A DNA stretch of 64,000 nt from the NCBI GenBank assembly GCA_001600175.1, contig BCJC01000003.1:2170001-2234000 (forward strand), read 5' to 3'. Positions 1 through 64,000 of the stretch are shown here, one piece after another (positions within the stretch are counted from its first letter, which is position 1; each line of letters begins with the position of its first letter). Under the pieces are notes generated by a model that was not told the origin of the DNA, ran no database searches, and worked only from the letters and a program-made list of their open reading frames with translations. Source of the stretch: Erythrobasidium yunnanense (taxonomy: Eukaryota; Basidiomycota; Cystobasidiomycetes; Erythrobasidiales; Erythrobasidiaceae). Made by a program: the position numbers and the translations under genes.

Positions 1-748
1 CCAATACTTGCGTATCGTCGTCTGCGACCACAAACCACTTTGGCTTTACTTCTTGCCCATTCTTGTCGGTGTAGACTGTGTTGTGCATGAGTCTCGGCAT
101 GTTCATGACTCTCTGCTCGTATCGCTCGTATTTTCCCAAGTCTACTGCCTCAACATGGCAGTGCTCCAATCCTTCTTTCTCCAGGTAATACTTGAGATCC
201 CTGACGAACATGACTTGATCCTTCGGTAAGGCGATCACGCATTGCGCTCCTGACTTCAAGAAGTGCTTCCAAGTAGCACACATATCTCGTACTCTCAAGT
301 ATGGCGACGTGAAGCCGAAAACGATCTCTTCCGCTTTGACGTTATCTGGCAGGCCAGAGATGACGGCTTGCCTGGGGTAGACACTGATAGTGTGCTCTTT
401 TGATGGAGCTGCATTGCGCTCATAACCTCTGTAGTGTGCTAAGCTGCCATTGATCCACTCGAGCGGTGATTCACGCCGTGGTAAGAAGGTATCTTCCGAC
501 CAGTCAAACACTTTTTGGGGAGTTTTGCTTTCAACAAAAGCTTCTTGTTTCGTCCTTAGAGTGATATCGAAGATGTGCTGGCGGTCATTGATGCGATTGA
601 GCACACTTCGAGCCGATAGCAGCAAGGCCAGACCACCGACGAGCCCGAGGATATAGGAGAGTAGGCGATGCCGCCGTAAGCTTGACAGATTGTTATTGTT
701 GTTGGCTGATCTTCCGTAGCCTCTTTTCTCGCCCAGCAGCGGCTCCAT
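1..748 (-). CDS. Fringe-like (GT31/DUF604-type) glycosyltransferase, 3' end cut by window edge
   Basis: A leftward frame opens with ATG at 746-748 and stays open to base 1, giving about 249 residues with no stop or obvious intron. Residues 1-30 are basic and Asn-rich, and residues about 31-47 form one hydrophobic segment, which is a type II membrane-anchor layout typical of Golgi glycosyltransferases. The visible part ends in KWFVVADDDT (about residues 237-246). That is the DDD metal/sugar-nucleotide motif context of Fringe-like GT31 and DUF604 enzymes in fungi. The catalytic second half lies outside the window, so donor and acceptor cannot be named. Family assignment rests on the DDD motif, its spacing from the anchor and the surrounding sequence style. 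No other start codon upstream fits as well. Confidence 0.75.
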   Translation of the reverse strand, partial: MEPLLGEKRGYGRSANNNNNLSSLRRHRLLSYILGLVGGLALLLSARSVLNRINDRQHIFDITLRTKQEAFVESKTPQKVFDWSEDTFLPRRESPLEWINGSLAHYRGYERNAAPSKEHTISVYPRQAVISGLPDNVKAEEIVFGFTSPYLRVRDMCATWKHFLKSGAQCVIALPKDQVMFVRDLKYYLEKEGLEHCHVEAVDLGKYERYEQRVMNMPRLMHNTVYTDKNGQEVKPKWFVVADDDTQVL

Positions 749-1486
749 CGCGTTGAGACTCGCTATCGATACCAAGCTTTTCTCCTTCTTTCTTCGTTCA
801 AAATGGCCAGGACTGGTCCCGCTAAACAGCGCCGTCTTCTCTGATAGTCGCTGCTCTCTCACTCAGCCTGTTCCTGCAAAGTTGTTGGGAAAAGCAAGAA
901 GACCTTTGCCCAACGCGCCACCTGCCGAAGCTGGTCTGGGACACTCAGCGATGACGATGTTTACTCGGAAAACAACAGGGAAATGTATTCGTGTTCGCAG
1001 TACACGCTCTGATGATACTATGTCTGTGCTGGCCCAAGCTGGCCCTCCAGGGCTGACTCAACCTGATCAATCCGACATCCTAAATTCTCCTCCTTCTGCG
1101 ATGTCTTCCCTGCAGCCATAAGGGTCCTGTGTGTCTCTTCTTGCAGCTCGAGGCGATGAGAGTTATGTCGGATCAGAGACACAAGCAGATTCAGCACAAG
1201 ATATCGGAATGCGGAGGATCACTCGCCATCATGTCCGCCGTACTTCCTTCACACAGCCTGTGCCTTCCTGCACTCCTCACCTGCGAATAAAGACGTCACG
1301 ATCCATGAACGATGCACCTGTGATCCTTTGTAACAGCAAATATGCCTGTCATATGTCTGACAGGCGGAATGTCTCCTCTGACACATTTCTCCTATAACAC
1401 TTGTCAGCGATTGATGCTTTCTCGCCGCATCGGTTGGTCATCCAGACACGCCGCGAGGAACATCTTGTCACCTCTTAACGGGATTC
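749..1486. other. Stretch without a recognisable gene
   Basis: This 740-base stretch holds the 5' flank of the glycosyltransferase gene and the 3' flank of the next leftward gene. Short rightward frames exist (a small one starts at the ATG at 812), but I recognise no family and no convincing splice pattern. A perfect 8-base inverted repeat with a 6-base loop lies at 1344-1365. A small unannotated gene here cannot be excluded. Confidence 0.4.
1344..1365. repeat. Short perfect inverted repeat (8-base arms)
   Basis: Arms GCCTGTCA and TGACAGGC are separated by 6 bases, which could form a small hairpin or a palindromic protein site. It lies in a stretch with no confident gene. A match of this length can arise by chance in 64 kb. 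Confidence 0.4.
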
Positions 1487-2308
1487 TCAAAAGGCTTTTG
1501 GGATACAAGGCGCGACGTTTCGGCAGCAAATCTGCCATTCCAAGAAGAGTGGTGCTAGAGGCACGAACTCTGAACCATATAGTTGCTCTAGCGCCTTGCG
1601 ATTCAAGCTGATTTTGGCCGACAGGCAGGCCATGAGCAGGCCACGAAGCTGCCCAATCGTATAGACTTTGGGATCAAAGTGGCGGCAGGAGATACCACAG
1701 ATCATCGACCTTCTGGGAGACGTCATACCGACGTGAACCAGCGGGTCTCTTCGGAGGTACAGCGAATACAAGTATTCGGGAAGTGCCTCATAGGCGGCCC
1801 ACGATATGGTAGGCATCCATTTCCCTGATGCTGAATCCAAGGGTGGCTGACTCGACGCTTCCTCATGTGTGCCGGCTGATGCTAGTACCTCTTCGATGAG
1901 TCTGGTCCATGAAATCCGAAATAAAAATCGCCACATATCTCGTGGTCGTCTGGAAGTGTCTTTGCGCTGCATGCACAGGACGTAATCCACAGTAGAAACA
2001 TGTGAGCTCCATCGTCTTGAGGAGAGCTTGCGGAAGTGCGAACGAGCGTCATCGACGCTTTCTGGGATGTATGAGGGCGCGAGCGGTGTCAGCATGCAAA
2101 GTGGAAGGGAGCGAGTAGGGAGCTCGGGGACATTCTCAAAGAATGCGTCGATGGTGATAGAGTTGCTGAAGCTGAGATCGTTTGCGTCGATGAAGGTATG
2201 CTGCCGCCCGCCTGTTCGGACGATGGTTACGCTGAGCCAGGTGAGATGAAACCATATTGAGCAATAAAATAGAAGACGACGGGAGATCGGGCAGCATATG
2301 TGATGCAA
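1487..2308 (-). CDS. Unrecognised protein-coding exon(s)
   Basis: A leftward open frame of up to 273 codons ends at 1487. From about base 2250 downward the translation looks like real protein: mixed hydrophobic and charged residues, balanced composition and few rare residues. It includes a hydrophobic, Leu/Tyr-rich stretch around YEALPEYLYSLYLRRD. I recognise no domain. The upstream part (2250-2308) is hydrophobic and may be intronic, so the true 5' boundary is unknown. The frame is probably the last large exon of a gene that also includes coding sequence further right (2661-3250). Solitary LRR or F-box-type proteins of this fungus have a similar texture, but that is only an impression. Confidence 0.35.
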   Translation of the reverse strand: MHHICCPISRRLLFYCSIWFHLTWLSVTIVRTGGRQHTFIDANDLSFSNSITIDAFFENVPELPTRSLPLCMLTPLAPSYIPESVDDARSHFRKLSSRRWSSHVSTVDYVLCMQRKDTSRRPRDMWRFLFRISWTRLIEEVLASAGTHEEASSQPPLDSASGKWMPTISWAAYEALPEYLYSLYLRRDPLVHVGMTSPRRSMICGISCRHFDPKVYTIGQLRGLLMACLSAKISLNRKALEQLYGSEFVPLAPLFLEWQICCRNVAPCIPKAF

Positions 2309-2660
2309 AGCGTATCTGGGTAAGTCTTGATGTAAAATTCAGACATGCCGCGTGGAGGCTCTTACCAAGTGGCCGTGACACTCGAGCCCAGAAAATGCTC
2401 TTGTCGTTACATATATGGTTTACGAGAGACGCGCATGCGCAGGATCGCTCGTGCTCCCTTCGCGACGGGCAGCCGGCCTGTGGTTGTACATCATGCAGAT
2501 AGTATCGTCTGCGCCTGCTATGTCGGACTCTGATGCTGTTCCAACTTGGACGTGTCGTCCAGTTTCACATGAATAGGGACAGAGGCTTTACAAAGCGCCT
2601 GGCCTAGTCGTCTTTGATGAGTATGCGAAGATCCGGCACCAGGAGCTTGATACCCGACAT

Positions 2661-3929
2661 TTATTGCCTGCTGATCTTGAAACCGTCGTCCACTTCTAGT
2701 AGCATGGCGAGATTATGGGCGTCCTTTAAACCCGATGAACATGAGCTCCGCGCTGGAGATATTGCCGTCATAGTATACATGGTGTAGATAACCTTGGGCA
2801 GGTGTGGAAAACGTCCGATAGTGGGCGATGTCTTGATGAGGTCTGCTACGGCGGTTGCAGCGATTTTTGGCGAAGACGGCCTAGGCTCGTCTTCGAACAT
2901 GAAGTCGATGACTGCAGCCCTTATGACGATCAGCTTGTCGAGCTGTCCGCCGTAGGTTCGAAGCCAGTCCAGCGGCTCTGTCGAGTCACGCTTAATTCGA
3001 CTTGGCTGCCGCTGACCGAGCAATTCGTCGACTGCTACGATGAGGAGCGTTCTCAGAGGAAGAGAGATGAAGGAGGTTCCCTTGACCCGGTTGCGATAAA
3101 GTCTGGTCTTGTCAGATGTTCCAAGGCCTTTCCATGCCATAAAGCTTCTTGTCGCTGGCAGACGATTCCTTCATCCTGCAGCTTCTTCCCGAAGGCGCAC
3201 TCTCGGGGTTGCTTGATGTCTATAGGACCAGCGAAGTCATGAGACTGCATGTGCGTTTGGATATCACTGCTTAGGGAATGCCGGTATCAATCGTACATGT
3301 TTGGCGAATATGCTTATTGAAACATTACCTCGAAGACAAGGTGTCGAAGGCCTTATAACAGCCCTCTGTATCGCATAGTGAATGCTCCGTTGCTCCTCGT
3401 ACTGCGGGAATCACGTGGCTGGCGATGTGCGAGGACGGTGTGCCACGACAGTGATACCAGGAGCTGCTCACCATGAAGCAGTTAGCATATACTCTGATAT
3501 TGATATTGAGGATGGCACGTACCCTCTGTTACATCTTCTGTCGAAGCAAGCGGAAGATAGCTATGTCCTTCGAAAGACGTTGATGACGAAGGCACACCTT
3601 CATACGCATGAAGATGTCTTCGAACCAGATGCGAGACATGCAGAGTAAGATTATCTCCACGTTAACTACCTTTTAGATATGAGGATGCTGGCCTCACCTT
3701 TGATTGTACTGTTATAGTGAGAACCTGGGTCAGAAGCTATCCAATATGAGCGTTGTTGACTAGGAGGTAGAGCTGGAAGTCCATCGATTGGTTGTGATAG
3801 AATGAGACAAGTAGAAGTAGTATTCGTGGTAATAGTAAAAGGAGAAGTAGATGTAGGAAAGGAAGTCAAGGGCAGTGTAGTGATAATTAGGGGAATTGAG
3901 ATGAAGAAAGATAAGAGAGGCAAGGGCAT
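2661..3929 (-). CDS. Putative multi-exon gene with a possible C2H2 finger
   Basis: Several leftward frames look coding but the joins are not settled. One frame starts at the ATG at 3929 with a hydrophobic, Ser/Thr-rich N-terminus that resembles a signal peptide. Near 3375-3330 a frame reads CDTEGCYKAF and then LSS. Splicing out a plausible 62-base intron (GTAATG donor at 3328, AAGCAG acceptor ending at 3267) continues it as SDIQTHMQSH. Together these give Cys-x4-Cys and His-x3-His, a C2H2-like zinc finger with a slightly long 14-residue spacing. Downstream coding-like sequence includes DEPRPSSPKIAATAVADLI. The whole could be one gene reaching 1487, or two genes. I do not recognise a family beyond the possible finger. 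Confidence 0.3.
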
Positions 3930-4301
3930 CTGCAGCAGCTTTTATAGTTAGCCTGGAAGATAGTCAATAGCACGTAGGCTGTCAGTCTGTTCTTCCACTG
4001 TCATGGAAGTGGAAGATTAGGATCGGCACTAAGAGTCAGCATCGAATGTTCTCGATGCCGACAAATACTATTTCACGCTGTATCTCGCACCGAATGATAG
4101 CCGGCATCGTCTGACGCTGGAAGATGCTGGCAGGCCCAGGAGAGACGAGTCCTGCTTTCACAGGAAGGTCTGCAAACGAGTCAGCGTGGAGCTCAGCTGG
4201 CTTCATGATGCATCAGCTATCCATCAAACCCCTGCAGCTCTAACCTTTCTTGACTCCCCACTACAGACCCCAAGATTACGTCCTTATGCGATACTATACT
4301 T
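3930..4301. other. Intergenic stretch
   Basis: These 370 bases lie between the uncertain leftward gene and the stop codon of the MFS transporter gene. They would carry the promoter of the former and the 3' untranslated region of the latter. I see no reading frame, repeat or RNA gene that stands out. Confidence 0.45.
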
Positions 4302-6045
4302 CTATGCCTTCATGAGTAACTTCGCACTCTTTTGTACGTATACCTTCGCTCCAAATAGGACGAAAGCGCTAAGGATCGTAAGTGACCCGCAGAAGCAGAT
4401 CGAAATGAGGTATGCGTTCGCTCCACTCCGACCAAGAGAGCTTCTCGAGTAATCGACAAGCGCTATCGCTGCTGCTTGTGCGAGTGCGACAGGCGCTGCT
4501 GTTATAATGTAGTATATCGACAGCGCACTGGCCAGGTCTTGCATGCCTACGACGCTTCGAATGACGGGTGGTCCAGATGCCCAGAGAGTACCGCCCACCA
4601 GGCCTTGAACGAGAGCGAAGATGACAAGCACGCCAAACGACCGAGCTGGAAGCCAGATGACGAAGCATGAAAGACCAGAGATGATGTGAATGATGATTGT
4701 CGAGTTGATGCGGCCGCCAATATCGAGGCTATATCCACAGATCGGTCGTCCTATCATCTGACCTGCTGCCAAGATCGATTGGAGAGCTGCACCTTGCGTC
4801 TGCGAAAGGCCTAACCCATTTGTCGAAAATGATGCCAGCGAGAAGAGAGCGATGAAGTAGCCCATCACTATAAAAAGGCAATTAGATCACTGTCAAGAAG
4901 CTGTCGAGAGAAGAGTCTCACTAGCAAGCGCGCTCCACACCCAAACCCAGACGAAACCCTTATGCCATAGAAAGTGGAATTTGAGTGGTTCGCTTTTAGC
5001 TTTCAGGCTTTTGCGACCTAGGCAGAGGTTCAGCCAGCGTCACTAGTCCCTTGCAGCAGACAGCAAACCTCTGGCCAGAAAGATCGCCGGCGTGACGAGC
5101 GCCAGTGAGACCAGACCGTTTATGATCAAGGCCCACCGGATACCAAGGCTATCTATTGACACGCGTGTAGTATTGGCCAAGATGAGTGCGCCTGCTCCAG
5201 ACCCTGCATTTGCAAAGCCTTGTGCTAGCGATAACCGCTTATTAAACCAATGTGCCATTAAGGGCGTGCAGGGCACCATGGTCTGCGGACCGCATCGTCA
5301 GCAAGACAGATTGCACAACAGACGGTGTGAAGTGTACCAGTCCTAGCCCTAGACCGAAAAATACGCCTTGCGTAGCTAGGAAAGCTCCAAACGTGTGACT
5401 GATGCCTGCCAGGCATTGGCTGACCGTGAGGGAGATAGCGCCTGCAGTCAAGGATGAGCTAGGCGACAGAATTGCGTTCTTTCACGTAGACCTACCGATC
5501 ACCAGAGGTGTCCTGAAGCCGAAGGTTCGTATCAGGAAGGTAGTGACAGGTGCCGTTATAAACGCGATCCCGACACAGAGTCCTCCGACAAATGCATAGC
5601 GCAGAGGACTGCCACCGCTGAAGTAGTTATTCGCAATGTAGTAGCTGGAAGGAAGCGCATTCGGTCAGGTGATGCCATCTCGTCGAGAAGGTAAAGGAAG
5701 GGCATACGAGAGGTAGACGCCGTAGGTTGTTGAGACGCCCCAAGTACCAGCGTTAACACAGAAGACGCAGAAGACCACAACCCTGGAAAGCGCAAATCTT
5801 GTCAGCTATGCCGAGCTGCCGGTGATCCTGCAAAGTACCAGCCATATCCTCCCTGCAAGCAGAGTCAGCAAAGGTACGGTACTTTGTTAGATGCAACGCA
5901 CCTCTGGAAAGTCTTCTTCCTGCACTTTGGGCGCGACGCCTACAGGCGCATCGGGCTGATCATCTGAGCGGAGTTCTTCTTTTGCAGCGAGGCCAGCGCC
6001 TTCTGGATCAAGTTGCAGCGAGTGTTCTGTATCTTTTGCAGACAT
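4302..6045 (-). CDS. Monocarboxylate-type MFS transporter
   Basis: A multi-exon leftward gene with start ATG at 6043-6045 and stop at 4302-4304. It encodes an acidic, charged N-terminal tail of about 55 residues and then the first membrane helix of the monocarboxylate transporter (MCT/Mch) family: GGYGW, then GVSTTYGVY. An intron splits the codon of the Trp in GGYGW. Further exons give AFVGGLCVGIAFITAPVTT, LGLGLVHFTPS, and WFNKRLSLAQGFANAGSGAG, the loop-and-helix motif before helix 5 of this family. The last large exon gives the C-terminal six helices. A plasma-membrane proton symporter for monocarboxylates or related solutes is the family role; yeast relatives are of uncertain substrate, so none is assigned. 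It is transcribed divergently from the DUF7704-like gene at 6303 with 257 bases between. Confidence 0.85.
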
Positions 6046-6302
6046 TGCGATCCATTGAGAAGCAAAGGGCTGCTGCTGATCCCTGCGAAAAGTAAAGTAC
6101 GCCGATTGTTGGCCGGCAAGAACGGCCTTCGGACAGCGTGCAAGCGGGCTGAACCAGGAAATGAGTATGAAAGCGAAACAGAATCGCACTGTACGCGTTC
6201 GCAGAGCTGAGTTGTTCAGGACCGATGTATCTGCGCAATGCAGCGCGTTGATGAGCGCGAAAGATGCGGATCTTCGTCTAACCGAATGCTTGAAAACTGA
6301 TC
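6046..6302. promoter_or_regulatory. Divergent promoter region
   Basis: These 257 bases separate the start codons of the leftward MFS transporter and the rightward membrane-protein gene, so they must carry both promoters. No specific site was identified. Confidence 0.4.
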
Positions 6303-7020
6303 ATGACAGCTCTGCCTTCACCATACTATGAATTCTTCACATATGTCGAACCTTCTCTAGCCTTCATCGGCGGTTTATATGCCTGGCTATTCCCACGAAT
6401 CTACTGCAATGGACTTCTTCCTGCGCCTATGCTCAGCATGTTCCCTTCTCAAGATGTCTGCACGAGAAGCGGTGTGATGGCTGTGAGACAGCTAGGCAAT
6501 TGTCTGTCCTTTCCTACTTGACCTTCGCAAGAGCGTTCTTATCTGACGTCTGGCCAGGCTATTTCCTGCTGGCGATGATGTACTTCTAGCTGGCAACATC
6601 GTTCTGTGAATATATCTAATGGCTACCACAGTTCTTTCTTCATGCTACCAGCCTTGACACGTTTAGCGATGCCGCAAGAACAGCTCATAAAGACACTTCG
6701 GACTTTCTTCGGCATTCTGGCCGTAGCTGACCTGACACATGTAAGAGCTTCATCGCGGAGTATCCCGCTGCAGCTGATCGTGCTGCCCGCCAGATCTTCT
6801 GCACCTTTATCGATCTGGGGACATGCACGTTCTATCCTTCCACTTGGAATAGCCTTGTGCATGGCAAGTTGCGAGAAATCGGACTGCTATATCCTGTATA
6901 CTGATGAGAACTTCTCTTACAGGCAACACTACCCTCGTTCTTGGGCTTTTTGCGTGGCGTTGCGCATATTTCAGATACTCAGGCAGAGCACTGCAGAAGC
7001 TGAAGACAAAAGCTAGATAG
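6303..7020 (+). CDS. Small multipass membrane protein, DUF7704-like; apparent frameshift
   Basis: Start ATG at 6303, stop TAG at 7018-7020. The N-terminus MTALPSPYYEFFTYVEPSLA leads into the first of about four hydrophobic helices. Later exons read FGILAVADLTH, then IFCTFIDLGTCTFYPSTWN, then HGNTTLVLGLFAWRCAYF. This helix order with an Asp-Leu-Thr-His turn and a C-terminal Trp-Asn...His-Gly-Asn segment fits the fungal DUF7704 family of unknown function. Three introns are inferred; one is GC-AG (6864-6922). Near 6505-6520 the first exon runs into a stop, while the expected continuation (YLTFARAFLSDVW) lies one frame away with no room for an intron. That implies one missing base: a sequence error or a disabling mutation. 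The stop lies 71 bases from the end of the convergent TRF4-like gene. Confidence 0.6.
6864..6922 (+). other. Predicted GC-AG intron
   Basis: This 59-base intron would begin GCAAGT and end CTTACAG. Removing it joins CAT G to GC AAC and gives His-Gly-Asn-Thr-Thr followed by a membrane helix. GT donors nearby give a different, less hydrophobic C-terminus. GCAAGT is the usual consensus for the minor GC-AG class of spliceosomal introns. Confidence 0.55.
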
Positions 7021-7091
7021 ATCACGTTGTAGAGGCCGATAGATACAACGACAATTGCCCTGTACTCCTCGACCATCACGAGCGATCGCGC

Positions 7092-9782
7092 TCACTTCGA
7101 AACGACATATGACTCGCTATCTGAATCATCGCTGCTATTTACCACCGCCTCTCGCTGTCCCTTAGCGCTCCAGAATTCCTTCTTCTTCTGATTGCTCATC
7201 CTCGACTTAACAGCACTCGGCCTCGTAGGTTTCGTGATATCCGGCCCTTTAGCAACAATCTCGATAGACGAGGTCGAAGAAGCTGTGTCCATATCTGAGT
7301 TACCTTTATTCCCTGCGCGTCTCCGTCTCCTCTTTTTGCTATTCCCATTCTCAACAACTGGCTTGGCGGAGTCGGCCGTCTGAGAAGCAGATTTTGTCCG
7401 AGATCTTGTCCTCGGACGCGTTGGCGTATCTACCACTTCCGCCTTCTTAGGCTTTGCATTACCATTCTTCCGCTTACTCTTGGCTGGCAATGGCGGGAGA
7501 TGCTGATCCTCTTCGTCATCTGCTGAGATGATGAGGCTGCTATCCTCATCGCTGCTAGTCTCCAACCCGTTCTGATGCTCAAGAAGCTCTCCCTCTTCCG
7601 ATGACTCGCTAGAGTCCGGTACTACGTAGCTTATCTTCTCAGGCTGCTGTACTCTCTGCTTGCCCTTCTTGACGGAGTAGCGCGAGTCTTCTTGCCCATT
7701 GATGCTTGCGTTAGGCAAGTCTTTTGACCGTGTCTCCGGAGAGGGCGAATCCAAGTTGATGAACCCTACGTCTGGCTTTAGTCGCTTTGAAGGAGGTTCA
7801 GGCGATGAGACGATCTCGATGACTTTGGACGCTTGAGCTTTTGAGGCTGGGACAGCAGGAGCTTGGTTCTCCTTCTGCGAATCGGCTTTCTGCATGACGC
7901 CTTGTAGCCAGGATGGACGGTTCGGTAGTGGGTGCTTCGAGGTAGTAGGCGGAGGAGGCGGAGGCGGTTGTTCTGCAGGGAACGGAGGTAAAGGAGGTGC
8001 TGCTGCATAGGCTGTCGCTGCGCATCGAATCAGCTTACTTCTTACAATATAAATGCTGGACAGACTTACGAGCATGCCCATCGGGTAATGACTGCCCTTT
8101 CTTAGCTTGCAGCTCGACATTCATACCAAATTCATCGTACGTATGTATCGGCATACCAACCGATCTCTGCACCCTTCCATTATCGCTCAAAGCTTTAATC
8201 TCCTTCCTACTCTTCTCAATATCCGTCGTCACGCCTAATATAGCTCCTAGTAAACTCTTCCTGCACTCATCTATATCTTGGCTCTCTTCGCCTGTAGCGT
8301 GTGGTATTGCACGCCCTGATAAGGTATTGAGCTGTACACCTTGCTGTACAGCTGCTATTCGAGCGAGGATTATGGAAGTCCGGTAGTACAGTGACGCTGT
8401 CAGGACTTCGTAGGCACCGCCTAGTGATTGTCTGACAGCTAGTATATTGTGCGATCCACCTGCAACATCGTTGGCTGAAAGTCATCCGTCAGCTTAAAGG
8501 CTCATCGTTGCGGAAAGACTTGCTCACTTGGATCTGCTGGGTCCTCTATCGAGAGTAGATACGGCTGATTTGGCCTTGCCCAGCCTCTCCGTACTTTCGA
8601 ATAGTATGATCCACTTCCAGACACGCATATCCCCACATCGTCGAAATTGAAGTTCTTGCCATAGACTTCGAGAAACTCGATGAGCAGCGTTCCTAAATTA
8701 TCGTATGCTCTGATCTCCTTCGCTTGTAGTTTCGGATGCATCTGCAAGAAGGAGACCACTAGCAAGATGATGCTATAGCTTCCTAACCCTCCTGAATAAA
8801 CTTCGTTCATATTCCGCTGATTCAGAAAGGCCTTGACGACCTGCACTAATGCTCTAGCGGAGTCTTCTCCGACTTGCTTGAACAGCTCATTCACGCGCTT
8901 GCTGACATTCAAGCCATTTGTCATGTTCAGCGAGATATCGATCTTGAAGCCGCCTTGTACCGAGATGAACTTGACGATGGGCACCTTTGCTTTCGCTATC
9001 ACGATGACGTCTTTGCCGATGCCGGATGATGTGAGAAGGCCAGATATAGCATATAGTATCTTCTTCTGCTGCGTCTTGATGCTAGGTATCGAAGGCGAGA
9101 CTACGACTAGATCGATGTCTCTGAATGTGGCCCGTTCAGATGGCGTAATGCATAGAGAGAGGGATGGAGTGCTAGCTCACCCTGTAGGAAGGTATAGCCT
9201 CGTTTCGAAACTCCCAAATGCATGTACTCTGGCATCTCGCCAGCGATTTGTGATGAGCCGCCTGACAGACTCTACGACGCAGCTTCGCAGATCGTGCTCT
9301 TGATCTGTAGGTGATATATACTGTGCGAACGCCTTGATCTCTGCGGAAAGTCTAGCGAAGTCGTTTCGTCAGATCTTGCCATGCGTGCATCTTCCTGGAA
9401 GTATCGAAAGACTGACTGGTCTGTTGCGCTCGCATATGCGTCCCAATCTACGTTCGCAGTCCATGGCCTATATATATGCAGACAGTGCGCCCATCGTGTC
9501 AGCGTATTTTGCCAAAATCTTATCGAAGCCAGCTCCAGCGTACGTTGTCTTTTCTACATCTTGAAGTCGTTTCTTGCCTTTGTCTTCAAGAACTTGGCCT
9601 ATACTGCGTTTCTGACCTCGTCTGAAACCTCCAAGCTCGCCGTTCTCCCTGCTGTTCCCTCTGTCATCGCCCAGGATGTCGCCAAAAGAGATGAAATCCT
9701 CCTGCTGCGCGAACCCCCGCTGCGCCGTCGACGTCGATGTCGACGCCTCTGCGTTCCCGTTCATAGCACTGGATCGAAACAT
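7092..9782 (-). CDS. Trf4/5-type non-canonical poly(A) polymerase
   Basis: Leftward multi-exon gene of roughly 790 residues that tags nuclear RNAs with short poly(A) tails for exosome decay (TRAMP complex in yeasts). In order: a Gly/Ser-rich N-terminus; a helical stretch LSAEIKAFAQYISPT; the nucleotidyltransferase signature HAFGSFETRLYLPTG followed across an intron by DIDLVVVSP, carrying the GS motif and the catalytic Asp pair; then VIAKAKVPIVKF and the central domain; then PAP-associated residues NDVAGGSHNILAVRQSLGGA, a Trf4-family hallmark. The last 300 residues are low-complexity, with runs of Pro, Ser/Glu and Arg/Lys that look nuclear-localising. I chose ATG 9780-9782 (MFRSSAMNG) as the start; an in-frame ATG at 9935 would add 51 residues. 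It faces the DUF7704-like gene tail to tail. Confidence 0.9.
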
Positions 9783-10271
9783 TTGGCGCTGCCTTGCAGC
9801 TCGTTGTGGACCGAAAGCAAGCTTGGAATCGATGACCTTTGGTGTGATCTCTGAATGCCCGCAGACCATGCGAATGCTTTTACACCAGCTATCCAAGCAG
9901 TACACATCCACATCGTCAGGATTCGGGTCTCTCAAGGCTCGGCTGCAGCCCGCATAGCTGCGAAGCCTGAATCGTAGGCAGCACCTTCAGATTTGGACAG
10001 TCCGCGAGGATCTGGCAATGAAAGCAACAGCGCAAAGGTCAGGTATGCTTCTAGTCCTGCTTCAAGCATCTGCAAGCCGGCCTATGACAGCTACTCCGAC
10101 TGTTTTGAAAAGCTGCAGGCCTCCTAGGGTGTCTTACCATGGCTAGGAGGACTGCTGTTTTGTCCAGTCATAGATATTTGTAATCTCACATAGACAAGCA
10201 TTCACCTGTCTCGACGCTCTCAACATGTTACGCAAGCTTCTCGGCTTGCCTTTGCACGTATTCGACATCCT
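9783..10271. promoter_or_regulatory. Divergent promoter region with a small inverted repeat
   Basis: This 490-base stretch lies between the start of the leftward Trf4-like gene and the rightward F-box-like gene. An imperfect inverted repeat at 10115-10155 has an 8-base perfect core (CCTCCTAG and CTAGGAGG) plus 4 more pairs beyond one mismatch, with a 15-base loop. No core promoter element was identified. Confidence 0.4.
10115..10155. repeat. Imperfect inverted repeat between divergent genes
   Basis: Core arms CCTCCTAG (10120-10127) and CTAGGAGG (10143-10150) are perfect complements. GCAG and CTGC pair outside them after one G-A mismatch. It could be a palindromic factor site or chance. Confidence 0.4.
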
Positions 10272-11791
10272 TTGCGAGTGAATATGGGCTCAGTCAGCCC
10301 ATCTGAGAAGAATCATGCCATGCACAAGGCCCCTACGAGCTTGCTATCTCTGCCAGACGAAACGCTCGAGTTTATCGGGTATTACCTTTTCGAAAGCGAC
10401 AATGAATGCTGCCACTGCAGCGAAGGCCACATCACAACCAACTTCAAGTCCTACATACGCGTCAGCAAGCGTATCTATAGGGCTGCCTTATCTGTAGGAT
10501 GGAAGGGTAAGCTCGGACAAACTCCGCTCCTTTCGATGACCGAAACTGATGCCTTTTGGTCACTAAAGCTTGGGAGCTCTCGAGCGAGTCTTACGAACGG
10601 TTACTCCAACATAAAGACCATAAGGCTATCGTACGCTGCGTTCGGCACCTCCACGTGCCTTTCTGCGATTTACGCGGACCAGGCCTGCAGCGGCCAGGAC
10701 ATCCTCCCAATCAATACGTAGAAGAAGAGGGAACTATATTCTTGGCTCAAGAAGGCTTGCAGGATACTCCAGCTCAAGAAGATACCCCAGCTTCGAACAA
10801 TGAAGGGGAGGAACAGGAGGCTAACAAGCAAGAGAAGCAGCTAGAAACGACCGAGGAATACGATAAAGCACTCTCAGAGTGTATCGGTCTTTTCGAACGG
10901 CTGGAAAGTTTGAATATCTCCTTCTGTGACTGGACAATGCCGGCTCAGCAGACTTTGAGCGTACCGACAACGCTTTTACATGCAAGGATACAGCCGCTGC
11001 TTCCCTCCACAATACTCTCTAGCACATTCCACTTCAAGACAATCACCAGGCTATCGTTCTCGGGCATCCGCTCTCAAGAAGATCATGCACAAGTGGTTGA
11101 AAGCATCGAGGAGCATTCCCAGCTACAATATAAACTGCAGAGCCTCAGCATCATATATCGATTCGACTACCTCCTCTTCTCTATCGATCTGGCGCATATC
11201 GGAGAGGCTATCGATAATACCGTCGATGGGAAAGCTCTTTGGACCGCTGTTGGAAAGCTAGAAAAGCTGGAAAGCCTTACTATCGCATATATGCCTCAGA
11301 GGGAGCTCGATATAGACATGCTGTGGAAGCCAGAGGTGTTCAAGCCGAAACTCAAGCGGATCTGCCTGGAGGAAGTGACTCTCTCGCAAGGGGTCGTCAA
11401 GAGTCTACTTGAAAATCGACAAGGCCTGAAATCACTGGTCGCTGGTACACATCTCATTGACGGCATACGGGAACTACAAGCTACCTCCGAACAGCCCGTC
11501 ACTTTTCCTCAACTCAGCGCTTTGGAATTGTCAATGAACCGAGGAGCAGATGTTTTCGAGGCACTGACAGTCTTCACACATGCACCCGTTACGCATCTGG
11601 CTATCACGATAGCGGATCCCCGATCCTTCTTGGAACAGTATCCGGAACACAAGGCGAGGCAGAAGACGGTGAAAGTGCTTGCGCTGCATGAGATATATTC
11701 AGACGATGAAGATCATCGAATGAATGAAGTGCAGAAAGAAGAATGGATTCAGAAATATCAGGAGCTAGGCATCAAGTTAGCGATTCAATGA
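10272..11791 (+). CDS. F-box-like protein with leucine-rich C-terminal part
   Basis: Two exons (10272-10506 and 10569-11791) joined across a 62-base intron with GTAAGC donor give 485 residues. Residues about 18-80 form an F-box-like region (SLLSLPDETLEFIGYYLFE, then a conserved-looking VSKRIYRAAL), expected to bind Skp1 in an SCF ubiquitin ligase. The remainder has repeating leucine-rich segments such as LEKLESLTIAYMPQ and LKRICLEEVTL, which suggest a solenoid substrate-binding domain. Residues around 130-165 are a Glu/Gln-rich insert. Several Met codons (10272, 10284, 10320) could be the start; the first is annotated. The substrate is unknown. Confidence 0.7.
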
Positions 11792-12466
11792 AGACGTAAG
11801 GTCGGGACAAGCACTTTCCAACCAATTTCAACACATGTCTTCCACCAGGCTTCCTCACACATTGTTGTCATCATCACACGCACTACGTACAGACACTCGT
11901 CCGCGCCTCTCGACGTCTTTCTTCTGTATCCTAGCACACTGTGTACAGTATCTTAAACGGCTTCTCATCAGCTCTTCAGCAGTAATCTATAGCTCGTAAC
12001 ATTATATGCAAACGCACTTCAGAGCAATCCTGCTCAGACCGAGCTCTTGAGACACGCCTCGACTTGCATATCGCCACTGAGTTCGAGGAGCGTCCAGGTT
12101 GACTCCCAACGCACCTCTTGACTGAGGGAGCAGACGACGTAGAGACCGCAAGTGATCTACGAAACAGCGACGAAGTACGGACAGACGGGTTTCAAGCGAC
12201 GGGAAACAGCAAGATTGAGCCTTGTTTGCTGGCGAGAGAAAGAGAGAGCCAGAAAGGCCAGACAAGCGGGCTAGGACGCGGTCGCCGGGATAGAAGGAAG
12301 CGAGACAGCTGTAAAGAACGTATCTACGAAGAGCTGGAGACTTTCGCTGGCCTTTGGAACGACGTTCAAGCTCGACAATCCGAGGGTTCTTTCTCTCGAG
12401 ACTGCTGCCTAAGGACAGGCTTTCAACGCCAGCGCAGGCTCAGCAAGACGTCTATATACCTTCAAG
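11792..12466. promoter_or_regulatory. RPB1 upstream region
   Basis: These 675 bases separate the F-box-like gene from the RPB1 start. The first part (11800-12000) is pyrimidine-rich and probably the 3' region of the F-box-like gene. The second half is purine-rich (GA-rich) on the plus strand. A rightward frame at 12118-12597 crosses into RPB1 in another frame; I treat it as non-coding because it has no recognisable content. Confidence 0.45.
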
Positions 12467-15400
12467 ATGGCTCTGCATACGTTTGGGCACTCGAGCGCCC
12501 CACTTCGTCGAGTGAAAACCATCCAATTTGGCATTCTTTCGCCGGACGAGATCAAGGGACTCAGCGTAGCCAAAATCGAGTATCCAGAGACGTATGAAGA
12601 AGGAAGTCAGAAGCCGAAGATAGGTGGTCTTTCAGATACACGTCTAGGGACGATTGATAGGAACTTCAAATGCGAGACCTGCGGTGAAGGCATGGCGGAA
12701 TGTCCTGGACATTTCGGCCATCTGGAAGTGAGGCGCCGCATGACTATAGTCAGCAGAAGCTTGAGCTCATTCTCGCCGTACCGCAGCTCGCAAAAGGTGT
12801 CTATCATGTCGGTTTTCTGGGCAAGGTCAAGAAGATCCTCGAGAGTGTCTGTACCAATTGCGGCAAGCTCAAGTCTGATCCGTGCGTCTAGCATATATCT
12901 TTGATCAAGCATCATGCTGAAGTGCTTCATATCTGCAGCCGGACCGACTCTAGGATAGCAGATGCCATGCGTTTCGTCCGGGATCCGAAAAAGCGACTCA
13001 ACATCGTTCATGACATCTGCAAGGTAAATCACTTTCCATAGCTCATAACTGACGAGTTCAACCATGTTGAACTATGCTATACCTTCGCTCCTCCCAGAGT
13101 ATTCGCGTGTGTCAAGCAGATACGCCCGATAATCCGGACGAGCCTCTGCCTTTGGACGAGAACGGTCAACCCATACCCAAGCCTCAACATCATGGATGCG
13201 GACATACCCAGCCTTTGATCCGTAAAGAAGGCTTAAAGCTCATGCTAGTCAACCATAAAACGGCAGACGATGAAGAGAGTGGTTCAAAGCTCAAAACGGA
13301 AGATCGCAAGAATCTACCTGCTTCAGCATGTCTACTCATCTTCAAGAAGATTCCGGATGCAGACTTGCATATCATGGGTCTCAGCACGGATGAAGCTCGA
13401 CCGGAATGGATGATTCTCACTGTTCTTCCTGTTCCTCCGCCAGCTGTGCGCCCTAGTGTGGCTGTCGATGGAGGTACTCTGCGCGGAGAGGATGACTTGA
13501 CATACAGTGCGTATACTTGCTATGCTCTGGAAGAGCAAGCCTGATTATCCGTCAAAACAGAGTTGAGCGACATCATCAAAGCAAACCAAAATGTTCGGCG
13601 TCTCGAGCAAGAAGGTGCGCCGGCGCACGTCGTCGATGAATTCGAAACACTTCTGCAATATCATATCGCGACCTACATGGACAACGATCTTCCGGGGCAG
13701 CCTCAAGCTCTCCAAAAATCTGGCAGACCTGTCAAATCTATTCGAGCAAGACTGAAGGGCAAAGAAGGCCGGTTACGCGGGAATTTGATGGGAAAACGAG
13801 TGGATTTCTCGGCTCGTACAGTCATTACTGGTGATCCGAATCTGGACCTAGACCAAGTTGGAGTACCGCACTCCATAGCGCGCAACTTGACATATCCTGA
13901 AAGAGTAACGCCATACAATATCACCTACCTGCAGGAGCTGGTGCGAAACGGTCCGAACGAATACCCAGGTGCAAGATATGTCATTCGTGATACGGGAGAA
14001 AGGATAGATTTGCGGTACAACAAGCGAACAGATACCTTTCTACAATACGGCTGGATCGTAGAACGGCACCTGAAGGATGGCGACTATGTCCTCTTTAACC
14101 GACAACCGAGTTTGCACAAGATGTCTATGAGTACGTGAAATCGATTTGGAACGGCTTTCGATAGTGCTGATGAGCTGTATCAGTGTCTCACCGTGTCAAG
14201 CTTATGCCCTACTCTACCTTCCGCCTGAACCTTTCCGTAACTTCCCCCTATAACGCCGAGTAAGTATACGAGCATGCTGCTCGGCCTTGTTCATCTTATT
14301 GAACAATATGCTTTCTATCAAAGTTTCGACGGAGACGAAATGAACTTGCACGTCCCGCAAAGCGAAGAAACTCGAGCAGAACTCTCGCAGATAGCCTGGG
14401 TGCCGCGGCAGATCGTCTCTCCGCAGTCTAATAAGGTGAAGAATGCTCTCTGCTTCCGCCCGGTAGCAAGCTGAGTGTTTTCTGCAGCCTGTAATGGGTA
14501 TTGTACAAGACACCTTGTGTGGTACGCGAAAGCTCACCCTGCGTGATACATTTTTGGATCGCGACTTCATGCAAAATATACTGCTATGGGTAGCAGGGTG
14601 GGACGGTGTTCTGCCGCCTCCTGCTATCATCAAGCCGAAGCCACTCTGGACAGGCAAGCAGATACTGTCTATGGTGATTCCGAAGGGTGTCAACTATTTC
14701 CGACAAGATGGTTCTAGACCCGATCCTATATCGGCCAACGACAGTGGTGTCCTTATCGAAGATGGTGAAATTCTATACGGAATCATCGAGAAGAAGGCAG
14801 TCGGAGCATCCAATGGCGGTATAATCCATATCATCTTCAAGGAAAGAGGGCCTGAGATCTGTCGAGACTTCATTGGAGGAATGCAAAAGGTAGTAAACTA
14901 CTGGCTGCTGCACAATGGATTCTCGATCGGTATCGGAGATACTGTTCCTGATGGCACAACAGCGCAAAACATCCTCGATGTCGTTGCGGAAGCAAAGCGA
15001 CTTGTCAGGAATACTATTGAAGAGGCTCATCAAGATGGTCTCGAAGCCGAGCCTGGTATGACTATCCGAGAATCGTTCGAGAACAAGGTATCGAACTATC
15101 TCAACGATGCCCGTGATAAGGCTGGTAAGAACGCTCAAGAGAGTGCGAAGGACGACAACAACGTCAAGCAGATGGTAGTCGCCGGTTCAAAGGTACTTCT
15201 GCTGCCTTCTCACTCAAGTGAATCTAGCTGACTCATCATCGCGCAGGGTTCTTTCATCAATATCGCTCAAATGTCTGCATTGGTAGGACAGCAGATTGTC
15301 GAAGGAAAGCGTATTCCATACGGCTTCAAATTCCGCACTCTGCCACACTTCACAAAGGACGATTACTCGCCCGAATCTCGAGGGTTTGTCGAAAACTCCT

Positions 15401-18400
15401 ATCTACGAGGTCTTACTCCTCAGGAGTTCTACTTCCACGCTATGGGAGGACGAGAAGGTCTTATCGATACAGCTGTCAAAACAGCCGAAACTGGTTATAT
15501 CCAGCGCCGTCTGGTCAAAGCGCTCGAAGATGTTGCTGTCACGTACGATGGTACTGTGCGCAATTCTCTCGGTGATATTGTACAGTTCGTCTACGGTGAA
15601 GATGGTATGGATGGAGCTTCGGTCGAGACTCAGAATATCGAGCCTGTCCGCATGTCGCACTCGAAGTTCGAGCAGACGTTCAAGGTGGATATGATGGAGC
15701 CCGAGTGGAACTTCCGCAGAGGTGTTCTGCAAGTCGGACTGGATGAAGCGACGAAAGAAACGCAAGACTTGCTCGATGAGGAGTATCAGCAGATCTGCGA
15801 AGACAGAGACCTGCTTCGTACCTATATCTTGAAGAATGGAGACTCTTCTAAAGCTCTACCAGTCAATTTGAGACGTATCATCCAGAACGCCCAACAAATC
15901 TTCCACATCGATACCTCCAAGCCTTCCGACCTTCCCCCAGCAGACATCGTACTGTCCGTGCGAGATCTGCTCGAGCGTCTCATCGTCATTCGCGGAAAGC
16001 AAGATCGTCTCACTATTGATGCACAGAACAATGCTACCCTGCTGTTCCGGATTCTGCTCCGATCGAACCTTGCTGCAAAGCGAGTTCTGCAAGAGCATCA
16101 CCTCAACAGGGAAGCATTCGAATGGGTGCTAGGAGAGATAGAAGCCAGATTCAACCAGTCTGTGGTGCATCCCGGCGAGATGTGCGGTGTCATCGCTGCC
16201 CAGTCTATCGGAGAACCGGCTACTCAAATGACGCTCAACACTTTCCATTATGCCGGTGTGTCGTCAAAGAACGTTACACTTGGTGTACCTCGTCTTAAGG
16301 AGATCATCAACGTCGCGAGAAATATCAAGACACCCTCCCTGACCGTCTTCCTTCAGCCAGAATACAGCAAGGACACAGCTTCTGCTAAGCGTATTCAATC
16401 TATCCTTCCTCATTCTACACTCAAAACAGTCACTGCATCCACTGAGATCTTCTATGATCCAAACGTTGAGACTACTCTCATCGTGGATGACCGAGATTTC
16501 GTACATGCCTTCTTCGAGATTCCCGATCCTGAGATCGAGCAGAACATCCATAGGCAGTCTCCGTGGTTGTTACGCTTTGAGCTAGATAGGCGGAGAATGG
16601 TAGACAAGGGTTATGAGATGGGTTTCGTAGCAAGCAAGATCCAGGCCGTCTTCGAGTCAGATCTTTTCGTTATTGCTTCCGAAGATTTGGCAGAGAAGCT
16701 TGTCATTCGATGCAGAGCTCTGCAAGAGAACGACAAGGCTGCTGAAGATGAGGATGAGGATGGCGAGGTGCCAGAAGATGTCTTCCTCAAGCAGCTCGAA
16801 GCGTCGATGTTGTCGAATATCACTTTGGGTAAGCGTACTTAACAGAGTTTGTGACAACGCTGACACTCTCCATAGGTGGTGTTGAAGGTATTCAGCGTGC
16901 TTTCATTGTCGAACACAAGCGCAACCAGATCAACGAGAACGGCGAGTTCGAGCAGCTTAGCGAATGGGTTGTCGAGACAGACGGAATCAACCTCAAGAAG
17001 GTACTCACAGTAGATGGTGTCGATCCTATTCGAACGACTTCCAACAACTGTGTCGAGGTTCTCGAAGTTCTGGGTATCGAAGCTGCAAGACAATCTCTGT
17101 TGCGCGAGATGAGGCACGTCATCGAGTTTGGAGGTTCAAGTGTCAACTATAGACATTTGTCACTGCTCGTGGATGTCATGACGAACCGCGGACACCTGAT
17201 GGCTATCACTCGTCACGGTATCAACAGAGCCGATACTGGCGCGCTCATGCGATGTTCTTTCGAAGAGACGGTGGAAATTTTGATGGAAGCTGCATCTATT
17301 GGAGAACGCGACCACTGCACTGGTGTTGCAGAGAGCGTCTTGCTCGGTCAACTCGCTCCTATGGGTACCGGCTCTTTCGACATCGCGCTGGACATCGAGA
17401 TGCTCAAGGATGTGGTCGTAGATCACAGATTACCTGCACAAGGTCTGATCTACGCTCAAGATGGCTCAGCTACGCCTGGAGGTGCGATGACGCCCTATGC
17501 CGAAGCCGACTCTGGCGGTCGCACGCCCGGTCTGCACTACGACAATCTCGCTATCAATGCAAACTTCTCTCCTATCGTACAGGCAGGTGGAGATGAAGGT
17601 TCTTCGACCGTCTATGGAGGATATGGTAGCTTTACGCCGCAGAGGGGTGCGCAGAGTCCTTACGGTGCTTCGCCTGGCTACTCCATGGCCACAAGTCCAG
17701 CTGGCTACGGCTACGGTGCTTCGCCATCGTCTCCGGCATTCTATGGCCCATCGTCGAGCCCAGGATTTGTCTCTTCTCCGTTCGCAGCACGCACATCGCC
17801 TGCCCAAGTGTCAAGTCCACAGTTTAGCGTCGGGTACTCGCCGACGAGTCCAAACGCTTTTTCACCGTCTAGCCCCCGATGGTCACCTCAAGATGCGAGC
17901 CCCTCCTTCTCGCCCAATCAGGTTTCACCAGCCTTTGGCTCACCGGCATCTCCCTCTTTTTCGTAAGGGTTCCATCTCAGCTTTTTTAGCTGAAAACTGA
18001 CGAAGAAATCGGCTTCCTGTCTTTCCCACAGCCCTTCGCGATTCGCGTCGCCGTCCTCCCCCTCGTACCAGGTGATTTGAAGCGTCGGCTCGCTTTGGCA
18101 CGGAATCTGACTGTTTCTGACAGGTTACGTCGCCTGCTTACTCGCCGAACTCACCCCAATTCTCCAGCCGCATGTCAAATGGTGTCACGTCACCAAACTT
18201 CTCGTAAGTCATATGCTCTGCTATTTCCTGGAATGGCTTCTGACTCGTTTATTGCTGCGTTAGTCCGGCCAGCCCGTCCTTCAGCCCGTCTAGTCCCCAA
18301 TTCTCGTGAGTGCTTCGGCTCCGAGCTAGCTAAACTGCTTCTGACGCGTATTTTGCGCCTCTCTCGGCGAATCAGACCGAGCTCGCCTCAATACTCGCCC

Positions 18401-18532
18401 ACTAGCCCTCAAATGTCAGCAAGCGGCTTCTCACCTGCATCTCCCGCATCTCCTGCCTACTCAGCGAATTATGCCTCGCCCGCATGGAGCACGGGAGCAG
18501 CCTCTCCGAGGCAAGGGTCATGGAAGCGATGA
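12467..18532 (+). CDS. RPB1: RNA polymerase II largest subunit Rpb1
   Basis: Rightward gene with many short introns, encoding about 1,750 residues of the catalytic subunit of RNA polymerase II. The start [20 protein letters not shown] is the usual N-terminus. The clamp zinc site reads [17 protein letters not shown]. Fork and active-site regions include [20 protein letters not shown] and NADFDGDEMN; the intron 14260-14323 splits the first catalytic Asp codon. Bridge and trigger-loop sequences follow ([40 protein letters not shown]). The C-terminal domain is short and degenerate and is spread over five exons. I traced joins through the last one, which ends SPRQGSWKR at the stop 18530-18532. The core shows no frameshift or stop. 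An inverted copy of bases 16671-17106 lies just downstream at 18727-19162. Confidence 0.97.
12728..12786 (+). other. RPB1 intron 1
   Basis: This 59-base intron (GTGAGG...CCGCAG) joins FGHLE to [11 protein letters not shown], which restores the conserved His-x-Glu-Leu-Ala context after the clamp zinc site. An acceptor 30 bases earlier would insert unconserved residues, so this choice is well supported. Confidence 0.8.
14260..14323 (+). other. RPB1 intron inside the catalytic Asp codon
   Basis: A 64-base intron (GTAAGT...ATCAAAG) divides the GA|T codon of the first Asp in NADFDGDEMN, the magnesium-binding motif. Correct splicing here is essential for an active polymerase. Confidence 0.85.
16671..17106 (+). 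repeat. Left arm of a 436-base inverted duplication (inside RPB1)
   Basis: This segment of RPB1 contains the end of one exon, the 47-base intron 16829-16875 and the start of the next exon. It matches the minus strand of 18727-19162 along its whole length with no gaps and about 40 mismatches counted by hand, so roughly 91% identity. This copy is the functional one. Confidence 0.9.
17617..18532 (+). other. Degenerate RPB1 C-terminal domain, exon-modular
   Basis: After the polymerase core, the protein is Ser/Pro/Tyr/Phe-rich. Canonical YSPTSP occurs only twice (YSPTSPN, YSPTSPQ), with one YSPNSPQ; most units carry Phe in place of Tyr ([14 protein letters not shown]). Only one run, near the end, has four contiguous heptads. 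Introns at 17963-18031, 18072-18123, 18204-18263 and 18306-18375 separate the last five exons. Three of the four cut the same Ser codon after its second base (Phe-Ser|Pro), so the small exons between them can be added or lost without a frame change. The tail ends in basic QGSWKR. Confidence 0.85.
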
Positions 18533-18726
18533 TCTAGAGGGTTCTGCGTCCTTCGCAAAATCTTCTACGGCTAAAGCGAGGTTTGTCAGGCTTTCTGCGG
18601 CTAATCTCAGTGGAAGGCGGCTGTTGGGTCGCGAGGTTGTGCTGTCTTCAGGCTGTTGTGCAGGGCCACTGTGATAGGGAGCTGCAATTGGGCAATGCAT
18701 CTCCTCTTTCCCGTTCTCAGGAGCAC
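18533..18726. other. RPB1 3' flank
   Basis: This short stretch lies between the RPB1 stop and the inverted RPB1 fragment. On the minus strand the fragment's frame continues through it, but the sequence has no similarity to Rpb1 and looks like non-coding read-through. It would contain the RPB1 poly(A) site. Confidence 0.4.
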
Positions 18727-19162
18727 CGCGCAGCAGAGACTGTCTTGCAGCTTCGTTACCTAGAACTTCGAGGACTTTCGCACAGTTGTTCGAAGTTGTT
18801 CGAATAGGATCAATACCGTCTATGGTGAGGACCTTCTTGAGGTTGATTCCGTCTGTTTCGACAACCCATTCGCTGAGCTGCTCGAACTCGCCGTTCTCGT
18901 TGATCTGGTTTCTCTTGTGCTCGACGATGAAAGCACGCTGGATACCTTCAACACCACCTTTGGAGAGTGTCAGCATTGCCACAAACTCTGTCAAATGCGC
19001 TTACCCAAAGTGATGTTCGACAACATCGACGCTTCCAGCTGCTTAAGGAAGACATCTTCAGGCACTTCACCATCCTCATCCTCATCTTCAGCAGCCTTAT
19101 CGTTCTCTTGCAGACCTCTGCATCGAATGACAAGCTCCTCTGCCAGATCTTCGGAAGCAATA
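18727..19162 (-). pseudogene. Inverted truncated RPB1 fragment
   Basis: On the minus strand this segment encodes Rpb1 residues from [14 protein letters not shown] to EAARQSLLR, in two exon pieces around a retained 47-base intron that still has GT and AG ends. It equals 16671-17106 in length and aligns without gaps. By hand I count about 40 differences: 6 in the intron, and about 34 in coding sequence that change only about 7 of 129 residues. It has no start codon, no catalytic motifs and no CTD, so it cannot make a polymerase subunit. The excess of silent changes implies that the source was a functional, already diverged Rpb1 gene rather than a freshly copied neighbour. Read-through transcription from RPB1 would produce RNA complementary to the RPB1 mRNA. 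Confidence 0.9.
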
Positions 19163-19709
19163 TAACAAAAAGAAGTCATGCTCGACGACCGATGCAGGGC
19201 GTACTCACTTGGTGCTCACTGACCCTCCCGCCAATGCCACTGAGCGGGGCGTGCTGTTCATACTGCTGCTGCACATCGATCATCGTCGGCTGCCCACGGA
19301 CCCGGACCATTTTCCAGTCCAAGTGACAGTGCTCCAAAAAGACACACAGTTCAAGGGCGCTTGCTTAAGCCACACATCTTCAGCTGACATTAAGTATCTC
19401 TCGAGCCTGAGCATGCTTATAGGTTGTCAAGCGATTCCAAAGTTACGAGCTTGCGGCGAGCATTGCTTTTGGCTGTCTATGTTGTGCTACTATACAGATT
19501 GTTACCGTGTCCAATACAGGTCAAAGCTACCGACTTTTGCTAATCTTTGTCTCGCTGTTTGCCTTTTGCCTCCGTCCCAATCGCGTCAAGCTTCTTCTGC
19601 AGCACGCCTGGCTGCAAGTTGCTGGGGTCGGAACTACGGCAAGGTACATAGACTTGGCTACTGCATATGCAGAGAGGCTGTTCGTAACTGACGCGAGGTT
19701 TACGCCCAG
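19163..19709. other. Stretch without a recognisable gene
   Basis: About 550 bases between the RPB1 fragment and the next F-box-like gene. A rightward frame of 160 codons at 19209 has cysteine-rich, low-quality content and no family resemblance, so I treat it as non-coding. The promoter of the F-box-like gene must lie here. Confidence 0.4.
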
Positions 19710-20981
19710 ATGATGCTCATCACAGACCTCCCAAACGAAATTCTGGAACTCGTTTGTCGAAACTTCCTTTCCAAGTCGCTCACAGATCACAGCTACCTCT
19801 GTGAATGGCAAGTCGAGTGGAATGCTGGTCCCCAACGGGCTGTCCTGTGCTCGTTATCGAGGACTTGCAAGACCTTGTCGAAAATCGCCCTTCCACTTCT
19901 ATATGAGCAGATGTTCCATTACACGGACATGTGCAGATTCATCATGAGCGCTCCTGGACCCCAGACTGTCGCCAAGCGCATGTCCTCTGTTCGCTATCTC
20001 AGGATATCCAGCGAGGACGTGCCAGAGCAGCAGAGCCACTTATATTGGACCAGCTTACAGCTCTGCATCATGCACTGTGTCCAACTACAACACCTGCACT
20101 TCTATTATACCGGCGATTCTCTTCACTTTAGTGCAATTCTGGTTCGCCTGGCGGAGCTGCGTGCGATGCAGAAACTGCAGAGCCTTCGCCTGAGACTGGA
20201 CACAGACGACCCCGAACATACGATATTCAAGGACGTCTCTCGTTTCATAGGCTTGGAAGGACTCGGCGTGCACGCCAGCCGCAGGCCTTCGAAACATCCA
20301 CAAACGCGCCTGAAGCATTTAAAGGAGCTGGAGATCGATTGGCTAGATACTGCGGATGAAACTTACGCATGTATGGCTCTGATATGTCCAGAGAACCTCC
20401 GCAGGCTGCACATTGGGCAGTTCGATCGTAAGGAAGACGTTCCGATCCGCTCGCCCGACTCCTTCAACACCCAGATATGGCAGAATCTGCATTATATGTC
20501 CGTACAAAGTCAATCACCATTTATCCCGGTATTATTCGATGAACGCGCGGCAGTACGTTTTCCAGCCCTGCGAGAGGTACATGTCCAGCTGGCACCTAAC
20601 GCGCAGCCGAAGCAACTCTTCAAAAGTCTCCCGGCCTGCTTAACGCATCTCCACATCGACGAAATACGCGATTCGATCCAGTCACTCGGGATCATTGCTC
20701 TTATTGAGGATGCTCGTTGGTCATCCGGAGATTTGAAGAGTATAGAACTGGAGTTCGACGTATTTGATGGTGGGTGGGTATCTGTGGAGCCGTTTGTACT
20801 CGATGTCCTTCTGGTGCGCGCGGCCGAGGCGATGCAAGCTGCTGCAACGTATAATCTAGTACTCGATCCCAGCGACCTAGTTGCTGGCATACTCAACGTG
20901 ATCGCAGACGTCAACGGTCGTGACTCGGACTATTCTGAATCGTCAGACGATGCGGCAGCTGCAGCGGATGAGGAGCAATGA
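19710..20981 (+). CDS. F-box-like protein, intronless
   Basis: A single uninterrupted frame of 423 residues. The N-terminus MMLITDLPNEILELVCRNFL is a clear F-box start (Leu-Pro-x-Glu-Ile-Leu), followed by LCSLSRTCKTLSKIALPLLY, the second half of the fold. The rest is leucine-patterned (LKHLKELEIDWLD, NLRRLHIGQFD, LTHLHIDEI), as in fungal F-box proteins with irregular leucine-rich repeats. The last 30 residues are acidic with an Ala run. The expected role is substrate adaptor of an SCF ubiquitin ligase; the target is unknown. It is unlike the F-box-like protein at 10272 beyond general pattern. Confidence 0.8.
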   Translation: MMLITDLPNEILELVCRNFLSKSLTDHSYLCEWQVEWNAGPQRAVLCSLSRTCKTLSKIALPLLYEQMFHYTDMCRFIMSAPGPQTVAKRMSSVRYLRISSEDVPEQQSHLYWTSLQLCIMHCVQLQHLHFYYTGDSLHFSAILVRLAELRAMQKLQSLRLRLDTDDPEHTIFKDVSRFIGLEGLGVHASRRPSKHPQTRLKHLKELEIDWLDTADETYACMALICPENLRRLHIGQFDRKEDVPIRSPDSFNTQIWQNLHYMSVQSQSPFIPVLFDERAAVRFPALREVHVQLAPNAQPKQLFKSLPACLTHLHIDEIRDSIQSLGIIALIEDARWSSGDLKSIELEFDVFDGGWVSVEPFVLDVLLVRAAEAMQAAATYNLVLDPSDLVAGILNVIADVNGRDSDYSESSDDAAAAADEEQ

Positions 20982-21470
20982 AGAAGTTGGTTAGCAGGAC
21001 CATAATTCTGTTTGGCAGATCCCATATAATGGCCTCTCTTCTTCTCTTCCGGTTCGTCCGTTCCTGGCTCAACTCAAAGTCCATCGATCGCATATATTCC
21101 TGTCGTCTCATCCGTAACCCTGTCCCTTCTCAGGACTTCCAACCTTCTCCAACCCGCAAGACGGTAGTCTTTCAGTATGCTTTCGAACTTTTCGGGCCAC
21201 ACTTTCGTAGCGTTTACACTCCATATAATTGCTTGGATATAGTCGCTCGTGCAAGAGCCGCAATGCCTTTTGAACGCCTTCATCAGGCCTCCCTCGAAGC
21301 ATTCCAAAGAGTGCCTCCTTACAACATGGGTAGTATGGTCAGCGTACATTGCTGTATCTACAATGCCGCCCCTCATTACAAACATTGTTATCTCTTCAAA
21401 GGCCTTCGCGACTTGTTTCCTTGCCACGACGTCTTCGCAGATTGACCTTTGCCTCACCGACAAGGATGCA
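20982..21470. other. Short stretch with unresolved coding potential
   Basis: These 490 bases lie between the F-box-like gene and the SNF2 ATPase. Both strands have open frames. On the minus strand a segment with coding-like texture (KFESILKDYRLAGWRRLEVL) spans about 21074-21380 and may belong to a small unrecognised gene with one or more introns. I could not fix exon borders or a family. Confidence 0.35.
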
Positions 21471-24400
21471 ATGGCTACACGAACAATAACGAAGACCAAA
21501 ACGAAGACGAAAGTAGAAGAGCCTGCGAGCAAGGGCAAGCAGCGTGCCGAGCAGCGAAACGATGCGGACGGGCCAGCGAAGAAACGGCGACCTGCTGGGA
21601 ATGGCTACAAGCTGGGAGCAGCATCGACGAGCAAGAATGTACCTAGCAAAGATCCAGACGCCGACGACTCGTCTTCGCCCGAAAGTGACGACGACGATGA
21701 CTTCAGCAGAGATGTGCTTGAAGATATCGCAAAGGACATACAGGAGCGCGAACACATAAAGATCCATGGCAAACGACGCAAGCAGGCTCCTAAAACGAAG
21801 GCTGACAAACAGACGCAAAAGACGCGTACAGCGTTCAAGCAGGGTCGGCGGCGACTTCGTTGCTGGCATAGCATACACTGACTATATTATGTACAGGTCA
21901 GGAAAGAGAAGCAAAGACGTCGAAGTGGGCCAGGCGAGAACGACAGCTAAACCCTGTCGTCAAGCTCCTCAGTTAGTCGCATCCCGCAGGCAATACTTAG
22001 ACCGCAAAGCTGACAAGTTATCCTTGTTTGCAGAGGTCGACTTCACTATTATAGCCTCCGACACCGAATCATCAGAAGGCTCGGTCGACACAGACAATGC
22101 AGACGAGCTGTCGGATGTTTCGCGCCAAATCTTCAACCTCTCGCATCGTCGCCAGTACAGACGAAAGTATCTCAATGAGAAATCAAGTCCTGACAAGAAA
22201 AGCAGTAGCGTAAAGAAGCCTGCACCGAAGAAGCGCTTCAGTTTTGGCCTTTCTTCAGACGAGGACAGCAAGGAGAATGTGCCGCACAGCAATAGACCAA
22301 CACCCAACAAAGCCAAAGCCGGCGACTCTTCGTCAGCTACAGAAGACAGTGACGCTCCTGTCACGCGACCCAAGAAGATCAAGGTCAAGAAGGAAGAGTC
22401 GGATGCGGAAGACGTCAAGCCTGACATATCCAAGCTTATGGCAGAAGATGATAGCGACTTCTCAGACGATGTCAGTCCTATGAATCCGGAAGCCTATCAA
22501 GCGCAGAAACGGAGGCGCGATGAGCGCATTGCGGAGAAGAAGGTAGGTCTTTGTCTATCATGCAACATAGCCTTCGTTGAATGATTCGGACTGCAAGGCT
22601 CGACTGGAAGGGCGACCTTACATCAAGCCTGAGCCAAGATCGCCGACTCTCACCAACCTGCCTGTGGCACGTGTGAAGCAAGAAGAGGAAGATATTAAGC
22701 CTGATCTCTCCCTTCTGCAACGCGCTATCAAGCAAGAAGGAGCCATCGAGCTTCCAGACGATGACGACGATTCCGATACGCCTCCAGACTATCCAGTGAC
22801 AGATCCGCGCTATGCTCAATGGGTGAATCGCAAGCAAGCTCAACTTCCACAAAACTTTCAACCATATATACAAAAGACACACAAACCATTCTTGGAGATC
22901 AAATCGCACCAACAAGCTTCTATCGGGCCTTTGGTTCTAGGCAAAGATCCTCATCAAGGTAACAAGAATGTGCAGATACCAGGCAGTATCAATCGCTTCC
23001 TGAGAAACTACCAAAGAGATGGAGTCAGGTTCTTCTGGAAACACTACGCGAAAGGCGAAGGTGGATTGTTAGGCGATGATATGGGTCTGGGAAAAACAAT
23101 CCAGGTCATTTCCTTCCTGTCTGCCATCATGGGTGTGTCTCTTCGCTTTTGTATACGAGTGATGCTGACGTTGCGCTATTCAGGCCATAACTGCACCGAA
23201 GCAGAACGTGATAGAAGGAGAGAAACCCTCAACAAGGCAGATTGCCCTATACCCGAGAAGCCAACGGACTTGGGTCCCACTGCACTCATTATTGCTCCTG
23301 CAAGCGTAGTCGACAACTGGGCAAGGGAAATCGAGACAGTAAGGTCCGATATTGCTTAAGGTCGCAGGGGAAGCTGACCGAGAATCGTGGAACAGTGGAC
23401 ATACCTTAGTGCAGGTGTCTATCGATCGACAGCTGCCAAGCAAGTCCTCAAGGACTTCAAGCGAGGCCGTCTAGATATTCGTAAGCGTTCATCGCTGTAT
23501 AAAAAGGCTTGAGCTAAGTCATGAATTGTATGCAGTCATATGCGGCATTGACGCTGCACGCAAGCAGATAGACGACATATGCGATCTAGACTTTTCTTGC
23601 ATCATGTAAGCTCCTTCCGAAAGGTTCGTGGCCGGACTGATGTGGTTGGCAGCGTTGACGAGGTACATAAAGTCAAGAATCCTTCTTCGAAAACCACACT
23701 AGCGTTCAAAAGATTCGCTTGTCAAGTCCGATTTGGCTTGACCGGAACAGCTATGCAGAACAAGTACATCGAGATGCACACTGTACTCGACTGGTGCTTT
23801 CCAACTAGACTGGGGACACCAGCTCAGTGGAAGGATTATGTCGATACGCCTCTCAAGACCGCACAGCGAAAGGACGCTACACAGGAACAGCTAGCCTTAG
23901 GCAGAGTGAGCATTTCTCTGCTTCTGACCGCAAGCAAGCTGACAAACCCAAAGGAACGCGCTATCACGCTTGTTCACGAATTATTACCTAACTTCTTCAT
24001 CCGAAGAACCAAGGAACTCATCGCGGACCAACTGCCGAGGAAGACGGACCAAATCGTGTTCTGCCCCCTTTCGGAAGACCAAAAGCGAGCGTACGGCCAG
24101 CTTCTCGCTCATCCAGAAATCAATACTATTCTTACACACGATGAGCCGTGTCCTTGCGGCAATCGAGATCCACAGAGCGGGTAAGCATAGCTTTGCTAAT
24201 ACAGTACCTTATTCGAAACATACTGACCGGGACTACTCACTGCTATATTAGATTGCCGTACAAACGCTCAAATTGCTGTGATCAAGAGTGGTACAAGCCT
24301 ATCCTTAAATGGATATCGATCTTCTGCAAAGTAGCGAATCATGCCGTCCTCATTTATCCGGACAAGCGCGATCGTGATCTCAATCCAGTCAAGTTTATGC

Positions 24401-26244
24401 AAGATCAGCAGATTACGAAGTGCGCTTTTCCAGACTCGTACAAGAATCGAGGACAGGATAGAGTAGCTAGCTCATTCGTCGACATGGACTCTTCGCTTTG
24501 TGGCAAGTGGGATGTATTGAAAGGCTTATTGGCCAGGTGGTACGAGAAGGGTGATAAGGTATGTACGGCTATATCGCAGAGCTGCCACCCGATATTGACT
24601 AGACCACCAGGTCCTGCTGTTCTCTCGCTCGACCCGTTTACTGGACGCGCTCGAGCATTGGATTGAGATGAGTACGTCATGAATATTAGCTGCTCGGCTT
24701 CAAAGCTGAGGGTCTTTCAGTCCCGTACAACATGGTCCGCTTGGATGGTTCAGTCCCAGCAGAAAAGCGTACGTACACCTCCCGCAATTCTGGCGTTGCT
24801 GAAGCTACTTTCACTTTAGGCCTCTCTCTCTGCGATGACTTCAATGACCCTGCTGGCGATAAATTCGTCTTCCTAATTTCTACACTGGCAGGCGGTGTTG
24901 GGCTCAATCTGACCTCAGCGAACAGAGTAGTGATCTTGTGAGCTGAGCTCTGAACCAGTTTGACTTCCAGCTCATATTGTTCCTAGCGATCCCAACTGGA
25001 ATCCCGTAGCGGATCTTCAGGCAATGGACCGTTCTTACAGATGGTCAGTCAAGCGATATCGACGCTGAAATGTATGTTGACACACTGCGCAGGGGCCAAT
25101 TGCGTGATGTTACTGTATATCGTCTGATCGGCGCGGGCTCGCTAGAGGAACTTATTTACTCGAGACGTAAGTCTTGCTATCCTTATTCTAGGGTACCGGA
25201 AACCGACATTCCAAATTATAGAAATATACAAGCAGCACCAAGCGGAAATCGCATACGAAGCCGCTGCACCCAGCCGCATGTTCGTTGGTGTCGAGGGTGA
25301 CAAGGAGCGGCGAGGGGAACTATTTGGAGTGGTATGTCCGCGCCAGCGTTGTCCTCGCAGAGTTGGTTCAAATACGTCCTCTTGACTAAACAGAAAAATC
25401 TCTTCCGCTTCAATCCGCGAACAAGCCGGACAAAGATGTCCATCGAGGAGGCACAGATATCCGAGCTAGGCTTCGCCCTCATGAATCATGCCACTCAATC
25501 GAAGAAAAGGAAACGAGGAGGTGCAGATGACTCGGATGATGAGCCTGCTGAGGTCACGCAAACAGAAGAAGGACTTGTCAACAATGAGGTGGGTCTATAG
25601 CAGACGTGCTTGACTGGAGCTGACAAGCGTATGCAGGCTGCTCTGGAAGCTATGCTAAATACCGGCGCAAATCTCAAACATGGTAAGTGGCGACCACAAT
25701 GGCCTCCCGCAGAGCACTCGCTGATGGCCGTGAGCAGAAGAGGAAGACGATGAAATTGCTCGCATCCTCAAGAACAACGGCGTCACCTACACGCATCAGC
25801 ATACAGTAAGCGTTATCACTCAACTAGTCTAGCTAGAGAAGCTAAAGCTCGATAACACAGGCTCTTGTCAAGAACTCCGTTGTCGAAGCGCAAATTTCGA
25901 AAGCCGCCATGCGTGACTACAAAGACGTCAAGAAGCGTGGTGCAGCTGCTAATCAGCGTGCCTCTACGGCCAAGAGATCCGCAAACGTTAAGAGCTCTAG
26001 CAGCTGGGCACCCAGCAAAGGCGCTTCCAAAACATCGGCAGCCGGTAAGGCGGAGCCGCCCAGCCTTACTCCTTTCGAGATGCTCTTTGAGGGCGGCCAA
26101 GTCCGTATGGACGACCTCGCCGATCTTGCTGAAGCACTGGACTTTGACAGTGCTGGCGGGCTTGCTCGAGCGTATGCTGCGATGAAGCCGGCTGAACAGG
26201 AGGAGCTCCTCACTCGAGCCAGAGAGATTGTAGAGAGGATCTAA
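21471..26244 (+). CDS. SNF2-family ATPase, ERCC6L2-like
   Basis: Rightward gene with many introns, about 1,250 residues. The first 450 residues are basic and acidic low-complexity sequence with Lys-Arg clusters suited to nuclear import. The helicase core follows: NYQRDGVRFFWKHY, Walker A in GDDMGLGKTIQ, TALIIAPASVVDNW, the DExH-type box as DEVHKVKNPSS, RFGLTGTAMQN, then the second lobe with VRLDGSVPAEKR, STLAGGVGLNLTSANRV and FDPNWNPVADLQAMDRSYR. IYKQHQAEIAYEAA right after the core is characteristic of the ERCC6L2 branch. The C-terminus has two helical segments, one ending EELLTRAREIVERI. Known relatives act in DNA double-strand-break and replication-associated repair. Rad26/ERCC6 is the main alternative. 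Introns between 23340 and 25700 are dense and some joins are approximate. Confidence 0.85.
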
Positions 26245-26327
26245 GATTGTATGCTATATCCACTATCCACATCAATGCAGCAAGGGGAAGTGAATGAAGT
26301 GAAGTGCGAAGTAGTTTTGTCGTTGTT

Positions 26328-29300
26328 TTATAGTTGCGCATTCCGCTTTTCGTATATGCGCTCAGCTCTTTGCAGGAGATGCTCGGGATAACCAGCCAGT
26401 TGCGCTACCTGTTCACGAGGCCAATCAGCTAAGGTGCGGACAGTAGAAGACAAATCGAGTTTTACCTTGAACGCCGCAGCATCGCGGTTCACGCCCGGCA
26501 CGAGCGTGTATAGGTATCTCAACGACGTCTGTTCATCGTGATGCTCTTCGGCGAGCTGAGTGCAGAGAAAGGTGACCCTGTCTCGCAAGCAAGGGCCATC
26601 GCTCTGCTCTTCTTGCAGAATGTCGTAAATGTCGTGAAGGTGTGTTGCAAATAGCGATCTTGACTGAATCTCGTTGACCAGAGCCGAGATGGTCGCTTCG
26701 GCAATGCATGCAGCATAATCCGCTGTGGTACCACGCCCAAACTCGTCAAGCAGCACGAGAGACTTGTTTGTAGCGTTCTCTAGGAGATACGCCGCATCGT
26801 CCATCTCCACCCGGAACGAACTTCTTCCTCTGGCAATATTGTCGCTATAACGTATGCGAGCGAAGAGCTGGTCCACAATGCCGATGTAAGCTTTCGTAGC
26901 TGGTACAAATGAGCCAGCTTGAGCCATCGCAGCGATGATGCCGACTTGTCGGAGAACAGTTGACTTTCCGCCCATATTAGGGCCGGTGATGACGTGTAGC
27001 CTGCTTGAATCATCCAGCTCGGTGTTGTTGGCAACAAAGCCTCGACCTTGCTTCGCTAGCTCGAACTCGGCAACCGGATGTCGACCTCCTTCGATGTTGA
27101 GGGTATTCCTGTGCGAAGCTGATCAGCACAGTACGACGGGAATGATCGATGGACATACTCGTCATGTACAGTCGGTCGAACAAGATTCAACTCCAGAGCA
27201 GCTTTCGAGAGAGCGGTCGCGACGTCAAGCTCGGCAGTCACCGCTGCATTGCGCCGTAAAGTGTGCCATTGGCTCAATACCTAGGTGAGGCTGCATTAGT
27301 GAGATGATTGTGAGAACGTGAAAGTCCGTACCTCATTGCATAGCTCCCGTACTGCAAAGGTCTCGGCTTCCCGAAGCTGGACGAGCAGACCTTGCATTTC
27401 CGAGTTGAGCTTTGTCCAATGCTAGGAGTCGACGTATCAATCAGCTACGTTCAGACATGACAGGCGAAAGCTTACATTATGTGCGAAGTAGCGAGCCGAT
27501 GCAGCCTTCCGAACCAGCGTTATTGTTCCCTTTTCGTCTAGTGCCGCCAAAGTTTCACGCATGCCTGGCGAGTGAGTCTTCTTCCAGCCAATTCTTAGTA
27601 TTGGCCCAAAGCGAGGGACAACCCGGAACAAAAGCTCATCGCCGGGCGCTAGAAGCGCTAGACTTCAGTATATAGCGCCGCTGAGGAGTAAGATCGCTCA
27701 CCTTGCATCTGTTTAGACAGTTCATTGTGCAACCTTCGCGCACGTAGCTCGACCTTTCTGATGTTCTCATGTATCTTAGCCATGATAGGCGATGAGCTGG
27801 TAAGCAAAGCTGGAGTCAGCAACGATATGCAGATCGAACGACGGACGCCTACTCCGCTTGCATGACAGGCTGATCCTGCTTACCCCACGTAACGAGGACG
27901 GTTGGCGGCTTTCCTGACTTCATCAGTATCACAGGAGACGGTTCTGGCTCTTCCTCCTCGGTAATCTTTCCTTTCTTCGACGACTTCTTCGTTTTGCCGA
28001 GAACAACCTCCATCGGTACATTCCAAGGGTCGATGCCGGCCTCCTCTTCTGTTTCATCGACACTCTCGGGCTGAGCTTGAGCACCCGAGGCCGATGCAGC
28101 ATCCCGCATCTTTTGCGAATCCAGCGCCGCAGCATCGATAGCTGCTTCAATCTTGTCGGCTAGGTCGTCGTGTATCTGGAGATCGGCATTGAGGGTCCTG
28201 AGAACCTGTAGGTCTGCAAAGTCGCTACCATCGAAGTTGACGTCCTCGATGGCTGCGCCGATGACGGCCTTGATGTCAGTCTGTACACGGATAGCTTTCG
28301 CCATTTGAAGGAGGTCTTCGGCCGTTGGTCTGCCAATAGACATCTTCTGTAAGAGGCGGATCTCATCGTCGAGTTGACGCAGTCTCGAAACTATCTCGTC
28401 TCGCAGAAAGGGCATCTTTTGAAAGATGGCAACTAATGCATGCCTAGATTCAATCTCTTGGATCGATTTGCTAGGCGCAACGATGCGGTCGGAAAGAAGT
28501 CGCATCCCAGCAGCTGTTACTGTTCTGTCGAGAACGCTGATCAGAGTGCCCGATTTGCCGCCATCGTTGTTCTGCCGTATCTCCAGCGCCTTCAGACTGA
28601 CACGATCTATCCTCATCGTGTTCGCGGGTCGCACGCGGAGTGGATGAGTGAGATCCGGCTGATTCTCCAGGAGGGTTTCGCTGATATAGTCTGCTAGCAG
28701 TGGAATGGCAGAAAAGCCAGACTCCACTTCTGCGTCGTCTTCTAGCGACTCAACTAGCTCCTCTTGCGCAGCACGCTTTACGGGATAAGAGATCTTGGGA
28801 GCTGCGTCAAGTTCATCAATGGCTTGACGGATCGGATGTAGAGCTTGTTCAGACCCAGCAACCTCTTCGGGCAGTAATATCTCGGCCGGAGCTATACGAG
28901 CCAGGTCTTCTGTCAAAGTCCGCGCAGCCAGAGTGGATTTCTGCGTAAAGAGCTCTCCAGTCGACGTATCTATCCAAGCCAACTCCAAAGCATCTGAGCC
29001 TGGGTCTTTGCAATCGATGGCTAGTAGGTAGTTATGAGTCTGCTTCTCAATGAAGATCTCGTCAACGAGGGTGCCTGTATCGGGGACCTCAGCGATGAGG
29101 CTCGATAACTTGCGTCTAAAGCCAGCTTACCTGGAGTAACAACTCGGACGACTTTGCGCATGATATTTCGCATATTCCCCTGCTTGTCATAGTGCTTTGT
29201 CTCTTCGCAGATGGCTACGAATCGATTGCATTCTCTGACGAGCTTCTCGAGATATTTGTCCATCTGGGCGATGGGAAAGCCGCACATCGGATAGCGCTTG

Positions 29301-29806
29301 CTTTCCATGCTCTTCGTTGTAAGACGTATCTTGAGCAGGTCTGCAATCTCGATAGCTTGGTCGAAATACGACTTGCGAACGCGACCAAACAAGGTCAGAC
29401 CTCGTCCATTTTGTCTTGTGGTCAAGGCTTCGCCTACCTCGTAGAACTGGCCCACTCGCACGAGAAGCAAAGCGTGAGGAAAGTCTCGAAGCCATCGCAG
29501 CAGATCTCTGGGAAAGCCAGGTTTCACGAAAGTGGAAATTGGAGGACGTCGCGTTACAAGCTCTGGCTTGCTCGCAAGCTTCGCCTGAAGCTCATATCGT
29601 TTCGGGAGAGGTGCATCATCATCTTCTGCTGCTTCTTCTTGCGGCTCTGGCTCTTCAGGAGGGACAGCTATCGCAGCTTTGGTTCGCTTGGCCGCATAGT
29701 ATCGGAGTTGAGTATATCGAGCAGCAAAGGCTCTTAAGGAATGACAAGCTGGTCGTGCTCTGAACAGGGCAGGTAATGCACGTCCAGCGATTAAGGGTCT
29801 CAGCAT
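26328..29806 (-). CDS. MSH1: Mitochondrial MutS homologue
   Basis: Leftward multi-exon gene of about 1,000 residues. The N-terminus MLRPLIAGRALPALFRARP is Arg-rich without acids, as in a mitochondrial targeting peptide. Domain I has the mismatch-contact motif VRVGQFYEV and the connector LDYYxxx-like LAWIDTSTGELF. The lever/clamp region follows (SVLDRTVTAAGMRLLSDRIV). The ATPase has TGPNMGGKSTVLRQVGIIAA (Walker A), the signature SSFRVEMDD, VLLDEFGRGT (Walker B) and FATHLHD. This matches the Msh1 class, which repairs or stabilises mitochondrial DNA. An acidic insert of about 60 residues lies between the clamp and the ATPase. Its start lies 80 bases from the stop of the HbrB-like gene on the same strand. 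Confidence 0.92.
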
Positions 29807-29885
29807 TCGCACATAGCGAAAGGCAAGCTGCACGTGCGGTATAGGTAGCTTTACCGATGATGCTGGACTACACTCTCCGATATAC

Positions 29886-31648
29886 TTACACAACATACAT
29901 AACTGGCTCTGTGGGTATCTGCTCGGGCTTTTCAGGCGGCTCGGGAGGTTCTAGATCTGGACTTCGCAGGTGATCGATGATGCGCTGTTCCTGTGAGTAT
30001 ACGATTCAGTCACTTCACAACGGAAGCACAAGACAGTACATACCTCCGCGACACGCTGATCCAGCTTGCGCTGAGCCGCCTCCCCCTCAGCTACTGAGTT
30101 CGGGCCAGCCGCAGCCTGATCAACGCTCGAGTAGGCAGATCGCATCTGTCTACCTTGTCTCCAAGCCTTTCTCTCTGCCTCTTTACCACCAGACTGCACA
30201 GCCGAGTAGTAACCTGCTGCATCGTATAAGCCGCTGAGACCGTTTGGTCCGCTTCCCGGTTTGTTCAGGCTGTTTGTAGGTCCCAAGGATGGCCGTCTCT
30301 CCATTCCCGCTCGCAACGCTCGACCCAGTTGCTCGGTAGCCAGCTGTCTATCGTCGTTGGTTTGTATGGATATGAGTATGCTGACCATCTGCAGGCGACG
30401 GGCGGATGCAGTACGAGCTGTTGCAGAGACATTCGTATGCGTATTCGGGTTTGCTGATGGCTCAACAGGCTGAGATGCAATCGAGCTCGGTATATGGGAG
30501 AAGAGGCGTGCAAGCTGGCAAGCGAGTCCATCAGTCATGCTCTGTGACATCTGCACGATAGCCAGGAAGACTCACTCGGTCGACTATGGGCAGGATGAGA
30601 TGGTCACGGAAAGAGCGAAGAGCTATACTACGTATGTCGATAGCTTCCAAGCTCCGATTCACATTCGAGCTTGCGCTGTGTAGCGATCGCACGCTGCCAG
30701 CAGCATTGGAAGGACGCAGGGCAGGGTCTGTTCGCAGAGGCAGAAAGATGCCTTCTACGTAAGGTAAACACCCGATAAAAAAGAAGTTCCAGACTTCGGT
30801 CTGCAGTATCAGAGTCAGGACAGAGGAGATGCCAAACAAAGGAGGGAGACCTACCACCCGGATCAGAAGCTTCTCATCGCTTAGATCGACTAATTTAGCA
30901 TTGAGAGTAAGCATCCCCATCGCCAGTAAGTCCAGCAAATCGCTGGTCAATGCCATCGTCAATGTCGACGTTAGGCCATACCGCTCGATGCTTCGCTTAA
31001 CGTGAGCAGAGACAAGCTCATTCAGATCTTCGATGTATCCTCTCTGTCCTTCGCCATTGCTGAAAGTATGCTGCAGTCAGTACGGTACTGTCGCTCAGCG
31101 GGGACTTCAGCCTACAATAAAGGCAGAGTCCGTATGCAGACTGCCGTCCAGGCATCACTTTCCGCACTCTGGTTTGCATGAGCGCTATTGCTAGTCCCTG
31201 CAATGCTGCCCTCTTTAGACGCAATAGACGAGCCTGCCGCTCCTATTCTCGACACGCTTTCAATCTTGTTTATTGTCGATGCAATCAGTCGAGCATCGTA
31301 ATTCGCGTGATGGGGAGAGTGTAATGGACCATGAAGAGGCGTAGAAGCATGCGAATGAGGGTTTGCGAGACGAGGACTCGCAGGTGGAAAGGGCGAGTCT
31401 CTGGCCGAGTTCAAGGCGGCATTCCCAGAGTTTACTGCTGCTGGCGAGCTTGAGCCAGCGCTTGTAGTACGATGTGGTACGGTTCCAGCTTGAAGCGTAC
31501 TCGATGGACTGCGAAAGTAGCCAGGTGTCGAGCTGCCCGAAGTGCTACCAGCGAGATCGCGTGACGAGCTTGAACGCGGAGGCAATGGTAGTCCTAGATT
31601 CGATGTATTTGCTGCTAGATTCTGTGTAGAATGAGCAGTAGGCAGCAT
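29886..31648 (-). CDS. TORC2 subunit, HbrB/Bit61/PRR5 family
   Basis: Leftward gene of about 500 residues in several exons; start ATG at 31646-31648, stop at 29886-29888. After a Ser/Pro-rich disordered N-terminus (about 150 residues) comes the HbrB domain: DAWTAVCIRTLPL, then GYIEDLNELVSAHVKRS, TEVWNFFFIGCLPYVEGIFL, and IDIRSIALRSFRDHLILP. These are the conserved blocks of the Bit61/PRR5 subunit, which binds Tor complex 2 at the plasma membrane. The C-terminus is a Pro/Glu-rich tail ending EPVMYVV. It is followed on the same strand by MSH1 after 80 bases; no functional tie is expected. Confidence 0.85.
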
Positions 31649-31855
31649 CCGGGCAAAAGCAAGCTCGAAACCGAACAGCAGGAACCGGGAAAGTAATTAC
31701 TTTAGAGAACTATGTACGTGTGTTTAAAGGAAATGATAGAAGATTTAGATACATATTCAAGCCGAGAGAGCTTTTGACAGTAGTCTTTCATTCTTTTTCG
31801 AATTGTCGAGTCTAAAGCGATATGGCTAAGCTAAATTGTCCTTTTAAGCATACTT

Positions 31856-33044
31856 CTAAGCCGACGAGGAAGGAAGGGCAGCTGAGACTGCGGATGAGAC
31901 CCCAGCGGCAATTGATGAAGTGACCCCGGCAGCTCCTGACGAAGCAGCTGAGGCGACTGAGGAGGCACCAGATGCGGCGGAGGATGTAGCCTCGGCAGCG
32001 CTGGATGCTACAGACGAGGTGGCCTCAGCGGCGGAGGAGGCGGCGGAAGATGTGGCTGCCTCGACGCTGGACATAGCGCTGGTTGGGGCAGGGGAAGGTT
32101 CACCACCAGCAGCAGATCCGCCAAGTCTGGCGGCGAAAGATCCAAGCTCGAGGCCAGCAAGGGCTGATACGAGCTGCATGCCCTCAGCCTGGCTATTGGC
32201 GCAGAAGTTGGTGAAGGTCAAGAGGGTTGTCTCGTTTCCGATCGTGCCAGTCTGGTCGAAGGTTGGGTCGTAGATGCTGAGAACGGTGGAGTAGTTCGAG
32301 ATTGAGACTCCCATAGCTGAGACTGGGCCGTTGGTCAAGTTCCAGGTCCACTGAGCAGCTCCGCTCGAGTTGGTCATCGTGGCATTGACGAGAGTCTCAA
32401 TGAGATCGACTCCTTGCCTGAAAGATAGAGGATAATCAGAAAGTGCTACGAACCTCAACGGCAGTCGAGCTCACAGGTTGATCGTGTGGGTTGCTCCAAC
32501 ATCATTTCCTCCCTCAGACGCAGTGACGTTGGGGAAGTAGGAAGAGTTGGCCCAGCTGCCAAATTGCTCAGTGACCTGAGTGACAGCTACAGGTACAGTC
32601 TGGTTGAGCTGGACGTAGGTGAGGAGGAAGCCAGTTGGGCATGGGTAGAGAGGGAACGACTGGTTGCCGGTGGTCGCGTTCGATGGAGCAGCCGTGATAG
32701 CGGCGGATGAAGCAGCAGATGATGCCAGAGACGATGCAGATTCTGTTAAGGGAGCAAAGAGAAGAAGTCAGGATCGATGAACGTCCCCGCTTGCCATTTT
32801 GGGCGAAACACTTACCAACTCCGGATGAAGCAGCTGAAGTAGCACTCTCAACAGCAGACGAAGCTGCTGATGTGACGCTCTCTACGGCAGAGCTGGCCTC
32901 GCTGGCGATGCTGCTTGGTCCTCCAACAACGGAGGAGACAGCGCCTGAGACGGCGCTCGAGATAGCGCTAGAGACCTGTCTCTGGTAGAGAGGGCCAGCT
33001 TGAACAGCGGCAACACCAGCGAATGCGAGGATAGGAGCGATCAT
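31856..33044 (-). CDS. Secreted Ser/Ala-rich glycoprotein
   Basis: Leftward gene of three exons. Residues 1-16 (MIAPILAFAGVAAVQA) are a signal peptide. A Ser/Ala/Val-rich repeat region follows (SSAISSAVSGAVSS), then a central domain of about 200 residues with many N-glycosylation sequons and Trp/Tyr/Phe residues (PLYPCPTGFLLTYVQLNQT, AQWTWNLTNGPVS, LLTFTNFCANSQAEGMQ). The C-terminal 90 residues are again imperfect Ser/Ala repeats around SSAAEATSS. It has two central Cys residues that could pair. There is no clear GPI-anchor tail, so it is probably released or wall-associated, with heavy O-mannosylation by Pmt enzymes expected. I recognise no named family. Confidence 0.75.
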
Positions 33045-33830
33045 CTTGTTTGATTTGAATCTTCTTGAGGATTTGACTTGAAGATGACCTTTTCGATGGA
33101 AGAAAGAAAAGCAAGAGAAGACACAGCCTGCGAAGTTAAGTAGTGGAGACGGGAAATAAGGAAGTGCTGCTGAAAGAGGAAGGTGCAGGCATTGAAGGTC
33201 GTCGGTGGCAAAAGTGACGTCGCGGCCCTACTCGGCGGCGGCGTCTTGGGAGGGTCCTGATTGATGCCGAAGCACCGCTTTCGGTTGATTGGTCCCCCAA
33301 GGAAATCGTGCGCGGGTGACGACTCGATGCAAACGTGCTTCCTGTTTTGCAGTGTTCCCGAGAAAGCTCTTTACGCGTCCCGTACTAAACAGAAAGTCGT
33401 TTACGCGTGCTGAAAGTTGGGTAAGTTGACTTACTGCTGCTCCTGTCATTAGCTTGTAATGCCTATCAGACTGTTAGCAATGCTCCTGGTGATTTGGGTA
33501 AAGGAACGGCTTGATTGAAGAAACGTGTATATGACTTTCGATGATATACTCAGCAGAGTAAAGATACAGATGGTGATATTGCCCGCAGTGTAGTCTGCAC
33601 AGACAAGCGTAGGGAAGTGGTACCGAAGACAAATATACGAAAAGAATAGGTCGGTAAGAAATTCGAATATTGTCCATAGCCAGGGTATGATAGAAGAGAG
33701 GGCTTGTTGCGAGTTGAGAGAAAGACCAGCATGAGTGATCTCTTGCCAGTTTGCCTCGCGCAAGAGGCCGAACGGCACCTCAGTCGAGCGCCTTCAGGTG
33801 TACGCATAGTATAGATCGAGATTGACAGTT
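33045..33830. other. Intergenic stretch with unassigned frames
   Basis: About 790 bases between the secreted-protein start and the stop of the first GH5 gene. A leftward frame at 33449-33778 (109 codons) has aromatic, hydrophobic content but no recognised family and no signal for splicing into a neighbour. The section 33045-33230 is purine-rich and probably promoter of the secreted-protein gene. Confidence 0.4.
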
Positions 33831-35721
33831 TCAGAACTGGCGAGCACGATGTTTGGTCTTGCGAGAACTTGTAGAATTGGAACCGGAGGCCCAGCTGGGC
33901 ATGGAAGGTGTTCCACAAGGGTTGCCGAGACTTTTCAGGTAGTCGAGGCTGCTCTGGCCGCCAGAAGGGAGGGGAATGACACCGTTATTCAGAAGAGTCT
34001 GTTTGATCAGACAGAAGCACCTTTCTTCAGTCCACTTTGTGTGCCGGCAGTCAATACATAGTCCGCACCTGGAAACTCCATTGTGAATTGTCTCCTCCGT
34101 TATCGGTCGGGCCTCCATTGATAGCTTTTAAGTTCCAGAAGACACCTCCTCCAGCATTGGCCCACGCAGTGAGTTGTTGGGTATAGAACTGTTTTTCGAA
34201 AGAAGCATCCTTGACACCCGTTCGAAGCGACCATTCGGTAATGGCCACTGGTACGGGATATGCTGCAAAGCTTGCTGCGCTTGAGCATACTTGTTGAAGC
34301 ATGTTGGAGGTGTCGGTCTGAAGAGGGAATGTCCCGACATAAGGATGGGTTTCCATGCTAATGTATCTGCGAGCCAAAGAGAATCAATGTGATTGGCCAC
34401 ACCTGCAAGAATCAATAAAGAAATAGTACCTCGGGTCCTTGCCCTTCACGAAAGACCTCCAATAGTCGAGGTAGCTTGTTCCTTTGAGGATTTGGTCAAC
34501 GAAACCATGATGGAATTGCAGAGGTACGGGATTGCTAAGCGCCATAGTCTTCTCATACGAGCGTTGATAGTATGCCTGAAGCATATTGATCTGTGCTTGC
34601 GTGTATGGTCGTGGCTCGTTGACTAGTCCGAGAGCCGAAACAACTGAGCGGTAAGGAGATGCTTCGATCCAGGCTGATCAGGCGGTCAGCATATGAAATA
34701 CGGCATGTTCGCTGATGCCGCAACTGACCTAGAGCTGCGGTCACAGTCGCGTCGGTTCTCTCCATGTAGTCGTCTTGGAAGAAATGAGGGTTGGCCGAGA
34801 AGACTCCGCTCGTAATTTCTCCATTCTGGGAACCAGGCAAGCCATGCAGGTCGATGACGACATACATGTTTCTCTTGTATGCCCACTCCATAGCCTGCTC
34901 AAGATAATCAAGCTGGCCCGCTTTGGCGAGGTAAGGTTCGCCGGGGATGGTATCGATAAACGCCCAGAAGCCAAGAGGAATGCGAAGCTGGTTGATGCCG
35001 GCTTGATGAGCTGTTTCGATGTCTGCCTCGGTGAAGAAGGTCGACCAGTGCTGCTGCATTGTGGAAAGAGCGTTGTCGCCCAATTCAAGCATAAGATTCC
35101 ATTCATCGATGACTGATGCATTGTTATTTGCGCTTGCGTTGAACCAGGGCTGTACCATCCATTGTTCCTACAATAATTCGTTAATTATGAGCTTGCGAGA
35201 TGAAGATGATCTGCCCGACGTACCAGAATGAGCCACGATCCCAAGGCTACCCCAATCATTGGTGCTTGTACATTTGTTGCACCAGCAGCTTCTGCTGCGA
35301 GCGCACCAGCAAGCGAGCTTTTCGTCCAGTCGTACAGAGGAAGCGGTGATACGCTCGCTTTCGCAGTCGCGGTAGACGACGAAGAAGCGGCAGTAGATGT
35401 CGCACTAGCTGCTACACCACTTGCGACATCAGCCGCGTTGGCTGCGCTACCTTGACCCAATTTCTCGTTGTTTGTTTTGTTGTTGTTGTTGTTCCTGCTG
35501 GCCAAAACACCTCCGAGAACAGCGCCGAGAATCACGAGGACAGCGAGGACACTGCCTATGATGATGTAGAGCTTCTTTCGCGAACGAGTAATACCGCCAG
35601 TAGTCGCCCGTTTCTCGTTCAAATCTGCAGTGCTGTTTTCGCCTTGCACGGTAGAGCTGGCACCAGGAAACGTCTCGGACGAAGAGTAATGGCCTTTCTG
35701 GCCAGAGTAGGGTCTCGACAT
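33831..35721 (-). CDS. Membrane-anchored exo-beta-1,3-glucanase (GH5), tandem copy A
   Basis: Leftward, five exons, about 530 residues; start ATG at 35719-35721. A cytosolic Ser-rich tail of about 50 residues is followed by one hydrophobic anchor (LYIIIGSVLAVLVILGAVLG), an Asn-rich and Ser/Thr/Ala-rich stalk, then the catalytic domain: QAPMIGVALGSWLIL, GINQLRIPLGFWAFI, YVVIDLHGLPGSQNG, acid/base Glu in LGLVNEPRPYT, HPYVGTF, nucleophile Glu in VAITEWSLRTG, and GGVFWNLKAINGG. The layout matches type II membrane glucan 1,3-beta-glucosidases (Exg2/ExgD type) that trim wall glucan at the cell surface. The C-terminus is basic (SSRKTKHRARQF). It is the downstream partner of a near-identical tandem gene at 36114-38001. 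Confidence 0.93.
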
Positions 35722-36113
35722 AATCCTTCTCCAATGTCGATGTGCTGTAATAAACAAAAAGGCCCAGGGACACCGTTTGATAGAATTTGACAGGCTATGA
35801 TACTAAAATAGACACAGCGGTACGGCCGTAAAGAAACAGTGACTTGGAAGTGGAAACGCCTTAGATGGGTGAGGGTCGACAGGTCGAGGTGTATGTACCC
35901 ATAACGTGTGCTGCTGTTCCGCAAGACTTGAAATCTCCATCGCGGGAGACGTTAGACTCGAAGCGAAGGATAATCTCGACTTCCAACTTTTGACTGCTAT
36001 GTGACAGAGCTCATGGTATAAGTAAAATAGACTTTAAGCTGAATAGAGACGATACAAGCAAGCTACGTTACACACCTGCTAAAGTGTCGCAGACAGTTTG
36101 TCAATTAGTTAGT
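35722..36113. other. Intergenic stretch between the GH5 pair
   Basis: About 390 bases that form the promoter of GH5 copy A and the 3' region of copy B. No gene or repeat stands out. Confidence 0.4.
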
Positions 36114-38001
36114 TCAAAAATGTCGAGCACGATGTTTATTCTTGCGAGACGAAGTAGTAGTGGAATTGGAGCCAGCAGCCCAGCTGACTGTTCCAGGTGT
36201 TCCACAAGGTGTACCGAGGGCTCGTAGATAGTCGATATCGCTCTGACCGCTCGAGGGCATAGGGATGACACCTCGTTCCAGTAGACCCTGTAAGCCAGAC
36301 AGTCTCAGTAAGCGAGTCTCGGTACTTATGGCTGCTGCAAGGACTCACCAGGAAGCTCCACTGCGTGTTATCTCCTCCATTATTGGACGCGCTTCCGTTC
36401 ACGGCTTTCAAGTTCCAGAATATACCACCTCCCGTATTACTCCAAGCAGTGACTTGTTGAGTGTATAGCTGTCGTTCGAAAGATGGGTCATTGACACCTG
36501 TTCGCAGAGACCATTCCGTGACGACTACAGGAACGGGGTATCCTTCGTAATTTGCGGCATTGTCGCATACTTGTTTGAGCATGTCGGATGTGTTGTTCTG
36601 GAGAGGGAAAGTGCCGACGTAGGGGTGCGATTCCAAGCTGATGTATCTGAAATTCACGGAAAGTCAGCTGTATGCTACGAACTCGAATGTACATATGGTC
36701 AAATAGTACCTCGGGTCTTTGCCTTCTACGAAAGGCCTCCAGTAGTCCAGATAGGTTACATTGAGGATCTGATTGACGAAACCATGGTGGAATTGGATGG
36801 GGACAGGGTTGCTGAGCGCAACAGATTTGTCGTAAGAGCGTTGATAGAAAGCTTGAAGCATGTCGAGCTGTGCTTGGGTATATGGACGTGGTTCATTAGC
36901 TACACCGAGAGCTGAGACGGCGGAGCGATAGGGAGATGCCTCGATCCAGGCTGGACACGCAAACAGTTAGTCACAGCTATCAAGCAATCAAGCAATCAGA
37001 ACGGTTTGTTACTCACCCAAAGCTGCATCGACTGTGGCATCCGCTCTGGCCATGTATGCATCCGTGAAGAATCGCGGATCTGTCGTATGTACCCCGCTTG
37101 TGATCTCTCCATTCTGGGATCCCGGCAGGCCATGCAGGTCCACAATAACATACATGTTCCTCTTGTATGCCCACTCCATAGCCTGTTCAAGGTAGTCGAG
37201 CTGGCCTGCTTTGCTGAGATACGGCTCGCCAGCGATCGTATCGATGAATGCCCAGAAGCCGAGAGGGACACGGAGGTGGTTGATTCCAGCTTGATGAGCG
37301 GCTTCGATGTCGGCTTCGGTGAAGAATGTAGACCAGTGCTGTTGCATCGTCTCGAGAGCCTTGTCGCCTAGCTGAAGCATGAGATTCCATTCGTCAATGA
37401 CAGAGGCATTGTTGTTCGCGCTTGCATTGAACCAAGGCTCGACCATCCATTGCTCCTGCACTCGAGAAATCCGTCAGTCGCCAAGGCTGCTTCGATGGGG
37501 ACTGCCCAAACATACCAGAATGAGCCATGAACCCAACGCTACACCCATCATTGGCGCCTGGACATTCGTACTTCCAGCTTCGACTTCTGAAAGCACACCC
37601 GCCAACGAGGTGCGCGTCCAGTCGTACGTAGGAAGGGGTGACACGCTTGCCCGAGGAGTTGCTGTAGAAGCGGGCGTGGGCGTGACGGTCGTGGCTTGTC
37701 CATTTGGTAAAGTAGTGGTGAATGGGACTACGTTTGCTTCGCCTCCATTGCTGGATTGCTTGTCATTATTGCTGCTGCTGTTCCTGCTGCCTAAGACGCC
37801 TCCTAGGACAGCACCGAGAATGACGAGCACACCGATGATACTGCCTAGGATGATGTATAGCTTCTTTCGCGAATGAGTACCACCGCTTGGAATGGCGCGT
37901 TTCTCGTTCAAATTGGCTGTACTGTCGCCTTGCATAGTAGAGGCTCCAGGAAAGGTTTCAGACGAAGAATGGCCTGCCTGGCCAGCGTAGTATCTTGACA
38001 T
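36114..38001 (-). CDS. Membrane-anchored exo-beta-1,3-glucanase (GH5), tandem copy B
   Basis: Leftward, five exons, about 530 residues; start ATG at 37999-38001. Same architecture as copy A: Ser-rich cytosolic tail, anchor LYIILGSIIGVLVILGAVLG, Ser/Thr stalk, GH5 domain with acid/base Glu in LGVANEPRPYT and nucleophile Glu in VVVTEWSLRTG. Intron positions match copy A. The last exon must be read after its intron (GLLERGVIPMPSSGQSDID...) to end SSRKNKHRARHF at the stop 36114-36116; reading through the intron gives a false C-terminus. The stalk has diverged far more than the catalytic domain. Both copies look intact. Confidence 0.93.
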
Positions 38002-38334
38002 GGTCGTTCTTGGCTGTGAGGAAAGAGTAGAGAAGAGACAAGGGTGTCGAGCGGCCTTGGAAATTCAGATGGCTGCGGGTGACACGCGCCCAGGCGGATC
38101 ACCAAACACTTGACGATGCGGAAAAGAAGGTGGTCTGTAAGGAGCGATGGGTAGAACAGCCAGATGAGACGTCAATGTGAATGTGAACCAGGTGGACTGA
38201 TATTGGTTGAGTTGTTGGGAGAGCGAAGAAGAAGAAGAGGGTCGGCTTTGACACCTCCTAACCGATAAATCGGAGTTTGACTTTCATATTTTGGCTGATG
38301 GGATGCAACACAAGCTATATACACACTCGCTAAC
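38002..38334. promoter_or_regulatory. Divergent promoter region
   Basis: About 330 bases lie between the starts of GH5 copy B (leftward) and the auxin-efflux-type carrier (rightward). No specific elements were identified. Confidence 0.4.
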
Positions 38335-40503
38335 ATGTCGCAGACTTTACCGGATCTTGGAGCTATCATCTATATCGCAGTGAAACCCCTAATCAAGTGC
38401 GAAAGATGCATTCAAATTGCTGGTCTTTCCCTGGCTTTGACACCCTATCATGACTTCTTGACAGATTCTCCCTTCCAGTTGCATTCGGCTTCTGGCTCAC
38501 TCGCAATGGCATGTTCCCTCTGGCAGCTTCAAAAGGCGCCGGCCAGCTGTGTCTGAACGTGTAGGTGTTCGCACGCCCTCGACAGTCAGCATACATGATA
38601 CTCACGAAAGGAAAGTCTTATCCCGTCGCTCCTCTTCCAGAAGATCGTTATAGCCATCAATACGAGCAATGTGTCGGCGTTCGGTCCTCTTATTCTGGTT
38701 GGGGTGCTCTACGAGGTCTTTGGCTTGGGTATCGCATGGATCATAAGACTGCTCTTCCCTGTCCCTCGTAATTTCAGGAATGGACTGCTGGCCGCAGGAA
38801 TCCTCGGAAACTGGGTAGATCTGCTTTCATGAGAGACGGCTATTTCTCCTACTAATGAAGTGCTTCCAGGGAGATCTGCCTTTCGCTATATTGCAAACAG
38901 TCACCGTATCTGCGCCATTCAATCCAGCAGTCGACTTCAATCTGGCCTCAGCCTATGCTTGCGTATTCATCATAATTTTCATCGTTACCACCTTCCCGTG
39001 AGCTAGCCTGCCTCGATGTATCTCATATGTGCTGATCACTAACCACCTCTCAGGTTGCGCGTCATTCTACTGATCGCACGCGATTACATCGAGCCCGTTT
39101 CAAGCGAACCTACTCATCCTCCACTAGCCAGATGGTTGGCGCGACTCACAAAGCGAGTCAAGAAAGAAGAAGAGCCGTCCTCTCCAGACGAGACAGACGT
39201 CTCACCAGAAGAAGCGAAATACAACGATGATCCCGAGACTCCAGCAGCGATAGGCACGTCAAGTGCTCTACCTGAATTCCCACCTTTGACACAACAGCAA
39301 ACGAGCAGGAGTATCCGATCACATCATTCTTCACTTGCGCACGATGCCTCCGCAGCTGCTGGTGCGGAGCCTTATTCTCTCCTGCGTAGATTCAGGCGTT
39401 TCAGAGCGCCGACTGTGCATGAAGATATCGAAGAACCAACGAGGCCAAGCACGCCTGTTCTCGAACATAATCGCACTCGAACTTCAGAAAAAGTGCAGAC
39501 GCCTGCTATTGGTGTAGACGAGAAGAACGGAAGACGGAAATGGCAAGAAGTCATAGCTCACGAAACTTGGGCTTTCTTGAGAGCTCTAATCACGCCGCCT
39601 ACGCTAAGCTTGGTGGCTTCGCTCGTCATCGCATTGGTGAAGCCGTTGAAAGCTCTCTTCGTGGAGGTGCCTGGCTATGGGCTACACAAGGCTCCAGATG
39701 GCTGTGAGACTTCTATTCTGCTGAAGTCCTCTACGAGCCAGGCTGATGCAGACTGCAGTACCCGTCCTCGATGTCATATACCAAGTCGCATCGTTCATGG
39801 GTATGCCATTGACCGCCTGCCACAGATTAGATAGTCTCGTTAACGTTTAAGATCTCCCCTACTGCAGGCAACGCAGCTGTCCCTACGTCCCTCACGATCC
39901 TGGGTGCAGCCTTATCAAGGATAGAAGTCCCTCGACCTATTTCGAAGCTCCCTCTTCGAGCAATCATAGCTCTCGCAATAGGTCGACTTGCTATCTTACC
40001 AATCCTAGGAGTGTAAGCTGCCCTCACGAGTGTCCTGCAGACTGATGCTAACTGTCAATTTGATCCCTATCAGAGCCATCGTGCAAGGTCTTACGTACCA
40101 TACTTCTCTCATCTCTCCGAGCAATCACGTACTGCGCTTCACTGCGATTCTCGTGTCTTGCGTGCCATCAGCTACAAGCCAATTGGTACTCACGGTAGTA
40201 GTACGTCGATCTCGGCGTCCCGTCTTAACAAGCAAGACGCTCATCATGCTCTTTGCAGGTCGCACCTCCGGATGTAGAGAGTAACGCAGACTTGTTCGGT
40301 ATGCATAGCTTACACTGAATGTTGGCAGAGCACTGGGCAAAGGCTGATATGATTGATCAGGCTGCTTCTTGCTGGCTCAATACGCTGTCTTGATAATCGC
40401 TCTGCCTATAGTCGCGGCGTACTCGCTGACTCTAAGTATGTATTCAGCATGTTGTCCGGAAATCTCACTAAGACTAAGCCCTTCTCTTCCAGTCTTTCAC
40501 TAG
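38335..40503 (+). CDS. Auxin-efflux-carrier-type (PIN-like) membrane transporter
   Basis: Rightward gene with about eight introns, roughly 550 residues. The N-terminal helices include VAFGFWLTRNGMFPLAASKG and LILVGVLYEVFGLGIAW, then AAGILGNWGDLPFAILQTV, the conserved Gly-Asn-x-Gly-Asp-Leu-Pro motif of the auxin efflux carrier family. A long cytosolic loop (about 150 residues, Ser/Glu/Arg-rich) is followed by TPPTLSLVASLVIALVKPLK, NAAVPTSLTILGAALSR, and a last helix ending YSLTLIFH. Fungal members sit in internal membranes or the plasma membrane; substrate is unknown for most. The final short exon is supported by a 56-base intron whose removal yields the stop 40501-40503. Confidence 0.88.
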
Positions 40504-40642
40504 CTCTTCTCGCGCGGAACGTTACATAGGATATTAGACGGTAGAAGTAGACGTATTAGACGTACATAGTCCTGTAGCATAGTATAGATCTCTCTCTCCG
40601 TAATCGCTTTCGTACTTTCGTTCCTTTCCGACTTTCTCTTTC

Positions 40643-41443
<801 letters not shown>

Positions 41444-41483
41444 CGAACGATTCTCGGTTTTCCGCTTGGCAATGTCTAGACCA

Positions 41484-43218
41484 TTATTGCTGCTGGAAAT
41501 TAGAGTAGACAACGACTGAGAGCTCCATCAACTCTCTATTATCAGCCAAAGTTTCTGCATACTCATTCGGAACCCCATTAAATATCGTATGGCTAGCTCT
41601 CGCTAGTGCAGGCAGGACAGCAGCCAATCTGACCTTCTTCTCTGAAACTTCGACGAACCTCCTTTGCGCAGCTTGTGAAGCAGGCGATGCAGCGTCATCC
41701 ACGAAGAGATGGCCAAGCGATTCAGAGAGGAGGGCGAAGAGCTTGTCTAGACAGGAGCGTAGAACGACGCTGAAGTCGGCAGAATCGATGAAATCTCTTG
41801 TTTCGCTCATTATGCTGCGTAATTGGGGTGATATGGTCGGTTGTTCCTCGAAAGCAAGACCGCTTTCGTGTAATGTTTCTTGCTCCTCCTTCTCGGCAGC
41901 CGGAAACAAGGAGGAAGCAAAGCTAAAGTCCGTTTATTAGCACTGACTAGAATATGGTAAGGTGCAGACTATCTCACCTATGAACAGCACCGTTAGCGTC
42001 GTATTCTATTTTTCGTCGGATCTCTAAAAGCAGCTTGTTTAGATCTTGATGGCTCAACAGGCTTTTCAGGCCAACCCTGTCATCAATGTTGAGGTTAGAT
42101 CATCTCCTACATTGCCTAGTGAGCGCGACTTACGAGCTCAAGGCCTCCTCCACCGAATCCTCTATTCTTTGGCTGACTGTCCTCCACCCACGCTGCAGAA
42201 ACCACCAGCTCATACTTAGATACTCCCTCTCTGCTTGTGCATGCACGCCTTTCCCTTGATCCGGCTTGGCCGAGCCGTTCAACATCATCGAGAAGTCGTC
42301 TTCCTCGGCGTCTGAAGACAAGCTCGAGCTAGAAGACTGATGAGATGCCTGCTTATATATAGAAGAAACGTAGTTATGCCGTCCTAGGAGATTGAGCTGG
42401 ATGTGCGTCTGCAAGGCGAGCAGGGCGAGAAGATATAGGGAGGCTATCGTGCGGTGGAAGGCTACAGCGCGCCAAGTCAGCTTGGTACTCTTTGTAGAAG
42501 GCTTGCGAAACTGACTAGTAAGCTTAAGGGCTTGCCAGAGCTCGGCTTTGGTTCGCGTATCCACTGGTGTCGCGGGCTCAGACTATCGGAAACCTTCGTC
42601 AGCGATATACGAGGCTCTTGTGCATGCCAGCTACACACCTCTGTATGCTCTGCGCTAGAATGACCATTCATGAGCTGGGCCGGAGTACCGGACTGGTCGT
42701 TCTGCAGGCCATCCCCGAGGACTTCAGGCGGTAAAGGGATGCTTGCAGCTTGTTGTGTCAAGTCATGCATGCTATTATCGAGCGTTTCCTGGCTATCTTG
42801 CATGTTTGGTCCATCGTGACTTTCCGGCAATGCTTTGCTTGTCTTTGCTCTTTCGTTTGACCTCCGTTGCAGCTCAGCAGTGATAGCTTCGACGTCGAGT
42901 TCTTCAAGGACCTGCTGCGACAGCGTTGGAAGCAGCGCCAGCAGTGTGAATGCGCAATCCTCCTGATTCTGCTGGAAACGCCGGCGAAGACTGGCTCGAA
43001 TATGCTGCCTCAGCTTCGTGGATTCTGACTCCCTCCAATGACAGTCTGGATGGAACGCACTTCTCCTTGGCGGCTCTGTCGAGCACCAGCTTCTCGCTCA
43101 AGTCCTGGAACCGCTGCTTTGCGTACTGCAGCAGGAGATAGGATCCTCCAACGACGCTTGCAGCAACAGCAAGACCTTTATGCCGTCGCTTCACAAAGTT
43201 GGTGATTGGAGAAAACAT
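41484..43218 (-). CDS. PEX3: Peroxin-3, peroxisome biogenesis membrane receptor
   Basis: Leftward multi-exon gene, about 500 residues. The N-terminus MFSPITNFVKRRHKGLAVAA with VVGGSYLLLQYAKQRFQ is the Pex3 membrane anchor. After the first intron RRRFQQNQEDCAFTLLALLP follows, then LPTLSQQVLEELDVEAITAE, the conserved Pex3 block. Later KAELWQALKL and YLLALLALQTHIQLNLLGR match the central helix and the hydrophobic groove. EYLSMSWWFLQRGWRTVSQR is also typical. The protein recruits Pex19 to import peroxisomal membrane proteins. An acidic, Ser-rich insert of about 90 residues near the middle is longer than in yeast. The start region is shared divergently with the gene at 43380, 161 bases apart. Confidence 0.92.
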
Positions 43219-43379
43219 CCCTCTGTCGAAGCATTCGAAAGGGATGGTGAGAATCGATGAATGGGCTCGGAGGTTAAAGGCCTGGCCAGCCTATAAAGCG
43301 GCTCCAAAGCAGCAAGTCGTGCCGTGCTCTTGCAAGCGAAACAGTATCGACGCATTAAACAACCCAATCCAACGCTCAA

Positions 43380-44607
43380 ATGGCCTCCGCAAAGTCATCT
43401 CGACGCAACAGCCAAGTCTCCAGAGCTCCTACTCGTTCGGGGTCTGTCAGTTCAAAGTCTTCATCTGACTCCAGTAGCACTAGCAGCAGTGCGTCCTCGA
43501 CCTCCAAGGCCTCTTCGCGATGTAGGTGCCAACTTTGCTTGTGAATGTGCGCGATGATCGACTGACATGCGCTATCTCACAGCACCTTCCATGGTATCTG
43601 TTGAGTCGGGAGTCATCGACGATCTGATACGAAGGCAAGTTCGATATGCAGACAAGCCAGATGGACTTCCGACTGGTCTCTTCGGCCTGAGACGCGACTC
43701 TTGGGACTCCTTCACATCTGACAACTCGGTCGACTTGACTTCACATCGATTGAAGGCTCGTCATCACTTGGAAGAATCTTATCAGCGTAAACTGACACCA
43801 GCACTACAAAAGACCATGCAAGCATTTGCACCTCAAGACAAGTCTGCGATGCATCTGGTAGACTTGCGGAACACGCCGAAGTCACCTGGTCAAGGTATAG
43901 ACAATCTGAGGTACTTCTCTGATAATAGCAAGGCAAGATTCACCAGAACTGTGACCAAGCGCAACTGCGTTATCGATAGCGACGGGCGCGCCGCAGCCCG
44001 GCTAGACCTCAACTCAGGAGCTAGAGACAAATATCGGATCGCAAGCATTAGACACTGCAAGAGTGCATTCCACCTTGGGGAAGAATCCCTTTTCGACAGC
44101 ATACAGAAGCCTGCAAAGTTTGTCCATAATGTCAGGAAAGCCATTCCTGACATCCTCAAGACACAGGAGGCTGGCCTCAAAGGAAGAGGGATAGGTGGCC
44201 GCGAAGCTGGTATCAAGAGCAAGTCCCGTTACGACAGACAACCTAACGCAACAGAGCATAAGCAGGAGCTCAAGACGATCTACAATGCTCCCGCCATCAA
44301 GCTCACTGACAAAGAGACGTACGATCTTGATGAAGACGATAAGCCCTACGGCATCAAAGATGCCAAGGTGATGCAGAATCTGGAAAAATTCCGCAAAGGA
44401 AAAGCTGTCGCTGGCGAAGACTATGAAGAGACTCTGCAAAACACTGGTTCTAAGATTGTCAGAAGCACCGAGCACGTTGCGGTCGATCAGTCTATGAACG
44501 CAAGCGCCGTCATCCTCGATGCCATTCGAATCGCAAACAGAGCCGGTGCAGGCGACAAACGTAGTTCGCGACCTCACAAGGCAAGAGTCAGCTCTACTGC
44601 ATCGTAG
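43380..44607 (+). CDS. Unrecognised family protein, tandem copy A
   Basis: Two exons (43380-43521, 43583-44607) joined across a 61-base intron, 388 residues. The N-terminus is a Ser/Lys/Arg-rich low-complexity stretch (SSKSSSDSSSTSSSASS). The rest is charged, helical and without membrane segments or signal peptide. A block RRDSWDSFTSDNSVDL followed by HHLEESYQRKLTPALQKTMQ is conserved in the neighbouring paralogue, as are ESLFDSIQKPAKFVHNVRKA and AGEDYEETLQNTGSKIVR. I recognise no domain. It probably acts inside the cell, perhaps in the nucleus given its basic N-terminus, but that is inference. It is divergent from PEX3. Confidence 0.8.
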
Positions 44608-45076
44608 ATGCCCATTCGATTGTCAGCTGAGACAGAATCGCTCAACTTGTTCTGCAACCGCTGCCTGCTAGACCGTATGCATTTGTACCAGTCTCATTGG
44701 TGGCGTGCTCAATCACAGTTAATCAACAGAACACTTCTTGCTCTCGCAGCCGCTGTACGGAGACTCCACTACATGGCTCTCTCGAATTCCACTCCTCGAA
44801 GCGCGACTTGCGACTTTGAGAGCACACATGCATCCGCGCACATCGATGCTAATTAACGGCGTCTCTACCGAGGTCTTGGTCGCATCTATACTCCCTTTGC
44901 AGCGGACAAGTTTCGACACGAAAACGCCTTACATGGTAGACATAGGTCCTGAGATACAAAGGGCATGCAGCAGCTCAAAAACCACGATTTGAGCGTGTTG
45001 GCAGCTTGCCTCCCACCAGCGATAGTAACAAAACCGCACGATACCTGCGCATCCAATACAGAATAACAAAGCTCAA
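44608..45076. other. Intergenic stretch between the paralogues
   Basis: About 470 bases. The last 10 bases before the second copy's ATG match those before the first copy's (GCTCAAATG), so the duplication includes part of the 5' leader. Otherwise nothing stands out. Confidence 0.45.
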
Positions 45077-46274
45077 ATGGTCTACGCAAGCTTGTCCCGA
45101 TGCGACAGCGCACCCGCCAGACCGTCGATCCGTTCGGGACCTGTGAACTCACATTCTCCAGCGGGCAGTTGCGCTTCCTCCAGGACATCTTCACGATGTA
45201 GGTGCAGCACCTGACATGACTAAGTACATAGACTGATATCACGCCAGCTTCCTCCATTGTCTCTGTCGGGTCAGGTGTCATCGAAAACTTTCTGGGCGCA
45301 CACGTCCGAAATGCAGCTGTGCCAGACGGACCCGTGACTGCCCCTTGGGGTGGAAGACGGAACTCCTGGGATTCCAATACATCTGACTGCAAAGTAGACT
45401 TGACGGCACAAAGACTCAAAGCTACTCATCGCACGCATGAAGACTACCAGCGCAAGTATACGCGAGAACTAGACGCTTCACTGCAAGCCTTGGCTCCTAG
45501 ACGCAAGCGTGAATCATATCTCCCGTTTCTTCACATACGGCATTCACCAAAGTCATGCGCAAAGCCAGTTGACGATCTTGAATACCTTGAGTTGAACGGC
45601 AAGGCTATCATACGCAGGACTCTGACTCAGCGCAAACGCGTCAGCGATGGTGCTGAGGCCGTAGCTCGCGCCTTTAAGCTACTGCCCGGTACGAAGGACT
45701 CTTACCCAAAGTAGATTCTTCGAGGCACTACAAGCAGCGCGAACATGCCGGTGACAGAAGCCTCTTCGAAAGCCTCGATAAGCCCGAGGAATTCGTCAAC
45801 AACGTTCGCAAAGCCGTTCCTCTTGTCCTCGAATCAGACTCTGTTGGCTTCAACGGAAAAGGCTGCAAGGGCGTGTCCGCTGGGCTCGCCAGCACATCGT
45901 GTTCCTCGGGGAGCAGAAAGCCTGACGCAACTGAGGGGTTGAGCACGGACTCGGATATTCCTTTCAAGGTCAAAGAGAGATATCATCTTGCAGATCAGGA
46001 TGAATCTGCTCCGCTCAAATGTGCAGCGATTCGACAAAGGTGGCAACGTGGCCGCCTAAGCAGGCATACGGCGGGTGAGGACTACAACGAGATTCTGCAA
46101 AATCGGGGAAATCGGATTGAAAGGCAGACTGAACACTACGCTACGACTGGCAAGTCAGGAGCGAGCACTCGTTCCATCGGCTCGGTGCGAGCTGCACTTG
46201 ATGCGAGGGAGAGCAAGAGAGACCATGCAACCAGCAAGAAGAAGGAGATCGCAAAGCCTGCTCAACCCCACTAA
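45077..46274 (+). pseudogene. Unrecognised family protein, tandem copy B, probably damaged
   Basis: Homologue of the gene at 43380, with the same small first exon and an intron at the same site. Shared blocks include RRNSWDSNTSDCKVDL, DYQRKYTRELDASLQALAP, SLFESLDKPEEFVNNVRKA and AGEDYNEILQNRGNRIER. The first part runs into a stop at about 45713-45715 (after DSYPK), while the homologous continuation (SSRHYKQREHAGDRSLFES) is in another frame and too close for an intron. That implies one frameshift: pseudogenisation or a sequence error. The middle third is more diverged than the ends. If the shift is an error, the protein would be about 370 residues. Confidence 0.65.
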
Positions 46275-46451
46275 TCGTGCCTAATGGTCGCATCAGCTCA
46301 GACGTCAGTGGCCTCGTCGCGCGTTGTCATTCATTAGTCTCGCTATCATACCATAGCAAAGTAGAACAGCGTTGATGCTACGTACGATATCGGATGTTGC
46401 CTGTTCAGACGCACGTGCCCTTGCCTTGTCCTTGTACCTACCTACTGAACA

Positions 46452-48005
46452 ATGCAGTCGCTCCAGAATGCCGTACAGGTAGCTACTCTTACTTCGTGAT
46501 GCTGGCCTCCCTATCTTGGAGCCTAAGCTGAGCAGCGGGCTATTCGCTGACGCGCCGTCACAGACGCAATTCTGGGCAGTTCGGGACTACCTTGCGCCCG
46601 TCCTGAGGGATAGCAAGTTCAAAGAACATGGACGGTGAATGCTACTCAAGACTCTGGGTCCCTCTGCGAACTTGGCTGATGCATTCCCATCGCTTTGCTA
46701 TGGCCCTCGTCACATGTCGACACCACCAAATCCAAATCCAGCATCACACCCGACGAGTTTGTAGCAGCTGGCGACTTCCTAGTATACAAGTTCCCTACCT
46801 GGTCATGGCAAGCTGGCGATCAATCCAAGGCCCGCGACTACTTGCCGGCTGACAAGCAGTACCTTATTCAACGCAATGGTAGGCGTAAAGCCGTTGAGAG
46901 TACGAATAAGCTGACCAGCATGTAGTTCCATGCATACGCCGGGTGTCGCAGATGCAAAACTACTCTGGCGATGGCGAGGAGGACAAGGAGACCTTGATGA
47001 ATTTCAACGCAGACGACTTGCTAGGTGATGGTCCAGCGAATCCTGAAGATGAATGGGTAGCAACGCATACTGGCTCAAGCTGTGAGCAGCTACCACATAT
47101 GATACGGCGATAAGAGCTAAAGTATTGCGATTGGACAGCTACAGGAGGAGCAGCTAGAGAAGGTCATGCAGCTGATATCCCTGATATCGATGATGCGAAA
47201 GTCTCGGAAAGTACAAGCTTGTCATCGGGACTCAAGGATCTATCGCTGCAAGAATCTTCGAAGGAACAGCCTGCTGGTTCTGCGGTGCCGGACCTGAACG
47301 ACATACCCGACATAGACGACGACATCGGTGGAGCTGGTGTCACAGAACCCGAAGATGAAGCTACGGTCACTCCAACAGCGACAAGCAGCGCGAATGTCGA
47401 TTCTTCGGGCGCAACCCTATCCGTCAGAACCTATGACTGCTTCATCACCTATGATAAATACTATCAAACTCCGCGGATGTGGCTTTCTGGGCTATCTCCA
47501 GCTCGTCAGCCTCTTACGACGGAAGAGATCTTCCAGGATATCTCATCCGATTATGCGCAAAAGACGGTCACTATCGAGCCTTTCCCACACAAGGAGGGTA
47601 TATCGATGGCGAGTGTACATCCATGCAAGCATGCAAACGTTATGAAGAAAGTCATCGAGCGGATGAACGGGGCTGTCAAGGAGCAACAGCGGAAGCAGAA
47701 GGAAGCGATGAATGCAGGAGCTGGCTTGGGCAATACTACAGAAGCAGAAACAGATAAGAAGGAGAAGAAGAAAGGATGGGGCATTACTAGCGCAGTCAAG
47801 AAGGCTACTGGCGTCGGTGCTGCCAAGGCACCCAAGCAGGACGAAGACGAGGTTGAGGGCCTTCGAGTCGATCAGTGTACGTCCTCCTCGACCAGAAGCT
47901 GGCTTTGACTGTACTGACCGTCTCATAACAGACTTGCTGGTCTTCCTCAAGTTCTTGTCGAATGTAGTCCCGACCATCGAGCTAGATGCCACAACTTCTC
48001 TTTAG
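46452..48005 (+). CDS. ATG3: Autophagy E2-like enzyme Atg3
   Basis: Rightward, six exons, about 400 residues; start ATG at 46452 (MQSLQNAVQ). Spliced exons give [84 protein letters not shown] and the active site [20 protein letters not shown] with the catalytic Cys. The last exon ends [20 protein letters not shown]. These are the conserved Atg3 blocks. Atg3 attaches Atg8 to phosphatidylethanolamine at the growing autophagosome. Between HPC and the C-terminus an insert of about 70 Lys/Gln/Glu-rich residues is longer than usual. The acidic central flexible region is present. Confidence 0.95.
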
Positions 48006-48235
48006 CGATTGTGATCTCGTCAAGGATTTCAGTCAGGATCATGAAGGCTTGAGAGAAGTATGCTTGTTGTCGACCTTAGCGCACAACGGAGGAAGAAAGT
48101 AATGCTGATGCTAGAAGTACTACGAAAGTGGACGCTAGAGCGTCTGACGAGCACAGAAGCACTCAAGCGCTATACCAGAGTTGTAGGATCCGAGGACAGC
48201 GTAGAGCTACGGTCTCGCGGCTAGTCACGGGTTCG

Positions 48236-48843
48236 TCAATTCTTGTGCGATGGCGGCTTCAACGTATCGCCTACCGAAGACTGGCAGCGCTCGGTCAGCG
48301 AGGTTGTCGCTTTACTGCCAAATGACTTACATCTTCGGGATTGAAGAGCATTGTTTGGCGTTGGAAGGGAACTCCATGCTGCCTATAGACAGTCCGAATT
48401 AGCTTTGGAAGAAAGATGAGCTCGAAGATCCTGAATACTCACTCTAGCATCCGCTTGTAGCTATCGCTAGCGGCCTTATTCATCTCGGCCTCCTTTCGCC
48501 ATCGATTGGCTTCTTCGCTGTATCTCTGAACGGCGTCTTGGGCTGATTTGATCTCTGTATCCTTGAATGCATCCTTCTCTCGGGTCAGCGTTTCATGAGC
48601 GACCTTGGTCTTTCTTCGGCGCTGGACAAGTAGAGTCAGCCAGACAAAATAGCCAGATTGAGGAAGGTATGGACTAACTGCATTGCCAAGCCACCAGATG
48701 AGTGTTCCCCCAGCGCCAAAAGCTATATGTATCCATTAGCTGCTGTACATGAAGCATAGTTGCTGGATGAAGGAAGAATTACCTATGCACATGCAGATTG
48801 GCAAGAGAAAGCCAACCACGGTAGCTGAAACACAATTCGGCAT
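48236..48843 (-). CDS. Small membrane protein with coiled coil, unrecognised
   Basis: Leftward, five short exons, about 130 residues; start ATG at 48841-48843. The first exon is hydrophobic (MPNCVSATVVGFLLPICMCI) and joins to FGAGGTLIWWLGNA, giving one or two membrane segments. The next exons (RRRKTKVAHETLTREKDAFK, then AVQRYSEEANRWRKEAEMNK) form a charged amphipathic helix, probably a coiled coil. The end HGVPFQRQTMLFNPED can be spliced across a 50-base intron to SSVGDTLKPPSHKN and a stop at 48236. An alternative is read-through to a stop at 48295. I recognise no family. Confidence 0.6.
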
Positions 48844-49511
48844 GTTGATGAGCGAGCTTGATTGTAGAAGGCCGGGGAAGCTTGAAAGATGGATGAGACA
48901 AGAGGTAGCGGGAAGAAAGAGGGAAAGGTGGGCAGTTGAGCGAGTCTCAGTCGTTGAGGTTTGGTTTCAGTCGTCCAAACCTCAACGACACTTGCTTTTA
49001 GTGACATGGAGACATCATTAAAGGATCTTTTTATGAAGCTGAAAGGAGTCCTTGCTTGGGTTACTCGGTACTGTAACGACTGGCCAGCCCAAACATTAGC
49101 CAAATCACTGGCAGGAAAGCGTTAGACCCGGACGAGGATCGATAGTAGTGTGAGAGAATGTACAGAGATGTCGCTCGTCTTCCTCGCGTTTGGCCTGACC
49201 TCTCACACAAAGCTGAGGCACCCTTGCTAGAAGCGACGAAGCAGTTCCACCAGGATGACGGAACGCACTTGACTACTAGCTCTCGATAGCAGTGCGCACG
49301 GGAAACGTTTAGCAGAAGAGAGGTATCAAGCCTGGGCTGAGCGGTGATGAAGCTGGTAAGATTGCACTTGATTGCTGGGGAGGATCGAAAAGGGTTGGAC
49401 GTATTCATTTGGAAGGTGCAGCATCAACAGGGCGATCCAGCGGTAGAAATTAGGACTTGAAGACAGCACATCAGGAGAGCAGAGCTTGGATTCTGACGAT
49501 ACAGCCCGCCC
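48844..49511. promoter_or_regulatory. Divergent intergenic region containing a perfect hairpin
   Basis: This stretch of 670 bases between the small membrane protein and GPI10 must carry both promoters. A 15-base perfect inverted repeat is at 48950-48989. A few leftward and rightward frames exist but none resembles a protein family. Confidence 0.45.
48950..48989. repeat. Perfect 15-base inverted repeat, 10-base loop
   Basis: GTCGTTGAGGTTTGG at 48950-48964 is the exact reverse complement of CCAAACCTCAACGAC at 48975-48989. The loop is TTTCAGTCGT. It lies 107 bases upstream of the leftward gene's start codon, so it may be in its 5' leader or promoter. Such a perfect stem is not expected by chance at this length in 64 kb. 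Confidence 0.85.
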
Positions 49512-51435
49512 ATGCGGCGGATCCCTCTTCTGCTGAAGCTCTTCGTATTCCGAGTCATCAATGCGTTACTGTGTCAGACCTTCTTCCAACCAGACGAGTT
49601 CTATCAGTCGCTCGAGGTAGCCCATCGAACTGTCTTTGGATTTGGCTGGAAAACCTGGGAATGGCGACAATCTGCGGCCATTCGCAGCCCTCTGCACCCA
49701 CTTCTGTTCGTGCCCGCATACTGGATCGTAAAGGTTCTGAGATTGGAGCATACTTCGGTCCTGGTCGGTGCGACGAAATGCAAGAAGGCCGCATCCCACT
49801 GAACGAAAGCCCATTCCAGATCCTCCTTCCTAAAGTCTTCCAAGCATTTCCTGCTGCAATCATTGACTATTCTACGGCAAAGCTCGCGTCAAACCTGTTT
49901 CCAGGCCATCTACACGCCGAAGTCGCGGTGAGCTGGCACTTACATTGAGATTGGTCTTTGTTGCTGATGGTTCTTAGTTACTATGCTCCCTTCTGTCCTT
50001 CTTCAATGGAGGTGTCGCTGTGCGAACCTTTTCAAACTCGCTCGAGTCGGCTCTTACAGTTGCCGCGATGTCTTTCTGGCCATGGTCTGGCACCGGGTAC
50101 GCCGACCAGCTCTTACGGCTTTTTATCTTCATTCTGACTTTCTCTCAGCCGATATACTGCCTCTCTATGGCTAGCCGGACTAGCCTGTATCTTGAGACCG
50201 ACAAACGCGATTATATGGCTTTACATGGCTCTCTCTGCCTGTATTAGAGGACGGTCTTATACGACTCGTCTTATCAAGAACCTCCTTCTGCCGCTGTAAG
50301 CTCAGTCAAATCTCTGCCAGCATCTTTTGACTGATCGTGTGACCCAGTGTTGGCTGCATGACGGCGTGTGCCCTCTTAGATAGGTGGTACTACGAAAGAT
50401 GGACACTTACTCCCTATAACTTCTTCCGAACGAATGTCGTCAGCAATATCTCTCTCTTCTACGGCGCCAACCCTTGGCATTTCTACCTCACTCAAGCTCT
50501 TCCTTTCGATACTATCGCTCTTATACCCTTCGTCTGTCACGGCTTTTACCTATCCTGGACCAGGACAGACTGGCCAAAACCGGTCGGCACAGTGCGAAAC
50601 GTTTGTCTTTGGACGACTGCGATCCTCTCCCTAATATCGCACAAGGAGTTCCGCTTTATCCAGCCGCTTTTACCTATCTTCCATATTCTAGCTGCTGGTT
50701 CTTTGATACAGCTGAGCAAGCAAGCCAGAACCGAGCCTGAAGAGAAGCCCAATGCGACCGCAAGATCAATCAGGCCAAGATACTTCTGGCTCATATGCCT
50801 GCTTAACGTACCAGCAGTTATAATCTTCAACCTGGTACATATGCGTGGACAAGTTGATGTCACTCGCTACCTGCATAATCTGCCCGCGGGTCGGATACGC
50901 AGTCTAGGGTTCCTCATGCCTTGTCATTCTACACCTTGGCAAAGTCACCTGCATCTTCCAGAGCTAGAACAAGAGGGTACAGAGAGTGGATATGGTGGCA
51001 GACTATGGGCTTTGACTTGCGAGCCGCCGCTCAAGTAGGTCTTTCCTGCGGTTATCAAAGGCAATGCCTGATCCTGCCTTGTAACCTTACAGCGGAGATG
51101 CCCTGGCATACAGAGACGAGACTGATGTCTTCTATTCGGACCCTCACGTCTTCTTGAAACGTCAGTTCCCAGCCAAGGTAAACCCGTCTTTCCCGTCAAA
51201 CGCGGCCTTTCGTTTCAGCGAAGATAAGACCCGCAAGTATGCGTGGCCTTCTCATCTGGTCGTCTTCGATGTACTCCTCCGAACGATGTCTAGTGAATCG
51301 AACCGGACATTCTCGCAAGTCTTGGCCAAGAAAGGCTATATCGAGTCCAAGCGGATATGGAATTCATGGTTGCATGAAGATCCGAATCGAGCTGGAGATA
51401 TAGTTGTATTCGAGCACTCTAGCCTGTTGTCTTGA
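49512..51435 (+). CDS. GPI10: GPI mannosyltransferase III (PIG-B/Gpi10)
   Basis: Rightward multi-exon gene of about 560 residues and GT22 family. It adds the third mannose to the GPI anchor in the ER lumen. The first luminal loop reads [20 protein letters not shown] with the Asp-Glu pair of this family, then FGWKTWEWR. Later segments include the conserved [35 protein letters not shown] (the HKExRFx motif of GT22) and [19 protein letters not shown], a Gpi10/PIG-B hallmark. There are several membrane helices. The C-terminus [12 protein letters not shown] ends at 51433-51435, overlapping the last 17 coding bases of MTQ2 on the other strand. Confidence 0.93.
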
Positions 51436-52476
51436 TGCGAGTGAAAAGTAGAACATAGAGGACTTCACCGCCAGCTCGCCGCTTGAGCACGATCTGTCAA
51501 AGCGAGATCAGCTCAGCGTCTGCCACTTTGTGCAGAGAGCGGATACTTTGCCATCGATGCCCAGAATTTGCATGCGCGCTATGATAGCAGCCGGCTTGTT
51601 TTGCTGGATAGCGACAAGATAGAATCGACCGTTCGGCGCCAAAAGATCCTGTGCTCATAGTCTTGGTCAGAGGGAATGTACGCACTAAGCTCTAATGAGT
51701 ACTTACAGGCACTGCTTCGAGCAGCAAACGAGTGCTCGTCATACCTTCGAGACCTCCAGCCCAGGCAGCCGAAATGCTAGCATCTAGTTGACCTTGTTGC
51801 TCTTCCTCGTCTTCGGTCGGGACGTAGGGAGGGTTAAAGATCAATACGTCTACGGCATTGTTGAGGCGAGGCAGAAAAGGGTAATGAAGGGAAGTAAGGA
51901 CTGGCGATAAGGAGACCTGGGCAAAATCGTGAGCGGCGTCTAAAAGAGCGAGCTAATAAGCATACGTTGTTCTGAAGACCAGTTTTATGTGTTGCCGTAG
52001 CAGCTCTCTCGTTGATGTCCGTACATAGGTAGACTGCCCTATCAAGCATTAGTTGCTATACCGCACGAGATGCTTCAGTGCAGCCTGACCAGCGGAAGGA
52101 CCAAGCATCTTTGCAAGGAAAGCGGAAACACAGCCAGAACCGGATCTTGGAAGAACACAAATATCAATACGCCGTCAAAAGTCTTGACGCGCTTGCAGCG
52201 TACCCGATTTCTAGGCAGACATTGGGTTTCATAGCAGAGAGAACTTCTTGGTCCGCCTCCAATGCATCAAGTAAGATGAATGTATCCTCTGGGTGCGAGA
52301 AGTGCAGAAACAAACGCGCGTCGGATCATGATGTTTTCGGATTACTGGCTCGCAAGAGTCGCAAGCATACCGGCGGGATCATAGACGTGTTCAAGATCTT
52401 CTTTCGTGAGATGCGAGGTGTCGGGCGTAGGTAGCATATGTGCTGAGAAGGATGTATTGGTAGAAGGTGAAGCCAT
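51419..52476 (-). CDS. MTQ2: eRF1 glutamine N5-methyltransferase (HemK2/Mtq2)
   Basis: Leftward, about six exons and 250 residues; start ATG at 52474-52476. The N-terminus has the Mtq2 block HLTKEDLEHVYDPAG, then DTFILLDALEAD. Motif I reads CLEIGSGSGCVSAFLAKM, then AVYLCTDIN. The catalytic motif is DVLIFNPPYVPTEDEEEQ (Asn-Pro-Pro-Tyr), then AWAGGLEGM. The last exon, after an intron at about 51475-51526, reads [20 protein letters not shown] and stops at 51419-51421. Without that intron the frame would end early. The enzyme methylates the Gln of the GGQ motif of release factor eRF1 together with Trm112. Its tail overlaps GPI10. Confidence 0.9.
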
Positions 52477-52570
52477 GAAGCTATACAACAAATCAAGAAA
52501 CAGGCTGTCCCAGGTGTATAGTTATTACAATAGGAAGTATGCTTTGTTCAACGCAATACGATCCAGCACA

Positions 52571-53784
52571 TCACGCTAATCCCTCCTCTTCTTCGGCATC
52601 AATCGATTTCTTGATCTTGAGCAGCATATCAGTCTTCCAGTTATCCAGGTGTGTCAATCTATCGTACTCTTGTACGTGCATTGTGCTGGAAAGCCAGATT
52701 AGTCAGGGTTCGCAGACTGGCTCTGCAGGAATGGTACTCACAAAGTCTCGGCATCGTTCGCATCCACTGCGTCTGTAATACCCTTCAGGAACTTGTACTC
52801 CCGCGTCGTTGCAAAGTTGCTATCTTGCTGCGTGTATTGCTCAATAGCTTGATGCGCCGAGACGATATCCTGAGCCAGTCTTTGTATCAGCCTGTCTGAA
52901 ACGGCACAACCGAACAGAAGAAGGCTTACACCAGTGCACAGATGACAGATACCTGCTTTCAAGTAGAAATCCTTGACGGAGAACCGCGTTAAAGGGCTCG
53001 ATAAGCTTGCGACGGCGATCTATGAATAAGGCTTCCGTCAGAAGGCGTAATACCTGGCTGAGAAGATGTCACGGACCTGTTCGTATCTCTGAATGGCTTT
53101 CTGGTAGTGTCCCAATGTAGCTCCCAAGTCCGCTGCCTCTTTGTACATAGCATTGGCCGTTCTGTGTTGGTCACGTCAGCAATGGATACAAAGGACTGTT
53201 GCGTAGCGACATACGCTGTAGCATCTTCAGATGCATACCAGTCTCCGGCTCGCTCATACGAGTCCATCGCTTGTTGGAGGTCGGTACCGCCTTGCTGGTG
53301 GATCTGGGCGACTTCCTCTGTTCGCCATAGTATGTCAGACATAGTACAGATGTGTTGGCAGCACACGCGACCCACTCTCTCTGTCTGCAGCTTGTCTGAA
53401 GCGACCCCGTTCCAGTAGGATCTCGATAGTCCGCTTCAAGCTCGCGACGGCGACTGGACATCATAGATCATCAGTATGTATCCATTCATGGTCTATGCGA
53501 CCACGCGCACGCTCAGGATGGCTCTTCTTGTAGCTCTTGCTTGCGTTCCAGAAGTCCGAGGCCGCGCCGTCCTTGTCCTGGGCCTTCAAGCTCATCTCTG
53601 CAGCTTTACAGAATGCGTCGCCGCTCTCTTTCCATCTTGATTCGAGCTTGAAAGCGTTGGCTGCGCCTTGGTAGAGATCGTGCGCTTCGTCCCACTTGTC
53701 GCTGCTCTTGCCAAAACTGAAGAACCCGCTGCTGCTGTTTGCCTTTTTGTCGGCCGATGCAAGTAGTGACTGCGCTGTAGACAT
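52571..53784 (-). CDS. SEC17: Alpha-SNAP (Sec17)
   Basis: Leftward, multi-exon, about 300 residues. The N-terminus is MSTAQSLLASADKKANSSSG with GFFSFGKSSDKWDEAHDLYQ, the typical Sec17 loop and helix. TPR-like helices follow: AANAFKLESRWKESGDAFCK, WNASKSYKKSHPE, LKRTIEILLERGRFRQAA, then AMDSYERAGDWYASEDATA. The C-terminal part includes REYKFLKGITDAVDANDAET and LDNWKTDMLLKIKKSIDAEE, the NSF-stimulating end. It recruits Sec18/NSF to SNARE complexes. The stop is 52571-52573; MTQ2 begins 94 bases further along on the same strand. Confidence 0.95.
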
Positions 53785-53968
53785 GGCTGCTAATGCTGTT
53801 CTTGACGCGATAGGTTGGTCAAGTTCGACCGGTTCAAAGGGGCATCATATGAGCATGGCAAAGCCAGCGTATTCAATACTCGTATGAAGTCCCCAGAGCT
53901 GTCATCTGATATCTGTACTTTCATACGGTCATGCTTGCGAGCCACGGCAGATGTCTATCCACACCACG

Positions 53969-56900
53969 TCATGCCTGGCCTGCCTGTGCTTCTTTGGCGA
54001 GGTGCCTCTGTCGTTCCTCGAACGCAGCCTGCTCATCAGCATCTAGTCCACCTTGTTGGTGTATCCTCTGCTGTTGCTTCCGCAGCGCGTCCTCCTTGAG
54101 CTTCTCTTCGTTGGCAGCATCGTCGACCAGCGCTTCTATCTGTTCCTTCTTGATTGCATCATCTTCAGTCGCACCATCCTCTACTACCTTCTTAAGTCGG
54201 TTGATAACTCTCTCTTTCTTCTCCTCCCGCTCTTCCGGCGTGACGACTATGGGCTGATCAGCCAATGCCGCTTGCGCATCGTGTTCTTTCTTCTTGATGT
54301 TCTCCTTCAGTCTAACCTCATTATCGTCTATCTGCGCAAGCCTAACGTTCGCGGCCCCAGCCTTCTCTTCAGTATCCTTCAGAGCTTCCGTCTTCACTGC
54401 GTCTTCTTTGTCGGAAGGCGTAGGCGCTGCTTCTTCAAGCGGTATTTGTGCTTCCTTCTCTCTATCTTCATCTTGCTTCTCCTTCATCTGTTCTACCACC
54501 AGCTTAGCCGGCAGTTCCGGACCAGGAACCTGAGTAGGTTCAGTCTCCTTCGCAGGGTCGTCAACGACAGCTTCCCCTTTACCATCAGCAGCTGCGTCCT
54601 TCTCTGCATGCTCCTTCTCAGCTTCAACATGTGCTGCGCTGGCTTGCGAGAAGAGCTCAGCGTCGCCAACAACGCTCTTCGGTGCCGGAGGAGGGTCGTT
54701 CTTATCCATTGCGAATGCATCTTTGCCAGGCTCGATGACTTCACTGACAACAGAGAGTGTCTCGGCTTCATGCGCTTCGCCAGGAAGGACCGGCTTGCTC
54801 GGCGTCGGATGAGGCACGTTATCGTAGTCTGCATAATGCGCATGGAAGTCGTTACTGTAAATGCAGGACGAATCAGCAATGCTTGAGACCAGGTGACATA
54901 AACTCTGCCTACCACGAGAAATCCCAGTTCTTGAGCCACTTCGAGTCTTCACAATCGCTCTTTGTCCATTTCCCTGCGTAGGCCAACGGACTCCAATGGA
55001 CATACGACCACAATGCGAGAATCAGGATGATCGCGCCAATTTGCACTCTGAATTTAGGTTTCAATGCGGATGTAGCCAGGTCAAAGACGGATGCGAAGAG
55101 GAGGACGCTGAAATATAAAGCGGGAAAGTAGTGATGTAGGAAGAGCTGACGATTCATGATGAAGAAAGGGAAATAGTGCAGCGCCCAGCCGACAAAGAGG
55201 AAGCCGCAGAGCCGGTCGTAGAAGGAGACCGTGGCTATGCCAGAATGTGTCAGCTGAATCAATGGCAGGCAAAGATCGTGCCCACTATTATGCAGATCCT
55301 TGTACCCTCGCTTAGCTCGCAAGATGATAAAGCCTCGAGTAGCTACGTAGAGGATGACTGAAAGCGAGGATAACCACCAGACTACCGGGTTACCGATAAG
55401 GTAGATCTGTCGATGGTCCTTGACCCAAAAGCTGTGGTAGATTCTCAGCAATCTACACACTCTGGCAATAGGGGTGATCTTACTTGATGCCGCGACGAAG
55501 ATACGGCCAGTCCTGCGGGCGCGAATCGTAGGCGTGTCTTTCGGTAAGTCCAGCATTCGTGCGCCCTGTATTCAAGCAATCGCGTCAATGAGAGCGCCTT
55601 GTATATGCGACTATATAGGGCTTACACATGACGCCTTGTAGCTCGATAAACTTGCTGAAAAAGCCCGGCTTGCGATAATTGAGCATCTCGGCTTTGGGAG
55701 GCACTGTGTTGAAGACGAGATCAGATCAACAAAGTCCTTTGTAGAGCTTGTCTGACAGCTTACTGTGCGGATGCGTGTTAGTCTCTACATACCAGATGGT
55801 ATTCTCCCTGGTTGGGTTCTTATTACATGTCACTTCCTGCTGTTCGAAGCCCCATTCTGGGAGCTTGACTTTATGACTGAACAGGTAACAGCCCGTAAGG
55901 ACGTGTCTCAATCTGAACTTTGTCCTCAGCGCTCTCAGTCTCTTCTTGCTCTTCCTATCGCGTCCATCACTTTCTGGAATCGCAAATTCAATCTGGAAGT
56001 TATCGTTTGCATCGCCGTCAAAGTCAGGGAAACCGTACGCCGATACTTCATTTTGGAAATCTACTTCGGAGACGATGGGCCGGATATCGTGAGAGTGAAG
56101 CTTCTTGCCTGTGCTGGGATGGTGGATCCGGATAAAAGACTTGTCGGTGATATATGTCAAGTCGGAGGACTTGGTAGGGTCGTTCTCTTTGCCGAAACTT
56201 TGGGTCTCGTTGAGCACGATCCAATCGTTGTTATCATCGCGATGGGGGTAGAGAGTAATCTGTTGTTCTGGAAGTACATTTTAGCTATAAGTTCAGCGTT
56301 CAGCGAGTGTGCCACTCACGCTTGCTTCCTCCTGGGTAATTGTGAGGATGCGAATGCAGATATCCACCTTGAGTGTTGAGGTGCTTGATGGTGATCCTCG
56401 AGCCAAGCACAACGTCTGGAGTCAGGATGCCATTAGCACAATAGTAATTAGGTCTGGCGAGCATTTCCTCACCCGCATAGGTATCTGCCATTCCATGTCC
56501 GACCAAAGTATGCTGAAACTCCGAGCTCATGAAGCCATCTCCATCTCCTGAATGGCTAAGAACCATAAAGTGTACTTTGAACCAAAACATATAGACACTG
56601 AGCGGCACTGCAATAAGGCATATAGCTCTCGCTACGAAATGCCTGAAGAGGATCTTCATGGGTACCCTTGTATCTCCAAGGATAGACCAGAGTTGTTCCA
56701 GAGTCGCCAGTCCAACAGTTGCGATAGTGAACAATCCTACCCATTTGCATGAGAATGTAGCTCCGAGACTTAGGCCTGTGAGGGCTAGCCAAGACCACCA
56801 TGTCACGCTAAAGGGACCTTGATGTGACGATCCTGCTTTTTTCCCATCTTCAGCTGAGAAGCCGACCCAGAAGAAGGTAGTCAAGCTAGTGAAGAACAAG

Positions 56901-57879
56901 AGAGGGGAGTCGAGGAGGATCAACCGGGATTGGGTGATCAAGCCGTTCTCGAAAGTCAGGAGAAGGGAGGCTAGGAGGGCTGTCGCCGGTCGACATCCTA
57001 GAGAGCGGAGTGTGAGATAGCCGAGAGGGATAAGAGCTATTCCTAACGATGCTGGTAGCAGTCGCATGGCGATGTAAGGTACGTGATCGGGTCCATACTC
57101 TCTGGAATACGATAGGTCAACAATCTTGTCCGGTAGCCAGCGTGTATAATTGCTTGTACGCACTTTCCAATATCCTTAAAGTCGAAGTTCCCGCGAAAGC
57201 CTGCAAACCATGCTGCGAAGGTGAGGAGGAGCTTGGCCAACGGAGGGTGGACATCCATAAAGAACTTTTGCTTGATGTACTTTGTCGCGAATCCTGTACC
57301 ACATACGCATGTAAGCCAAACGCGAAGTGCTGCAAGAGGTAGGCGTTCCTGACCTCCGAAATGCACCTCGTCAAATACGACACTTGTTGGCCTATCGAGC
57401 CTCCAGAGCCTGATGACGCTTGCCAGTACAGTGACCAGAAGCAGAAGCTTGAACTCTCCAGGCCCTACGACTCCCAGTCCACCGCCATAATCCCTCAGCG
57501 GTCCGCGAGCGTCTTTAGCAGCAGCACCAGCAGCGGCACTGCCAGCTTGCTTGCCAGGTCGCCCGCCTTTTCCTTTGTCGACGTATTGTCCGGAGGTGAT
57601 CCAGCCAGATGTGCTGGTGCTATGTCCATGTTGATGCGCTGGGACGGTCGACCCAAATGGCCTCGAAGTCGCGCTGGCGCCGCCGTACAAAGGCGCATCG
57701 TTCGCCGCTGGTGCTGATGCTGATGCTGATGCTGATGTTGATAGTAGCTGCTGCTGTTTGTCCTTGTCCTTGTCGCTGTCGTAGTCGATAACTTCTCTCC
57801 CATTTCCTGCGACTTGCTGGCTGCTCACCGCCGTGGTCGCTGCTCCCTTGCGAGCTCGCGCGCTCGTCAGCGAGGCCAT
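53969..57879 (-). CDS. PMT1: Protein O-mannosyltransferase, Pmt1 class
   Basis: Leftward gene with many introns, about 1,100 residues; start ATG at 57877-57879. A Ser/Ala/Gln-rich cytosolic N-terminus (about 140 residues) is followed by helix 1 and the catalytic luminal loop with SVVFDEVHFGG, FATKYIKQKFFMDVHPPLAK (Asp-Glu and Asp-His catalytic region), and YVPYIAMRLLPASLG. The MIR domains contain ITIKHLNTQGGYLHSHPHNY, QQITLYPHRDDNNDWIVL and LHSHDIRPIVSEVDFQNEVS. The C-terminal helices contain NRQLFLHHYFPALYFSVLLF. This is the Pmt1 subfamily, ER enzymes that start O-mannosylation as heterodimers with Pmt2. A tail of about 250 Glu/Lys/Ala-rich residues, probably helical, is much longer than in yeast Pmt1. 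Confidence 0.93.
57711..57744. repeat. GCTGAT hexamer microsatellite in PMT1 coding sequence
   Basis: About five tandem GCTGAT units (the last imperfect) encode alternating Ser-Ala in the cytosolic N-terminus of Pmt1. Length variation would not shift the frame. Confidence 0.8.
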
Positions 57880-58259
57880 CGGGCAGTCGCCGTATTGAGC
57901 GGTATGCAGTAGTACGTGTACTGCTTTGATTTGAATTTCAAGACTTTGTTTACTCGAAGTCAATCATGCCCTTGAAATCAGGTCTACAGCTTTCAACACT
58001 TTCTACCCCAACTCCAACAGATGGTCTAAGCAAGAAGACGGCTGCTTCAAAGTCGAATAGAGCCTGGTATATACATCATACGTCTTATGATAAGCGCCTG
58101 CTGCAACTGCTGATAGACAGCTTTGGACTCCGTGACCAAGAAGTTGGAGCAAGGAACCGGAGTACAAAACTGGACGATAGGCAGAGGGGAAAATGCTGAA
58201 TACAGGAGCTACGTAACCATTCCTCCCTTCCTTCTCTATCTTTCATCTCATTGTAGTCC
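57880..58259. promoter_or_regulatory. Divergent promoter region
   Basis: About 380 bases lie between the starts of PMT1 (leftward) and PUT1 (rightward). A rightward 77-codon frame at 57966 has no family resemblance and is treated as chance. Confidence 0.4.
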
Positions 58260-60266
58260 ATGGCTGCCCGTCTACCTCGCGCTACCTCTTCGCTCGCATG
58301 CCCTTTGTCTCATTCTAAACCCTCATCATCGTCATCATCAGCTTCGAAATGGTCAAGGTCGCACGCTATTCTCTCCTCGCATCCCCAGTCATACTCCGGT
58401 AGCAGGAAGACACGGTATGGCGCTCTTGCTGGATTTCTTCTGGTTGGCGCCGGAGGAGCCGGTCTACTGTCATCCACCTACGTCGACAGCGAAACAGAGT
58501 CACAGCAAACAGCAAGGCTCGCATCTGCATACACATACAACGTCAACAGATCCCATGACCCGCTCGATATACTAGACCCCGACGTCCTCTCCGCTTCGAC
58601 TGCCCACCTCCGGAGTCTACCTCTTTCCCAGCTCTTCAGAGCATATCTCGTCTTCCTCACTAGCCAGAGCTCGTTAATCGTAGATATAGCGCCGTCTGCA
58701 GTAAGTGCATTCGAGAAGATCAGGGATACTCTGCCTTTTGGCGCGGGACAAGCTATTTGGCATACTTTCCTCTGGGTGAGCGCATTGTCTGATACTCGCA
58801 GTCGGACTTCGTAGATTGACTTTCGATCGTATACAGTCTATGCGACACACCTTCTTCGCGCAATTCGTAGCGGGAGAAAGCGTAACAGAGACATACCCTT
58901 TGCTCGAAAGACTATACAGCGAGACTCACACTGGAGCCATGCTGAACTGGTCAGCGGAAGCCGAGCACGCGACACTATCAGCTGAAGAGAGTGAAAGCGA
59001 GCAGAGCATGGTGCTGCAGCCAGCGATGGGAGAATTAAGGAGAGCTGTACTTGCAGCTGCTGATTTCAGGAAGGAACAGCAGGTAAAACCTACCACGCTG
59101 GCTATCAAACGTGAGTCTGAACTCAAGTCTTGACAAAGGGTCCATGCTGACTTGTATACTAGTCACTGGCCTGGTGAAAGACCCAGCTGTCTTCCAGCGG
59201 AGTACAGAAGCTATCCTCTCATCGACCGCCAACGCTCGCGGGCAGATCGATACTACAACGCTCGTTCCACCTTCTCCACTCCTCACACCAGCAGACGTAG
59301 CCACCCTGAACGGCCTGCACGAGTATCTACGCACATTGTGCTCTGTCGCGCAAGAACGCGGTCTCCGGATAGTATTCGATGCTGAACAATCGTGGTTCCA
59401 GCCTTCACTAGATCGACTCGTCACTTCCCTGTCCCGCGAATTCAACAAGCCTAGTTCGTACGGCTTACCTGTTGTCTATAATACCTACCAAGCGAATCTA
59501 CAAGGCTGCGAAGCTGCTCTCCGTCGAGATCTAGCGGACTCGAGGCAGCACGGCTACAATCTCGGCATCAAGCTCGTTCGGGGGGCATATGTAGTTTCTG
59601 AAAATGCACACGCCGTCAAGCGGAAACAAGAGTCGAAAGTCTGGAACAACAAGCAAGAGACGGATAAATGCTTCGATACCTGTTCAGCTATCATCCTCGA
59701 TGAGATCGATCAGACTATCATCGCGGAGAAAAAGGATAGTCCAGCCGTTATCTTCGCAACCCATAATGCAGGAAGTGTCAAGAGGAGCATCGAGCAGCTC
59801 AGAACCAGGAACCTGGTGAGGAATGAAGGAGACCATCTTGTCGTGGATGACAGGATCAGGGGAAGAGTCGCGTACGCTCAGCTGTTAGGTTAGGCGTTTT
59901 CTGGTCTTGTCAGCGTATAGCAAAGCCATACTGACTGTTAATGGACTCCAGCCATGGCAGACAGTCTGACAGCAGCTATGTCGACCCTCTTCCCGCCATC
60001 GCAAGCAGGCCAGGATGCCACTCCCATCAACAGTCTTTACGTACCGTATGGCAAGATTGGAGAGGTGCTGCCATACCTCGTCAGGCGGTGAGTACATATG
60101 TTCTATCGATGTTTCCGCAGAGCTGATAAATCCTGCGTCGCCTAGTGCTCAAGAGAACAAGTCTATCTTGCAAGGATCGGATGGATCAGGTCGAGGTGGA
60201 GCGGCCGCACAGCGACGTGCTATAGGTCGTGAAATCCGAAGGAGGGCGTTCGGATTCGCTTCTTAA
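58260..60266 (+). CDS. PUT1: Proline dehydrogenase, mitochondrial
   Basis: Rightward, about six exons, roughly 570 residues; start ATG at 58260. The Arg/Ser-rich N-terminus (MAARLPRATSSLACPLSHSK) fits a mitochondrial targeting peptide, followed by a hydrophobic stretch GALAGFLLVGAGGAGLLSS. The FAD-binding barrel has LRIVFDAEQSWFQPSLDRL, PVVYNTYQANLQGC, GIKLVRGAYVVSEN and VIFATHNAGSVKRS, all hallmark segments. The end reads YAQLLGMADSLT, INSLYVPYGKIGEVLPYLVR and AQENKSILQG, the conserved Put1 C-terminus across two introns. The enzyme oxidises proline to pyrroline-5-carboxylate. It is convergent with the ketopantoate reductase gene, 122 bases apart. Confidence 0.94.
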
Positions 60267-60388
60267 TTTATTCGTGGTATCGGCTTATGCAGTCTGCTTT
60301 CTGCTACAATCGTTACATGCACTTTGTACCATATGCACTGCTATCTGACTCATGTCATTGTAATACACGCATCGCCAAGTTTCCTCGT

Positions 60389-61795
60389 CTATAGCTTCGC
60401 CTTGGAACCGCCATATTTGCTTTGTTCGCGAGCTTTAGCTTCATCTCGCCGTACTTGTGCCAACTATACAAGGGCCTGCTTAGCCACTTGACGGTCTTAC
60501 CGTGACTCATGCTAGACTTACCTTCAAGAGAGCATACATTGATTGCAAGCGGGGCATCTCGTACCCTCTACTTCGAGCGATCTTGACTGGATTGCCCAAG
60601 ATCACTTCCAATTCCATAGGCCGACCCCCTTCCCAGTCGAGGAGCATAGAAGGTTTTCCAGCTGTATTTCTGTGGATGCGATACCGGAGTCAGCGGCAAA
60701 GGCTCGGCACTGCTGATGTTGTGCGAACCTTTCTGAGCTCGTCAGTATAGCGTCGGCAGTCGCCAACTTCTTGGGAAAGGGCCGTCCAAGAACTTTGGGA
60801 GCTGTCTCAAGCACTTCGATCATGCATGCTCGCAAATGCTCCCGAGTTTCAGGATCCAGGCTCATAGCTGCATTGCCTGTGCCGCCAGATAGCACACTCG
60901 AAGGGTTCATAGATCCACTGTAAGTCAATTTGTGCGTTAGTTACCTTCACATGGGATCGAGATAGTTGTTCTCGACATACTTGATCTGGTACAAGGCGAA
61001 GGGAGATGTAGAGTATAAGTGCTTCGGTTCCACAACTTAGACCAATTGAAAATAGGCTCACCGCTATCTTATGCCAGCGCACGAGCTGCAGACCCTTCTC
61101 ATCGTAGGATTCGGCGTCTCTGATACCTCCCGCTTTGAGCAGGCTAACGAGCTTCTCCGTGCTTTCTGTACTTGTTCTCTCCAACTCACTATCATCTTTA
61201 CTCGACTTGGCGTGTGCTGCACTGCGTATATATGGACCTATGCTGATCCGCGTCCATCGGTTCTGCACTATTTTGCCTTGCGATACTTGCGCAGCACTGA
61301 TGACGGTGACTGCACTGAGAATAGGCGTATTCGGAAAACGCATTCGGTGCGGTTCTTCCACTCCCACCCCGTTTTGTATCAGAACGATGCTGGACCTTGA
61401 GGGCGTCACGACAGCTTTGATGAGCTCGGAATCATCGGTTACATCAGGTAGAGCTTTCGTAGTTACAACTACATAGTCGTATTGCTGCTGCGAAGCTTCT
61501 TGCACCGAGGCGTAGACCCCGTAAGGCGTGAAATGGTATGCGCCAAAAGTATGTGTTTCCATATCGAAGCCATGTTGCTTGACCGTAGCATAGTTGGAAC
61601 GACAGACTACAGAGACCAGCACAGGAGGGCCGCTCTTGGGATTAGGTTGATGCAGCCGGCTTCCATAGAACGCGCCCACGGCACCAGAGCCGACTTTGCA
61701 CACATTATCATCGTTATTGCTAGAATCAGAGCTAAATTGTGGTAGTCTCGCGCACCGATGAGGACATGAGTGGCGTCTTTCGTTGTTTCCGGCAT
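60389..61795 (-). CDS. 2-dehydropantoate 2-reductase (ketopantoate reductase) family
   Basis: Leftward, several exons, about 390 residues; start ATG at 61793-61795. The first exon (MPETTKDATHVLI) joins across an intron to VGSGAVGAFYGSRLH, the NADPH-binding Gly-x-Gly-x-x-Gly. Then YDYVVVTTKALPDV, IVLIQNGVGVEEPHRMRFP, and RWHKIAVSLFSIGLS follow. The C-terminal domain shows MIEVLETAPKVLGRPFPKK and KPSMLLDWEGGRPMELEVIL, which carries the family's Glu region. The last exon gives LAQVRRDEAKAREQSKYGGS and a stop at 60389-60391. Bacterial relatives make pantoate; fungal family members are numerous and not all act in pantothenate synthesis, so I give no symbol. Confidence 0.88.
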
Positions 61796-61921
61796 TAGAG
61801 CACAGACAAGCCGCAGGTAACCGATATAAAGGGAGCGATCAGAGACTGACTAATGTTGCCTTCTTTCATAATGCTACACTAAAAAGTCCTTGTTTACAAC
61901 AACACGCGATTAGAAAAGTCC

Positions 61922-64000
61922 TTACAGCTTAACATCGCTTAAGCGGCCCATACTTGTACGTTTCTGTTCTGAAGACTCTGACCTCTTATCCTCCCCAGTA
62001 TTAGTGACGTCGCCGGCTGATGGACTGATACCTTGGCTCGGCTCGCTTGCCCAGACGGAAGCCGTATTTTCGACTTCGGGAATCGGTACCACAGCAATGC
62101 TAGAGCTGGAAGGTGTGACATTAGTCCCTGCTGATGGGTATAGTCCAGCTTCTTGTGATGGGTTCTTCGCAACGCCTCCGCTGGGACGCCTGAAGAAGCT
62201 CCCGAAGGCGGAGGGACGTGCCTCTGCTGACACAGTCGCTGGAGGAGGAGGAGTAGTAGTTTGCGAACTTGATGAACCGGTATGTGCAGTAGTTGATGGC
62301 GAGGCGGCTGTCGCAAAAGGAGAGCGGAATCCCGTAAAGAAGGACGCCCGTTGCGGTGCTGGCTTCTGCGGCGTAAGATCATTGTCGTCATCGTTAACGG
62401 AAGACAGACTGCCTATCGAATCGACCGAAGAACGCTTTGCCGTCGCTTCCAAATTGGCGGTCGGTGAAGCGGGTGAGAGGGAAGAGCTTGCAGCAGGGGT
62501 AGCGAGAAGCGAAGATCTCGGCTTCGCGATCTTTGACCCAAGGAAAGAGCTGAAGGTACTTGCTAAACTTGCGGCACGAGTGGAAACTTCTGCTGCACCA
62601 GCCATCACTGCGATAGAATCGCCTTTAGGCCTGTTCCAACGCTCCTATACAGTAGGAAAGAGACCTACCGTGAGTCGATAAAAGCTGCCTGTTCATCTCT
62701 TCCATGTCCTTAAGCGCTTGCTCATCAGGCGACAGCTGCTCCTTCTGTTTCTGCTGCTCTTTCTCCCGCCTCTCCCGAAAGTCTGCCTGTCGTTTGGCTA
62801 GATCGGCTTTGATGGAGGAGTAGGCTTTCCAGACTCCTTCTGAACCGCTAGCTAGCCCTTTCGAGATCGCTTCTTGGGTAGGTCCCAGCTTCTCGTCCAA
62901 ATGAAGGTCGTGCAGTCCATTGACTAGTCGAATCCCCACATCTTCGACTAGGGTCGCTTGCCCTTCGCACGGATGCCTGAAGTGACGACTTCAGCCAATA
63001 AATACTCGTCAACAGCACTATTGGACGCACCTCGGCTCGACTAGATCGAATATGACAGGATCGGTGTGCTGATCCCACAGCTGGTATGCTGGCGACTTCC
63101 TGAATCCAGCCACCCAGGCTTCGTTGAAGCTTGACAAACCCGTCGGATCGCTCGAATTGATGAGCACGTTGCCCATCTTGCCCTTCTCGAGGAATTCTAC
63201 AAATTTCATAGCCGATAGAGCCGAGCAGATGTATTCTTCGAACTTTGACCGTAGCCAGTCGTCTGAACCTTTAAAGCCCATACCAACGGGCCGGTGGGGA
63301 TCGGAAGGATTCCAGGTAGATTCGATGATGCGGACAATCTGGGAAAACCATTTCAGCATACAAGCAGGCTTGTACTGCTGTAAGCCACTGACATCATCCA
63401 TCCACTTTCTGTCGGCAGACGTTAGATGCACCAGGCTGGCGATCTTAGGGTCTAGATACTCGATATTTGCGGTCTCTATCTGCACTATGGTGTGAGCTAT
63501 ACAGCGCAGTGTTCGAGGTAAAGGACGCACATTGACCAACACATCTATCGGGCAATCCTTCTGAGCCTGGAAGATGCTATTTGTGGTTCCCACGAGATAT
63601 GACTTGGCCTGTAACAAGTCCATTTGTTGCAGTGTGAGATAGGGTTGGAAGAAGGCGTCCTGTAGGGACAGAATAAACATACGAACTTCAGTCTTGTCCC
63701 ACCCTCGGAAAGGAATGAAACGCTACCTTGCCAAATAGGTTCAGCGGCAGACCGAGATAGGTTAAGAGAGATTTGCGATCACTGGTCTTAAGAGAGCTTG
63801 CTTTCGAGACCATTTGAGAGCGCGAATCCAGTAGCGGCGAAGCTGCATCTTCCAGATTAAGCAGAAGCACTGAGCATACATACATGTCAGCGGCATTCGA
63901 TAGCCGAAGAAGCAGCTCTGTGCCTACAAGGTACCAAGGATACGAGAGAGTATTGAAAAGAACACAACCGTTCAACTTGCGAACCCCATAGCATCACCTG
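61922..64000 (-). CDS. AVL9: AVL9-family late secretory pathway protein, 5' end cut by window edge
   Basis: Leftward gene entering from the right edge; stop at 61922. From the edge it reads QVMLWGSQVERLCSFQYSLV, then across an intron LLNLEDAASPLLDSRSQMVS. Next come LLTYLGLPLNLFGK, then AFFQPYLTLQQMDLLQAKSY and LVGTTNSIFQAQKDCPIDVL, the central blocks of the Avl9/DENN-like domain. The middle includes SALSAMKFVEFLEKG. The C-terminal 250 residues are Ser/Pro/Ala-rich and disordered, preceded by a Lys/Gln/Glu coiled coil. Avl9 works in exit of secretory cargo from the Golgi. About 600 residues are visible; the first part is missing. Confidence 0.88.

Follow-up and report, generated by a model that had tools for sequence, protein, structure and literature searches.

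A Diverged, Inverted RPB1 Fragment beside RPB1 as a Candidate Relic of a Second RPB1 Lineage

Results

The RPB1 Gene and Its Inverted Fragment

The window, which is the whole 64 kb stretch of DNA that was analyzed, contains the gene for the largest subunit of RNA polymerase II (RPB1) and, beyond its stop codon, a short inverted copy of part of the same gene. The features of this locus are as follows.

12467–18532, plus strand: RPB1, RNA polymerase II largest subunit, ATG at 12467 and TGA at 18530–18532
16671–17106, plus strand: RPB1 arm, end of Rpb1 domain 7 and part of domain 5, containing the intron at 16829–16875
17963–18031, 18072–18123, 18204–18263, and 18306–18375, plus strand: introns at the CTD end, positions assigned manually on the basis of splice signals and reading frame
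18533–18726, no strand: spacer of 194 nt from the RPB1 stop to the fragment, no RPB1 remnant detected
18727–19162, minus strand: inverted RPB1 fragment, 436 nt without gaps, 40 mismatches to RPB1
18958–19004, minus strand: fragment intron, 47 nt, GT...AAG, six differences from the RPB1 intron
18518–19179, minus strand: spliced ORF of 204 aa, with an ATG at 19179 in the flank, 129 Rpb1-like codons, and about 68 unrelated codons
19163–19189, minus strand: probable outer flank homology to RPB1 16648–16670, from an anchored gapped extension

In a scan of Pfam Rpb1 domains 4–7, the parent gene was found to match domains 4, 5, 6, and 7, and it carries a CTD with YSPTSPx-like repeats, as expected of an RNA polymerase II largest subunit. 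Among solved structures, the parent stretch is matched best by 3h0g_A rpb1 (E = 6.5e-96), which we take to be the S. pombe protein. Once spliced, the approximately 1000 C-terminal residues encoded by 15232–18532 read open to the TGA at 18530–18532. The TAA at 17964–17966 was rejected as the stop codon of RPB1; in our reading it is intronic, and the CTD runs on through four further exons. Five RPB1 introns were placed, including the one within the parent arm, and those of the N-terminal part were placed only partly. The CTD, encoded by 17500–18532, is strongly degenerate, with two exact YSPTSP units and seven [YF]SP[TSA]SP units in total, and its coding region is interrupted by the four short introns listed above. 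A 12-residue stretch past the core is presumably Basidiomycota-like; together with the shortness of the introns and the S. pombe match, it marks the gene as probably fungal.

A repeat search returned the pair 16671–17106 and 18727–19162 (436 nt, 91% identity, separated by 1620 nt); of the repeats reported in the window with arms of 40 nt or longer, this is the sole inverted one. These are the same arms that had been named in a preliminary description of the sequence as a gap-free reverse-complement copy, and its hand count of about 40 mismatches became exactly 40, with zero gaps, when counted by script. The blastn match between the fragment and the RPB1 arm has an E value of 5e-175, by which chance was rejected as its origin; the match was extended by blastn to 18727–19173 against 16662–17106. 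The fragment holds Pfam positions 85–135 of 136 in domain 7, presumably the jaw, and positions 150–220 of 267 in domain 5, and thus both domains are cut. It is a truncated copy that has kept the parental intron, as gene-fragment pseudogenes do.

The intron begins with GT and ends with AG in both copies, as first described; to this we add that the acceptor of the fragment is AAG, which is off consensus, whereas all five of the placed RPB1 introns end in TAG or CAG. The reading frame of the fragment is open. The 3′ end of the 204-aa ORF overlaps the end of RPB1 in antisense. When 20000 positions were drawn at random from the window, on either strand, 16% of them had a frame open for 69 codons.

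Edges and Flanks of the Fragment

Beyond the outer end of the fragment, the gapped extension covers 28 columns with 20 matches, two mismatches, and four short gaps, and joins 23 nt of RPB1 to 27 nt of flank. Its score was equaled by 3 of 300 shuffles and by 2 of 1500 real positions in the window. The RPB1 homology at 19163–19189 is probably, though not certainly, real. Four gaps within about 23 nt of flank stand against none in the 436 nt of the fragment (Fisher 5e-6), a post hoc comparison that is valid only if the flank is homologous. Past the inner end of the fragment, the extension score for RPB1 homology is zero; six bases match exactly at this end, which could leave room for a short priming match. 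Apart from 19163–19189, DNA local alignment against shuffles detected no RPB1 remnant in 18533–18726 or 19163–19709, and a tblastn search of both flanks with the C-terminal 1000 residues of Rpb1 gave a best E value of 1.4. Transposon capture was also considered. In a raw listing of repeats of 10 nt or more in 18400–19800, all are 24 nt or shorter and none abuts the fragment.

Substitution Pattern and Simulations

Across the 129 codons of the fragment, 34 nucleotide differences from RPB1 lead to only seven residue differences. The differences fall mainly at third codon positions (24), with seven at first and three at second positions. The fourfold sites differ at 11 of 52 and the intron at 6 of 47 bases. 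The script thus reproduced the coding and intron counts of the preliminary description, which had also proposed that dN/dS be computed; by the method of Nei and Gojobori, dN is 0.027 and dS is 0.38, for a ratio of 0.07. The 40 mismatches as a whole consist of 29 transitions and 11 transversions. Of these, 17 fall within the 106 nt at the end near RPB1 (18727–18832), versus 23 in the remaining 330 nt (18833–19162; p = 0.011, post hoc), and the counts by quarters are 7, 9, 7, and 17. Partial gene conversion might account for this higher density.

The divergence was simulated for a copy that is neutral from birth, assuming equal time on both branches, zero accepted residue changes in RPB1, and a transition bias of 5. 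Among 6000 runs, 2027 matched the fragment in having 32–36 coding differences, and none of these had seven or fewer residue changes (mean 18, minimum 10). No stop codon appeared in 43% of these matched runs, and an open frame alone is therefore weak evidence. Two further models were found to fit. In the first, in which the sequence is functional and then neutral, 59 of 6000 draws were accepted and the neutral share has a median of 0.20 (range of 0.07–0.47). In the second, with constant constraint, 71 of 6000 draws were accepted and the omega of the fragment is 0.22 (range of 0.11–0.45). The simulation data alone do not separate these two models.

Codon Use and Residue Polarity

The codon adaptation of the fragment is 0.846, and that of the corresponding RPB1 stretch is 0.830. 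Neutral silent drift lowered this value to 0.81 after 13 changes and to 0.80 after 26 changes, and the value of the fragment was attained in 2 of 2000 runs in each case. Where the two copies differ silently, the fragment carries the commoner codon in 15 of 23. Three further codon tables were used: with that from the remainder of RPB1, the value of the fragment was attained in 4 of 1000 runs; with that from other predicted exons, in 7; and with that from Pfam-supported ORFs, which takes in some unspliced intron, in 76. With a GC bias of 1.5, these counts become 0, 12, and 93, respectively. The silent changes have left the codon use of the fragment uneroded, which is clear by two of the further tables and weak by the third.

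The side on which each residue changed was read from five displayed alignments of 113 matched solved Rpb1 sequences. We take the first two to be from S. pombe and K. phaffii and the other three, nearly identical to one another, to be mammal-like. Six of the seven residue changes (K9E, V98I, V101I, V112A, E113K, and I120N) lie on the fragment side, and position 16 has no polarity. The RPB1 state at K9, V101, V112, E113, and I120 is present in all five displayed sequences, whereas that at V98 is common to the first two only. V98I and V101I are mild swaps; K9E, V112A, E113K, and I120N alter residues kept in all five. Residue polarity, the partial domains, and the weaker acceptor together suggest that function was lost rather than retained.

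Discussion

In this report, we describe a diverged piece of RPB1 that lies inverted beside the gene itself. It is most likely that the fragment evolved within a working RPB1 for approximately 80% of its separate history (53–93% under the switch model) and decayed after it was stranded. The core of the earlier reading, by which most of the divergence arose under Rpb1-type purifying selection, is supported by the simulations and by the undecayed codon adaptation, and the sources named with it (another allele, a lost paralogue, or a hybrid parent) are candidates; the silent bias would also be expected if the fragment were itself a constrained small gene, which is the less likely case.

The balance of probability leans toward the fragment being a nonfunctional relic of a second RPB1 lineage, an explanation in which the two haplotypes and the repair route are what we infer. 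Two versions of RPB1, either the alleles of diverged haplotypes or homeologues, would have diverged to a dS of about 0.38 while both were working. One nucleus would then have contained both, and a break or stalled fork would have arisen just past the RPB1 stop. Repair by local fold-back or template switch would have inserted a short inverted copy running from domain 7 into domain 5, after which the copy may have decayed for roughly one fifth of its separate history. Since fold-back copies the resident gene, the divergence requires either that the other haplotype served as the template or that the resident RPB1 was copied and was afterwards replaced by that of the other haplotype. Either route would require two diverged RPB1 versions within one nucleus. 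Random insertion at a distance of only 194 nt from RPB1 would be very unlikely.

The explanation as a relic is supported by the dN/dS of 0.07, the simulations, the residue polarity, the codon adaptation, the off-consensus acceptor, the cut domains, and the placement. On the other side, the gap contrast at the flank is, if the flank is homologous, better fitted by an older copy that was constrained on the inside than by a short period of neutral decay, unless the junction was complex initially. The codon result is weak with the Pfam-supported ORFs alone (76/1000), the denser mismatches in the last 106 nt are not predicted by the model, and two of the six polarized changes are only mild V to I swaps. 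The second RPB1 lineage is a candidate. The matches listed from genome contigs include no eukaryotic relatives and three weak bacterial ones (23–25% identity), and a scan of viral sequences gave zero matches.

An ordinary pseudogene, copied from the resident RPB1 and decaying ever since, would be the simplest source of a neighboring copy, but none of the 2027 matched simulations came down to the seven residue changes found, the lowest value being 10. Such a neutral local duplicate was rejected under equal clocks, could be rescued only if silent change had run much faster in RPB1 alone, and is in our judgment extremely unlikely. Purifying selection could have acted on a full inverted duplicate of RPB1, arranged tail to tail, that was long functional and was then deleted down to a remnant. 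Such a lost paralogue would account for the place, the inverted orientation, and the silent bias together. However, besides 19163–19189 the flanks hold no clear RPB1 remnant although the neutral phase would have been short, and about 5.5 kb must have vanished without a single indel in 436 nt; we regard this as unlikely. The selection could also have acted on the fragment itself, as a local inverted duplication whose 204-aa spliced ORF is under purifying selection of its own. The hypothetical product would join the jaw end of Rpb1 and part of domain 5 to a new tail, and it could perhaps work as a decoy toward RNA polymerase II partners, for example those of the Rpb1 jaw. The open frame, the in-frame ATG at 19179, the absence of indels in 436 nt, and the fit of the constrained model (omega of about 0.22, 0.11–0.45; 71 of 6000 draws) are in agreement with a functional small gene, and the gap contrast between the fragment and the outer flank is, provided that the flank is truly homologous, the best point in its favor, for which a complex repair junction is the alternative. 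This gene would nevertheless consist of portions of only two domains, with four nonconservative changes at residues common to the five Rpb1 alignments shown, a splice acceptor off consensus, and an open tail of a length that is ordinary (16% of positions), and we think its existence quite unlikely.

A divergence with a dS of approximately 0.38 is of the size expected between species, and an RPB1 piece from a second species or nucleus could have been joined at this site in the assembly or sample. For this, false joins would have had to arise twice, independently, in the space of about 470 nt. Amplification chimeras are not known to go back to unique sequence. An artifact of this kind is decidedly improbable. 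An effect at the level of RNA may also be imagined, in which read-through RPB1 RNA would form a hairpin of 436 bp that tunes RPB1, as the antisense position of the fragment 194 nt beyond the RPB1 stop would allow. The transitions compatible with wobble pairing number 18 versus 11 (p = 0.26), without a clear sign that pairing is kept up, and we hold this form of control to be highly improbable. A staggered-break inversion of the 1620-nt spacer was rejected by reasoning, as the ancestral CTD would be reversed.

The fragment resembles an unprocessed partial gene duplicate in that it keeps its intron, is truncated, adjoins its parent, and has changes at conserved residues. It differs in that its divergence is overwhelmingly silent, and most of this divergence therefore seems older than the loss of function. 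In a human set of fold-back inverted duplications, the unduplicated spacers range from 766 to 70,466 bp (PMC3907307). The inverted copy and the kilobase-sized unduplicated spacer (1620 nt here) are similar to these, whereas the fragment is only 436 nt, is neither large nor terminal, and has already diverged. A homeologue remnant in a hybrid fungus, for example Pichia sorbitophila (PMC3284337), is alike in having two gene lineages per nucleus with one lost later; it differs in that a single short inverted piece is found here, in a fungus that is only a candidate hybrid. No inverted RPB1 fragment was found among the titles and abstract openings listed in searches of open-licence literature. If the fragment is indeed a relic, a piece of 436 nt beside an essential gene would record two strongly diverged RPB1 versions in one nucleus, and would be evidence, missed by a tree of one gene, of hybridization or of haplotypes maintained over a long time. 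Fungal phylogenetics uses RPB1 as a standard marker, and a second RPB1 fragment that can be amplified could mislead barcoding.

The genes on either side (10550–11788 and 19710–20978) were rejected as paralogues of one another (best BLASTP E = 1.4), and neither has a Pfam match. As regards linkage to a mating-type locus, no pheromone-receptor or homeodomain match was found in the 27 Pfam-scanned ORFs of 82 kept (RPB1 and fragment ORFs excluded), and no RNA families at gathering scores and no tRNAs were found in the window. Open frames of low complexity, rich in Ala, Asp, Glu, and Thr, occupy 31860–32973, and a weak direct repeat is present at 43580–43765 and 45245–45430 (67% over 190 columns, E = 1e-5). 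The window also contains a tandem gene pair at 33830–38010, which is approximately 71% identical over 1.9 kb and whose scanned copy matches glycosyl hydrolase family 5.
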